NCBI GenBank assembly: GCA_026390445.1
Contig: JAPLFX010000095.1
Coordinates: 1 to 49,984 of the forward strand
Direction of reading: 5' to 3'
Length of the DNA stretch: 49,984 nt
DNA from: Pseudomonadota bacterium
GTDB lineage: Bacteria; Bdellovibrionota_B; Oligoflexia; Oligoflexales; CAIYRB01
A program made the position numbers and the translations under genes. Positions within the stretch are counted from its first letter, which is position 1, and every line of letters begins with the position of its first letter. The notes under the pieces were generated by a model. It did no database searches and was not told where the DNA came from. It saw only the letters and a list, made by a program, of their open reading frames with translations. Positions 1-49,984 of the stretch are shown here, one piece after another.

Positions 1-188
1 ATCTTGCGCACATACTCGCCGGCCCGGGGACCGAAGGCGATTTTGCTTTGCACGGAAGCGCCGAGTGCGGCGGCGATCGCTGCGTTATCCTGGAACATAT
101 CGTCGACGTCCGGCCTCATCACGAACTCGGCTTCGCCCCCCGCCCGAGGAAGTACAAGCGTGCCAGCTGTTGCGAGATGGTGCTTGCA
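1..188 (-). pseudogene. fragment resembling an IS91-type transposase
   Basis: On the minus strand a 62-codon open stretch runs off the left edge and is closed upstream by TAA at 191-189, with no convincing start. The readable part, about the last 45 residues, contains RPDVDDMF and then ASVQSKIAFGPRAGEYVRK. The second motif resembles the region of IS91-type 'putative transposase' proteins that reads roughly SVQGRIALGPRAGxRVRRIG. That is recall of the family, not a search result. Upstream reading is lost, so this is probably a decayed or truncated gene. Bases 192-450 show no other recognisable coding. Confidence 0.4.
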
Positions 189-450
189 TTAATAATGATA
201 CGGCCTCAGTCGAAGTACGCCGATGACCGGACATTGCCTATTGCTGGCCAAAAAATACTCGAGGCGGCGACCAAGAGATCCCTAGATCAGGGCGAAATTG
301 AGCGGCGCTCCATATAAAACGCCAGCATTAGGTCAGGGCAGATGGTGCATCATGGCCAAAACGACCCAGCCTGAGAGGGCGGTAGAGGCGGGCTGCTCAA
401 GTTGACCCCATCGAAATTACTACAAGCAGGCCTCAGATTGCCGCTTGAAA

Positions 451-480
451 TTGACAAACCACGGATCTATCGTGTATTGT
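451..480 (+). promoter_or_regulatory. sigma-70-type promoter for the DUF4143 ATPase gene
   Basis: A perfect -35 TTGACA lies at 451-456, and TATTGT at 475-480 makes a 4/6 -10 at 18-base spacing. The palindrome described next overlaps the -10, as expected for a repressible promoter. Confidence 0.5.
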
Positions 481-514
481 CATGACAATCAACGGTAATA
501 ACAGTGATTGTCAT
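476..514. promoter_or_regulatory. palindromic operator cluster (three ATTGTCAT half-sites)
   Basis: ATTGTCATGACAAT at 476-489 is a perfect 14-base palindrome sitting on the -10. A third half-site, ATTGTCAT at 507-514, is inverted relative to the second and lies just before the start codon at 527. Equivalently, ATGACAATCA (482-491) and TGATTGTCAT (505-514) form a perfect 10-base inverted repeat. Three half-sites across the promoter and leader suggest binding of a dimeric regulator, possibly the gene's own product, which has a central helix-turn-helix-like region. Confidence 0.55.
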
Positions 515-526
515 AAGAGAGCGTAA

Positions 527-1690
527 TTGCCTGATTTTAAAAGAAATCTTAGGCTTCCACAAGAGCCTCGGCAGACCTTCTTTCTGTGGGGGCCTCGCCA
601 GGCTGGTAAGACTAGCCTTCTCAAAGCTAGGTACCCCGACGCCCTCCGCATCGATCTGCTGAAGACGGAGCTGGAGCTGCGTTACCGGCTTGAACCCTTT
701 CGACTTCGCGAAGAGATAGCCCTACTTGGCCCCGGCAGACTAATTATCATCGACGAAATCCAAAAGGTGCCGGCGCTTCTTGACGAAGTTCACTTAGCCA
801 TCCAAGACCATGGGCGATGCTTTGCTCTGTGCGGTTCGAGTGCTCGCAAGGTGCGGCACGGTCATGCCAACCTTCTTGGTGGTCGGGCTTTGCGCTTCGA
901 ACTCTACGGTTTGGTAGCGGACGAAATTGGCGACGAATGCGACCTGCTTCGCCTGATCAATCACGGTTACCTCCCTAGCCATTATATTTCAGAGCAGCCG
1001 GCACCGATGCTTCGGGCATACACCCAAGACTATCTTAAGGAGGAAGTGCTGGCGGAAGGCTTGGTGCGAAATCTACCGAAGTTTTCCGACTTTCTTCGCT
1101 CTGCAGCTCTGGCCGACACCGAAATGGTCAGCTTGGCGACGATTGCGCGTGACTGTGGTGTGGCCGCGACCACGGTGCGTGACCATTACAGCATCTTGGT
1201 TGATACTTTGCTTGGCGATTTCTTACCAGCCTACACTCGTCGCCCCAAAAGGCGTGTCATTCAAGCCCCGAAGTTTTACTTTCACGACGTCGGTAGCGTG
1301 AATATGCTCGCCCAGCGCGGCAGAATTCAGCAGGGATCCGAGCTATTCGGTAAGGCCTTTGAAAATTGGGTCCATCACGAGCTCTACTGCTATGCGCGTT
1401 ATAGCGAACACTACTTTGACCTTTCCTACTGGCGGCTGGCTAGTGGTATCGAGGTAGACTTCATCTTAGGACATGGACAAATTGCCATCGAAGCCAAGGG
1501 CAAATCTAGGCTAAGCTCTGACGACCTTAAGGGTCTTAAAAACTTCGCAACCGATCACCCGGATGTGCAGCGACTGATCGTTGTGTGCTGCGAGCCGGTA
1601 AAACGACTCATCGACAACAAAATCCTAGTGCTCCCGTGGCAGGACTTTGCGAGGTCACTCTGGGCTGGTGAGATTTACACCAACGGTTGA
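527..1690 (+). CDS. AAA ATPase with C-terminal DUF4143 domain
   Basis: This 387-residue protein belongs to the AAA_14/DUF4143 family of bacterial P-loop ATPases. The biochemical role of the family is poorly defined, and its members often sit in accessory regions. Walker A is GPRQAGKT (residues 22-29) and Walker B is LIIIDE (72-77), followed by the family-typical IQKVP. The sensor-like CGSSARK is near residue 105. A middle segment around 200-225 looks like a winged-helix or helix-turn-helix. The C-terminal part (about 240-370) carries the DUF4143 nuclease-like signature, with a GxxFENWVHHEL stretch and the SGIEVDFIL...IAIEAKG core. The TTG start is chosen because AGAGAG lies just upstream and no earlier start fits behind the promoter. 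The length is normal and the gene looks intact, unlike its neighbours. Confidence 0.85.
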   Translation: MPDFKRNLRLPQEPRQTFFLWGPRQAGKTSLLKARYPDALRIDLLKTELELRYRLEPFRLREEIALLGPGRLIIIDEIQKVPALLDEVHLAIQDHGRCFALCGSSARKVRHGHANLLGGRALRFELYGLVADEIGDECDLLRLINHGYLPSHYISEQPAPMLRAYTQDYLKEEVLAEGLVRNLPKFSDFLRSAALADTEMVSLATIARDCGVAATTVRDHYSILVDTLLGDFLPAYTRRPKRRVIQAPKFYFHDVGSVNMLAQRGRIQQGSELFGKAFENWVHHELYCYARYSEHYFDLSYWRLASGIEVDFILGHGQIAIEAKGKSRLSSDDLKGLKNFATDHPDVQRLIVVCCEPVKRLIDNKILVLPWQDFARSLWAGEIYTNG

Positions 1691-1845
1691 AATGGTATAC
1701 AAGTGGCTGCCGTTGCCATTTTGCAAATCGTTTTTGATCTCTAAGGAGCATGGGCGCAGCATAGAGCTTTTTGCAGGTATTGCATTGAAGCTGGTCGATA
1801 GTTGCGTTTCTCGCCCAATGACTCGCCTCGTTTCAGTGCCCTTGG

Positions 1846-1944
1846 CGCAACAATTTCCTTGCCATAGTCGAGCACATAGATGCGGTCGCAGACCTTCATG
1901 ACCAGGCTCATATCGTGCTCTATAAGCACGATGGTGAGGGTTTT
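1846..1944 (-). pseudogene. fragment of a LivG-type branched-chain amino acid ABC ATPase
   Basis: The minus strand encodes KTLTIVLIEHDMSLVMKVCD followed by RIYVLDYGKEI. This is the D-loop/H-loop end of LivG/LivF-type transporter ATPases, with the switch histidine in IEHD. Walker A, the Q-loop and the signature motif are absent upstream, and the sequence after the fragment does not match the family's usual C-terminus. It is a relic of a transporter gene, probably cut by rearrangement. The rest of 1691-2045 shows nothing else recognisable. Confidence 0.75.
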
Positions 1945-2045
1945 TGGGAAAGCGAGGATTGAGTGGCCTCTTTGGCCTGACGTTTGCAAAACACAAGAAG
2001 CGTCAGAGCATCGATAAAAGCCCCAATCCAATCGGCACATGAAAA

Positions 2046-3902
2046 TTACTGGGCCACTTTTATGCGCGGACCAGATTGCTCTTGCTTAAGACGCTCATCA
2101 AGACGCTTGCGAATGTCTTCAGGACTACAAATATACACTGCCGCATTCAACTTGACTGCCTCCTTTGGCATTCCGTATACCGTACAAGTAGCTTCATTCT
2201 GCGCAAACGTTTGCGCTCCGCTTTGCCGAAGCTTCAACAATCCATTGGCCCCGTCGCGCCCCATACCGGTAAGAAGCCCTGCAAATATCTGCCGGCGACA
2301 GAGTGCAGCAGAATCAAAAAGAAAATCAACGCTGGGCCGATGACTGCTAATGGCAGGTACATCGCTGACAATTAGGCGAAGCTGTCCTCCGACATTTTTA
2401 ACACCAATATGATAGTCCCCGAGGGCTGCATAGAGGTGGCCCTTCTCTACTATAGCGTCATGCTTCATTTGACCGAGTGGAAGCCCCGAAGACCTGGACA
2501 ACCTTTCGGCGAATTCTCTAGCAAAGACCGCTGTGATGTGCTGTACAATGAAAACCGCTGGCGATGAAGGCGGCAAATTCTTTAGAAGCCTTACTAACAC
2601 CTCTGTCCCGCCCGTACTGGCGCCAAACAGGACTAAATCAGGGTGGCCGCCTACAGACACTTTCACAGCCTCACCAACATAAGCCTTGGCGACCCGAATC
2701 AAATCGAAGCTACTAACCGGCTTAAGTATCACTTCGCTACAACCGATCTGCAACCCATCTTCAGCCATGCGACTATCTGCCAAACCAGAAATAACAACAA
2801 ATGCACCCTTATAACCGATGCCATGAGCAGCCTTGCACAGTTCCAAGCCATTTTTCCCCGGCATTCTGAAATCGGACAGCACAAGCCCGATGCCGCCCTT
2901 TTCTAACAGGCCCATGGCCTCTTCAGCACATGAAGCTGCCAAAACATCAAATCCCTCTGTAGAAAGATACTCGACCATCAAACTTTTGAATGAATCGTCG
3001 TCGTCTACGACCAAAATCCTTCGCGCCCCGACCTTGACACTTTTGACGGTAGCCTCTACGGCCATAACACGACGATTTTGGCCACCAACCAGACCCTTAA
3101 TTGCATAGGTTGCCTGACCAACCGAGACGAAATGCGAGCCGGATAATGCACTTGTTTCGCTCACACCAGTACAGAAATGACCAAACGGGGCCACCCTATC
3201 TAAAAGGTGTTCGACAATTTTCGTAACATCCGCCGCTTCAAAATATATGAGCATATTACGGCAAATGACAAAATCATACTTTTCGGCTTCGATTGGCGGC
3301 TGTAAAATATTCACAGTTTTAAAACGTACATTCGCGCGAATGCTAGGCCTTATCGCAAATTCTCCGCCGCTCATGTCTCCAATTTGACTAAAATAGGAAG
3401 AGAATCGACTCTCAACTCCGTCGATTTGGTTGGCGTCGTAAACGCCATGGCGAGCAGTTCTTAAGCTAATCGGGTCGATATCACAGCCTTCAATTTCAAA
3501 GCTAAAATTTGCATGCGTTCTCCTGAAATTTTGCAGGACGGCTGCAATGGAGTAGACCTCTTCGCCAGTCGAACACGCTACAGACAGGACACGAAATACA
3601 GACTTTTCGCTAGTGTTTTGGAATCTCTCAGAGAGAATCTTCTCCAGCCTTTCAAAAGCCCCGCGCTCGCGGAACCACCCTGTTGTATGAATAGTGACAG
3701 CCGAAAGCAGGTACGGCATCTCTTCGTCATTCGCATCGACCACAACCAGGTACTCTTCCAAATTTTGACAGCCAACCTCTGTCATCCGAGTTGCTACATT
3801 TTGAACAATAATGCTGTGATGTGTACTATTAACCTTGGTGCCCGTAAGTTCTCGAGCCAGGCTCATAATAATTTCCGTATCTTCTGCGTCAAACGTCAGC
3901 AT
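2046..3902 (-). CDS. CheR-REC-CheB fusion: receptor methyltransferase and methylesterase
   Basis: One 618-residue chain carries both receptor-adaptation enzymes. Residues 1-275 are CheR: the VACSTGEEVYS SAM-binding motif (108-118), the acidic GCDID (139-143) and ICRNMLIYF (213-221). The usual Asn of the NxTxFFR motif is His here (IHTTGWFR). Residues 295-410 are a receiver domain with acidic pocket 300-303, phospho-acceptor Asp344 and Lys394. Residues 420-600 are the CheB esterase, with Ser429 in GASTGG, His455 in VQH and Asp550 in GMGRDG, so the triad is complete. The enzymes add and remove methyl groups on MCP glutamates. It is the last gene of the che operon, 3 bases after the MCP gene. Common CheB/CheR fusions have CheB first; this order is the reverse. 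Confidence 0.93.
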   Translation of the reverse strand: MLTFDAEDTEIIMSLARELTGTKVNSTHHSIIVQNVATRMTEVGCQNLEEYLVVVDANDEEMPYLLSAVTIHTTGWFRERGAFERLEKILSERFQNTSEKSVFRVLSVACSTGEEVYSIAAVLQNFRRTHANFSFEIEGCDIDPISLRTARHGVYDANQIDGVESRFSSYFSQIGDMSGGEFAIRPSIRANVRFKTVNILQPPIEAEKYDFVICRNMLIYFEAADVTKIVEHLLDRVAPFGHFCTGVSETSALSGSHFVSVGQATYAIKGLVGGQNRRVMAVEATVKSVKVGARRILVVDDDDSFKSLMVEYLSTEGFDVLAASCAEEAMGLLEKGGIGLVLSDFRMPGKNGLELCKAAHGIGYKGAFVVISGLADSRMAEDGLQIGCSEVILKPVSSFDLIRVAKAYVGEAVKVSVGGHPDLVLFGASTGGTEVLVRLLKNLPPSSPAVFIVQHITAVFAREFAERLSRSSGLPLGQMKHDAIVEKGHLYAALGDYHIGVKNVGGQLRLIVSDVPAISSHRPSVDFLFDSAALCRRQIFAGLLTGMGRDGANGLLKLRQSGAQTFAQNEATCTVYGMPKEAVKLNAAVYICSPEDIRKRLDERLKQEQSGPRIKVAQ

Positions 3903-3905
3903 CTA

Positions 3906-5594
3906 TTAACCGACCTTTTTTGATTCCAATTCGACACCATCCTGGGGGCCATCACTACCTTGGGGACGACCCTTTCTCCCGAGGATCCGCCGATTTGATT
4001 GAGCTGACTTACTCGGGCCTTGCTCCAATTCGACTGCTTCGCCTGAACCTTTGAATGAATTCTGATCCTCATTTAATATGAGTTCCAATCGGGAATGCTT
4101 CTTTTTCTTACCAGCAACCTTATCGATCTCACTGCCCGTCACTAAATATTTCATACTCTTATCCACGGCCCGCAAGGTGTCAGAAATCTTCATAATTTCG
4201 CCACCTAACTTGGCATTGTTTTGTGCCAATTGATTCGTGGCCGTGGTGGACTGATTCATTTGACTAAGCGCAACTGAGGTCTGCGAAACACCCGACTCTT
4301 GTTCACGCGAGGCTGCACTGATTTGATCAACCTTATCCGAAATCGCCTCGACGGACTTCACAATCGAGCTAAAGGCCTTAGACGACAAGTCGCTGGTTCT
4401 TTCGCCATCTTGAACTGATCTGGTCGTACCTTCGATAATGTCTGTCACATGTGTCGCAGATGACCCGAGCAACTCGCGAATTTCGGTGGATGCCTTTCCT
4501 GACAATGTGGCCAAACTCGCAACTTCATTCGCCACAACCGCAAAGCCCTTACCATGATGTCCCGCTCGCGCCGCCTCGATTGAGGCATTGACAGCCAAAA
4601 GCTGCGTCTTGAAGACAACGTCATTGATGACATTTGTTTTGGCCGCGATATTATCAATGACTTTGACGATCTCTTTAAGGCGGCTACTTGAGCTCGAAAT
4701 CGACTTCATCGAGCTCGCCATGTCTTCCATAACCGCAACGCCATCTCGTGCCTCTACCAGCACATCTTTCGACAACTCCGAAGTGACCGATGCATTTCTC
4801 GTTGTTTGACTAAGCATGGAACTAATTTGCGTCATCGAACTCACCGATTCCTGAATGGCTGCTGATAGATGCGAGGACTGCTCAGCGAGTGACGTCGACA
4901 CTGAAAGTATTCCCTCAGCCTCGCGCCTCATCGACTGAGTTGCGCTACTCATATGTGATTGCACTTTTGAAAGGCTACCCGAGGTCTTTGACAGAGCAAC
5001 CATCGTGAAGGTCGATACGATTAGCGAACCTACCAGCACCAAAAGTATGATAGTTTTCATACTCGTCCGCACAGCTGAAACAAAACTATCATTTGCCTCC
5101 TTTGTTAATCTGATCGATGTTTCCGAAATCCTTTGCGAAAGCAAATCATAGGTCTTACGTAGCGGCAGGTACTTGGTCAGAAACACAGTTTGTGCGTCCT
5201 TCAATTTACCCTTCTTCACCAAGTCCATAACCTCATCTTCTGCTGGATTTAACTTCTTCTCATCTAATTCACCCAGCTCAGCAATCGCAGCCACGAGTTC
5301 AGGATTTTTTGTAAGCGCAAGCATCTGCTTAAGAGCATCCGCATTATGATCATCAGATTCCTTCTTTCTTTTGGCCTCTAACTCATCTTTTGGATTGAGT
5401 AGATAGCCCTTCATTGCACTACCCATTTCGGCAACATAAGCGCGAGACAGTAGTGCAAGTTCGTTCACACGTTCAATGTCGGCATTTGACTCAATGCCAT
5501 TCATTGTCCTGTATGCGAACGAAGCCACTGTTAATGCTAGAGCCAATAATGGTAACTGCAGAATCAAAAACCGTTGCTTCAAACTTAAACGCAT
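3906..5594 (-). CDS. methyl-accepting chemotaxis protein with 4-helix-bundle sensor
   Basis: This transmembrane chemoreceptor has about 562 residues. TM1 lies near the N-terminus ([17 protein letters not shown]). A periplasmic helical region of about 150 residues follows, then TM2 ([15 protein letters not shown], near 180-200) and a cytoplasmic coiled-coil signalling domain. The hairpin tip reads [17 protein letters not shown] then [13 protein letters not shown], a variant of the usual EAARAGExGRGF tip with His in place of Glu. The ATG at 5594 is preferred over the TTG at 5630 because AAGGAG lies 9 bases upstream. The tail (about 490-562) is charged and has no NWETF-like tether. The hairpin is nearly identical to that of the upstream MCP, suggesting duplication and a mixed array. 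Confidence 0.92.
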
Positions 5595-5626
5595 GATCCT
5601 ATGCTCCTTCTTATGCTTCAGACATT

Positions 5627-8248
5627 TCAAGATACCTTAGACTGCTTGCCTTTGGCGAATTCACCATATTTTATGTCCACGCCCATAATATGGGCAGATA
5701 ACCATGTACGCAAAAATCCAAACAGATCTTCGCTAATCGCACCGTCCGCTTTAAAGTTTTTTGCATATTCATCTAAGCGTTCAATGAGGTTCCTGTGAAT
5801 CAACTTGTGCGAATCAGCCTGTGGAAATCCAATAGAGTCGAAAAAGTCTTCTTCATGTCGAAAATGTTTGATGGTATAGGCTGACAGCTCCTCTAAGATC
5901 GCAAATTGTTCCTTGACTGCACCACCTCGTGTCCATTCTTGCTCCAAACTAGCCATCAACTTCAGCAATCTTTTGTGCTCGTCGTTCATATCCTCTACAC
6001 CTACATCATACCCAGGTTGCCAAGAAAAGCGGGTGGCGCCGCCTGACTTGCTCGATTCTTGGCCACCTTGGGCTCGGCTTTGTTCCACTGCTCTCTCTGT
6101 CGGCTGCACACTACGCAGTCCCGCCTTTCTCGAAATTCTTGCGGCAAGTTCGCTCTTCGATAAGGACTTTCCCGGTGAAGCAGAAATATCCGTCACCCGG
6201 GCTATCACTGGAGGTTGTTTAGGAGGATCTTCAAATGATGGTGTGGATTCCACATTGACTGCTGGCGGGCTAGTCTCTGTAAGTTCTGGTGCCAGGAACG
6301 CATCGACACCCTGAAGCCTCTGCTTTCTGGCCTTTGCTTTCGCTCGATCCTCAATGCCAAATAGGACGAAACTCATGGCTCGCTCGACGCTTTCCAATTG
6401 CTTGCCTTCGTCTCTGATTTGATCACTGAGCAGGGAGTTTTCTGCGGCAAGATCCGTATTGGCTCTGGAGGCCGTATTAAGTTCTCCCATGGCCTGTGAC
6501 GTCTGCCTTACGCCAACTTCCTGTTCTTTTGTCCCGTCATAGATCTGTTGGACTCGATCGTTGATTTCATTTACCGCACTTGAGATTCCATCAAATGCTT
6601 GAAGCGCTATCCCTGATATTTTTCGCCCTGACTCAACACTTTCCGATGTATTCTTTACAATAGCTGTCACCTGAGTCCGGGATTCGTCCAGCAGCATACG
6701 GATTTCTGAGGCAGCCTTACCGCTCAACGTAGCGAGACTCGCAACTTCATTGGCGACCACAGCAAAACCCTTGCCGTGATGTCCGGCACGTGCCGCTTCT
6801 ATGGAGGCGTTAACCGCCAATAATTGCGTTTTAAATACAATGTCATTGATAATCACTGTTTTTCCAGCAATGCCTTCGATAATTTTGACTATATCCTTAA
6901 GACGTGCATTTGCCGTGCTTATCGCCTCCATCGAGGACGCCAGGGCACGCATGGTGTCGGCGCCATCCCTGGTGTGCTCTAATGTCTGGCGCGAAAGCTC
7001 ATTTGCGGATTCGGTATGACTCGTCGATTGTGCCAACATCGACGTCATCTCAGCAGTAGCCGCCACAGACTCTCGAACTGCTGCTGCCTCTTGACTTGAA
7101 GCCAAGGCGGATTTCTGCGCCGACGCACTCAGGGTCACACCCGAAGATTGTATCGAAGCAGTGATGCTGCGAAGCTTGGCAAGAATACGCGCTGTCCCCG
7201 TTGTAACTGAACTTTGTACGAGTAGTGCCAACGCCAAGGTCACAGCCCATAAACCGACAAAAACGACCAAGCCGAGCGTCTTGTCGTATTCAACATGGGC
7301 AATCCGCGCTAGAAATAATTGATCCATCGCCGACTGTTGGTCATTGACAGTCGCCTCTATCTGAGACATCAAGCGATCTACCATTTTGATAGTTTCCGCT
7401 GGCGACTTCGAGGTAGTACCACTGAGTTCCTTTTGAACAAGGTCAGCACTCGTCACAAGAGACGCGAGTTTATCCTTCACCACCGTTTGCAAGAATTCAT
7501 TGGTTGTTGGCAAATTCATGTCCTCGTTTATAGACGAGGTGGTGCTATCAGCAATATGTTGCATGTCGGATTTAAATAAACTAGCCATAGCCCTCTGGTC
7601 AGCGTATTCGTCCTGGCTTATCTTTGGCTTTTTGCTTAGCGAAAAATGCATGAATGTCAGTGCGTACAAATGATCTATTGCTGATGGAATGGCGATGTTC
7701 GTCGAATCCATAAGGTAAAATGAGTTTAATTCGGGATCTAGGACCAGATTCGAAGTGTCACCAACATGGGTGATCAGATCTTTCAAATTCCCGAGTAATT
7801 TCCGCACTACTATTGCCCGCTGGGCATTATCCTTAATGACTTTCAGCTGGAGCCAAGACTTAAGCAAGTTGTCTGGATGGGCTTCGTCTCGTTTCCTTTT
7901 AGACAGTCCTTGTTCGGTCGCTTGGAGAGCATGGCCGTATACTTCCTGAACGCCTCTCAATTCCTCAAAATATTTTGTAATCTTGGCATCAGAGTCATTT
8001 AAATTAAAGCCATCAGGAATCTGAACATCTTTTGCGGCTATATTTGATATCACATCATAGCGGGACATCTCATTGAGCAAACCTATCACGGGACGTAAAT
8101 AGGCATTGCCCTTTGCCTCTGATTCGGCGAATTGAACGACCTTGTTTTTCTCGACGATAGCCAAGGTGAGCAGTGCCATAATGGGAACCGTGTACGCGAG
8201 GTTCACAAGGGCCAATTTGATTCCAAGAGAAAACTTCAGATTCATCAC
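5627..8248 (-). CDS. MCP fused to C-terminal hemerythrin (oxygen-type chemoreceptor)
   Basis: This is an 873-residue receptor. TM1 is near residues 10-30, a large helical periplasmic sensor spans about 35-330, TM2 is at about 330-350, and the MCP signalling domain covers about 370-640. Its hairpin [12 protein letters not shown]...[12 protein letters not shown] matches that of the next MCP. After a Ser/Pro-rich linker, residues 741-873 are a bacteriohemerythrin domain. All seven usual di-iron ligands can be placed: His758, His795, Glu799, His814, His818, His853 and Asp858. By analogy with DcrH-type receptors it probably senses O2 or the iron redox state. Here the domain is cytoplasmic at the C-terminus. 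Start is GTG 8248 or ATG 8245, behind AGGGGGCG. The stop overlaps the upstream TTG candidate of the next gene, but that gene more likely starts at 5594. Confidence 0.93.
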
Positions 8249-8257
8249 CGCCCCCTA

Positions 8258-8782
8258 CTATGCTTCCTTGACGAGCATTTTTGATCGTTCAATGTTCGTC
8301 AATTCATCATGCGAAAGGACGGCCTTCAAGTCGATGATTGTAATCATTTTCTGATCTAGTTTTCCAATGCCGATGATATACTTGGACGGTATCGACGAGA
8401 CGATGTTAGGTCGCCATTCCACATCATTCGGCAAGATCACGGAAACTGATGCGATTTGGTCCACAGATGACGCAATCGCGCCCGACTCGGTATCAAATAC
8501 CAGTAGGACCGAGCGTGTCGCTTTGGGAGCGTCGATCGAAAAGCGGATTCTCAAATCGACAACGCCAATAATTTGCCCGCGTAGATTGCATACTCCCTGA
8601 AACGACGGAACGGTATTCGGCACGCTCTTGGTCGGCAAAAATTCGACAACCTCTCGCACCTCGAGTAGCTTGGCACCGTAGTACTCTTCGCCCAGTGCAA
8701 ATATGATGTATTTGTTCTCGTCGGCGGCATCGCCCTGGCTTTCGAGGGGGACTACCGTGTGCAATCCCAATGATTCCTGCAT
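8258..8782 (-). CDS. cheW: CheW chemotaxis coupling protein
   Basis: This protein of about 174 residues is a single CheW (SH3-like) domain that bridges MCPs to the CheA kinase. Recognisable features are the early YIIFALGEEYYG strand, the LREVV-type segment (EVREVVEFLPTKSVPN), VCNLRGQIIGVVDLR, and a late IIDLKAVLS. The ATG at 8782 is favoured over the GTG at 8797, which overlaps the cheA stop, because AAGGAG lies 6 bases before the ATG. It is the second gene of the operon and stops 9 bases before the MCP-hemerythrin start. The N-terminal 20 residues are an unconserved extension. Confidence 0.93.
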   Translation of the reverse strand: MQESLGLHTVVPLESQGDAADENKYIIFALGEEYYGAKLLEVREVVEFLPTKSVPNTVPSFQGVCNLRGQIIGVVDLRIRFSIDAPKATRSVLLVFDTESGAIASSVDQIASVSVILPNDVEWRPNIVSSIPSKYIIGIGKLDQKMITIIDLKAVLSHDELTNIERSKMLVKEA

Positions 8783-8793
8783 AAATAACTCCT

Positions 8794-10596
8794 TCACTTT
8801 GCTAACGACGCGTACGATTTAACGATTTGCGGCAGGTGAATAATCATTGATGGCTCACCACTCGCCAAAATGGTGCCCCCGGAGAATCCAGGAACTTGCG
8901 ATAGTTTGCCTTCAAGTTGCCGCACAACAATGGACTGCTGACCGACAATGCCATCGACTTCCAAAGCAACGGTCGTCGATTGATGGCGGGCAATAATCGC
9001 TACAGACTTTCGCTCTGATTGGATGCTGTCCTGGGTGTGAGGCGGTAGAAATGTTGCCAGCCGCTCAACTGGTAGAATTCGACCCCTAAGATTTATCACG
9101 CGACCGCGCTGGGTGGTTCGTTCGATTTGAACAGAGGACATATCCACCACTTCTTCTACGTCCTGAACGGGTACCGCATAAAGCTTGTCCGAAAGATTTA
9201 TGACGACGGCATTGACGATACTCAATGTCGAGGGCAGATTGATGAGAAATTGAGTTCCATGACCAAGACGACTCTCTATAGCGATGCTACCCCCGAGATC
9301 GTCGACAGCTCTCCTTACAACATCCATGCCCACGCCTCGCCCCGATACATCCGTCACCTTTTCAGCGGTTGAAAATCCGGGAAGGAAGATCATTTGGTGG
9401 ATTTCTTCCTTTGACGGCTTAGCACTAGCTGACACCAGACCTCTCTCAATCGCCTTGCGCAGAATCCTCTCCTCATTCAATCCTCGCCCATCGTCGGAAA
9501 TGCGAATCGACACATTACCGGCGGTCTGAATGCCCTCAATCGTAAGGGTTGCAATGGCTGGCTTTTCGCTCTGAGCCCGTCCTTCAGCGTCTTCGATTCC
9601 ATGATCCACCGCATTGCGGAGAATATGGACCAAGGGATCCTTCATTCGCTCGATGACGGTCTTATCCAATTCGACTTCGGTGCCTTTAAGGACGACTTGA
9701 ATGCTCTTTTGTTGCTGCATTGCAACGTCACGGCAGACACGCTCCATCCTTTGAAACAGGACTTCTAAGGTCTGCATGCGCAACGACATAGCTTCCGATT
9801 GCAAGTCCTGAATCACTTTATGGGCGAGACCAATCGCTTCGACTGACGCGAATTCGTTAACCGTGCCGACGTCTCTAGCGTTACAAACGATCGCATGTTG
9901 AATCGAAAGCTCTCCGATAAGGCGAATGACCGAGTCCAATTTTCTAAGCGAGACGCGAATGCTTTCGTCTTGCTTATGGCCTGTGCCTTTTTGTATCTCT
10001 AATGCTGCCTTGATTGTGTCCGGCGTCACGACACCAGTATCAACCAGAACCTCTCCAAGTCGCCGGCTTTGCAATTTGACAGCATCCTCAATTTGTTGCA
10101 CAGAGGCACTACCGGCTTCAATCAGAATGGTCCCAAGGTCCTTATGAATCGGTTCCTTGCTAGCTAAGTCTTCATCAAATAGACCAAATCCCAAATCCTC
10201 CTGCATTTTTTCTGGATCTTTGACCTGTAAAAATTCGGATAATTTTTCCAGAATTTGCTGCGTTGGGAGGACAAATGTCGGTTCATCGCGAAGCTTTTCA
10301 ACCCAATCACAGAGCGATTTTTGACATTCCAAAAGAGCAGAAATAGCGGACGGATTCGGTTTAATTTCGCCATTCTTCATCCGCGTGATGACATCTTCTG
10401 CACGATGAACCAAGGCGCCAAACTCAACGAGACCGACGCTTTTGGATGATCCCTTAATGTTGTGAGCAGACCTAAATAAGTCATCGAGAAGTTCAGGACT
10501 TGCACTATTTTCGAGTTTAAGGCAGACCGATTCCCATCGCTCCAATGTTTCACTTGCTTCGTCCAGAAAAGTTGGCAAGAAATCGACGTCAACCAT
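8794..10596 (-). CDS. cheA: CheA chemotaxis histidine kinase with an MshEN-like insert
   Basis: This is a 600-residue kinase that autophosphorylates in response to MCPs. Residues 1-105 are the HPt (P1) domain with phospho-acceptor His45 in FRSAHNIKGS. Residues 152-205 (DLGTILIEAG, then RLGEVLVDTGVVTPD) look like paired MshEN/GspE-N-type helical motifs and occupy the place of the usual P2 CheY/CheB-docking domain. Dimerisation is at about 210-285. The ATPase core has the N-box HILRNAVDHG (324-333), DDGRG (368-372) and GRGVGMD (419-425). Residues 455-595 are the CheW-like P5. It is first in the operon, downstream of a FliA-type promoter. The Shine-Dalgarno sequence before ATG 10596 is weak. Confidence 0.94.
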   Translation of the reverse strand: MVDVDFLPTFLDEASETLERWESVCLKLENSASPELLDDLFRSAHNIKGSSKSVGLVEFGALVHRAEDVITRMKNGEIKPNPSAISALLECQKSLCDWVEKLRDEPTFVLPTQQILEKLSEFLQVKDPEKMQEDLGFGLFDEDLASKEPIHKDLGTILIEAGSASVQQIEDAVKLQSRRLGEVLVDTGVVTPDTIKAALEIQKGTGHKQDESIRVSLRKLDSVIRLIGELSIQHAIVCNARDVGTVNEFASVEAIGLAHKVIQDLQSEAMSLRMQTLEVLFQRMERVCRDVAMQQQKSIQVVLKGTEVELDKTVIERMKDPLVHILRNAVDHGIEDAEGRAQSEKPAIATLTIEGIQTAGNVSIRISDDGRGLNEERILRKAIERGLVSASAKPSKEEIHQMIFLPGFSTAEKVTDVSGRGVGMDVVRRAVDDLGGSIAIESRLGHGTQFLINLPSTLSIVNAVVINLSDKLYAVPVQDVEEVVDMSSVQIERTTQRGRVINLRGRILPVERLATFLPPHTQDSIQSERKSVAIIARHQSTTVALEVDGIVGQQSIVVRQLEGKLSQVPGFSGGTILASGEPSMIIHLPQIVKSYASLAK

Positions 10597-10652
10597 TAAT
10601 TAGTCCGTTCTATTAATTTCTGACTCATTTGAATGAATGAAGCCGAAATGCC

Positions 10653-10670
10653 CCCGCCGGGTGGGGCGGG
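10653..10670 (-). other. GC hairpin near the predicted 5' end of the che transcript
   Basis: CCCGCC (10653-10658) and GGCGGG (10665-10670) form a perfect 6-base stem with a 6-base loop. It falls about 7-25 nt after the start site predicted from the FliA promoter. No U-tract follows on either strand, so it is not a convincing terminator. It could protect the mRNA 5' end or affect cheA translation. Confidence 0.4.
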
Positions 10671-10683
10671 TTCCTTAGCAAAT

Positions 10684-10710
10684 CTATCGGAAATTTTGCT
10701 CTCAACTTTA
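10684..10710 (-). promoter_or_regulatory. FliA (sigma-28) type promoter of the che operon
   Basis: Read on the minus strand, TAAAGTTG starts at 10710 and TCCGATAG occupies 10691-10684, with exactly 15 bases between TAAA and the -10 octamer. The enterobacterial sigma-28 consensus is TAAAGTTT-N11-GCCGATAA, so the match is 7/8 at -35 and 6/8 at -10 with ideal spacing. Predicted transcription starts about 80 bases before cheA. Confidence 0.78.
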
Positions 10711-10836
10711 CCATTTATGAGACGTCTTTCCTTTGGGAAGCGAGCCTCAATGGTCAGTCTTTTGGCTATAAACGTAAGGGTTTTTCATAGTTAGACATTT
10801 TAGACCAATCGATCTATTCGAATCTAGCTGTTGAAT

Positions 10837-12129
10837 CTAGAATGCAACCTCTAACCTCATATCGGCCACCCAGGCGTCGGCAGGCGCCTGAGGCTCTTTG
10901 GCATGAACCACATACTGAACGTCGGGCTGGATCGCTACTCCGTGCCACAGCTCGACACGATAGGTCAGTTCATGCGCGATTTCGAATTCGCTCATCTTTG
11001 TTCTAAAGTCGCCCCGCTGCCTAGCGGGCGTCGGACTTGTCCGTGCTCGAGCCACTGCAACGCCAAGTCGATCCTTGCTCCGCCATGGCAGGAGGCCCGT
11101 AGCGACTAAGCCAGCACTAGCGCTACTGCTTACGGGACTGGCGTTGCCAAATGCTGCACCATATCGCAAGAACGCCGTGGCCTTCTCGGTAACGTATTGA
11201 TCATAAAGCAGGTAAGCACCAGAGCTTTTAGCCTTTTCCGATGACTGGCCGTTTAGACTCTCTGTGGCTGCCACGCTTGTCGATGCCGCAGCAATCGCCT
11301 TACTATAACTCCAATAGCCAAGACCAACCTTGCGGCCTCTTGAAGTCGGGCTGTCCTCAGTGTGATAGGCCAATTCTGCAATTAGTAATGCTCCATCACT
11401 CATGCTAGTGCGCAGATCGGTTTTGCCCGGTTCCTTCGGGTTGGTGTTTTCTGAATCAAAGGCAGCTGCCTGCAGATAAATGCTAGCAAGCGGTTCGAAT
11501 TTTAGCCGTACGGCAGGCGCAGGTATGGGAAAAATCGAGGGCCCATTTGCTCCAGTTGTCGCAAGCTCGGTCCCAACGCCAAGGCAAGCATTTAGGAACA
11601 GTCCCGAAGAATCGGTGACATAAAATTCGCTATTCAAATCAAGCACGCCGAGCAACACCGAAAACTTGCCTTCAAGCATGGCCTGCTGCACCCATAGCTC
11701 GTAGACTTTTGCGACTTTGGCTGCAGTTTCGATATTATTGGTGCCCATCTCATCGCCGGCATTTTCGGATGGATGTCCGCCGTGGTTGGCTAGGAGGTAA
11801 ATAAATGCACTGCCCCCTGACCATCCCCCAAGCTTTTCAATATCAAGGCCTATTTTAAGATCTAAGTTGGCGAGCTGGGTCGTCTTGTGGTCAACTCCAC
11901 CAACCATTGTCTTGTTTAAGTCCCCTTTAAAGATCAGGGACAAGTCAACGCCGATGTCATTTAGAGTTTTATAGAGTCCGCCTGAATCTGCGAGCAGGTG
12001 CCCCGATGTATCAGTAGCGATCTCCCCACTCGACTGCTCAGCATAGCCAAGGTTGGCTATTGCGAGACTCTGCGTAAACGACGCAAGAGAGATTAGCACA
12101 TGTCGTGCGGATACACATTTAGTCGCCAT
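10837..12129 (-). CDS. OprB-like carbohydrate-selective porin
   Basis: This is a 430-residue outer-membrane protein. A signal peptide covers about residues 1-30, with likely cleavage after GYA. Then come DIGVDLSLIFKGDLNKTMVG, LDLKIGLDIEKLGGWSGG and IYLLANHGG, all typical of the OprB family, whose members let sugars diffuse through the outer membrane. Alternating beta-strand segments continue to the end, and the final residue is phenylalanine after LEVAF, as in many barrel proteins that use the BAM machinery. ATG 12129 is preceded by AAGGGA at good spacing. It is monocistronic: its stop is 240 bases upstream of cheA. The substrate cannot be told from sequence. Confidence 0.8.
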   Translation of the reverse strand: MATKCVSARHVLISLASFTQSLAIANLGYAEQSSGEIATDTSGHLLADSGGLYKTLNDIGVDLSLIFKGDLNKTMVGGVDHKTTQLANLDLKIGLDIEKLGGWSGGSAFIYLLANHGGHPSENAGDEMGTNNIETAAKVAKVYELWVQQAMLEGKFSVLLGVLDLNSEFYVTDSSGLFLNACLGVGTELATTGANGPSIFPIPAPAVRLKFEPLASIYLQAAAFDSENTNPKEPGKTDLRTSMSDGALLIAELAYHTEDSPTSRGRKVGLGYWSYSKAIAAASTSVAATESLNGQSSEKAKSSGAYLLYDQYVTEKATAFLRYGAAFGNASPVSSSASAGLVATGLLPWRSKDRLGVAVARARTSPTPARQRGDFRTKMSEFEIAHELTYRVELWHGVAIQPDVQYVVHAKEPQAPADAWVADMRLEVAF

Positions 12130-12190
12130 TTTAAGTCCCTTCGAGCGATAGTGTTCGTATTACCTATTCGACTGATGCGGCATAAAGTTT

Positions 12191-12219
12191 AGCCCCGCTG
12201 ATAGCTAACTTGCGGGGCT
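12191..12219. terminator. 8-bp inverted repeat, possible terminator between lipoprotein and porin genes
   Basis: AGCCCCGC (12191-12198) and GCGGGGCT (12212-12219) form a perfect stem with a 13-base loop. On the minus strand the stem is followed by AAACTTTAT, which is only weakly T-rich, so intrinsic termination is uncertain. A second, smaller hairpin (GCAGCC/GGCTGC, 12260-12275) is nearby. The rest of 12220-12533 has no recognisable gene. Confidence 0.35.
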
Positions 12220-12533
12220 GGGCACGGACGTAGGTTTTGTTTGCATTAATATTAGGCGCCTGCAGCCGTCGGGCTGCTGGGTCCTAGCCTGGCTGGCCGC
12301 CGAAGGATCGTTTCGGTTGGCGCAAAGACCGATCATCCGCCTCGGCCACCGTCTGACCTCCGGCCCGGGTCGAAAAGACCTATCAGCGGTCCACACGCCA
12401 TTTAGGGCCGTTAGGCTTTGACCACCTAATGACGAGATTGGTTTTAGTAGAGACAAGGGCACACAGCTAACCGATACCAGCGATGCGGCGTATGGCTACT
12501 ACTGGTTGGTCAGAAACAGGGGGCGCCCGCAGA

Positions 12534-15500
12534 TTATGGCGAGGTTTGCGCCACTGGAGCTGAATACCAACTTTCCTTACCGTCGGTGATATCGTCGGCG
12601 CCGACTGAGGTCGTGTTGCGCGCCGTCACGACGATAAAGTAGTTTTGTCCTGGAGTCAGACCACTGAGCTGAGCCGACTGGGTGGCTCCTCCGACCGGTG
12701 CCACCGTGATCGAGCCACCTGTGTATGGGTATCTGCTGTCTGCCGTGTTGTAGTAAACCTTGTACTGCGCAACATTTGTTTCCGGATTGGAGTTCCAAGA
12801 TACATTGATCGTGCCCGAAGTAGCTGCAGTCGCCGTCACATTTGCTGGCACGGCCATCGGTGCCACGCCGGCCGGATTGGCCAGTGGAGTGGCCATGTTG
12901 ACACTCGTTCGAGCGATGTTTTCGGTTTGATCGTAGATGAGCGCATCGATGACCGATGCATTGGTGGATCCCCAGTAATTGCTTGCCGCGCCCGGCGAGG
13001 CTCCGCTGGTGCGCTGGTTGTTGATCAAATAGCTCGATGTGTTGCTGTAAAACGTGTTGTTGAGGAAGGTATGGGTGATGCCGGTATCGGTAGGTAGCGA
13101 AACAGTGCAGTACGCGCTGTTTGCGCTAAAGGTATTCGCTGTATAATTGAATGTATTGCTACCAGTGCTACTGGCAGCAATGATGGCCGATGCATTGTCA
13201 TAGTTGCCGACGGTATTGCGGCAAAACTGATTGTTGGCGACCGCCGCGGTGACTCCGGATACCTGACTGGATAGGTAAAGACCACCGGCGTTGCCGCATA
13301 CGACGTTATATTGAACGGTGGTCGTCCCAGATGAATTGATGAAGAGCTCAATTGGCTCGATGGCATTGGTGTTATCGATGATCAAGTTGCGCGTGACACT
13401 GCCAGCCACATAGAGTCCGCTGATTCCCCTTGCCCCGTAGGCCGAGGCATTGCTTTGGACGATATTACGCGTAAGCACCAGCGGAGAGCCCGAACCAGTG
13501 CCAACGTTTTGGAGCTTTATCCCATAGTTAGGATTGTTTTTAATGGTGTTGCCGGAGATCGATACGGTGCCGTTCCAAGCCCCGTTGATGATGTCGATGC
13601 CGTCACCGGTCGAGTAGTTGGCGAACAAATGGCTCGAAATCTCGTTGTTACTAATGTCGATCGCGGCGCTGTTCTGCGTGCCGGTGCAAGCTCCGGTGCA
13701 CGCTCCAACGGAGACGCCGCCGTAGCTGCTTGTTAACACTGAATTGCGCAAGATCAGGCCAGAGAGATTGCCGGTGTAACCGCCGCTGAGCATGATGTCG
13801 TAGGATAGGGCATTGCGCAGAGTCGAATTGAGCACGGCAAACTTTGAATTATCCCCTTTTATCATGCCGCGAGTGTAGGAATCATAGGCACTGCCGCCAC
13901 CACCGCCGTATTCGAGGGTCGCATATTCGATGATATTGCCGCCGGTATAGTTGCCGGCAGGAAAGGCGGCATCGGTGGTGGTATCGCCCGAGCTAGCGGA
14001 AAAGTTGATATAACCCCAATCGCCCGCTGCCGGGAATTCGGCGGCTGACGTAAATAAAATGAGGCTACCTGAAGTGCCGCGAGCGACCAGAGTCCCGTCG
14101 ATTTGAATGCCCATGCTCTGTTTGATCTTAATGGTCACTCCCTGTTGGATCGTCAGAGTGACTCCAGTATCGACAAAGAGGTTGCCGGCAATGTAGTAGG
14201 TGTTGGTTTGATCGCTCCAGGTTTCGTTGGCCGTCAAATGGCCTAGTTTGCCGATAAAGGTCTTGAATGATCCTGTCGTGATCGTGCTATTGTTCAAGCT
14301 GTCGGTACTGGTGACTCGGTAGTAGTAGGTGGTGTCAGAGCTCAGTCCGGTTAGGGTCAAGTCGTGGTTGGTCGACGGACTAGAGTCTGAGGTTGGCGAG
14401 CCAGAGGCGCCGTAGGCGGTGGTTGTACCAAAGTCGATCGCGGACGTAGAGCTTTCATTGGTCGAGAAGACAAAACGCGCGGTGTTGTGCGTCAGCTTTG
14501 GAGTAAGAGTTGATGGTGTCAGGGTCGGACCGGTGACGCGGTCGAGGTTGATCGTCGTCGACTTGGCTGCGGCCGAGACATTGCCGGCTGCGTCGCGACC
14601 CCAGAGATAAGCGGTGCGCACGCCGTCACTGCCGGCGCTCAAAGTCAGTGCAGCGCTGCCATTGAAACAGCTGATAGTGAAATCCGCGGCGACAGGGGTC
14701 GTCGCTGAGTTATCTGTAAGGTACACCTTGTCGACGCCACCGCAGTTACTAAACTGGGCTGTGACAGCAAGGGCGTTGGTGAGTGAGGAACTGAAGGTGG
14801 TGCTATCGGCTAGGTTAAAATTCAAACTGGCGACCGCTGGAGGTGTGGTGTTGACGTTGATAAAGGCATTTGCGGCGGTCGTGGATATATTGCCGGCAAG
14901 GTCCTTTGACCACCCATAGATGGTTCGGTTGCCGGTGCCGCTGGCAGTGACCGCGACAGCGGTGCTGGTCGAACAAGTTTGCCAACCTGCTGCCAATTCC
15001 GCTGGGGCAGTCGTAAGGTTGTCGCCAAAAAGGACCGCCGCGACGTCGGTGCATGAACTTGGCGTTGCGAGTAGCGAGGTGACGCGGCTGAAACCAGCGG
15101 TGTACGGCTGGGACGATGCGATGGTGAAGCCGACCGGATTTGGCGGCGTACGGTCAAGCACCGTGCTGGCCGCGACGGAAAAGTCGCTGATATTACCAGC
15201 GGCGTCCATGGCCCAAAGCCGGACGGTCTTGGTTTCCTCGGTGTTGGTCTCAAAGGTGTAGGGTAAAGCGCTTGGGGTTGTGCTGCACGGGCGGACAAAC
15301 TCGCTACTCTTTGGCTGGGATGTCTGCCGCTCGGCGTAGACGACCAGCGCGGTGTCACCGCAATCATTGATACGAAGATAGACGCCGGTTGCATTTGAGG
15401 CCCCGGTGCCGCTCGAAGTGGCATCGATGAGGGCAAAAGCCGGCGGGACCGGGGGCACCGAGTCTACTTTGATCGACCCGCTGGCAAAGCTTGCACTGCG

Positions 15501-16751
15501 GTTTCCAGCTATGTCCTCCACCCAAAGACGATAGTCGTATGCAGCGCCGCCACTGGGCAGATCAAACAGGGAGTCTCCGTTCACCGTTGCGGTGCAACTC
15601 CACTTAAAATCGGATTCCACTGGGGCAGTCGCACTGGCCGGCAAGATGGCGACGCGGTCGATATCGGTGCAGTTTGGGTGGTATGCCACCACGCTACGAG
15701 TGCGGGCGAATGAGGCGTTTAGCGTGACCACGTCAGCCAGCTTCATGCCGGTGGCACTGGGTGGCACAGTGTCGACCAATACTTCGCGAATCACACTTGA
15801 TTCAAAGCCGTCGGCGGTGGCGAAGATGAATTTTAGGGTCTTGAGTCCGTCGCTCGGGAAGTCGATGCTGTAGACCTCAGGCGGCTTGCTGTAAGACATA
15901 GTCTCGACGGTTTCAATCGGTCCAGCCCGCATCCGATCGGCGTCGCCGCGGCCAATGGTAAACTCAACCTTGCGTGACCGAGAGGTGCCCTCGGTACCAA
16001 TCTGCTTGACGAAAAACTTGCCGGTCCCACCGGACAAGGTTAGCTGCGCCGCAGGAACCATGGTGGTCTGACCGTTGGTGACTTTAATGCCCGTCGCTGA
16101 GACTGGTTGGTAACCATCCTTTTCAAAGCGCAGGTTATAGGTACCTGGTGCGATAAAGGTCATGACGAAACCGCCGCTGGCGTCAGTACGTGCGGCTGGG
16201 ATATTGGTGCCTGGGATGTACACGACGATACCGGTATGGTCGCGGGCGCCGTCCATCGTGGCGGTGCCGCGGATCGCGGTGATCTTGCTGAGGGGCGTTG
16301 GTCCGAGGTCGATGCGGCTAGATGTGAGCTTTAGTTTCTGTTGCGTTCCGACAACGTTTTTATCCGCTGTATCAGAAATGACAGCTTGGATGCTTAGACC
16401 AGCGTCTCCTAGAGCTAAACTAGACGAGGCAACTGCGATGGTCCCTGGAATGGCGGCAACGTACGAGCCATCAGTGCCGGTCACCGCCTTGCTGACGGTA
16501 TTGCCGGCAGCGTCTTTGACTTCGACATCCCGCTGCGACAAGCGAAGGCCACTCGGCCCGACGGTTTCACTACCCAAATCGCCCACCGCGAGTTGACCGA
16601 CCACGACCACTGAGTCGCCGGTCGCCTTTGCGCCGCTGGACCTATCGCTCGACACGGCTGCCTTTTGCGCCCCTGAATCCGATTTGGTGCAGGCTTGCAA
16701 GCCGCTGACGCTGACGAGAATGGTAAACCAGAGTTGCCTTAGCCGTCGCAT
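12534..16751 (-). CDS. very large multidomain surface lipoprotein with beta-helix region
   Basis: This lipoprotein has 1405 residues from ATG 16751, which is favoured over the TTG 30 bases earlier because GAGGA precedes it. The signal peptide ends in GLQAC, a lipobox, with the cysteine at about 21. It continues with carboxypeptidase-regulatory-like domains (about 45-245, GTYNLRFEKDGYQPV). Four Ig-like repeats of about 100 residues follow (about 325-730), each with a Cys pair and an AGNxS ending (DAAGNISD, DLAGNIST). Next is a fibronectin-like domain (about 745-845, LSSDTTYYYRVTS), a right-handed beta-helix stretch (about 860-1290, many ISGNTIKNN-type turns) and a final FN3 domain (about 1300-1395). 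The architecture suggests a surface or periplasmic polysaccharide-binding or adhesive role. No catalytic site is recognised. Confidence 0.8.
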   Translation of the reverse strand: MRRLRQLWFTILVSVSGLQACTKSDSGAQKAAVSSDRSSGAKATGDSVVVVGQLAVGDLGSETVGPSGLRLSQRDVEVKDAAGNTVSKAVTGTDGSYVAAIPGTIAVASSSLALGDAGLSIQAVISDTADKNVVGTQQKLKLTSSRIDLGPTPLSKITAIRGTATMDGARDHTGIVVYIPGTNIPAARTDASGGFVMTFIAPGTYNLRFEKDGYQPVSATGIKVTNGQTTMVPAAQLTLSGGTGKFFVKQIGTEGTSRSRKVEFTIGRGDADRMRAGPIETVETMSYSKPPEVYSIDFPSDGLKTLKFIFATADGFESSVIREVLVDTVPPSATGMKLADVVTLNASFARTRSVVAYHPNCTDIDRVAILPASATAPVESDFKWSCTATVNGDSLFDLPSGGAAYDYRLWVEDIAGNRSASFASGSIKVDSVPPVPPAFALIDATSSGTGASNATGVYLRINDCGDTALVVYAERQTSQPKSSEFVRPCSTTPSALPYTFETNTEETKTVRLWAMDAAGNISDFSVAASTVLDRTPPNPVGFTIASSQPYTAGFSRVTSLLATPSSCTDVAAVLFGDNLTTAPAELAAGWQTCSTSTAVAVTASGTGNRTIYGWSKDLAGNISTTAANAFINVNTTPPAVASLNFNLADSTTFSSSLTNALAVTAQFSNCGGVDKVYLTDNSATTPVAADFTISCFNGSAALTLSAGSDGVRTAYLWGRDAAGNVSAAAKSTTINLDRVTGPTLTPSTLTPKLTHNTARFVFSTNESSTSAIDFGTTTAYGASGSPTSDSSPSTNHDLTLTGLSSDTTYYYRVTSTDSLNNSTITTGSFKTFIGKLGHLTANETWSDQTNTYYIAGNLFVDTGVTLTIQQGVTIKIKQSMGIQIDGTLVARGTSGSLILFTSAAEFPAAGDWGYINFSASSGDTTTDAAFPAGNYTGGNIIEYATLEYGGGGGSAYDSYTRGMIKGDNSKFAVLNSTLRNALSYDIMLSGGYTGNLSGLILRNSVLTSSYGGVSVGACTGACTGTQNSAAIDISNNEISSHLFANYSTGDGIDIINGAWNGTVSISGNTIKNNPNYGIKLQNVGTGSGSPLVLTRNIVQSNASAYGARGISGLYVAGSVTRNLIIDNTNAIEPIELFINSSGTTTVQYNVVCGNAGGLYLSSQVSGVTAAVANNQFCRNTVGNYDNASAIIAASSTGSNTFNYTANTFSANSAYCTVSLPTDTGITHTFLNNTFYSNTSSYLINNQRTSGASPGAASNYWGSTNASVIDALIYDQTENIARTSVNMATPLANPAGVAPMAVPANVTATAATSGTINVSWNSNPETNVAQYKVYYNTADSRYPYTGGSITVAPVGGATQSAQLSGLTPGQNYFIVVTARNTTSVGADDITDGKESWYSAPVAQTSP

Positions 16752-16910
16752 AGTCTGTCCTCTGCGCGAAAGGTTTCTCAAGGTGTATCGGAAAAGCCGT
16801 TCAGATCATGAGTAAAGTTATAATTTATTTAATTATTACGGTTGTTTGAGATGAATCGTGGGCGTTGTGGCTCAGGCCGCCGCTTAGTCCTCCTTTGCCA
16901 TTATCCGCTC

Positions 16911-17612
16911 CTAGCGTCCAGGCGCGTCCACGATGAGGACAAAGTTCAGTTTGTCGGTTAGACCCTCGGCCTTTTGCTGCAGATCAGCAAAGTGTCCCAG
17001 CCAAAAGTCCTCTTGCTCGCCGGTGATGTCGACGGCGACAAAGCCACGACGGCTTTTGCCAAAGACCTGGTGGCAGCTGCCGAGCAGATGCTTGAGCCGG
17101 TAGGGTGTGTCCATGATCACCAGCGGCCTGGTAAAGGCACCGGCAGCCTTGAGGGCGTGGACGCGGGCGTGCGGCTCTTGTGGCAGGAAGCCGAGATAGT
17201 GAAAGGCGAAGCAGTCGAACGGACACACCGAGATGGCGGCGGTCAGCGAGCTCGGGCCGGGGATGACTTGGACTTGAGCATTCAGCTGTTGCGCTAGGGC
17301 CACGAGCGCCCGGCCTGGATCGGCCAGTCCCGGCGTGCCTTGGTCGCTCATGTAGCAGACCCAGCCCTTTTGCTTCAGGGTGCGCGTGCACTCGTCGAAG
17401 GTCGCGCTCTGGGCGTGCTCGGAGTATTTTAAATACGGTCTGGTCACCCCGGCGGCCTTGAGAAAGCTGCGCGCCGGGCGATCCTCTTCAAAGATGAGGA
17501 GGTCGGCGCTACGAAGAGCCTCAAGGCTGCGCAAGGGGATATCCTCGACCCGGCCCAGGTGGGTGGCGGCCATCGTCAATAAACCTTTGCTGCGCTTTTC
17601 GCCTGATGTCAT
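16911..17612 (-). CDS. RsmI-family SAM-dependent methyltransferase
   Basis: This tetrapyrrole-methylase-fold protein of about 233 residues is of the RsmI type. RsmI 2'-O-methylates C1402 of 16S rRNA. Recognisable are the N-terminal LGRVEDIPLRSLEAL (RsmI: GNLxDIxxRAxxxL), LLIFEEDR, the SDQGTPGLADPG loop and VIPGPSSLTAAIS. It is shorter than canonical RsmI (about 280) and lacks the C-terminal extension. It may be the short paralogous form found in some proteobacteria, so the rRNA target is unproven. ATG 17612 is preferred over the TTG at 17624 because GGAAG lies 5 bases upstream. It is divergent from uppS. Confidence 0.8.
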   Translation of the reverse strand: MTSGEKRSKGLLTMAATHLGRVEDIPLRSLEALRSADLLIFEEDRPARSFLKAAGVTRPYLKYSEHAQSATFDECTRTLKQKGWVCYMSDQGTPGLADPGRALVALAQQLNAQVQVIPGPSSLTAAISVCPFDCFAFHYLGFLPQEPHARVHALKAAGAFTRPLVIMDTPYRLKHLLGSCHQVFGKSRRGFVAVDITGEQEDFWLGHFADLQQKAEGLTDKLNFVLIVDAPGR

Positions 17613-17765
17613 AGTTGCTTCCAAAGACTAAAGGTGCGGTCATGGCCAGACGCCTCAGCACGAGGCGGCAGTTTGATGCTCCTCTTTACCCTAAAGTTCG
17701 TGGACGATCTATGTGGTGCTATGGTAGCACTCGGTTTCACGACAACGTCGAATGGACTGCTCCAG

Positions 17766-18575
17766 ATGACTGATAAGCGGCTTCCGGAACTGGCGAAATC
17801 ACTTAAGCGCGAGCTCCTCCCGAACCATGTCGCTATCATTATGGACGGCAATGGCCGCTGGGCCAGGGAGCGCGGCCGGCCCCGCGTGTTTGGTCACAGG
17901 CGCGGCGCCGACAGCGTTCGCGCCGTCGTCGAGGCGGCCGATCAGCTCGGGGTCAAGGTCTTGTCGCTCTATGCTTTTAGCGAAGAGAATTGGGGCCGGC
18001 CGCCGCACGAAGTGATGGCGATCATGACCTTGCTCAATACCTACCTGGTCAAAGAGCGTGATGAGCTGCACGCCAACAATGTGCAGTTGCGGACGATGGG
18101 CAGATTGGAACGCTTGCCGCCAAAGACCTTGCGCTTAGTGCGCGACACCGAGGCGATGCTGGCGGATAACACCGGCTTAGTGCTGAATATCGCCCTCAGC
18201 TACGGTGGCCGCAGCGATATCGTCGAAGCGTGTCGCAGCGTTGCGCGTCGGGTTCAAGCCGGAGAGCTAGCGCCGCAGGACATCAACAGTGAGATCGTTG
18301 AGGCATCGCTGGCCTGTGCTGATCTGCCGCCGCCGGATTTATTGATTCGCACCAGCGGCGAGCAACGCCTGTCCAACTTCATGCTGTGGCAGATGGCCTA
18401 TACCGAGTTCTATTTTACCTCGGTGCATTGGCCGGATTTTGGCAAGGAAGAGTTTGTCCGTGCGTTACACGAATACATGCTGCGTCAGCGTCGTTTCGGC
18501 CTTGTCCTCGATGAGCCAAAAGAACGACTAGGCAGTGTCGCAGGCGCTGCCGCAGCGGCAGAGCGGCACGAATAA
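17766..18575 (+). CDS. uppS: undecaprenyl diphosphate synthase (UppS/IspU)
   Basis: This cis-prenyltransferase of about 269 residues builds the C55 lipid carrier for peptidoglycan and other envelope polymers from FPP and IPP. The catalytic P-loop region is IIMDGNGRWA with the essential Asp, followed by GHRRGAD. The flexible-loop motif is SLYAFSEENWGRP. The C-terminal IPP/Mg-binding motif is DLLIRTSGEQRLSNFMLWQ, ending in TEFYFTSVHWPDF. ATG 17766 is chosen because homology begins soon after it; the open frame extends further upstream without family resemblance. It is the first gene of a long plus-strand run and is followed after 3 bases by cdsA. Confidence 0.95.
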   Translation: MTDKRLPELAKSLKRELLPNHVAIIMDGNGRWARERGRPRVFGHRRGADSVRAVVEAADQLGVKVLSLYAFSEENWGRPPHEVMAIMTLLNTYLVKERDELHANNVQLRTMGRLERLPPKTLRLVRDTEAMLADNTGLVLNIALSYGGRSDIVEACRSVARRVQAGELAPQDINSEIVEASLACADLPPPDLLIRTSGEQRLSNFMLWQMAYTEFYFTSVHWPDFGKEEFVRALHEYMLRQRRFGLVLDEPKERLGSVAGAAAAAERHE

Positions 18576-18578
18576 TCC

Positions 18579-19487
18579 ATGACTTTTCTTAACTCGCCCA
18601 CGTCGAGCAACCTACGCACCAGGGTGATCGCAGCGGCGGTCCTTCTGCCGATCGTCCTACTGGCGTTCATTGCGGGTCCAAGCTGGTTTGTCGTGCTCTT
18701 CCTCGCCGGAAGCTTGACGCTTTGTGTTTATGAGATGGCGACGATGCTGCTGCCGGCCTTTGAGCAGAAGCTGCTGGGCCGTAGGCCCCAGGTGAGCAGC
18801 ACGGGGTCCAGGTGGTCGAGTCGCAACTTGACCTTTCCAGCAGTCACCATCGGCCTCGGTTGGTTGATGCTGGCAGCTAGTACCCAGGGTACGGCAGAGG
18901 CGTCGATTGGCGGAGTGGTGCTTGCGGCGATGGCGGCGCTGCTGATCGGCGTGTTTTCCTCGCACGATATCGATATCGCCGCAGCTCGAGCTTTTGGTAT
19001 ATTGATTTCGCTGTGTTACGGTGCTATGCCGTGGCTGGTCGTGTGGCAGCTATACCGCCTCGGCCCGCATGCGAGCTATGTGCTGCTGGTCATGACGGTG
19101 ACCTGGGCGGGCGATACCGGCGGTTATTTTGGCGGCCGTCATTTTGGTGGCAAGATCTTTGGCGATCGCAAGATGGCGCCTTTGATTTCGCCCAAAAAGA
19201 CCTGGGAAGGCGCTGTGTCTGGGCTGTTGCTAAGCGTGGTCGGCGCGCTGTTACTCAATCTTTGCTTTCTCAATCAGTTGGGGAGTCCGGGGTTCATCGC
19301 CCGCTTAGCCCTTGGTGGTGGGGTCGCAGCGCAGTTGGGCGACTTGGTCGAGTCAACATTTAAGCGTTTTTCTGGGGTGAAAGACTCAGGGGTCATCATC
19401 CCCGGACATGGCGGCTTCCTCGACCGGGTGGACGGCATTCTCTTTGCCGCACCGGTCATTTGGGCTATCCTTTATTACTTCAGGTAG
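18579..19487 (+). CDS. cdsA: phosphatidate cytidylyltransferase (CdsA)
   Basis: This 302-residue integral membrane enzyme makes CDP-diacylglycerol from phosphatidate and CTP, the branch point of phospholipid synthesis. It has about seven to eight hydrophobic segments. The C-terminal CdsA signature is present: SPKKTWEGAVSG, then DLVESTFKRFSGVKDSG, IPGHGGFLDRVDG. Also visible is the DTGGYFGGRHFGGK segment. The order uppS-cdsA-rseP is widely conserved in bacteria. An insert of about 20 residues near 65-85 is hydrophilic. Confidence 0.95.
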   Translation: MTFLNSPTSSNLRTRVIAAAVLLPIVLLAFIAGPSWFVVLFLAGSLTLCVYEMATMLLPAFEQKLLGRRPQVSSTGSRWSSRNLTFPAVTIGLGWLMLAASTQGTAEASIGGVVLAAMAALLIGVFSSHDIDIAAARAFGILISLCYGAMPWLVVWQLYRLGPHASYVLLVMTVTWAGDTGGYFGGRHFGGKIFGDRKMAPLISPKKTWEGAVSGLLLSVVGALLLNLCFLNQLGSPGFIARLALGGGVAAQLGDLVESTFKRFSGVKDSGVIIPGHGGFLDRVDGILFAAPVIWAILYYFR

Positions 19488-19512
19488 CCTTTTTTCGCGG
19501 CATGGGTGGACC

Positions 19513-21264
19513 TTGAGCCAGTTTTTTACGCATCCGGTACCGGCCGTCATCGTCCTACTCGGACTGTTGGTGTTTTTTCACGAGCTCGGCCATTTTTTGG
19601 TCGGTCGTTGGTGTGGGATTGCCGTCGAGACCTTTTCCATCGGCTTTGGCCCTCGGATCTTTGGCTTCACCCGTGCCGGCACCGAGTATCGGGTCGGTTG
19701 GATTCCGCTCGGCGGCTACGTCAAGTTTGCCGGATCACATCCAAGCGAGGAGCTGCCCAGCGGGCTAAAAGGGCAGGCCTTCCTCAAAACCTCGTTGCCA
19801 AAGCGGGCACTGACCGTGCTCGCCGGGCCCCTGTGTAATTTCCTCCTCGCGGTGATCGTTTACACGGTCCTCGGCTTGGATGGGGTACCGCATCCTCCAG
19901 CCCAGATTGGCGACGTCATCGAAGGCAGCGCGGCCGCCAGCGCAGGACTCAAGTATGGCGACCGCGTTGTGAGCATCGACGGGCATGTCGTCAAGACCTG
20001 GCGCGACTTGGAGGAGGCCATCGCATCGTCTCCGGGTAAGACCCTGGCGGTTGTCGTCGCGCGCGGCGACCAAATGGTCCCACTCAAGTTGACGCCAGCT
20101 CCGGTCAAGACGGTCGACATGCTCGGGCGTCCGGCGACGGTCGGTCGGGCCGGCGTTGCGCTGGGACGGCAGCCAGCGATCGTGAGCGTTGTTGTAGCGC
20201 AGAGTCCTGCGGCTCAGGCTGGCATAAAGACCGGCGACCGCATACTCGAAGTCGCCTTGATGGGCCCCGACGGTCAAGCAGCGGCGCCCAAGCCGATCAC
20301 CTTTTACCCGGAACTGGTCGGAGCCTTGCGGCAGGTAGCGGCAAGCTCTATGGCGGTCTCGCTCAAGGTGACCGGTGCGCCGCCGCCTGAGGACCGTAGC
20401 GAGACTAAGGACAGTCCAGCTCCAGTAGCTGTCGCGCCGCAGCGTGGTGTCACCCTCGACCTGACTGCCGCACGCTTGTTGGCGCCGGATGTGAGCGACC
20501 GCGAGTTTATGCGCGTTCTGGGGCTTGGGACCAGCGAGCTGACCGTGGCCGGCATTACCGATCCAGGCGCCAAGGGACTGCAGTCTGGGGACGTGCTCAC
20601 GGCGTGGAACGGCCAACCGCTGCGCGACGTCTTTGCTCTACGTGAGCAATTGATCGCGAATACGGCACCGCAGGTCCAAGTTGCGGTCCTCCGCCACGAA
20701 CAAGTCGAGCAGGTGACGCTAGCGCTCAAAGGATTCGAGGCCCAAAGGCCCGAGGGACCGACGACCATCTACACCCTGCCGGTCTTGTTCTGGGGGCAGA
20801 TGGTCGAGCCAGAACCGTTGGTGGAAAAGTACACCAATCCATTGAGCGCCCTGGCCTATGGTGTGCGCCAGACGGCGATCCAAACGCGTGAGCTGGTGCG
20901 CAATGTCGCCAGCCTGGTGAGTGGCGATATCCCGCTCAAGGCCCTTGGTGGCCCCATGCTGATCGCCAAGGTCGCCGGAGACTCGGCTCGCCGTGGCTGG
21001 CAGACTTTTATTGGGTCGATGGCTCTGATCAGCGTCAATCTTGGGCTGCTAAACCTCTTTCCCATCCCCGTACTTGATGGTGGCCAGCTGGTCCTCATGG
21101 GAATTGAGGGCCTGAAACGTCGGCCACTTAGCGAAATGGCCCTAGAAAACTTTCAGAAGGTTGGCTTCACCATGGTATTGGCCTTGGTGGTGTTAGCAAC
21201 CTACAACGATCTAAGTCGCTTCTGGCGGTCGATGCTGGAGAGCGTGGTTGGGACCTTTCGGTGA
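19513..21264 (+). CDS. rseP: RseP-type site-2 protease with three PDZ-like domains
   Basis: This intramembrane zinc metalloprotease of about 583 residues cleaves anti-sigma factors and remnant signal peptides. The zinc site HELGH is at residues 23-27 in TM1. The second catalytic element, PVLDGGQL with the LDG motif, is at about 520-527 and is preceded by NLLNLFPIP-type sequence. Between them are three PDZ-like segments, at about 129-197 (GLKYGDRVVSIDG), 220-290 (GIKTGDRIL) and 340-407 (LQSGDVLTAWNG). E. coli RseP has two and is about 450 residues. TTG 19513 is chosen because it is the only start between the cdsA stop and the first TM, with GGTGGA before it. The stop overlaps the tsaB start. 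Confidence 0.92.
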   Translation: MSQFFTHPVPAVIVLLGLLVFFHELGHFLVGRWCGIAVETFSIGFGPRIFGFTRAGTEYRVGWIPLGGYVKFAGSHPSEELPSGLKGQAFLKTSLPKRALTVLAGPLCNFLLAVIVYTVLGLDGVPHPPAQIGDVIEGSAAASAGLKYGDRVVSIDGHVVKTWRDLEEAIASSPGKTLAVVVARGDQMVPLKLTPAPVKTVDMLGRPATVGRAGVALGRQPAIVSVVVAQSPAAQAGIKTGDRILEVALMGPDGQAAAPKPITFYPELVGALRQVAASSMAVSLKVTGAPPPEDRSETKDSPAPVAVAPQRGVTLDLTAARLLAPDVSDREFMRVLGLGTSELTVAGITDPGAKGLQSGDVLTAWNGQPLRDVFALREQLIANTAPQVQVAVLRHEQVEQVTLALKGFEAQRPEGPTTIYTLPVLFWGQMVEPEPLVEKYTNPLSALAYGVRQTAIQTRELVRNVASLVSGDIPLKALGGPMLIAKVAGDSARRGWQTFIGSMALISVNLGLLNLFPIPVLDGGQLVLMGIEGLKRRPLSEMALENFQKVGFTMVLALVVLATYNDLSRFWRSMLESVVGTFR

Positions 21265-22031
21265 CTTCGTCCGTTCACGGCGCCGGCGTGGCGCGCCCAG
21301 TGCTGTTTGTCGATGCTAGTCTACAAGGGGTCCAAATCGCCCTGGTCGATCCGCTCGGCCCTGCCCCTAGTCGTGTCTTGTGGCAGGGGGCCCACGGCGA
21401 CAACAAAGGGGCCCTGGAGCAGGTCAGCCGCTTGTTGCACGAGGGGCTTCAGGCTGTAGGTATCGCCGCGTCTGATCTCGTCGGTCTGGCGGTGGGCGTC
21501 GGCCCCGGCTCGTTTACCGGCATCAAGGTCGCCCTGGCCTTCGTCTACGGCCTTCGCTCCGGAGTGGCTAGGTCACTACCCGTGCTCGGAGTATCGAGTC
21601 TAGAGGCGGCCGCGCGGGCCCTGGCTGCCGCGACTGGGACTGCAGTCCAGGTGGCACTGCCGGCAACTAGGACCCATGGCTTCGTCGCTGGCAGCAGTCC
21701 GTTCGGTCATCAGGCCGCCCGCTTGATCGATGCTGAAGCCCCTGAGCCCCTTGGACCATCGCTGGCGGCCAGCCGTGTCTACATCACAGGGTCTTGGCCT
21801 CTGCTTGGCGACGTCGTCGCAGCAGCAGGGGCCAAGACGCCGTCGGTTCTGACCATCGAGCAACTCGCTGCGGCCGCTTTGCCCGAACTGGTCAAGGACA
21901 TCGTCGCAGCGTGGCCGCATGGCTTTCTCCAGGAGCTGCCGGCGCCGCGATATCTGCGCTTGTCCACGGCCGAAGAACGCTTGCTCAGCGAGCAGCAAGC
22001 GGCCACCCCCCAACAAAAGGACTTATCATGA
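21261..22031 (+). CDS. tsaB: tRNA t6A modification protein TsaB
   Basis: This 256-residue TsaB/YeaZ-family protein is the scaffold partner of TsaD in making N6-threonylcarbamoyladenosine in ANN-decoding tRNAs. The ASKHA-fold features are LFVDAS near the N-terminus and the family hallmark GVGPGSFTGIKVAL (about 80-93), followed by GVSSLEAAA. The GTG start overlaps the rseP TGA, indicating translational coupling. It lacks the ATPase residues of TsaD, as usual. The last 30 residues (SEEQQAATPQQ type) are low complexity. Confidence 0.92.
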   Translation: MTSSVHGAGVARPVLFVDASLQGVQIALVDPLGPAPSRVLWQGAHGDNKGALEQVSRLLHEGLQAVGIAASDLVGLAVGVGPGSFTGIKVALAFVYGLRSGVARSLPVLGVSSLEAAARALAAATGTAVQVALPATRTHGFVAGSSPFGHQAARLIDAEAPEPLGPSLAASRVYITGSWPLLGDVVAAAGAKTPSVLTIEQLAAAALPELVKDIVAAWPHGFLQELPAPRYLRLSTAEERLLSEQQAATPQQKDLS

Positions 22032-22888
22032 AACGCCCCCGGATCGGTGGAGCCGTCTACATCCTTCCTAACCTGCTCACCGCCGGCAACCTCTTTTGGG
22101 GCTTCTGGGCGATCAACAAGGCCCTGCTGGGCGAGTTTGCCTGGGCTGGGTCGGCCTTGCTGCTAGCAGCCGTGTTCGACGTCCTCGATGGCCGCGTCGC
22201 GCGCTTGACCAAGGGGACCAGCGAATTTGGCGTGCAATTTGATTCGCTCTGCGACCTGGTGTCGTTTGGCTGCGCACCGGCGATGATCATGTATCAATTC
22301 GGACTGAACGCCTACGGTCGTATCGGTTGGCTGATCTGCTTCCTGTTTATGGCTTGCGGTGCCCTGCGGTTGGCTAGGTTTAACGTACAGAGCGCGATCG
22401 GCAAAGCCTCGGGTGATTTCACTGGACTGCCGATACCGATGGCTGCCGCTGTCGTCGCCACCTATGTCATGTTCATGTCCTCGCTCAATCTCAACGATTT
22501 TGGCATCGACTGGCTGATGCAGTTCGCCCCTTACCTTAAGTCCCCGCACGCCGTGTCGGCGCCCTTGCTTGTGGCGGCTCCGCTACTGTCTTTGGCGATG
22601 GTCAGCAATGTCATCTACCGCAGCCATAAAGTGCTTAAAATCCACGGCGTCAAGCCGTTTCGGGTGTTGGCGATGGCGGTTTTTGTCATCGCTCTGATCG
22701 CTTTTCAGCCGGAAGCCGTGGGCTTTCTCTTCGCGATCGTCTATGCCCTTAGCGGACCCATGGAATGGGCCCTCGGCTGGAAAAAGCCGACCGAGGACGA
22801 CGAGATCTTCTCCCCTGAATATGATCATTCCATCGAATCGGATGATTTACCTTCCGCTCAGCCTATAGAAGGGCCTTCTCAGCTATGA
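22028..22888 (+). CDS. pssA: CDP-diacylglycerol-serine O-phosphatidyltransferase
   Basis: This 286-residue membrane enzyme belongs to the CDP-alcohol phosphatidyltransferase family. The catalytic signature DG..AR........G...D...D appears as DGRVARLTKGTSEFG then FDSLCD. The opening YILPNLLTAGNLFWGF is typical of type II PssA (phosphatidylserine synthase). It uses the CDP-diacylglycerol made by CdsA upstream. The ATG overlaps the tsaB stop (ATGA), and AAGGA lies 6 bases upstream. The C-terminal 30 residues are acidic. Phosphatidylserine decarboxylase is not in the window. Confidence 0.92.
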   Translation: MKRPRIGGAVYILPNLLTAGNLFWGFWAINKALLGEFAWAGSALLLAAVFDVLDGRVARLTKGTSEFGVQFDSLCDLVSFGCAPAMIMYQFGLNAYGRIGWLICFLFMACGALRLARFNVQSAIGKASGDFTGLPIPMAAAVVATYVMFMSSLNLNDFGIDWLMQFAPYLKSPHAVSAPLLVAAPLLSLAMVSNVIYRSHKVLKIHGVKPFRVLAMAVFVIALIAFQPEAVGFLFAIVYALSGPMEWALGWKKPTEDDEIFSPEYDHSIESDDLPSAQPIEGPSQL

Positions 22889-23904
22889 CTCAGTTAAACA
22901 TTGCCATTGTGGGCGCGACTGGTGCCGTCGGTCGCGAGATGATTAAGGATCTGGCAGAGAGCCAGCTGCCTGATTTTAAACTTGGGCTGTTTGCATCGCC
23001 TCGTTCGCGCGGCGTTAAGGTGCCGTTTCGCGGGCACAGCATTGAGGTCCAGAGCTTTAACTCAGAGGCCCTGCGCGGCTACCGCTACATCATGATGAGC
23101 GCGGGTGGTGCGTTTTCTCGGGAACATAGCCGGGGCTTGGTCGCCGCAGGATCGACGGTCATCGACAATAGCAGCGCCTGGCGCATGGACCCGTCGACGC
23201 CGCTAGTGGTCCCCGAGGTCAATCCCGAAGTGTTGCGTGGCGACCAGCCGCAGCTGATCGCCAATCCCAACTGTTCGACCATCCAAATGGTCGTCGCGCT
23301 CAAGCCCCTGCAGGACCGCTTCGGCCTCGATATGGTGCAAGTCGCGACCTACCAGTCGGTATCGGGAACTGGACAAAAGGGCATTTCCGAGCTTGCGGCG
23401 CAGCTCGAGGCGCAGATGAAGTTTCAAGATCCAGAGCCGAAGGCCTATGCTCAGCCGATCCTTTTCAATTGTCTGCCTGGCATCGATGTCTTCGATGCCG
23501 AAGGACATTGCTATGAGGAGGTCAAGATGGTCCAGGAGACGCGCAAGATCCTCGGACTGCCCCAGCTCGAGGTGCTGGCGTCGACGGTCCGGGTATCGAC
23601 CTTTCACTGCCATGGCGAGGTGGTCCATGTCCGTCTAAAGCGGGCGGTGAGCCGTAAAGAGGCGCTTGATGCCCTGCGCGACGCGCCATCAGTGGTTTTG
23701 GTCGAGGAAGATGATCACAAAGCCCTGCCCACACCGCGTTCGACCGCCGGTGATCCCCGCGTCTTTGTCAGTCGGGTGCGGTTGATGCATGGACAATCTA
23801 CCTCCCACTGGCTGCAATTTTGGAATGTCGCTGATAATCTGAAGAAAGGGGCAGCCACTAACGCCGTTCAGATCCTCGAGAAGCTCGTTGGGGCGGTGCA
23901 TTGA
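22885..23904 (+). CDS. asd: aspartate-semialdehyde dehydrogenase
   Basis: This 339-residue NADPH-dependent enzyme converts aspartyl phosphate to aspartate semialdehyde for lysine, methionine, threonine and diaminopimelate synthesis. The N-terminal Rossmann motif is GATGAVGREM. The catalytic cysteine lies in ANPNCSTIQ, and the substrate-binding QSVSGTGQKG and active-site STFHCHGEVVHV segments follow. It overlaps pssA by ATGA. The length is normal. Placement among envelope genes fits its supply of diaminopimelate for peptidoglycan. Confidence 0.95.
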   Translation: MTQLNIAIVGATGAVGREMIKDLAESQLPDFKLGLFASPRSRGVKVPFRGHSIEVQSFNSEALRGYRYIMMSAGGAFSREHSRGLVAAGSTVIDNSSAWRMDPSTPLVVPEVNPEVLRGDQPQLIANPNCSTIQMVVALKPLQDRFGLDMVQVATYQSVSGTGQKGISELAAQLEAQMKFQDPEPKAYAQPILFNCLPGIDVFDAEGHCYEEVKMVQETRKILGLPQLEVLASTVRVSTFHCHGEVVHVRLKRAVSRKEALDALRDAPSVVLVEEDDHKALPTPRSTAGDPRVFVSRVRLMHGQSTSHWLQFWNVADNLKKGAATNAVQILEKLVGAVH

Positions 23905-23925
23905 TTTTTCGCTGAGGTGAGATGC

Positions 23926-24978
23926 ATGCGGGACTTCGGGATAACCGTGACGGCCAAACCAGCAGTCATCAGTGGGTGGCTGCTTGGTGGCCTCGTTTTG
24001 GTTTGGCTCGGTCTGAGCACCGCGCCGCTCCATGCTGCGGAAGAAGAGGTCCAAAGCAGCATCGAGTTTGCTCCCGATGATCCCGTCGACGTGCCACCGC
24101 AACCGGCCGGGCCACCGCCGGAACGCGGTGACGCTGCCAAGCCAGACTCCAATGAACCGCCGCTTTTGCAGTCCCGCCGAAAATACGATACCAAGGATGG
24201 CAACGGTAGACCCTCCGAGCATCCGGTCTTGTCGGTACGCGGTCAAAATCGCGAGGAGTCGGTGTTTGGCGCCTATCGCATTCGCCTAAGCTACGCCATA
24301 CCGAAGTTTAACGATGGCTTAAAGGGCTACAAGACCGCATACGGATCGCCCAGTGGCTACCCTGAGCTTGGTGCTGATTGGTTTGCCTGGGATTGGTATG
24401 CGACGCTCGGTATTGGACTGCGCGGAGGATACTACTCGGTGAATGGCCATGCCTATCAGCGCAATGATGGGGTCACCAAGACCGATCCCAAGACATTTAA
24501 TGAGAGCGACCTCCATATCGATCCCAACGGTCCAACCTCCCTGACCTTGGTCCCGTTGAAACTGCTGGCGACAGCAGAGATGACGCCGTTTCGCCGCAAG
24601 TGGGTGGTTCTCGATGGGTGGGCCGGCTACGAGCGTATGTACTTTCAGGAAGTGCGTAAGGTCGTTGCCGGGACCACGGCGACATCGACGCCGACGACGA
24701 CTCCAACAACGACCACCGGCAGCGGCGCGACCGCGGCTCCGGTGGATACCGCCCTGGTCAATCGCGGTTGGATCAACTCGACCGTGGTCGGGGCTGCAGT
24801 GAATATCTTGCTGAACCCAATTGATCAGGAATCCAGCTACGCCGCGCACACCGGCATGGGTATTGGTTCCATTTACCTCACCGGCTATGCCGAGTGGATT
24901 CGTGCGATCAATCGCAGCACGCTGTCCTTTGGCCGCACCGTCTACGGCATTGCCTTTACCTTTGAGACCTCGAATTGA
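23926..24978 (+). CDS. predicted outer-membrane beta-barrel protein
   Basis: This 350-residue protein of unknown function has a signal peptide ending at about PLHA (cleavage near residue 38). A disordered acidic and proline-rich segment (about 40-85) follows, then alternating amphipathic strands rich in Tyr/Trp and Gly (FAWDWYATLGIGLRGGYYS). A Thr-rich linker lies at about 245-265 (ATSTPTTTPTTTTGSG), where the codons are near-repeats of ACG/ACC/ACA. The C-terminus has strand-like SFGRTVYGIAFTFE but no terminal Phe. ATG 23926 is favoured, with GAGGTGA upstream. It overlaps truA by four bases. It may be an OmpA- or OmpW-like barrel, but I recognise no family. Confidence 0.65.
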   Translation: MRDFGITVTAKPAVISGWLLGGLVLVWLGLSTAPLHAAEEEVQSSIEFAPDDPVDVPPQPAGPPPERGDAAKPDSNEPPLLQSRRKYDTKDGNGRPSEHPVLSVRGQNREESVFGAYRIRLSYAIPKFNDGLKGYKTAYGSPSGYPELGADWFAWDWYATLGIGLRGGYYSVNGHAYQRNDGVTKTDPKTFNESDLHIDPNGPTSLTLVPLKLLATAEMTPFRRKWVVLDGWAGYERMYFQEVRKVVAGTTATSTPTTTPTTTTGSGATAAPVDTALVNRGWINSTVVGAAVNILLNPIDQESSYAAHTGMGIGSIYLTGYAEWIRAINRSTLSFGRTVYGIAFTFETSN

Positions 24979-25793
24979 TAGCCAGCGATCTTCCGGCTTA
25001 TCGCCTCGATTTGCAGTATTTGGGCACGTCTTTTCTTGGCTGGCAGAGCCAACCCCAAGGCACGGCCGTGCAGGATCACCTGGAGAAGGCGCTTAGCACC
25101 ATGCTGCGCCATCCGGTGCGCGTCACTGGCGCCGCGCGGACCGATACTGGAGTTCATGCTGAGCAACAGGTGGCGGTCTTTCGCACCGCGGTCGCCTACG
25201 ATGAGCGTAAGTGGCTGAAGAGCCTTCAGGGCTTGCTGCCGTCCAGCGTCGGCGTCGCCAGTATCCGCACCGTGGGGTCGGACTTTCACCCGATTCGGTC
25301 GGCCCAGGCTAAGGTTTATCGTTATCGTCTGTGGCTTGGCGTGACGCGCAACCCGCTGATTGCGCCGTTTGCCTGGCAGATCGTCTCGGATCTCGATGTG
25401 ACGGCCCTCGCCGAGGCGGCGCGCGACTTCGTTGGGCTGCACGATTTCACCTCGTTTTGCGCCATTGATTCGACGGCGAAGACGCGGCAACGGGAGATCT
25501 ATGAACTGGTGGTGGAGCAACAGGGTCCTCTGGTGGATATTTGGGTAAGCGGCAGCGGGTTTTTAAAGCAGATGGTGCGGACGATGGTCGGCACCTTGGT
25601 CGACGTTGGCCTAGGTAAGCGCGACGCCAAGTCCTTGCCCGCGGTGCTTACGGCCAAGGACAGGCAGGCGGCGGGGATGACGGCGCCGGCGCTTGGGCTG
25701 TCGCTGGTGCAGATATGTTATGGCGAGCGGCCAACGGTCGCAGAACTTCGGACTCGGCTAAGCGCAGGGTTTTGTGTGAAGCTTTGGCCTTGA
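24975..25793 (+). CDS. truA: tRNA pseudouridine(38-40) synthase TruA
   Basis: This 272-residue enzyme isomerises uridines 38-40 in the anticodon arm of tRNAs. The catalytic Asp lies in ARTDTGVHA (about 54-62). Other family marks are FLGWQSQPQGTAVQ, the FHPIRSAQAKVYRYR strand, GLHDFTSFC and FLKQMVRTMVGTLVDVG. The TTG start overlaps the previous stop as TTGA and places the protein at the normal length. It is the last of the overlapped group; a 94-base gap follows. Confidence 0.95.
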   Translation: MIASDLPAYRLDLQYLGTSFLGWQSQPQGTAVQDHLEKALSTMLRHPVRVTGAARTDTGVHAEQQVAVFRTAVAYDERKWLKSLQGLLPSSVGVASIRTVGSDFHPIRSAQAKVYRYRLWLGVTRNPLIAPFAWQIVSDLDVTALAEAARDFVGLHDFTSFCAIDSTAKTRQREIYELVVEQQGPLVDIWVSGSGFLKQMVRTMVGTLVDVGLGKRDAKSLPAVLTAKDRQAAGMTAPALGLSLVQICYGERPTVAELRTRLSAGFCVKLWP

Positions 25794-25887
25794 ACGGTAT
25801 AGTGATGGGGACGCGGTTTGTTTAGGCCGCCATGACTCGTTTGTCGGAACACATCGACCGCCTCTCCGCTTCATAAGGAGCCTCGTC

Positions 25888-27675
25888 ATGGGTCGCTTAT
25901 CTGGCTCTTTACTCACCGCAGTCTTGGCCGTGACTGCTTGCAAAAGCACGGGCAACGAGTCCAAGTCGGAGCCGGCTTCGCCGTCTGGCGCTGCGGCGGG
26001 GACTGCGCCGTCCGATGGCCAGGTGACCGATATCACCAAAGTCCCCGTCAGTATGTGGTCTTCGGCCCAGCGGCAGTCCACGGCCAGTTACTACTTCCTC
26101 GTCGGCGAATACGTCACTTTGAAGGAGCGCGACGCCAAAAAATCGCTGCAACTCTTTGAAACTGCCTACAGCCTCGACCCCAATCCGTTCTTGGGCGGCA
26201 AGATGTTGGCGGCGAAGGCAGCGGCCGGCGATCGCCCAGAAGCGATGCTTGAGGCGCGCAAGATGGTCCTTCTGTATCCGCGCGATGCCCAGCTGCGGTT
26301 TTTTTACGGTGAGATGTTGACCCAAGCCGGTGAACTCACCGAGGCCGTGACGCAGCTGGAAAAATGCGTCGAACTCGACCCCCACTACGAAGCCGCTTAC
26401 TTGCAGCTCGCCGATCTGTACCAAAACATGAAGCAGAGCGCCAAGGCGATCGTTGTGGCTAAGGAGCTGGTTAAGAATGCCGCCGGCTCTGTCGCAGGAT
26501 GGTCGCAGCTCAGTCGCTTGTATCTGGTCAATGGCCAGGTCAAGAACTCCTTGGTTCCTGCCCGCCGTGCCTGGGAGATGCAGAGCGCGAATCCCCAGCT
26601 GACGCAGATCTACGCCATCTCGCTGCAGTTAAACGGCAAGATGAAGCAAGCCGTACGGATGTACGAGCAGCTCTACCGTTTAGATCCCACCGACGAAGAA
26701 CTGACCTCGCGCATGGTCGAGCTGTACCGGGAGCTTGGCAATCTCGAGAGTGCGATTCAACTGCTCGACGAGATGATCAAGCAAGGCGGGCAAAGTAAGC
26801 CGGCTGTGCAGATGCAAAAGGCGATTCTGCTGTGGGAGCTCAAGCGCAACACCGAGGCGACGCAGCTGCTCGACGAACTGGTCCGCGCCTACCCGGAATC
26901 CGACCGGGTGCATTATCTAGCCGGCTTTAGCCATGAGCGGCTGCAGCAGTTCGATCAGGCTTTGGTCTACTATCACGGCATCGCCGAAGGCTCGCCGTTG
27001 TATAAGGACGGACAATTTCGCACGCTCTTGATCCTCAAAGAGCAAAAGAAAAAAGACGAGGCCTATGCTCTGGCGCAAAAGCTCCGTGACCTGCCGCAGG
27101 CAAGCTGGGAGGTGCTTGGCATTCTCGCCGATGTGTTCGCTGACACGCAGCACTACGCCGAAGCCTTGGCGGTGATCGAGGATGGCATCAAGCGCTTTCC
27201 CGATCGGTATCGATTGCTCTTTTTGAAAGGGGTGTATCAGGAGAAGGCGGGAGACCGAGACGGCTGCATTCAAACCATGCGACTCGTGCTCAAGGTCGAT
27301 CCCGACAATAGCAGCGCCTACAATTTTCTTGGCTATCTCTATGCCGAGAAGGGCGAAAATCTCGTCGAGGCGGAAAAGCTGGTACAAAAATCCCTAGCCC
27401 TAAAGCCCGACGACGGCTTCTATTTGGATTCCCTTGGCTGGGTGTATTTTCAAAAGGGTGAGCTGGGCAAGGCGGCCGCGACCCTCGACAAGGCGGCCCG
27501 CCTAGAGCCGAAGGAGGGCGTGATCTATGAGCATCTGGGCGACGTCAGAAATGCCCAAGGTGATAAGAAAGCCGCGCATGAACTTTACCGAAAGGCCCTA
27601 GGTGCCAACCTGGACGATCAAGACCGCTCGCGCATCGAGGCCAAAGCCAAGGTCATAGCGAGTCCTAGCCCATGA
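25888..27675 (+). CDS. TPR-repeat lipoprotein
   Basis: This 595-residue lipoprotein has a signal peptide with lipobox VTAC (Cys18) and a short low-complexity linker. From about residue 55 to the end it carries a long array of tetratricopeptide repeats. Examples of the hallmark W/G/Y/A/P pattern are EAAYLQLADLYQNMKQSAKA, YNFLGYLYAEKGENLVEAE and YLDSLGWVYFQKGELGKAA. TPR lipoproteins act as scaffolds for envelope complexes. AAGGAG precedes the ATG with 8-base spacing. It overlaps the next lipoprotein gene by ATGA, suggesting the two act together, as in some outer-membrane biogenesis operons (inference). Confidence 0.85.
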   Translation: MGRLSGSLLTAVLAVTACKSTGNESKSEPASPSGAAAGTAPSDGQVTDITKVPVSMWSSAQRQSTASYYFLVGEYVTLKERDAKKSLQLFETAYSLDPNPFLGGKMLAAKAAAGDRPEAMLEARKMVLLYPRDAQLRFFYGEMLTQAGELTEAVTQLEKCVELDPHYEAAYLQLADLYQNMKQSAKAIVVAKELVKNAAGSVAGWSQLSRLYLVNGQVKNSLVPARRAWEMQSANPQLTQIYAISLQLNGKMKQAVRMYEQLYRLDPTDEELTSRMVELYRELGNLESAIQLLDEMIKQGGQSKPAVQMQKAILLWELKRNTEATQLLDELVRAYPESDRVHYLAGFSHERLQQFDQALVYYHGIAEGSPLYKDGQFRTLLILKEQKKKDEAYALAQKLRDLPQASWEVLGILADVFADTQHYAEALAVIEDGIKRFPDRYRLLFLKGVYQEKAGDRDGCIQTMRLVLKVDPDNSSAYNFLGYLYAEKGENLVEAEKLVQKSLALKPDDGFYLDSLGWVYFQKGELGKAAATLDKAARLEPKEGVIYEHLGDVRNAQGDKKAAHELYRKALGANLDDQDRSRIEAKAKVIASPSP

Positions 27676-28367
27676 ATATCCTCGCGAGTGCGATACGGCG
27701 CGCGCTTGGCTTGGCCGTTCTCATCTTGGTGAGTAGCGCCTGCCAGACCTTGCCGCCACCGCCGAAGCCAGTGTTGCCAGCGGCCGTAGCCGGTTTGTTT
27801 AGCGGCTGCGGCCCGGGCGATGGTGCCGTCACGCTGCAGCTATACGCCGACGGAGCCCTGGCTGGATCGCTGGAAACGAGCTGGATGGCGCGCAGTGCGG
27901 ATGAATGGCAGGTGGAGCTGATTGATCCACTTGGACGCACCATGCTGAAGGTCCACAACCATGGAACAAGGCTCGACTTTGCTGGGCCGCTCGCCGCGCG
28001 GATGCCAACGGTCAGCGTCGATGCTGCCGGCACGCTGGCCCTAAATGGTCATCCGACGGGTATTCAACTGCGCGAAGTCCCCTGTTTACTCGCGTTTACT
28101 TATCCTAAAGCGTGGCTCTCGGCATTGGCGGAGCGCGAAGGTGAGGGCGGCAAGGTTCGCTACCTTTTTCGTCAGCCGGAGCGGAGCATGGAGCTTGAAG
28201 TTTCGTCCACTCAGCCGTCTGGCCCGACTTGCACTGACATCTTTTGGCGCGAATACCTTATACTTAGTCGCAAGCTGACGTGGTGCCTATCCGGGACCAA
28301 GCGCCGTAAGGCCAGCTTGGTGGGACTTAGCGATTATAAACTTACGTGGGTGCAGATCGATGACTGA
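27672..28367 (+). CDS. LolB-like outer-membrane lipoprotein (tentative)
   Basis: This 231-residue lipoprotein has the lipobox SSAC (Cys24) followed by a proline run. The mature part has a strand-rich pattern with WQVELIDPLGRTMLKV, reminiscent of the LolB/LolA-like fold, where lipoproteins are inserted into the outer membrane. Resemblance is limited to this pattern and to the genomic setting next to a TPR lipoprotein. Four cysteines besides the lipid-anchored one (SGCGP, VPCLL, PTCTD, TWCLS) could form disulfides. It is translationally coupled to the TPR gene and overlaps the next gene by 8 bases. Confidence 0.45.
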   Translation: MNILASAIRRALGLAVLILVSSACQTLPPPPKPVLPAAVAGLFSGCGPGDGAVTLQLYADGALAGSLETSWMARSADEWQVELIDPLGRTMLKVHNHGTRLDFAGPLAARMPTVSVDAAGTLALNGHPTGIQLREVPCLLAFTYPKAWLSALAEREGEGGKVRYLFRQPERSMELEVSSTQPSGPTCTDIFWREYLILSRKLTWCLSGTKRRKASLVGLSDYKLTWVQIDD

Positions 28368-28842
28368 TGGCATCAACCATAGCTGCAGCGTGCGACTCCT
28401 CGAGGCTTTGGCAGCTAAGGGCGTGGTCAGCGCCACCAACCGCCAGGTGGTGCAAGGGTTTATGCAGACCTGGGATGTCAGCGCTTATCACGGCCTGCTC
28501 TTGACCAAGCTGCTCGCTGAAGAGGAGTTGGCTGACGCCCTGGCTATGGCCCTGAAGCTGCCGCGAGTCTATCATTTTGTTGGTGCCCAGCTCGATCTAG
28601 TCGCCTTGAGCGTGATCGACTTCAACCGAGCGAGAGGCTGGGAGTGCTTACCCATAAAGGGATCCGATGGTGGCCTGGTGGTGGTCTTTGCCGATGCCAG
28701 TCGAAGTGACCGGATTAGCGAGATCAAACAGGGGCTTAAGCAGGAATTCACCTTGGCAGTGGCAACGCTTAGCGCTACTCTTAAAGCGATTGACGAGCTC
28801 TATCCGCTGGCGGCCCAGCTACCAAGTCTCTATGGCCGGTGA
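28360..28842 (+). CDS. stand-alone MshEN/GspE N-terminal domain protein
   Basis: This 160-residue protein resembles the N-terminal MshEN domain of type II secretion and type IV pilus ATPases, without any ATPase attached. The family pattern is LLLTKLLAEEELADALAMAL, LPRV.HF, LDLVALSVIDFNRARGWECL and GGLVVVFADAS, ending with a helix and IDELYP. In MshE this domain binds cyclic di-GMP; whether the binding residues are kept cannot be judged by eye. It overlaps the LolB-like gene by 8 bases and the possible GTG start of the next gene, so it is part of the same transcript. Confidence 0.7.
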   Translation: MTDGINHSCSVRLLEALAAKGVVSATNRQVVQGFMQTWDVSAYHGLLLTKLLAEEELADALAMALKLPRVYHFVGAQLDLVALSVIDFNRARGWECLPIKGSDGGLVVVFADASRSDRISEIKQGLKQEFTLAVATLSATLKAIDELYPLAAQLPSLYGR

Positions 28843-28880
28843 GCCCAGGTACCCCGCACGCAGATTCAGACGGTGATTCA

Positions 28881-29876
28881 ATGACCGAACCCTTGCTCCG
28901 CGTCGACCACTTGGTGACCAGCTTTCGTACGGAGCGCGGCACCATCCGCGCGGTCGACGATATCAGCTTTACCGTGAATAAAGGCCAAACCGTTGGTTTG
29001 GTTGGCGAGAGCGGCTGCGGCAAGAGCGTGACCTCGCTATCGATCCTGCGTCTGATCCAGTCGCCGCCAGGCGCCATTGCTGATACTAGTCGGATCCTGC
29101 TTGGCGACACCGACATCCTCAAGCTCAGCGAAGCGGGCATGCGGGGAGTCCGCGGTAACCGCATCAGTATGATCTTTCAAGAGCCGATGACGAGCCTCAA
29201 TCCGGTGTTTACCATCGGCGATCAAATCGGTGAGGTGTTTCGGATCCATCTTGGCGATAGCAAGAAGGTCGCACGGGAAAAGGCCATCGCCATGCTGCGA
29301 CTCGTGCGCATGCCGGCGCCAGAGCAGCGCGTCGACGAGTATCCGCATCAGCTCTCGGGCGGCATGCGCCAACGCGTGATGATCGCGATGGCGTTGGCCT
29401 GTCGGCCCGAGTTGTTGATCGCCGATGAACCGACGACCGCGCTTGACGTCACCATTCAGGCGCAGATTCTCGACTTGATGGCGCAGCTGCAGCAAGAATT
29501 AAACATGGCTATTTTACTGATCACCCATGACCTCGGCGTCGTCGCCGAGGTGTGCGACTTCGTGCTCGTCATGTACGCGGGCAAGATCGTTGAAAAAGCC
29601 AGTGTCGAGCAGATTTTTCGCACGCCTAAGCATCCGTATACGGTGGGGCTGCTCGGCAGTATTCCTCGTCTTGGCCACAAGACGGAGTACCTTCCGACGA
29701 TTGAAGGCGCAGTGCCGAGTTTGGCCGATTTGCCGCGCGGCTGCCGGTTTCAGGCGCGTTGCACCAAGGTTCATGACCGTTGCCTGCGGCAAGAACCGAC
29801 CCTTGAAGATGTCGGAGCCGAGCAGCAGGTGGCGTGTTGGTTGCATGTAAAAGGCGGCGATGATCGGATAGATTGA
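28881..29876 (+). CDS. peptide ABC transporter ATPase (DppD/OppD family)
   Basis: This is the ATP-binding subunit, about 331 residues, of a dipeptide/oligopeptide/nickel importer. Walker A is [12 protein letters not shown]-loop [11 protein letters not shown], signature [15 protein letters not shown], Walker [14 protein letters not shown], and switch His in [11 protein letters not shown]. The C-terminal oligo_HPY region with clustered cysteines (GCRFQARC...C) is the usual Fe-S-like motif of the family. ATG 28881 fits family N-termini; GTG 28839 would overlap the previous stop. The permease and binding-protein genes are not here. Confidence 0.92.
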
Positions 29877-29905
29877 AGCAATTGTTTGGCCGAGGTGCCC
29901 ATACT

Positions 29906-30886
29906 ATGCAAGAGTCTCCCCTGCTTGAAGTCAGGCAGCTAAAAAAGCATTTTCCGATCAAGGGCGGACTGCTCGGTCGGACTGTGGAAAGGGTGCATGC
30001 TGTAGACGGCGTCAGTTTAACCCTGCGTCGGGGGGAAACGCTTGGACTCGTCGGCGAGTCGGGCTGTGGTAAGTCGACGCTTGGCCGGACCATCCTACGC
30101 CTCTACGAACCCACCTCTGGCCAACTGAGCTTTGCTGGCGTCGATTTGCTTGGACTCAGCCCGAAGCAGCTGCGTCATCAGCGGCGCGACATGCAGATCA
30201 TCTTCCAAGACCCATTCTCCTCGCTCAATCCACGTATGACCGTTGGTCACGTGTTGGCCGAACCATTTTTGATCCACCGCATTGGCACGCGGCAGGAACT
30301 GGATGGTCGCATCCGCACCTTGCTGGAAACGGTTGGGCTACCCGCTGAGGCGGCCGACAGGTATCCGCATGAATTTTCTGGTGGGCAACGCCAGCGCATC
30401 GGCATTGCCAGGGCGATTGCCTTAAATCCCAAGCTGATCGTCGCCGATGAACCGGTCAGTGCGCTCGACGTGTCGATCCAGTCGCAGATTCTCAACCTAC
30501 TCGTGGACCTGCGCAAAAACCTCGGTCTATCCTATCTTTTTGTCGCCCATGATCTGGCGGTGATCGAACATATCAGCGACCAGGTGGCGGTGATGTATTT
30601 GGGTAAGATCGTCGAGTACACCTCCGGTGATGAGTTGTATGCGAAGCCGTCGCATCCCTATACCAGAGCACTGATCTCCGCGATTCCTGTGCCAAGCCTG
30701 GACGTCAAGAAGGCCCGTCAAGTGCTAAAAGGCGACGTGCCTAGTCCGATTAATCCGCCGAGCGGCTGTCATTTTCATCCGCGTTGCCCACTCGCGACCA
30801 AGCGGTGCAGTGTCGAGGCGCCTGAGTTGCGCGACATTGGCACCGCTAAAAAACAACATTTGGTTTCCTGTCACTATGCCCAGTAA
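29906..30886 (+). CDS. peptide ABC transporter ATPase (DppF/OppF family)
   Basis: This partner ATPase of about 326 residues has Walker [12 protein letters not shown], the Q-loop region [13 protein letters not shown], signature [14 protein letters not shown], Walker [14 protein letters not shown], and VAHDLAVIE. The oligo_HPY tail is [18 protein letters not shown]. The N-terminal insert [10 protein letters not shown] is typical of the F-type subunit. ATG 29906 is preceded by GAGGTG. The last ten bases overlap murG. D and F subunits without B, C and A nearby imply that the other components are encoded elsewhere. Confidence 0.92.
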
Positions 30887-31985
30887 CCTGTCACACCCAT
30901 TGGTCGTTTGTCTGACCGGCGGCGGCACCGCCGGGCATGTAACGCCGCATTTTGCCTTGCTCCCGGGGATCAAGGCGCGGGGATGGCGGGTGTTTTACAT
31001 TGGTTCGAGTGGGATCGAACGCGGCCTGGTCGAGGCTCAAGGAATCCCCTTTACCGAGGTGGCCACTGGTAAACTCCGGCGCTACCGTAGCTGGCGCAAC
31101 GTCGCCGATGTGTTTAAGGTCGCTCTAGGCTGTGTCCAAGCCCTGATGTTGTTGTTGAAGCAGCGGCCAAATGTCGTGTTTAGCAAGGGGGGCTTTGTCG
31201 CCGTCCCGGTCGCATGGGCAGCCTGGCTGCTGCGCATACCAGTCGTATCGCATGAGTCGGACGTGACCCCGGGCCTGGCGACGCGACTCATCCAGCCCGT
31301 TGCCAAACGCATCGTCTACACCTTCGCTGAGACGGGAGCACTGCTGCGCGGGCCTAGCGAGCAAGTGGGCACTCCGGTGCGCGACGACCTTCTGCGCGGC
31401 GACCGGGCACGTGGCCTAAAATTATGTGGCTTTAGTGAGGACGTGGCCGTCGCGCCGGACCTGCCCACCTATCTGGTCATGGGAGGCAGCCAGGGCGCGC
31501 TCAAGATCAATACAGCCTTGTTGGAGATTTTGCCGTCGCTTTTGGCTCATGCCAGGGTGATTCACCTGACTGGCGCTGGCAAAGGACTGGCCTTTAGCCA
31601 TCCGCGCTACAGGGGATTTGAATTTGTTGGCCCAGAGCTCAAGGATTTATTTGCCGCCGCTGATTTTGTCGTCAGTCGGGCGGGGGCCAACTCCATCTTT
31701 GAAATACTTAGCCTTAGAAAGCCGATGTTGCTTATCCCCCTGGAACAGGGTAGCCGTGGCGATCAAGCGGTCAATGCGGCGGCCTTTGCGAAAGCCGGCT
31801 GGGCGCTGGTGCAGCGAGAGGGCGACTTGAGCGCTGCGGTGTTTGGGCAAAGGCTGCAGGATTTGGCCGAGGCGGCACCGGCGATGGTGCAAAAGCAGTC
31901 CGAGTACGATGGGAAGGGGGCCGCGGTGAAGATTCTTGATGTACTTTCTGCCGTGGCGACCCCGGTGAGCCCACCGCCTCCTTGA
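30876..31985 (+). CDS. murG: MurG lipid II-forming N-acetylglucosaminyltransferase
   Basis: This 369-residue enzyme of glycosyltransferase family 28 (GT-B fold) transfers GlcNAc from UDP-GlcNAc to lipid I, completing lipid II. The glycine-rich loop is [15 protein letters not shown]. The acceptor-side segments are [21 protein letters not shown] and [13 protein letters not shown]. The C-domain has [12 protein letters not shown], and the nucleotide-sugar site is [26 protein letters not shown] 30876 overlaps the oppF-type gene end by 11 bases. It is isolated from the usual mur/dcw cluster. A short CGCCTC/GAGGCG hairpin spans the stop codon. Confidence 0.9.
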
Positions 31986-32012
31986 GGCGCGACCAACCGA
32001 TGGGAGTGACCG

Positions 32013-32807
32013 ATGGGGGTGATGCAGATGATTAGATCGTTTTTGCCGGCGCTGTGCCTTGCCTTCGTGTTAGGGAATCCACTTGCCGCCGTTGCTTCGG
32101 CGCAGGCGACGACCGACGCCACTGCGCAAAGTGGCTACCAGGAAGCGGTGCGGTCGCAGATGCAGGAACTTGTTCGCAGCGCCATTGCTGATTTTTTTAG
32201 GCAAAATGGCCGCGATGTACCTGGACAGATCGATGTTAAAAGTCGCGCTGATTTTGATTTAACTAAGTCCGAGCCACGACTACGTGAGTTGGCGCTTGAT
32301 GTGTCGATGACTTCGGACCAGCCGGCGGCGGTGCTGCGCGAAGCGCGTCAGCGCATTATGCGAACCTTGCGTGGCAATGGCTTTCGTTTTGAAGCGGCGT
32401 CGACACCAGCAGAGGCGCTGATGCCGCAGGTCAAACTGAATCTTGAAGTCGTCGGAGTCGAACGCCTCGACCAAGTCAATGGCGTCCGCGAATATGCCAT
32501 CTTAGCCGCGCTTTGCGCTGGGTTTGTCGCCTTTGCCGTGGTCGCGATTTTGGTGGTCCTTCAGCCTTTGCGCCGTCGGCGCCGACCGAGTGGTGCCAAG
32601 CAGGGGACATCTACTGAGTCCTCAGACGAGCCTCTGCCAGGCAAATCATTGGCTGGGTCAGGGCCGCGTCCCGAGTGGCCGGTCGTAGGCCTGCCGCCGC
32701 TGCCGCGTGAGTCGATGCTGGTCCAAGGCGATGCAGGTGGACTGCCGCCATTGCACGCCGCCGCGTCGGTTTTAGACGTTGCCCAAGCGGACTTAGAACT
32801 TGTCTGA
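32013..32807 (+). CDS. signal-peptide protein with one C-terminal transmembrane segment
   Basis: This 264-residue protein is not assigned to a family. A signal peptide (about 1-30, cleavage after VASA) leads to a periplasmic domain of about 130 residues with alternating basic and acidic positions (RSQMQELVRSAIADFFRQNG). A single membrane helix (about 166-188, ILAALCAGFVAFAVVAILVV) is then followed by a basic stop-transfer RRRRR and a cytoplasmic Pro/Ser-rich tail. The layout loosely recalls secretion or flagellar ring components, but no signature motif supports that. GGGAG lies before ATG 32013. Its stop overlaps the next gene's start. Confidence 0.55.
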   Translation: MGVMQMIRSFLPALCLAFVLGNPLAAVASAQATTDATAQSGYQEAVRSQMQELVRSAIADFFRQNGRDVPGQIDVKSRADFDLTKSEPRLRELALDVSMTSDQPAAVLREARQRIMRTLRGNGFRFEAASTPAEALMPQVKLNLEVVGVERLDQVNGVREYAILAALCAGFVAFAVVAILVVLQPLRRRRRPSGAKQGTSTESSDEPLPGKSLAGSGPRPEWPVVGLPPLPRESMLVQGDAGGLPPLHAAASVLDVAQADLELV

Positions 32808-34080
32808 GCAGCTAGCACCCTTGGTCGTGGTGGGTGGGGGCGCGGCCGGATATTTTGCCGCCATTCGTTTGGCGGAGCTAGTCGCTGGGCGCCCGGTGAT
32901 GTTGCTGGAGGCGACGCAAAAGGTTCTCACCAAGGTGAGGATTTCTGGCGGAGGTCGCTGCAATGTGACGCATCACTGCTTTGATCCTGGGACATTGACG
33001 GCAAATTATCCGCGTGGGGCCAGGGAGCTGCGCTCATGTTTTACGCGGTTTCAACCCCGCGACACGGTCGCCTGGTTTGCGGCGCGCGGCGTCCAGCTAA
33101 AGACCGAGGCCGATGGACGCATGTTTCCCATCACCGATGATTCGCGCACTATTTCTGACGCCCTCGAACTGGCGGCGCGCCAAGCGAGGGTGGAGGTGCG
33201 ACTTGGTGCTAGCGTGCAGGCGCTGGAGCCACTGGAAACTTTAGCACCAGCGATGTCATCTTGCGGCCGCTTCAAGCTGCGCCTCAAGGATAGTCAGGAG
33301 CTGGTCGCAGCTGCCGTTTTACTCGCAACTGGAAGTGCGCCTGCGGGCTTGCAACTTGCATCATATGCGGGACATGTGGTCGATCCGCATGTGCCTTCGT
33401 TGTTTACCTTTAATGTCAAAGATGAGCGGATCTCTGGTCTTGCCGGTATCGCTTTTGCCGAGGTTAAGCTGAGTTTAGGCGTTGGTGACGGTAAAGAACG
33501 ACTCGAACGCAGCGGCCCCTTGCTGATCACCCACTGGGGACTAAGCGGCCCAGCCGTCCTCAAGCTTTCTGCCTTTGGCGCGATCCTGCTTCATGCCAAC
33601 GCTTATAAAGCGGAATTGAAGATCAACTTTTTACCTCAGTTGAGTGCGGCGCAGATCGAGCTTGAGCTGCGTAACTTCAAGCACAGTGCGGCAAAAAAGC
33701 AGGTGGCCAAGCACCCGCCCTTTCCCGAGTTGCCGCGGCGCTTCTGGCAGCAACTCGTCGTCAGCTTGAAGATCGACCCAGAGCTGGTCTATGCCGATTT
33801 GTCCAAGACGGATATCCAAAGCTTGGTGGTCGAGCTTAGTCAAGGGCGTTATGCGATTCATGGTAAGGGTGTCTTTAAGGATGAGTTCGTTTCGGCCGGT
33901 GGTGTGACCTTGAAGGAGGTTGATTTTCGCCGCATGGAAAGTCGCGTAGTGCCGGGCTTGTTCTTTGCCGGGGAGGTGCTGGCAGTTGATGGCATCACCG
34001 GTGGGTTTAACTTTCAGGCGGCTTGGACTACGGCTTGGATTGCGGCGACGGCGATGGCTGAGACGGTGACGGGGTCTTAG
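32800..34080 (+). CDS. YhiN/HI0933-family FAD-dependent oxidoreductase
   Basis: This 426-residue flavoprotein has the N-terminal dinucleotide motif VVVGGGAAGYFAA and the family hallmark KVRISGGGRCNVTH. The internal GRMFPITDDSRTI segment and the C-terminal FAD-closing GGFNFQAAWTTAW are also present. Members reduce unknown substrates (BaiN is one described member), and the specific role here is unknown. The TTG start overlaps the upstream stop by a few bases. This is the last gene of the long plus-strand run; a 263-base convergent gap follows. Confidence 0.88.
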   Translation: MSEQLAPLVVVGGGAAGYFAAIRLAELVAGRPVMLLEATQKVLTKVRISGGGRCNVTHHCFDPGTLTANYPRGARELRSCFTRFQPRDTVAWFAARGVQLKTEADGRMFPITDDSRTISDALELAARQARVEVRLGASVQALEPLETLAPAMSSCGRFKLRLKDSQELVAAAVLLATGSAPAGLQLASYAGHVVDPHVPSLFTFNVKDERISGLAGIAFAEVKLSLGVGDGKERLERSGPLLITHWGLSGPAVLKLSAFGAILLHANAYKAELKINFLPQLSAAQIELELRNFKHSAAKKQVAKHPPFPELPRRFWQQLVVSLKIDPELVYADLSKTDIQSLVVELSQGRYAIHGKGVFKDEFVSAGGVTLKEVDFRRMESRVVPGLFFAGEVLAVDGITGGFNFQAAWTTAWIAATAMAETVTGS

Positions 34081-34151
34081 CTCGACTTTTGCCCTTTTTT
34101 AGGAGGTGTACCAAAGCCTCTGAACACGGGCGCATAGGTCGGTGAGATCCC

Positions 34152-34202
34152 GCGCACCGAAGTCCGCGTTTACTGCAGTGCCCCGGCGCACCGATGTCCG
34201 CG
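34152..34202. repeat. pair of 17-base direct repeats in the convergent gap
   Basis: GCGCACCGAAGTCCGCG (34152-34168) recurs as GCGCACCGATGTCCGCG (34186-34202), identical at 16 of 17 positions and 17 bases apart (end to start). The function is unknown. Confidence 0.7.
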
Positions 34203-34230
34203 ATTAGATTCGCGCCTAGAATCCAGCCAT

Positions 34231-34302
34231 CCTGCCTTCCCGGCCTCCCAGTTTTTGGGCAGCGGCTTTTATTCCGCGCATCTGGGAGGAAGGAAAGGCA
34301 GG
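34231..34302. repeat. long imperfect inverted repeat between convergent genes
   Basis: The left arm is 34231-34251 and the right arm 34282-34302, each 21 bases; 18 positions pair, with a 30-base spacer. Pairing extends outward for about five more positions with one mismatch. The arms begin CCTGCCTT and end CTCCCAG. No T-tract follows either way, so it is not a textbook terminator, but it could end transcription from both sides or be a dispersed intergenic repeat element. The remainder of 34081-34343 has no gene. Confidence 0.65.
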
Positions 34303-34343
34303 AGGGCAGCGTTTTTGCAGCAAAGCCACCCGACCATAGTAGC

Positions 34344-36362
34344 CTAGTGAAAGAGCCCACCGACAAAGTTGCCGACGCCATTGATCACAGACCCAACGGT
34401 ATTGCCGACGGTATTCACTGCATTGCCGACCACATTGCCTACCGTCGTAACTACGGTGGCCGTGACGTTGAACACGCCGCTCATCACGCCGCCGACGACT
34501 TCCGCAGCGAATCCGAGTCCTTGTAAGATGCCAGAAGCAACTGCAGCAGTTACTTGGAATACATCTCGTAAGACCACGCCAATCACTGCAGCCGAAAAAC
34601 CCACCACCTGCAAAACCCCCGCAGCCGCTTGTGCGCCGAGCTGGAAGACTCCGGCCAGGACCTGGCCAACCACCGCAGCTTCGTAGCCGAGTCCCTTTAA
34701 TATCTCCGCGCAGAGGCGACCATCAGCTTGGAACGCGCCTTTCAAAATCTGCCCCAGGTCCATTGCTGAGATCCCAATCCCGTGCAACAGGCCAGCGGCC
34801 GCTGCGGCTGGAAGGCCAAAGATGTTCTTGAGGACGACGGCGATGTCGTAGCCAACACAGCCAATATGCTGCAAAGCGGCAACCGCAGCGCTGGCAGAAA
34901 GTTGAAACACGTCCTTCAGGACGCTACCAATTTCGTTTACACCGAAACCCAGCGCCCGGATCAGTGTGATCGCGGTGGCGACTGGCAGTGCAAACACCTG
35001 CTTTGCCACCAAGCCGAGCTCCAAGTGATGCACGTGGAGAGCAAACAGAGCGGAAAGAGTTGCCTCAGCCGAGAGGGCAAAAGTGCTTTTCAAGACCCAG
35101 CCGATTTCAACGACCGCCGCACCAACACCGATTAAGATCGCAGCCGATGCCTGAGCTGTTTGCGCAAACACGCCCCTAAGCTGCGTCCCGATTTCGAGCG
35201 TGGTAAAGCCAACAGTCCGTAAGACCTGAGCTGCAAGATCGGCCTTGATCAGGAATATATCCCTGAGGACTAGGGCGACTTCACCGGCGACAAAGCCGCT
35301 GGCGCGCAGGATTGGTGCTGACAACTGAGCGCTCAACTGAAACACCGATTTTAGAGCGTTAGCAACCTGGACGGCAGTGTACCCAGCTGAGTGCAGAACC
35401 GAGGCAGCGTCGTTGGCGCTGAGCTTAAAGATCGTCTTTAGCGCATTGCCGACGTCTTCCTCCTTGCATCCCATGCCGAATAGCAGGGCCACCAACGTGT
35501 CCACTTTCATCTGGTGCTTTTTGACAAGATACTGGGCCAGTTGCGCTATATTGTAGCCGGCTGCTAACAGGTCCCGGGCTTCTTTGTCGAGCTTGTCAGA
35601 AAAAACTGTGGCAATGGCTCCACCTACTTCGTCGATGCTGAATCCGATGTTTCGCAATAGAGGCACCACGGTATCGCTGTTCAATTCGCTGCGTTGATGC
35701 AAGTGGCGGCAGATGTCTTCAGCAGTAAAGCCAATGGACTTCAGCAAAGTACCAGTGTCTTCTAGCTTCAGGCTGAAGATGGTGGTGAGACTCGAGCTGA
35801 TATCAGCGATCGGCGCGCCTAGCTTCTGCAAGAGAGAGCCAATTTGGTTGGCATCAGCGGCAAAAACCTTATGTGCCGCCAGCGCGATTTCGATATTCGT
35901 GCATCCGATCCTGTGTAGAATGTCGGTGGACTTGCCGATGTCTAGGTTCAACTTCGATTGGAGTCCCGAAGTAATGCTGGTCGCGTCGAATGCGGCGCTC
36001 AGCAGGGTTATTGCCGCATCTTCAGGTAGCATGGCGTAGGATTCATGCAATACATCGGTGATGTCGTCGGCGCTGAACCCTTGTGCCTTCATCAAGTTCG
36101 TCATCGCCTTGGCATCGTAGTTGTGCTGCGCCTTGACCGCATTGGCGATGGCCAGGGGCGACTGGCCGCTGCCTTTCAAGTCTTTCAGCTGCTGCTCTGC
36201 TGGAGTGGTCGCGATAGTCCGAGCATCCTCCGAACGCGCATGTTTGGAGGCGGTCCGTTGATCGGAGGTTGCGACCTTTTGACCGCAGCCAAGTACGGTG
36301 ATTAATAGCAGCGCACCGACGTTGGCCATCATCCTGCTCTCTATGCTGCGTTTTAAATTCAC
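34344..36362 (-). CDS. lipoprotein built of twenty 29-residue helical repeats
   Basis: This 672-residue protein is not assigned to a family. The GTG start at 36362 has a strong AGGAGG eight bases upstream. The signal peptide ends with VLGC (Cys26). Residues 66-645 are twenty consecutive repeats of exactly 29 residues with no insertions. The pattern is Gly at 1, Phe/Tyr/Cys at 2, Asp/Glu near 6, Ile/Val at 7, Gly/Ala at 8, Leu/Val at 11, Lys/Arg at 12, Phe at 15, Leu at 17, Ala at 19 and Leu at 26. Examples are GFGVNEIGSVLKDVFQLSAS and GYTAVQVANALKSVFQLSAQ. Early repeats are polar and divergent; late ones are hydrophobic and Ala/Gly-rich. The tail (646-672) is a VGNxV-type heptad sequence ending GGLFH. 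It should form an alpha-solenoid tethered to a membrane; function unknown. Confidence 0.85.
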   Translation of the reverse strand: MNLKRSIESRMMANVGALLLITVLGCGQKVATSDQRTASKHARSEDARTIATTPAEQQLKDLKGSGQSPLAIANAVKAQHNYDAKAMTNLMKAQGFSADDITDVLHESYAMLPEDAAITLLSAAFDATSITSGLQSKLNLDIGKSTDILHRIGCTNIEIALAAHKVFAADANQIGSLLQKLGAPIADISSSLTTIFSLKLEDTGTLLKSIGFTAEDICRHLHQRSELNSDTVVPLLRNIGFSIDEVGGAIATVFSDKLDKEARDLLAAGYNIAQLAQYLVKKHQMKVDTLVALLFGMGCKEEDVGNALKTIFKLSANDAASVLHSAGYTAVQVANALKSVFQLSAQLSAPILRASGFVAGEVALVLRDIFLIKADLAAQVLRTVGFTTLEIGTQLRGVFAQTAQASAAILIGVGAAVVEIGWVLKSTFALSAEATLSALFALHVHHLELGLVAKQVFALPVATAITLIRALGFGVNEIGSVLKDVFQLSASAAVAALQHIGCVGYDIAVVLKNIFGLPAAAAAGLLHGIGISAMDLGQILKGAFQADGRLCAEILKGLGYEAAVVGQVLAGVFQLGAQAAAGVLQVVGFSAAVIGVVLRDVFQVTAAVASGILQGLGFAAEVVGGVMSGVFNVTATVVTTVGNVVGNAVNTVGNTVGSVINGVGNFVGGLFH

Positions 36363-36420
36363 GTGACGATCCTCCTAAAATAGTTTGTTTCGGTCTTGTT
36401 ATGTGGTTCTTACAAATAGC

Positions 36421-36448
36421 CTTTCGGCATTTTTTTTCCGTAACTTTA
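36421..36448 (-). promoter_or_regulatory. FliA-like promoter of the 29-residue-repeat lipoprotein gene
   Basis: On the minus strand TAAAGTTA begins at 36448 and GCCGAAAG lies at 36428-36421. This is 7/8 and 6/8 to the sigma-28 elements, but with 16 rather than 15 bases between TAAA and the -10. The predicted leader would be about 50 bases. Confidence 0.4.
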
Positions 36449-36602
36449 AAATATTATGTAACTTAATGATTTTAATAGATTATCCAAATTTAATTGCGCG
36501 TAATATTTTGCCAATGCGCAAACAAATGACATCTGTTTGTAGTTTTTCTTCTGACGCCAATGAGGAGGTGAGTCGAACGTATACAGGAGGTCGTCTCCTT
36601 GC

Positions 36603-36631
36603 TTGACATAATTTAAATTAGTTAATAAAAT
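36603..36631 (+). promoter_or_regulatory. sigma-70 promoter of the response regulator gene
   Basis: TTGACA (36603-36608) and TAAAAT (36626-36631), with exactly 17 bases between, lie in an AT-rich stretch. This is the best housekeeping promoter match in the window. It points to the regulator starting at 36748. Confidence 0.7.
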
Positions 36632-36747
36632 TAATTTGTTGCAACCATTTTCAGCGTCAGATCTGAATGTTTATTGCGGTCTTGCTAAACTAAACTATGA
36701 AAAGTGACGATGGATGGTCTGAAGGTCTTTCTGACCTAGGGAGTGTT

Positions 36748-37665
36748 ATGGAAGCGAAGCTAAGTGGAACTCTGCTGATCGTCGACGACGAGCCGGAAAT
36801 CCGGGAAATCGTTGGCATGCATTTGACCGCTTTGGGCGTGACGCTGATCGAAGCAAGCGACGGGCATCATGCACTCGACATCCTGCGAACACAGCCAGTG
36901 GATGTGGTCGTTTCCGATCTGATGATGCCAAGGATGACGGGTCTGGCGCTACTGAGCAGTATGCGCTCGGAAGGCCTGATGCAACCATTTATCTTTCTCA
37001 CTGCCTATCCTAGCCAAGACACGACCGTGCAGGCTTTGCGCTTGGGTGCCTTTGACTACCTGGAAAAGCCCTTTGAAGGTGACGAACTCCGCGGCTTTGT
37101 CAAAGAGGCCATGCGCGTCGCCAAGGAGATGAAGCGACTCAACGAGGGCGCGGCGCAGGCGACGGACACCGGTGGCGGGCACGAATCAGCGGCCCAGCAG
37201 ATCCGTAAACTCCGCACTTTGCGCTACGAAGAAGCGCACGGCAAAAGCAACGAGCCGCTGGCGACCGGTAACCTGGCGCAGCGCAAAATAGAAGAGTTGT
37301 TTATCAGCGAAGCGACAGCACAGCTGCTGTTTTGCGGCGGCTCGATCAAAAATCTTAGCAATCCAGAAGAGCGGGCCATCGAGCTCGGCTATCTGTTTCG
37401 GGTCATGCAGGGGATCGCCGATGCCGCGGTACCGATTGGTGCAACCAGGTTGGTGGACTTGATGCGCGCTGCAGAGCATTTTTTCACCGCTCTCCGCGTT
37501 AGGCCACATATGGTTAGCCGCGAGCTGATCGAGCTGGCGACGAATTCAAACCAATCGCTGCAGGCGGCGGTCACCACCCTCGGTAAAGACGATGGATCGG
37601 TTGATGTCGACGCGACGATCGAGGCCTTTGCTCAAGCGACGGCAAAGGTCGAATCAGGCGGCTAG
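36748..37665 (+). CDS. response regulator with a degenerate HPt-like output domain
   Basis: This protein has about 305 residues from ATG 36748, preceded by GGGAG; an earlier in-frame ATG at 36697 has no ribosome site. The receiver domain (about 6-120) has the acidic pocket VDDEPE, phospho-acceptor Asp57 in VVSDLMMPRMTG, the Thr in FLTAY and Lys107 in EKPFEG. The C-terminal part has GYLFRVMQGIADAAVPIG then ATRLVDLMRAAE. It aligns by eye with the CheA-type HPt pattern LFRxxHxxKGxAxxxG...LxxL. The phospho-acceptor His is Gln (about 221) and the Lys-Gly is lost. It may bind a partner kinase or regulator without phosphotransfer (inference). Confidence 0.75.
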   Translation: MEAKLSGTLLIVDDEPEIREIVGMHLTALGVTLIEASDGHHALDILRTQPVDVVVSDLMMPRMTGLALLSSMRSEGLMQPFIFLTAYPSQDTTVQALRLGAFDYLEKPFEGDELRGFVKEAMRVAKEMKRLNEGAAQATDTGGGHESAAQQIRKLRTLRYEEAHGKSNEPLATGNLAQRKIEELFISEATAQLLFCGGSIKNLSNPEERAIELGYLFRVMQGIADAAVPIGATRLVDLMRAAEHFFTALRVRPHMVSRELIELATNSNQSLQAAVTTLGKDDGSVDVDATIEAFAQATAKVESGG

Positions 37666-37674
37666 GCTCGACCA

Positions 37675-39972
37675 TTAGGTCTTTCTCGTCGTCAGCATGG
37701 CCAAGGTGTGCCTGGCTTTGTCGCTCAGCAGTCCACTTTGGGCGGGAGGTGGCTGGGTGTTCGTTTGGCGCTGCTGCTGCGGCGCCTTGATGACGTTGGG
37801 TGTTGGTTTTGGTGCGCCTGGAATGTGCGGGGTGGCGCTTTGGCCGACTTGAGCTGGGACTTGCGTTGATACGCTTACGGCGCGGCCAAGGCCGGCAGGT
37901 GCTAGGGCCAGAGCCAGGCTCTCGTCGGCAAGCAGTAGGACGTGCAGCGTATCCTCAGTCGCCTGCTCCAGGGCTGCCAGGAAGGCTAGCCGCTCCTTGG
38001 TATGCGTGTGCTCCTCGTCCCAATGGTAGACGGTTAAGGCAAAGGCTTCGGCGGGATGGGTGGCATGGGCGGCACCAGTGAACAAACCGGCCGGCTTTGC
38101 CTTGCTCGTTGCGTGGTGCACCGAAGCCAGAGCGTCGATGAGGTGCGCACTGGCGCATAGCTCGCTGACCGCTTCGTCATGAATCTCTAGCGTGGGCACA
38201 CTGGCCGCGGCGAATGCTGCAGTCCACTCCGTTGCGATGGTTTGACGGCGTTTCTTCAGCATCGCCAGCATGCCGGCTGCTGCCTTAGCCGCGACGGCCT
38301 GGTCTTTGATCAGCGTTAAACGCTGGCGCTTGGTCTCCCGGTAGCGAAGCAGGCTCGACACTTCACTGAGCAAGATGGCCGGGCTGCTTAGATCGACGGT
38401 CTTCTGGCTGCCGGTGGCCTTGCGCCAGTCGAGCAGCAGTCGCTCGACTTGGTTGAGCGCTGTGTGAAAGCGTTGCAGCCGATCGGCAGAGGCGTGATGT
38501 TTGGCCTCGAGCTGCGTCAGGGTCCCGTGGCCTGCGGCGAGCTTTAGCAGGTGGTTGAGGTCGATGTCTTCGGCTAGGTGCGATTGCTTGGCCAGGACCT
38601 GCCAGCGTTGCTTGAGCGTGCCAAAGCCCTGCACGAGTTGTTCGTAGGTGGCGTCGATCGTAGCCAAGGCGGCATCATGCTTTTTGTCGACCAAGGCCAG
38701 GTTTTCTTTGAGTTCGCCTAGGCGACCTAGGGTATAGGTGATGGCCATGTGCGCCGTCTCGAGGTCGGTGACTTCACGTTCGAGCGGGGTTTCTTCAAAT
38801 TGCGCGCCGGGTGTCTCAGAGCGGCTTTTAAAGCGATCAAACCAGGTCTTTTGCTTGTCGGCGCTTAAACTCTCGACCTGCTGCAGGTGGGCCTTTTGTT
38901 TAAGACGTGCAGTGAGCGAGGCCAGGCATGAGGCGAGTTCTGCCTGGGTTTGCTGGTCACCGGTGAGGCCTCCGGCGGCGACTTCGAGGTAGCGGCGAAA
39001 CAGTGGCTCGATCTGTTCAGCGACTTGCTGTCTGGCTTTGCCCATAGCTTGGATCAGACGGGCTTGGGCTTCGATATGGCTCAGTCCGGAGATGGCAGCA
39101 TGGAAATCCACCGCCACGGTCTGGTGCTCGTCGCTGAGTCCGAGTTGGTGGCGTAGCTCGGCGCGCTCCGCCGTGACTTTGGCGAGGTCGTTCTGGAGCG
39201 CCTTGAGGGAGACGCCAGGTTGCAACAGCGGTTCAGCGGCCGCGGCTAACTGGTCGAGCAGTTCGACTTCTTGCACTAGAGAGGAGCACTGATTGCCGTC
39301 TTTTCCTAACAGCCCTTGGGCCTCGCTTTTCAGTTCGTTATATTGGCGGCAGAGTTCGCTATAGCGCAGGCGAAGCGGGTCGAGTTTGCGGCCTAAGGAC
39401 GCGAGGTTTTTAGCTGTGGCGAGTGCGGGGCTGGCGAACCTCTGGGCACAGGTTTTTGCCACAGCGGTCATCTGCGCCTCGGTGGCGGCCTTTAAGCTGG
39501 CTTCTGGTGACACCGGTGCGCCTAGACGCGTCAGGCGGAGCTGGCCGTCTTGATCGTTACCGTCAGGACTTTGGCTGCGGATGTCGAAATGTCCAACCGT
39601 CAGGCGTTCGCTGGCATGCCATGGGGACGAGGCCTGGGTCAGCGGACCATCGAGGCAGGCCTCGGCGAGATCGCGCTCCGCTTCGGCAGCGGCGCACAAG
39701 GCGCCGTCTTTGGCGATACGCGTCTCTTTGCCGCGGCGCTGGATCAGCCAGGTGTGACCGCCATGGTCGCCGAGTTGCAAGGCGACTTCTTGCAGGAGCG
39801 GAGAGGGTATGCCAGTCAGTGCGTAGTCCAACGCGGCGGACACCTGTTTGAGCACTTGGCGGCTTGCGGTGACCGCCAGGTAGGCACGCAGGCGGCCGCT
39901 GGCATGGGTAAACTTCCAAGACTGCCAATCTTGCTCGCCGGTTGGGCGGTAGCGCACGAAGTACAAGATCAA
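37675..39972 (-). CDS. 765-residue coiled-coil protein, YhaN/SMC-like but without Walker A
   Basis: This large, mostly helical protein has extended coiled-coil stretches at about 170-600 (Leu/Ala/Glu/Gln-rich). The first 110 residues have a strand pattern with GGHTWLIQRRGKETRIAKDG, recalling the second lobe of YhaN/AAA_27-type SMC-like ATPases. No GxxxxGK[ST] P-loop is present, and the late VLLLADESLALALAP only faintly resembles a Walker B. The C-terminal 90 residues are Pro/Gln-rich and disordered. The TTG start 39972 is supported by GGGAG seven bases upstream. The gene ends 9 bases from the convergent response regulator gene. It could be a structural protein; function unknown. Confidence 0.6.
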   Translation of the reverse strand: MILYFVRYRPTGEQDWQSWKFTHASGRLRAYLAVTASRQVLKQVSAALDYALTGIPSPLLQEVALQLGDHGGHTWLIQRRGKETRIAKDGALCAAAEAERDLAEACLDGPLTQASSPWHASERLTVGHFDIRSQSPDGNDQDGQLRLTRLGAPVSPEASLKAATEAQMTAVAKTCAQRFASPALATAKNLASLGRKLDPLRLRYSELCRQYNELKSEAQGLLGKDGNQCSSLVQEVELLDQLAAAAEPLLQPGVSLKALQNDLAKVTAERAELRHQLGLSDEHQTVAVDFHAAISGLSHIEAQARLIQAMGKARQQVAEQIEPLFRRYLEVAAGGLTGDQQTQAELASCLASLTARLKQKAHLQQVESLSADKQKTWFDRFKSRSETPGAQFEETPLEREVTDLETAHMAITYTLGRLGELKENLALVDKKHDAALATIDATYEQLVQGFGTLKQRWQVLAKQSHLAEDIDLNHLLKLAAGHGTLTQLEAKHHASADRLQRFHTALNQVERLLLDWRKATGSQKTVDLSSPAILLSEVSSLLRYRETKRQRLTLIKDQAVAAKAAAGMLAMLKKRRQTIATEWTAAFAAASVPTLEIHDEAVSELCASAHLIDALASVHHATSKAKPAGLFTGAAHATHPAEAFALTVYHWDEEHTHTKERLAFLAALEQATEDTLHVLLLADESLALALAPAGLGRAVSVSTQVPAQVGQSATPHIPGAPKPTPNVIKAPQQQRQTNTQPPPAQSGLLSDKARHTLAMLTTRKT

Positions 39973-39998
39973 AGTCTATCTCCCTGTATTGGCATGAC

Positions 39999-40026
39999 TA
40001 AAGTATTGGTGGGTCGGTGCCGATAG
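39999..40026 (+). promoter_or_regulatory. FliA-like promoter of the kinase/regulator pair
   Basis: TAAAGTAT starts at 39999 and GCCGATAG lies at 40019-40026 (7/8 to the -10 octamer), with 16 bases between TAAA and the octamer instead of the ideal 15. The predicted start site is about 24 bases before the TTG at 40057. Confidence 0.5.
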
Positions 40027-40056
40027 GGTCTTCAAGTCGGACACCGGGAGCACGCT

Positions 40057-41256
40057 TTGAAGCAAGCGCTGTTGGATAATTTTAACTCAATGGATTCGGG
40101 CTCATTTGCCGAATTGCTGCATTCGCTTGGGTTTACTTCGGGCGCATTCTACCGTTTGGGCGCCAATGCTTTGGTGAAAGTCCTGAAGAGCGATGAACCA
40201 GAACAAGGCGTTTGGCCGGCCTCGGTAGCACTGACAGGTTATTATACCTCGGCTGACGACAGCTTGCCGCCTCGGGCCTGGGTACGCCTGGATAAACTCC
40301 CTATCAATCCTACATCATGGCCTAAAAACGCGGTTTTTTATGTTCCGGAGCAAGCGTTTGAAACCGAGAAGGTGCTCTTTGCCGGACTGATGGCCTCCGG
40401 TAAGCGGGTGCGTTCGGGTGAGCTGGACGGTCCTCTTGAGGCGATCTCGGCGCGTTTGCGGGCGTGGTTTCGCGAGCAAGACCTGCGTCATGCTCTTAGC
40501 GAAGGCGTCATCAAAGAGCATCTAAAGACGCTCGAAGTCGATCTGCGCATGGTGATCGATCACGAACTACGCACGCCGTTGGCTTCGATTTCAGGCTATA
40601 CGGCGTTGATCGCCAGTGCTGAAAAAGATGCGGTGCCTGCCCTTTGCCTTGAATATGTCCAGGTGCTCGAGAGCGAAGTGGATCGCGCGGTCAAGGCGAT
40701 CGATAAGATCTCGCTAGCACTTTACTCCGACCGGGGCCAGGAGTCGGAACCGCTGCTGGCAGTCTTTGACGGCGCCAGCGAAATCCTGCTCGCCTGCGCC
40801 AGGATGCAGGCCGAAGCAGCGGAGGTCGTCGGCCCGCTTAGCGCCAAAAATCTCAACCTTCATGCCCAAAAGGTGACCGATCATTCCTGCTTGATTCGAG
40901 CTGACCTGAGACTGTTTCAGACTGCGGTGTGGGAGGTGATGAAAAACGCCGCGGGGCACGCACGTACCGGCAAGGTCGGCGTGCAGATCTACGTGTCCGA
41001 GCATATGCTGGTGGTCGATATCGAAGATGATGGTTCGGGTGTCTCACACGGTGCCGAAGACCTGATTTTTATGCGCTTCTATCAAGACCCCAGCGAGTCG
41101 CATCGGCGCCGTGGCCGACGTGGCGTGGGTCTTGGCTTGTTTATCGCGCGGCAGATCGTCGAGCAACACATGGGACGCTTGTTGTTTATTCGGCAGAAAA
41201 ATGGCAGTCTTTTTCGGTTTCTTTGGCCACTGGACGACGGGGGATCCCATGCCTAG
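40057..41256 (+). CDS. soluble sensor histidine kinase
   Basis: This 399-residue kinase has no membrane segment. Residues 1-150 are an unassigned input region, possibly GAF-like. The H-box VIDHELRTPLASISG with its phospho-accepting His is near residue 170. The N-box is WEVMKNAAGHA, G1 is DIEDDGSGV and G2 is GVGLGLFIARQIVEQHMG. The TTG start has GGGAG six bases before it. It overlaps the response regulator gene by 8 bases, so the two form a coupled two-component pair. It lies behind a FliA-like promoter and is divergent from the coiled-coil gene. Confidence 0.9.
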   Translation: MKQALLDNFNSMDSGSFAELLHSLGFTSGAFYRLGANALVKVLKSDEPEQGVWPASVALTGYYTSADDSLPPRAWVRLDKLPINPTSWPKNAVFYVPEQAFETEKVLFAGLMASGKRVRSGELDGPLEAISARLRAWFREQDLRHALSEGVIKEHLKTLEVDLRMVIDHELRTPLASISGYTALIASAEKDAVPALCLEYVQVLESEVDRAVKAIDKISLALYSDRGQESEPLLAVFDGASEILLACARMQAEAAEVVGPLSAKNLNLHAQKVTDHSCLIRADLRLFQTAVWEVMKNAAGHARTGKVGVQIYVSEHMLVVDIEDDGSGVSHGAEDLIFMRFYQDPSESHRRRGRRGVGLGLFIARQIVEQHMGRLLFIRQKNGSLFRFLWPLDDGGSHA

Positions 41257-41620
41257 AATCTTGGTGGTAGAAGACGAGATTCATATCCAGCGTTTGATTA
41301 AGCTGGTCCTGGAAAAACAGGCTTATACCGTCGAGTCCGTCGGGACCGGCGAGGATGCCTTGGAGTACCTGCTGAAGCATGAAAAACCAGATCTTATTTT
41401 GCTCGATATCATGATGCCTGGCATCGATGGCCTGCAAGTCCTACGCAAGATCAAAGGCAATGCCGATCACCGCGATATACCGGTCGTCATGCTGACCGCG
41501 TTGGCGCAGGAAAACGTCGTCATTCAGGGAATTAAGCTGGGCGCCAAAGACTACATCCGCAAGCCTTTCCACCCGACGGAACTGGTAAAGCGCTTGAGCA
41601 AGCACCTGGTCGCGGGATAG
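41249..41620 (+). CDS. CheY-like single-domain response regulator
   Basis: This 123-residue receiver-only protein is the partner of the overlapping kinase. It has the acidic pair VVEDE, phospho-acceptor Asp in LILLDIMMPGIDG (about residue 52), switch Thr in VVMLTAL and Lys in YIRKPFHP. With no output domain it works by protein-protein contact, as CheY does. Because the che operon here has no cheY, this protein is one possible phosphate sink or motor-binding partner. That link is inference based on the FliA-like promoter and on being the nearest single-domain receiver gene. Confidence 0.9.
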   Translation: MPRILVVEDEIHIQRLIKLVLEKQAYTVESVGTGEDALEYLLKHEKPDLILLDIMMPGIDGLQVLRKIKGNADHRDIPVVMLTALAQENVVIQGIKLGAKDYIRKPFHPTELVKRLSKHLVAG

Positions 41621-41629
41621 ACTCCGCAG

Positions 41630-42733
41630 ATGTCTGAGATGTCTGTTGCGCGTGGCGCCAATTTATCCTTTACCCGTCAAACCTTAGCCGCCTGGATGGG
41701 CCAGGCAGGCACGGCCGTCCTGCGTTTGCTGCCGGCCGAAATGGCCCATGACGTCGGCATGCTGCTGCTCGAACGCGGTCTACTCGACGTGCTGCCAGCA
41801 CCCTATGTCGAGCCATTGACCGCCGGCCTCCAGGTGACTCTGCCGGGGATTGGCACCTTACCGCATCCCTTGGCTTTGGCTGCTGGCTTTGACAAGAACG
41901 CCAGGGCACCGCGGGGATTTGCCCGCATGGGCTTTGCCATGCTGGAGATCGGCACGGTGACGCCGCAGGCGCAGCCGGGTAATCCAAAACCACGCCTGTT
42001 TCGCCAGTCTGGGACTCGTGCCCTGATCAACCGCATGGGCTTTAATAGCGACGGTGCAGCGACGGTGGCGATGCGCCTGGCGGCACATAAGTGGCGCTTT
42101 GATCAGGTCCCGCTGGGCATCAACTGCGGTAAAAACAAGCTAACGCCCCAGGACCGCGCTGCCTCCGACTACCTGCAGGTGATGGAGGCTTTCAAGGACC
42201 TCGCCAGCTACTTTGTCGTCAATATCTCGTCGCCAAACACGCCTGGTCTGCGCGAGTTGGCGTCGCCGGCTTTTATTCACGAGCTTGCCGATGGCATTGG
42301 CGCGGGCCTGCCAAAGGTCTGGGTCAAACTCGATCCGGATATGGCTCGAAGGGACTTTCAGGAGTTGGTCGAGGTCATCGCCAAACGCGGGTTTCAGGGC
42401 ATCATCGTCAGCAACACCCACCGCGTGACCTATCCGGAGGTGGGCGGCCAGAGCGGGCATCCGCTTGCGGCTCAAGCCACGGCGTGTCTGGAGTGGGCGC
42501 ATGCAGTGCATCGGGGCGATCTGCCGATGATCGCCAGCGGCGGGGTTTTGACCGGTGCGGACGTCTATCAAAAGTTGATTCGCGGGGCTTTGGCCGTGCA
42601 GGTTTATACGGCACTAGTCTACGAGGGGCCTTGGGTCATCGCCAAGCTGCTTACCGAGTTGGCTGCGGAGTTACGCCTCCGCGGCGTCCACCATGTCCAG
42701 GACGTGATCGGGCGTTATTATCAGGATGGTTAA
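41630..42733 (+). CDS. pyrD: dihydroorotate dehydrogenase (quinone), class 2
   Basis: This 367-residue flavoenzyme of pyrimidine synthesis oxidises dihydroorotate to orotate with quinone as acceptor. The N-terminal helical extension (about 10-50) that binds membrane quinone marks class 2. Key features are LAAGFDKNA, MGFNSDGA, the catalytic Ser in FVVNISSPNTPGLR, KLDPD, IIVSNTH, and the phosphate-binding IASGGVLTGADVYQKLIRGA. It starts 10 bases after the regulator gene, so it may share its transcript. Confidence 0.95.
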   Translation: MSEMSVARGANLSFTRQTLAAWMGQAGTAVLRLLPAEMAHDVGMLLLERGLLDVLPAPYVEPLTAGLQVTLPGIGTLPHPLALAAGFDKNARAPRGFARMGFAMLEIGTVTPQAQPGNPKPRLFRQSGTRALINRMGFNSDGAATVAMRLAAHKWRFDQVPLGINCGKNKLTPQDRAASDYLQVMEAFKDLASYFVVNISSPNTPGLRELASPAFIHELADGIGAGLPKVWVKLDPDMARRDFQELVEVIAKRGFQGIIVSNTHRVTYPEVGGQSGHPLAAQATACLEWAHAVHRGDLPMIASGGVLTGADVYQKLIRGALAVQVYTALVYEGPWVIAKLLTELAAELRLRGVHHVQDVIGRYYQDG

Positions 42734-42749
42734 CGGCGAGGAGTGAGCG

Positions 42750-44300
42750 TTGGAGCTTGAGACATTTAGACGGATTCGCGGCAACGTTCATGGCACGGTA
42801 GACGTCACGGCCTTAGAGGATCAGGTGATCGATCACCCGATCTTTCAGCGCCTAAGACGGGTTAAGCAGTTGGCATTTCTGTCGCTGGTGTTTCCCGGGG
42901 CCTCGCACTCCCGGTTTGAGCATTCGCTGGGCGTGCTCCAGCTGACCGCGGATACCTGGCATAAGATGCGCGCCAACCAGCAGCGCCTGGCTAACTCCTG
43001 CGGCCGCTACCGCAACTTTGCCGCCACCGAAAAGCGTGGCATCGGTCCCACGTCGCTAGTGCATGGCCTCTTGGCGCCGACCTTTGCCGTGATGGACGAG
43101 ATCTTTTCTTGTGGTTACACGCAGCAAGCGCTGCGTTTGGCTGGACTGCTGCACGACATCGGTCACCCGCCTTTTTCCCACAGCGGCGAGCGTTTCCTTC
43201 CGACGTGGAAGCAGATGCTGCAGAGTCAAAAAGCCTCGGGTCCCGCGTACATCACCGAATATCTTGAGGAGAGCTGTCTCAAGATCGCGGCCTCGGGCCG
43301 TGATCCGGGTAAAGTCCGGGTCCGTCACGAGATCTATACACTACTGCTCGTCGAGCGCTTGATCGAAGACGTCAATCGGACCTACCAGGGGCCTTTTCGC
43401 ATCAAAGCACGCGACATCATCAGTATCATGACCCCCGACATCGAGCCCGAGCCAGGCTCGCCTTTGATCAAGCACGGACTTTATCGCCTGTGCCACGAGC
43501 TAATCTCCGGGGAGGTCGATACCGACCGAATGGACTATCTGCTGCGCGACTCGCGCGAATGCGGCGTCGTTTATGGCATATTTGACGCGACGCGGATTCA
43601 AGATTCGCTGTCCTTATACTTTGATGAACGCGACCAAGGCGTGCACTTGGCCATCACCTTGTCTGGACTTGCGGCCTTCGAAGATTACCTGAGGGCGCGT
43701 CACTCCATGTACCTACAGCTATATTTTCATAAGACTTCGGTCGCTGCGGAGTCGATGATTCAGCATTTGGCGCTGACACTTGGCGACTGGACGATGCCGA
43801 CCGATCCGCTCGCCTATGCCGAACTCGATGAATACAACATCGAGGCCGCGTTGTTAGCTGAAGCGGCAAAGCTGTCACCAGAGGCCTTTTTGCGCTGCCA
43901 AAGCTTGCTGCTCGATCTGCTGCGCAATCGGCGGCTATGGAAGCGCGTCTTCGAGGTCAGCTCTAAGGATCGTGCTTCGGGTGAACAAGCCACCGCAGCA
44001 GCCTGTTCGTTGCTACGCTCGATCGGACTGACCTTTGAGCAGGTGTCCTCGGAAAGTTCGCTTACGAGCTTTCGCACGCGCCGCGAGGATGAGCACAGCC
44101 TCAACTACCTACGCCTGATCAAGAAGGACGAAGATCAGTTTCCTCGGGTTGTGCCGATCGAAGACTACGCATCACCCTCGCTGATCGAGGGCGATACTCG
44201 GGTGCATATCAGTCGAATCTATGTGGAAGACAAGCTTGGCCCCGATGGTCAACATCAACCGGAGACGGCCAAACAGGCGATTCGCAGTCGCTCGCACTAA
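42750..44300 (+). CDS. HD-superfamily phosphohydrolase (SAMHD1/dGTPase-like)
   Basis: This 516-residue protein has the metal-binding HD core: His in SRFEHSLGV, the HD pair in LLHDIGHPPFSHSGE, and Asp in GEVDTDRMDYLLRDS. The order and spacing fit the YwfO/SAMHD1 type of dNTP or nucleotide phosphohydrolases, and the start VHGTVDVTALEDQVIDHPIFQRLR is typical. The C-terminal 120 residues are charged and not conserved by eye. The TTG start has GAGGAG before it. The substrate (dGTP or other) is unknown. Confidence 0.88.
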   Translation: MELETFRRIRGNVHGTVDVTALEDQVIDHPIFQRLRRVKQLAFLSLVFPGASHSRFEHSLGVLQLTADTWHKMRANQQRLANSCGRYRNFAATEKRGIGPTSLVHGLLAPTFAVMDEIFSCGYTQQALRLAGLLHDIGHPPFSHSGERFLPTWKQMLQSQKASGPAYITEYLEESCLKIAASGRDPGKVRVRHEIYTLLLVERLIEDVNRTYQGPFRIKARDIISIMTPDIEPEPGSPLIKHGLYRLCHELISGEVDTDRMDYLLRDSRECGVVYGIFDATRIQDSLSLYFDERDQGVHLAITLSGLAAFEDYLRARHSMYLQLYFHKTSVAAESMIQHLALTLGDWTMPTDPLAYAELDEYNIEAALLAEAAKLSPEAFLRCQSLLLDLLRNRRLWKRVFEVSSKDRASGEQATAAACSLLRSIGLTFEQVSSESSLTSFRTRREDEHSLNYLRLIKKDEDQFPRVVPIEDYASPSLIEGDTRVHISRIYVEDKLGPDGQHQPETAKQAIRSRSH

Positions 44301-44324
44301 GGCCCGTTACGGACATGCTTTTAG

Positions 44325-46661
44325 CTAAGGGCGCTTGCGCTTCTTCTGGTGCTTCAGCATAAACTTCAGGCACTCCCGCGCCGACACCTCGTCATAACCA
44401 AAGCGTCGTTGCAATTCCCGGTAGGTTTGGGCGGCTTGCGCTTTGTCTTTGTCCGAGATGGAGCCCTCTTGGTCGGTGCCAATGGTGAGCATTGCCTGAT
44501 AGATTTCCTGAACCACCCCCTGATGCTGGCCGTGGTAGTGCTCCTGAATCTTGGCGAGGATGTCCTGGAACAGCCCGGCCACATCGATATCCGCTGTCTT
44601 GTTGGCGATGCGCCATCCCGCCAGGCGGCTCAGCAGACTCTCGCGGTGCCGCTCGACCGCTCCAGTCACCCCGATGATCCTTTCGATCTCCTGCATCAGC
44701 GTTTGGTTGGCCGGCTCATACTGCTCGGACGCGGTGTTGTAGATCTTCTCGCGCTTGACCTCGGCGACGACGTTTTCGATATAGCGGACCAGCAGCTTCT
44801 CGTACTCTTCCTCCGCGACCATCGACATCGACTTGAGCGACTCAAGCTCGAAGATATCGGCGAACTCGTCCTTGATGACGGTGATAAAGAGGGTGGCGTC
44901 GTGATACTTGCCGCGGGGTTCAAATTGAAGGAACTCGTAGACCGTCCGATCTTTGACCATGCGCTCTAGCTCGTCAAAGACAGCCATCGGCGTTACGGTC
45001 GTATGCTGGGAATTTTGCGTGCAGCGCTGGAGGATCTGCTTGATCTCCCGGGGCGAGGCGCCAAAGCGTCCCTCGTAAACCACGAGTCCAACCGACTCAT
45101 TGATCACTTTAGACTTCAACTCGCGCAGCTGACTCTCCTCGGCCTGTTTGAACGCCGGCTTGAGCGACTCCCCTTCGTAGAGGTGGGCCTTGCTGCGCGG
45201 ATCCAGCCTTGCCACTAGGCCACGCTGGTTGGCCTCATAGTATTCCGGATCCGGTTGTTTATAGCGCGTCATCACCGCCCAGAGGCAGAGCAACTTCACG
45301 GAATGCGGGGCGAAGCTTTTGGTCTTGGCCAGCGCGACGAGGTCGCGATCGTAGATCCGCATCTCCTGCGACGGCCTGAGCAAGTAGGGCACCGTCACCA
45401 TCTCAAAACGGCCGCGAAACGACGAAAAATCCGGCGATGTTTTAAACGTATCGAGGTGCTTTTCGTTGGTCGTCGCCATAAACACCATGTCGAGGTTGGC
45501 GGTCGACGAAGGTAGGCTGACGGAGGACTTCTCGACCGACGTCAGCAGGTATTTGAAGGTCTCTGCCGGGCGCTTCAGTAGATCGGAGAACTCAAGTAGC
45601 CCGCGGTTGGCCTCGATTAGCTCGCCCTGAGCCTCGTAGTAGCGGATATTATGCAGCACGGCCGGAAGATTCTGGATATTCCGGTCCATCGTCAGCTGCT
45701 TTTCGACCGCATCCACCGCCATCTGTGGCTCCACGGTCGAGATCCCGACCCGGTACTGCCTGGAGTAAAAGAAGCGTTCCACCTGCACGTGCCGTAGGAC
45801 TTTTGCCAAATCTCCGTCATAGGCCGTCAGCAGGTTTTCCAAGATCAGCTGATTGCGTTTGGACAGCCCGGATTGGAGGATATGCGGCGGTATTTCGACG
45901 TCTTCGGCACGCTTACCCTCGTGCTGCGCCAGCCACTTGCGCAGCCAGGCTTCGCGCTGCGGCATCGGGATGAGAAAGATCGGGTTATCCTTGAAGTCCG
46001 AGTGGATCTTTGATGCGATCAAGGTGTCGTCGAGCATGGCATAGGAGTTGCCCTTGTCGTCGTCCTTGGCGCCCCCCGAGGCGAAGCCGATCGGACCGCT
46101 TTCACCCTTCATCGTCGCGGTCGCGACCTTCTCGGTGGGGAAGATCCAGTTGAAGCGATAGACAGCACCGGCCTCCAGCTCGCTGTACTTTTGCATTGCA
46201 TGGGCAATCGATTCGACCGTCGAAGACTTGGCCGATCCGTTGGGTCCGTGCAGAAGGATGAGCTTATTGGCATAGCCTTGGCGCACGAAGGACTGCAGGA
46301 CATTGTAGATCTCATCTTGGATCAGCTCGCCGCCGATGATGGCGCCACTCTTTTCCGTGCCGCTGTCAAACAGTTTGAAGCGGTGGACCGAGGCCGTCAC
46401 GGTCTCGCCGCCGAGGACCTGCCGGCGCCCAAAATGGTCGAAGGTATCGCGGATGTATTCCGCCGCGCTGCGTAGCAGCGGCCTTGGATGGATCCTGAGC
46501 AGATCCAGATAGCCGTTGAACGGCAAAATGACCCGTTGCTTTTGGAACAAGTCACGGTACTGACGAGACAGTTCGCTGATCGCTTGGCTGGCGTCGAGAT
46601 CCATCGTCCTGACCCTCGCTGAGTCTAAGTAAACTGCGGCATTTCTTGCATAATAGCTCAT
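44325..46661 (-). CDS. prkA: PrkA-family serine protein kinase / AAA protein
   Basis: This 778-residue PrkA (YeaG-type) protein has an N-terminal AAA domain with Walker A LLHGPNGSAKSS (136-147) and the GELIQDEI motif. The GPIGFASGGAKDD loop follows, then a C-terminal PrkA kinase-like helical domain (about 500-760). It is longer than E. coli YeaG (about 640), mainly through insertions in the middle. PrkA proteins respond to starvation and stress. ATG 46661 lacks a clear ribosome site; ATG 46604 is an alternative start. The usual partners (YeaH, SpoVR) are not adjacent. The gene is divergent from phoH and convergent with the HD gene. Confidence 0.88.
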   Translation of the reverse strand: MSYYARNAAVYLDSARVRTMDLDASQAISELSRQYRDLFQKQRVILPFNGYLDLLRIHPRPLLRSAAEYIRDTFDHFGRRQVLGGETVTASVHRFKLFDSGTEKSGAIIGGELIQDEIYNVLQSFVRQGYANKLILLHGPNGSAKSSTVESIAHAMQKYSELEAGAVYRFNWIFPTEKVATATMKGESGPIGFASGGAKDDDKGNSYAMLDDTLIASKIHSDFKDNPIFLIPMPQREAWLRKWLAQHEGKRAEDVEIPPHILQSGLSKRNQLILENLLTAYDGDLAKVLRHVQVERFFYSRQYRVGISTVEPQMAVDAVEKQLTMDRNIQNLPAVLHNIRYYEAQGELIEANRGLLEFSDLLKRPAETFKYLLTSVEKSSVSLPSSTANLDMVFMATTNEKHLDTFKTSPDFSSFRGRFEMVTVPYLLRPSQEMRIYDRDLVALAKTKSFAPHSVKLLCLWAVMTRYKQPDPEYYEANQRGLVARLDPRSKAHLYEGESLKPAFKQAEESQLRELKSKVINESVGLVVYEGRFGASPREIKQILQRCTQNSQHTTVTPMAVFDELERMVKDRTVYEFLQFEPRGKYHDATLFITVIKDEFADIFELESLKSMSMVAEEEYEKLLVRYIENVVAEVKREKIYNTASEQYEPANQTLMQEIERIIGVTGAVERHRESLLSRLAGWRIANKTADIDVAGLFQDILAKIQEHYHGQHQGVVQEIYQAMLTIGTDQEGSISDKDKAQAAQTYRELQRRFGYDEVSARECLKFMLKHQKKRKRP

Positions 46662-46688
46662 GACAACGGTTAAGTAAGTATCTATATT
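46660..46688 (+). promoter_or_regulatory. sigma-70 promoter for phoH
   Basis: ATGACA (46660-46665) and TATATT (46683-46688) have exactly 17 bases between them, giving 5/6 to the -35 and a good -10. The -35 overlaps the prkA start codon on the other strand. Confidence 0.5.
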
Positions 46689-46708
46689 GAAGCATCTTCA
46701 ATTTTTTA
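46686..46708. promoter_or_regulatory. palindrome plus T-run in the prkA-phoH intergenic region
   Basis: ATTGAAG (46686-46692) and CTTCAAT (46696-46702) are perfect inverted arms around CAT, followed on the plus strand by six T. It overlaps the -10 and start-site region of the phoH promoter. It may be an operator controlling one or both divergent genes, or an attenuator-like hairpin in the phoH leader. Confidence 0.5.
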
Positions 46709-46731
46709 CGCTACCGCTGCGGGTGAGGCTT

Positions 46732-48063
46732 ATGAAAAAAGTCTTTGTTCTCGATACCAACGTCCTGCTGAGTAACCCCGACAGTATCTTTAAGTTCGAC
46801 GACAACGACGTGGTCATTCCGATCTCGGTGATCGAGGAGATCGACACCTTCAAAAAGGACCAGAGCGAAACCGGCCGCAACGCCCGCGAGGTGTCCCGCA
46901 TCCTAGACCGACTGCGCAAAAAGGGCGCGCTGTCCTCGGGCGTTCGCCTGTTCGACGAGCGCGCTGACAGCGGCAGTCTGTTTATTTACCTCGGCCACAA
47001 CATGGAGATTCTCCCCGAGCTGCTCGCCGATGGTACCGACAACCATATTCTGGCCATCGCTCTGACCCTGCAAAAGCAGTTTGGCGAATCCCGGGCCGTC
47101 ATCGTCATCACCAAAGACTCGAACCTGCGGATTAAATCCGATGCCTTTGGCATCCCAGCCGAGGATTTTGAGGCCGATAAAGTCGATATCGGTCACCTCT
47201 ATAGCGGCATCCTTAACGTCAAGATCGATAGCTCCGCCATCAATAGCTTCTATACCAAGCGTGAGCTCGCCTTGCCCGGCACCGATATCATGCCAAACCA
47301 ATTTATCGTCCTGGAAGACGACCGGGACGCGACCCAGTTCGTCTACGGTCGCTATGATCATCAAGAGCACGTGGTCCGCATGCTCGATCCCCACGCCGAT
47401 GGTGTCTGGGGCATCTACCCGCGCAATATCGAACAAACCTTTGCCCTCGAGGCCCTGCTCGACGATACCATCAAGCTGGTGACCTTGAGCGGCAATGCCG
47501 GCACCGGTAAGACCCTGCTCGCCATTGCCGCCGGCTTGACCAAGACCACCGACGAGGACGAATACCATAAGCTCTTGGTGGCGCGTCCGGTCTTCCCTCT
47601 GGGCAAGGATATCGGCTTTCTTCCCGGCGATCTCAATGAGAAGCTCAATCCGTGGATGCAGCCGATTTACGATAATCTGGAATTGCTCTTAAGTGGCGGG
47701 ACGCACACCCGGCAAAAGCGCCTGAGCAAGAACTATCAGGAACTGATCAATCAGGGCATGCTTCAGGTCGAGCCATTGACCTATATCCGGGGCCGCTCGC
47801 TGCCCAACATCTTCTTTGTCGTCGATGAGGCACAGAACCTCACGCCGCACGAGATCAAGACCATTTTGACCCGCGCCGGCGAAGGCACCAAGATCGTTCT
47901 GACGGGCGATCCTTACCAGATCGATAATCCCTATATCGATTCGCAGAACAACGGCCTCACCTATGTCATCGAGAAGTTCCGCCGCGAGCCGATTGCCGCC
48001 CACGTGACGCTCCGCAGAGGGGAGCGTAGTGAGCTGGCAACGGCGGCGGCGACTTTGCTCTAA
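46732..48063 (+). CDS. PhoH-family ATPase with N-terminal PIN domain
   Basis: This 443-residue PhoH2-type protein has a PIN ribonuclease-like domain (1-140) with acidic motifs VLDTNVLL, EEID and TKDSNLR. A linker follows, then a PhoH ATPase domain with Walker A LSGNAGTGKTLLAI, Walker B FFVVDEAQNLTPHE and IVLTGDPYQID. Such proteins couple RNA unwinding to cleavage. ATG 46732 is preferred over the 45-base-longer frame because GGTGAGG lies four bases upstream. Pairing with divergent prkA points to a shared stress response (inference). Confidence 0.92.
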   Translation: MKKVFVLDTNVLLSNPDSIFKFDDNDVVIPISVIEEIDTFKKDQSETGRNAREVSRILDRLRKKGALSSGVRLFDERADSGSLFIYLGHNMEILPELLADGTDNHILAIALTLQKQFGESRAVIVITKDSNLRIKSDAFGIPAEDFEADKVDIGHLYSGILNVKIDSSAINSFYTKRELALPGTDIMPNQFIVLEDDRDATQFVYGRYDHQEHVVRMLDPHADGVWGIYPRNIEQTFALEALLDDTIKLVTLSGNAGTGKTLLAIAAGLTKTTDEDEYHKLLVARPVFPLGKDIGFLPGDLNEKLNPWMQPIYDNLELLLSGGTHTRQKRLSKNYQELINQGMLQVEPLTYIRGRSLPNIFFVVDEAQNLTPHEIKTILTRAGEGTKIVLTGDPYQIDNPYIDSQNNGLTYVIEKFRREPIAAHVTLRRGERSELATAAATLL

Positions 48064-48092
48064 AGGCTGCACTCTAGGGGCCGGTAAAGCTC

Positions 48093-48482
48093 TCAGGAGT
48101 TGACCTGCAGGTTGCAATGAAAGCCATCCTCACCGGTCGAGAGGTGGCCGCGACCTTGCAGCAGGCTTGTATACTCGGTGCACTCGGAAGGCTCTTCGGG
48201 GTAGCAAAAGGAATGCCGGTCGTCACTAAAGCCCGCTTTGATCAGGTCGGCTAGCTGGCTCGAGCTCAAGTAGGCTAGGGCAGCACAACTGCCGCCAGGA
48301 CGGAACAGATCGTCCTCGACGCCGATCGCGCTATCGCTGATGGCCCCTTGGTCCTTGTCGTTTGCCGGCCCAACGCTGTCCTCGGCGCTGGCGTCGGATT
48401 GGGCATGGGCCATGGTGGCGCGGCTTAGGCTGAGTCCCAAACATGCTATCAGGACGAGACGAATGACCTTGCTGCAGTCCAT
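48093..48482 (-). CDS. small secreted cysteine-containing protein
   Basis: This 129-residue protein of unknown family has a signal peptide (about 1-27, MAHA cleavage). An acidic spacer (about 28-60, DASAEDSVGPANDKDQG) follows, then a compact C-terminal part with four cysteines (GSCAAL, SFCYPE, SECTEY, FHCNLQ), suggesting two disulfides in the periplasm. AGGAGG precedes ATG 48482 at ideal spacing, so the start is firm. It is convergent with phoH and divergent from the ammonium transporter gene. Small cysteine-rich exported proteins are often lineage-specific. Confidence 0.75.
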   Translation of the reverse strand: MDCSKVIRLVLIACLGLSLSRATMAHAQSDASAEDSVGPANDKDQGAISDSAIGVEDDLFRPGGSCAALAYLSSSQLADLIKAGFSDDRHSFCYPEEPSECTEYTSLLQGRGHLSTGEDGFHCNLQVNS

Positions 48483-48727
48483 ATAACCTCCTCTAATAAT
48501 AAGAACCTGGTTTTGGCTCCTATGATCACATCTCGGGAGGCTTGAGATGAAACTTAAACAGGCAGCTTTTTACCAGGCCGCAGGCCTTGTTAAAGCGGTT
48601 CATTTGGCCTAAACTTCGGGCTGTTCATACCTGATTAGGCGGGTGTCCGGTCGTCGGTCATGCGTTCAGTCGGGTGGTCTATCGGTTTCTTAGAGCATTT
48701 GTTCTAACAGATCAAAGGAGTTACGGT

Positions 48728-49984
48728 ATGCCTAAGCATCGCTTGGGCGCTTTTATGGCTTTGGCCATCATGGTCATCGCTGGAGCGCTCGTCAGTGTCC
48801 CCGCAGTCTTGTCCACCGGCGCAGCTGCGCTGCCCCCTCCAGCCCCGATCAATGGTGGTGACACCGCCTGGATGATCGTCGCCACCGCCATGGTCTTGCT
48901 GATGACGCCCGGCCTAGCCTTTTTCTACGGCGGCATGGTGAGTAAGCAGCATGTCACCTCCACCATGTTTCAAAGTTTTATCGCCATGGGTGTCGTCAGT
49001 CTGCTGTGGGTCGTCGTCGGCTTTAGTCTGTCCTTCGGCACGTCGATTCATGGTTTAATCGGTGATCCCCGGACCTTTTTCATGTTCCGTGACGTTGGTT
49101 TGACGACCAGCGCCACATTGGCTCCGACCATTCCGCTGGCCTTGTTCGCGCTGTTTCAAATGAAGTTCGCGATTATCACGCCAGCTCTCGTGACGGGGTC
49201 CTTTGCCGAGAGGATCAAGTTTTCGTCGTTTATTTGGTTCATGATTCTTTTCACCTTGTTTGTTTATACGCCGCTGGCGCACTGGACCTGGCATCCAGAT
49301 GGGTTCTTGCACAAATGGGGTGTCCTCGATTTTGCCGGTGGCACCGTCGTGCATATGGCTGCTGGTTTTGCTGGTTTGGCTGGAGCCATGGCGGTTAGCC
49401 ATGGGCCGAAAAAGGGAGCCACTGCCAAACTGGGTCATACGCCGCAAGTCCCAGCCAACATTCCCTTCGTGTTGCTCGGAACCGGTTTGCTCTGGTTCGG
49501 CTGGTTTGGTTTCAACGCTGGTTCGGAACTGGCCGTGGACGGCGGGGCCGTGTCGGCCTTTTTGACCACCAATACCGCCGCTGCCGCCGCCATGGTCGCG
49601 TGGCTGCTCACCGACCTACTGATGGGGCGCAAAGTCACGGCCTTGAACGCGGCAATTGGTGCCGTGGTCGGTCTCGTGGCAGTCACTCCCGCCGCTGGCT
49701 TCGTCAACGTCGGTGCCAGTATCGCCATCGGAACGGTGGCCGCACTGGTCTCCAACCTCATGCTAAATGCGCAGTGGCTGAAGGCCCGCATCCCAGACAC
49801 CCTGGACGTCTTCGCTTGCCACGGCGTTGGTGGGATCGTCGGCATGATCCTGACTGCGGTGTTTGCGCTCAAAGGCGGTTTGATCACCGGTGATGCAACC
49901 CTGCTGCTCAAGCATCTCGCGGCAGCGGTGTTGGTCGCCGTCTATACCTTTGGTGTGTCGGCGCTGCTCTATAGAGTCGTCGGC
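48728..49984 (+). CDS. amt: ammonium transporter (Amt), truncated by the window edge
   Basis: The reading frame opens at ATG 48728 behind AAAGGAG and stays open to the right edge (about 419 codons). A signal-like first helix precedes INGGDTAWMIVATAMVLLMTPG, the normal Amt opening. Further marks are AFFYGGMV, MKFAIITPALVTGSFAER, the first pore His in GGTVVHMAAG, LWFGWFGFNAGS, TNTAAAAA and the twin His in DVFACHGVGGIVG. Amt conducts ammonia or ammonium across the inner membrane. It is usually paired with a glnK gene, which may lie beyond the edge. The 245 bases upstream (48483-48727) show no convincing sigma-54 site. Confidence 0.95.
   Translation, partial: MPKHRLGAFMALAIMVIAGALVSVPAVLSTGAAALPPPAPINGGDTAWMIVATAMVLLMTPGLAFFYGGMVSKQHVTSTMFQSFIAMGVVSLLWVVVGFSLSFGTSIHGLIGDPRTFFMFRDVGLTTSATLAPTIPLALFALFQMKFAIITPALVTGSFAERIKFSSFIWFMILFTLFVYTPLAHWTWHPDGFLHKWGVLDFAGGTVVHMAAGFAGLAGAMAVSHGPKKGATAKLGHTPQVPANIPFVLLGTGLLWFGWFGFNAGSELAVDGGAVSAFLTTNTAAAAAMVAWLLTDLLMGRKVTALNAAIGAVVGLVAVTPAAGFVNVGASIAIGTVAALVSNLMLNAQWLKARIPDTLDVFACHGVGGIVGMILTAVFALKGGLITGDATLLLKHLAAAVLVAVYTFGVSALLYRVVG

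Follow-up and report, generated by a model that had tools for sequence, protein, structure and literature searches.

A 672-residue protein composed of exact-length repeats raises the question of whether it represents an unrecognised class of membrane-tethered alpha-solenoid, as a preliminary description of the locus had proposed, and of what such a protein might do. Its gene lies on the reverse strand (34344..36362, GTG start) of a 49,984-nucleotide stretch of DNA from a genome of the order Oligoflexales (hereafter, the window). All parts of the gene listed below are on that strand.

A lipoprotein of twenty 29-residue units

The gene is preceded by the Shine-Dalgarno sequence AGGAGG (36371..36376), located 8 nt 5′ of the GTG. 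The encoded protein begins with a signal peptide (residues 1-26; 36285..36362), whose hydrophobic stretch is followed by the lipobox VLG-C26. Cys26 is invariant in the three orthologues, one of which (L012) has an atypical lipobox, SHAC. Signal peptide, lipobox and invariant cysteine together place the protein among bacterial lipoproteins, with lipidation predicted, and the lipid anchor of the preliminary description is retained on these grounds. A polar linker follows (residues 27-65; 36168..36284), modelled with pLDDT values below 50 up to residue 50 and with a lead-in helix at residues 54-64. Searches of Pfam and NCBIfam revealed no enzyme or additional domain in the 672 residues. The GC3 of the gene (0.64) is near that of its neighbours (0.63-0.77), which argues against a foreign composition.

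Residues 66-645 form twenty units of 29 residues without indels, as had been claimed. BLOSUM62 autocorrelation is 0.93, 1.00, 0.85 and 0.81 at lags 29, 58, 87 and 116, respectively, and the value at lag 29 is about 22 s.d. higher than that of the shuffled sequence (−0.74 ± 0.08). Moreover, with a threshold of 5 bits, a profile of the unit detects precisely 20 places, each 29 residues from the next, against 0.28 hits per shuffled protein. The originally described pattern (G1, aromatic 2, I/V7, G/A8, F15, A19, L26) also holds, with F, Y or C at position 2. Unit 14 (HVHHLELG...) does not follow the pattern at Gly1, and the lowest profile score, 13.5 bits, belongs to unit 20. Two features were absent from that description: L11 is among the most conserved columns, and there is a half-unit symmetry at lags 14 and 15 (A4/A19, A8/A23, L11/L26, K12/K27). 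The symmetry is consistent with the unit being a duplicated short helix. No DNA-level tandem repeats were found across the gene, and therefore the unit duplications are old and a recent DNA duplication is ruled out as their origin.

The units grade from polar to hydrophobic along the array (Spearman 0.81), and the same gradient, also part of the preliminary description, is found in both other orthologues (0.77 and 0.73). Charge per unit falls along the window array, which ends in a glycine-rich, charge-free tail with the expected VGNxV motif (residues 646-672; 34347..34427), modelled as a low-confidence helix.

Predicted fold

In a full-length AlphaFold2 model the protein has 40 helices of 10-12 residues (mostly 10-11), two per unit, with a mean pLDDT of 83 that exceeds 90 over most of the centre; the model was built on three orthologue sequences only, and its pTM is 0.58. 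A seven-unit fragment (residues 298-500), modelled with seven aligned array blocks as input, reached a pLDDT of 96.4 and a pTM of 0.88. These models agree with the two-helix solenoid that had been proposed: the protein is predicted to consist of regular tandem two-helix units and, as such, to belong to the alpha-solenoid class.

We compared both models with the PDB using Foldseek. For the fragment, there was no match at E 0.001, and TM-scores were at most 0.30 among the 50 best matches listed; for the full-length model, they were at most 0.27 among the matches listed, which contain de novo helical repeats, TPR proteins (Ski3/TPR) and clathrin-type chains. At these listed TM-scores, the backbone geometries of TPR, Sel1, HEAT, PPR, TALE and mTERF repeats are unmatched in either model. 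From the missing fold matches we infer that the geometry of the predicted superhelix may be novel.

Relatives of the array

Relatives were sought in 58 genomes of the phylum, including six of the genus, and, outside the phylum, in plasmid records. The gene is present in two of the six genus genomes. Its orthologue in one of the five other genomes (G005, MAG contig L011) encodes 508 residues and 15 units, and an orthologue in another family (G030, Oligoflexaceae MAG, locus L012) encodes 636 residues and 19 units. A contig search with the single protein gave no loci, and one with the alignment gave two. Among the 58 genomes, G011 and G056 also carry partial arrays, and a weaker similarity is seen in G023 (E 1.8e−4). 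The G023 protein (L018, 1165-2550) is lipoprotein-like and 461 residues long, with longer irregular helical repeats (GLDLSIRDVLFALG...).

Plasmid records with the repeat come from Deinococcus (three, or four when a Deinococcus query is used), Hymenobacter and Herpetosiphon, and the array proteins in them are annotated as “hypothetical.” A profile built from the window alone detects 16 consecutive units with exact 29-residue spacing in both D. peraridilitoris and D. taeanensis, 8 in Deinococcus QL22, 11 in Hymenobacter and 8 in Herpetosiphon, where the edge of the array has one junction of 30. Across eight proteins, about 100 consecutive unit junctions show almost no indels.

Like the window protein, WP_015231406.1 of D. 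peraridilitoris and WP_225524791.1 of D. taeanensis have a signal peptide with a lipobox (LGSC or LGAC) and then at least 16 consecutive units of the same consensus (tblastn E 1e−17 and 1e−12, one piece covering 67% of the query). They differ from it in having about 180 other residues before the array and short hydrophobic Cys-containing tails, in being plasmid-borne and in sharing only about 30% identity with it. Haur_5003 of Herpetosiphon and WP_243803070.1 of Hymenobacter share the consensus over 8-11 exact-29 units, but they lack a lipobox, and their arrays are confined to the C-terminal part of proteins of 1446-1527 residues. The repeat is thus found in two architectures: in lipoproteins (window family and Deinococcus) and as C-terminal arrays of 1446-1708-residue proteins (Herpetosiphon, Hymenobacter and G011; the G056 protein is incomplete).

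Large array proteins at L009 (404-4744), L008 (608-5191), L020 (320-5446) and L021 are relatives of Haur_5003 without Pfam matches, and a Calothrix plasmid protein matches residues 1-1213 of Haur_5003. By sequence, the large Haur_5003-like proteins appear to be a separate uncharacterised family.

Period and consensus put the window repeat in the same 29-residue family as the Deinococcus, Hymenobacter and Herpetosiphon arrays. Because the exact period recurs in these genera, the repeat looks like an unnamed alpha-solenoid family and not a one-off, present in at least four phyla and patchily distributed. The proposal of an unrecognised class stands in that no Pfam or NCBIfam repeat family matches the protein reliably, whereas the taxonomic spread, with orthologues in G005 and G030 and exact-29 arrays on plasmids of three genera, shows that the window protein is not unique. 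A repeat profile is now defined for “hypothetical” proteins of several phyla.

Two-part evolution of the array

The main new finding on the protein itself is its two-part organisation. Units 1-8 (residues 66-297; 35472..36167) are position-specific. Between the window and L011, they share 13.3 identities of 29 on the diagonal versus 5.7 off it (permutation test, P < 5e−5); between the window and L012, the values for own and other units are 8.1 and 4.9 of 29 (P = 0.0004), and L011 and L012 also exhibit positional preference (P = 0.002). Units 9-15 display no positional preference in any of the three orthologue pairs (P = 0.27, 0.35 and 0.44), and within a protein they are more alike than units 1-8 (9.7 versus 5.4 identities of 29). 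This pattern argues that each of units 1-8 has its own orthologous counterpart and that the later units have been homogenised. Given the absence of positional preference in units 9-15, the changes in array length (20, 15 and 19 units in the window, L011 and L012) most likely fall in the C-terminal part, which in the window comprises the hydrophobic units 9-20 (residues 298-645; 34428..35471).

Genomic context and regulation

In the close relative G002, the flanks of the locus have 90.5-92.6% DNA identity to the window, but 196 bp stand where the window holds about 2.6 kb (34066..36682). This segment is bounded by an HI0933-like gene and a response-regulator gene, and its sole gene is that of the lipoprotein, of which G002 has no copy elsewhere in its genome. 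The empty site in so close a relative makes the gene accessory, and the difference could reflect gain or loss alike. Comparison of the segment with L056 showed a single-gene presence/absence, and no mobile element, transposase or integrase was seen. As most genomes of the genus do without the gene, any role it has is dispensable.

The genomic context yields no functional clue, since the neighbours of the gene differ between G000 and G005. In G005, the orthologue is located elsewhere, among a series of predicted lipoproteins (L011, 4737-10988); judged by eye, one appears VWA-like, one is of unknown type and one has kelch-like repeats. Near the gene in the window, a 765-residue protein (37675-39972, reverse strand) is conserved in all six genus genomes and has no Pfam match. 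PADLOC gave no match for the window protein, and a defence system is rejected on that basis.

The preliminary description had also read a weak FliA-like promoter upstream of the gene and had asked about co-occurrence with flagellar or predatory-lifestyle genes. Neither the promoter nor a flagellar link is supported, and nothing spoke for or against a role in predation. We built a FliA motif from the 9 of 18 flagellin upstream regions of the genus that have a FliA-like site (TAAA-N15-GYCGATGA-like). Eight of these nine promoters score 16.6-18.8 with a spacer of 15, partly by construction, whereas the best site upstream of the lipoprotein gene, TAAA-N16-GCCGAAAG (36421..36448, reverse strand), scores 9.4 with a spacer of 16 nt. 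As many as 124 sites in the window score at least 8, and we judge this one to be background. A suggestive consensus count of 10/12, found in both the window and L011 and equalled by 23 of 400 shuffles, was dropped in view of the genus-specific scores, which lie far above that of the lipoprotein gene and argue against membership in the FliA (sigma-28) regulon. Furthermore, each of the six genus genomes has 8-9 flagellin matches, with or without the lipoprotein gene, which only two of them carry, and we therefore reject a flagellar link.

A proposed tethered scaffold and its alternatives

We propose that the protein is an envelope-tethered alpha-solenoid lipoprotein of an unnamed repeat family that serves as a binding or spacer scaffold, an explanation that we consider reasonably probable. 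In this model, the diacylglyceryl cysteine would tether the N-terminus to the membrane through a flexible 40-residue linker, and the whole exported body would be one solenoid of forty short helices, as predicted by AlphaFold2. Judging by their one-to-one conservation, units 1-8 would most likely be a dedicated partner-binding surface, and units 9-20 would be interchangeable, increasingly hydrophobic copies that lengthen the solenoid. The charge-free glycine-rich tail probably packs against the membrane or other copies. Such a scaffold would most likely present its ligand-binding section at the envelope, at a length that changes as C-terminal units are gained or lost, and the two-part evolution offers a direct test of which units would bind a partner. 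More tentatively, and with somewhat less than even confidence, we extend this explanation to a period-29 family of short helices that has a geometry absent from the PDB, occurs in at least four phyla in two architectures and, in its lipid-anchored arrays, combines a fixed binding section with an expandable one.

The hydrophobic C-terminal units and tail might instead drive homotypic assembly on the cell surface, which would make the protein a surface adhesin or a biofilm or self-assembly protein. The charge-free tail, the falling charge per unit, the variable unit number and the patchy distribution of an accessory gene would all suit such a role, but Pfam and NCBIfam show no adhesin, surface-sorting or secretion domain, and we regard it as unlikely, if the best of the alternatives.

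Somewhat less likely again is that the array is a divergent known solenoid (TPR, HEAT, mTERF or UBA-like) below profile sensitivity. Foldseek's list for the full-length model, with its Ski3/TPR and clathrin-type chains, points in that direction, as do the scores of the Deinococcus relatives for UBA_DHX29 (PF24899), which exceed the cut-off (52, 34 and 32.7 bits versus 27). These scores, however, are sums of partial repeat matches with no single significant stretch, and the window protein itself, at 17.1 bits, falls below the cut-off; without a contiguous match above it, we reject UBA membership. In addition to the low TM-scores listed for the fragment, TPR, Sel1, HEAT, PPR, TALE and mTERF profiles are absent for the protein even at E 10 and for seven array fragments at E 1.

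We give a slightly lower probability to insertion of the C-terminal units and tail into an opposite or neighbouring membrane as a pore or bridge. The hydrophobic gradient is common to the three orthologues, the tail is uncharged, and short hydrophobic tails close the Deinococcus proteins as well; yet much of the hydrophobicity sits at core positions, exposed positions in units 15 and 17 remain polar, and the predicted helices of 10-11 residues would be too short to span a membrane. The hydrophobic C-terminus of the proposed scaffold could reflect internal packing rather than membrane contact. Finally, weak PHROG tape-measure matches (E 7e−5 and 2e−4) would suit a protein that resembles phage tape measures or that is helical through its Ala/Gly-rich composition and has no defined fold. 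This reading is very improbable in view of the exact 29-residue register, the lipobox and the confidently predicted fold, and a phage origin is rejected because the neighbours examined include no phage genes and no relatives were found in the phage records and viral contigs searched.

Comparison with known repeat families

Nothing in Pfam, NCBIfam or the PDB sequences reliably matches the window protein, in agreement with its original placement outside the TPR, HEAT, Sel1, PPR and TALE families. The top Pfam match, PF25296 (“Decapeptide repeat region,” E 5e−5), reaches 23.5 bits, where the cut-off is 45, over one 69-residue stretch and is absent from both orthologues at E 0.1; at about half of the cut-off score, membership is ruled out. 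No description of a 29-residue bacterial helical repeat was found in the open-access papers searched.

As in TPR, Sel1, HEAT, PPR and TALE proteins, tandem two-helix units are predicted to build a solenoid. Those families have periods of about 34-40 residues or more, whereas the window repeat has a period of 29, helices of mostly 10-11 residues in the model and no match to their profiles. Closer in unit length are the mTERF proteins, whose degenerate helical repeats span about 30 residues (PMC4005652). They are also set apart by the lack of a profile match and by their nucleic-acid binding, in contrast to a predicted exported lipoprotein. Exact-period helical repeats are raw material for engineered binders, and TALE, PPR and TPR were each turned into tools after their families had been recognised. 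An exported, lipid-anchored unit of 29 residues with almost no indels would give an additional compact scaffold.
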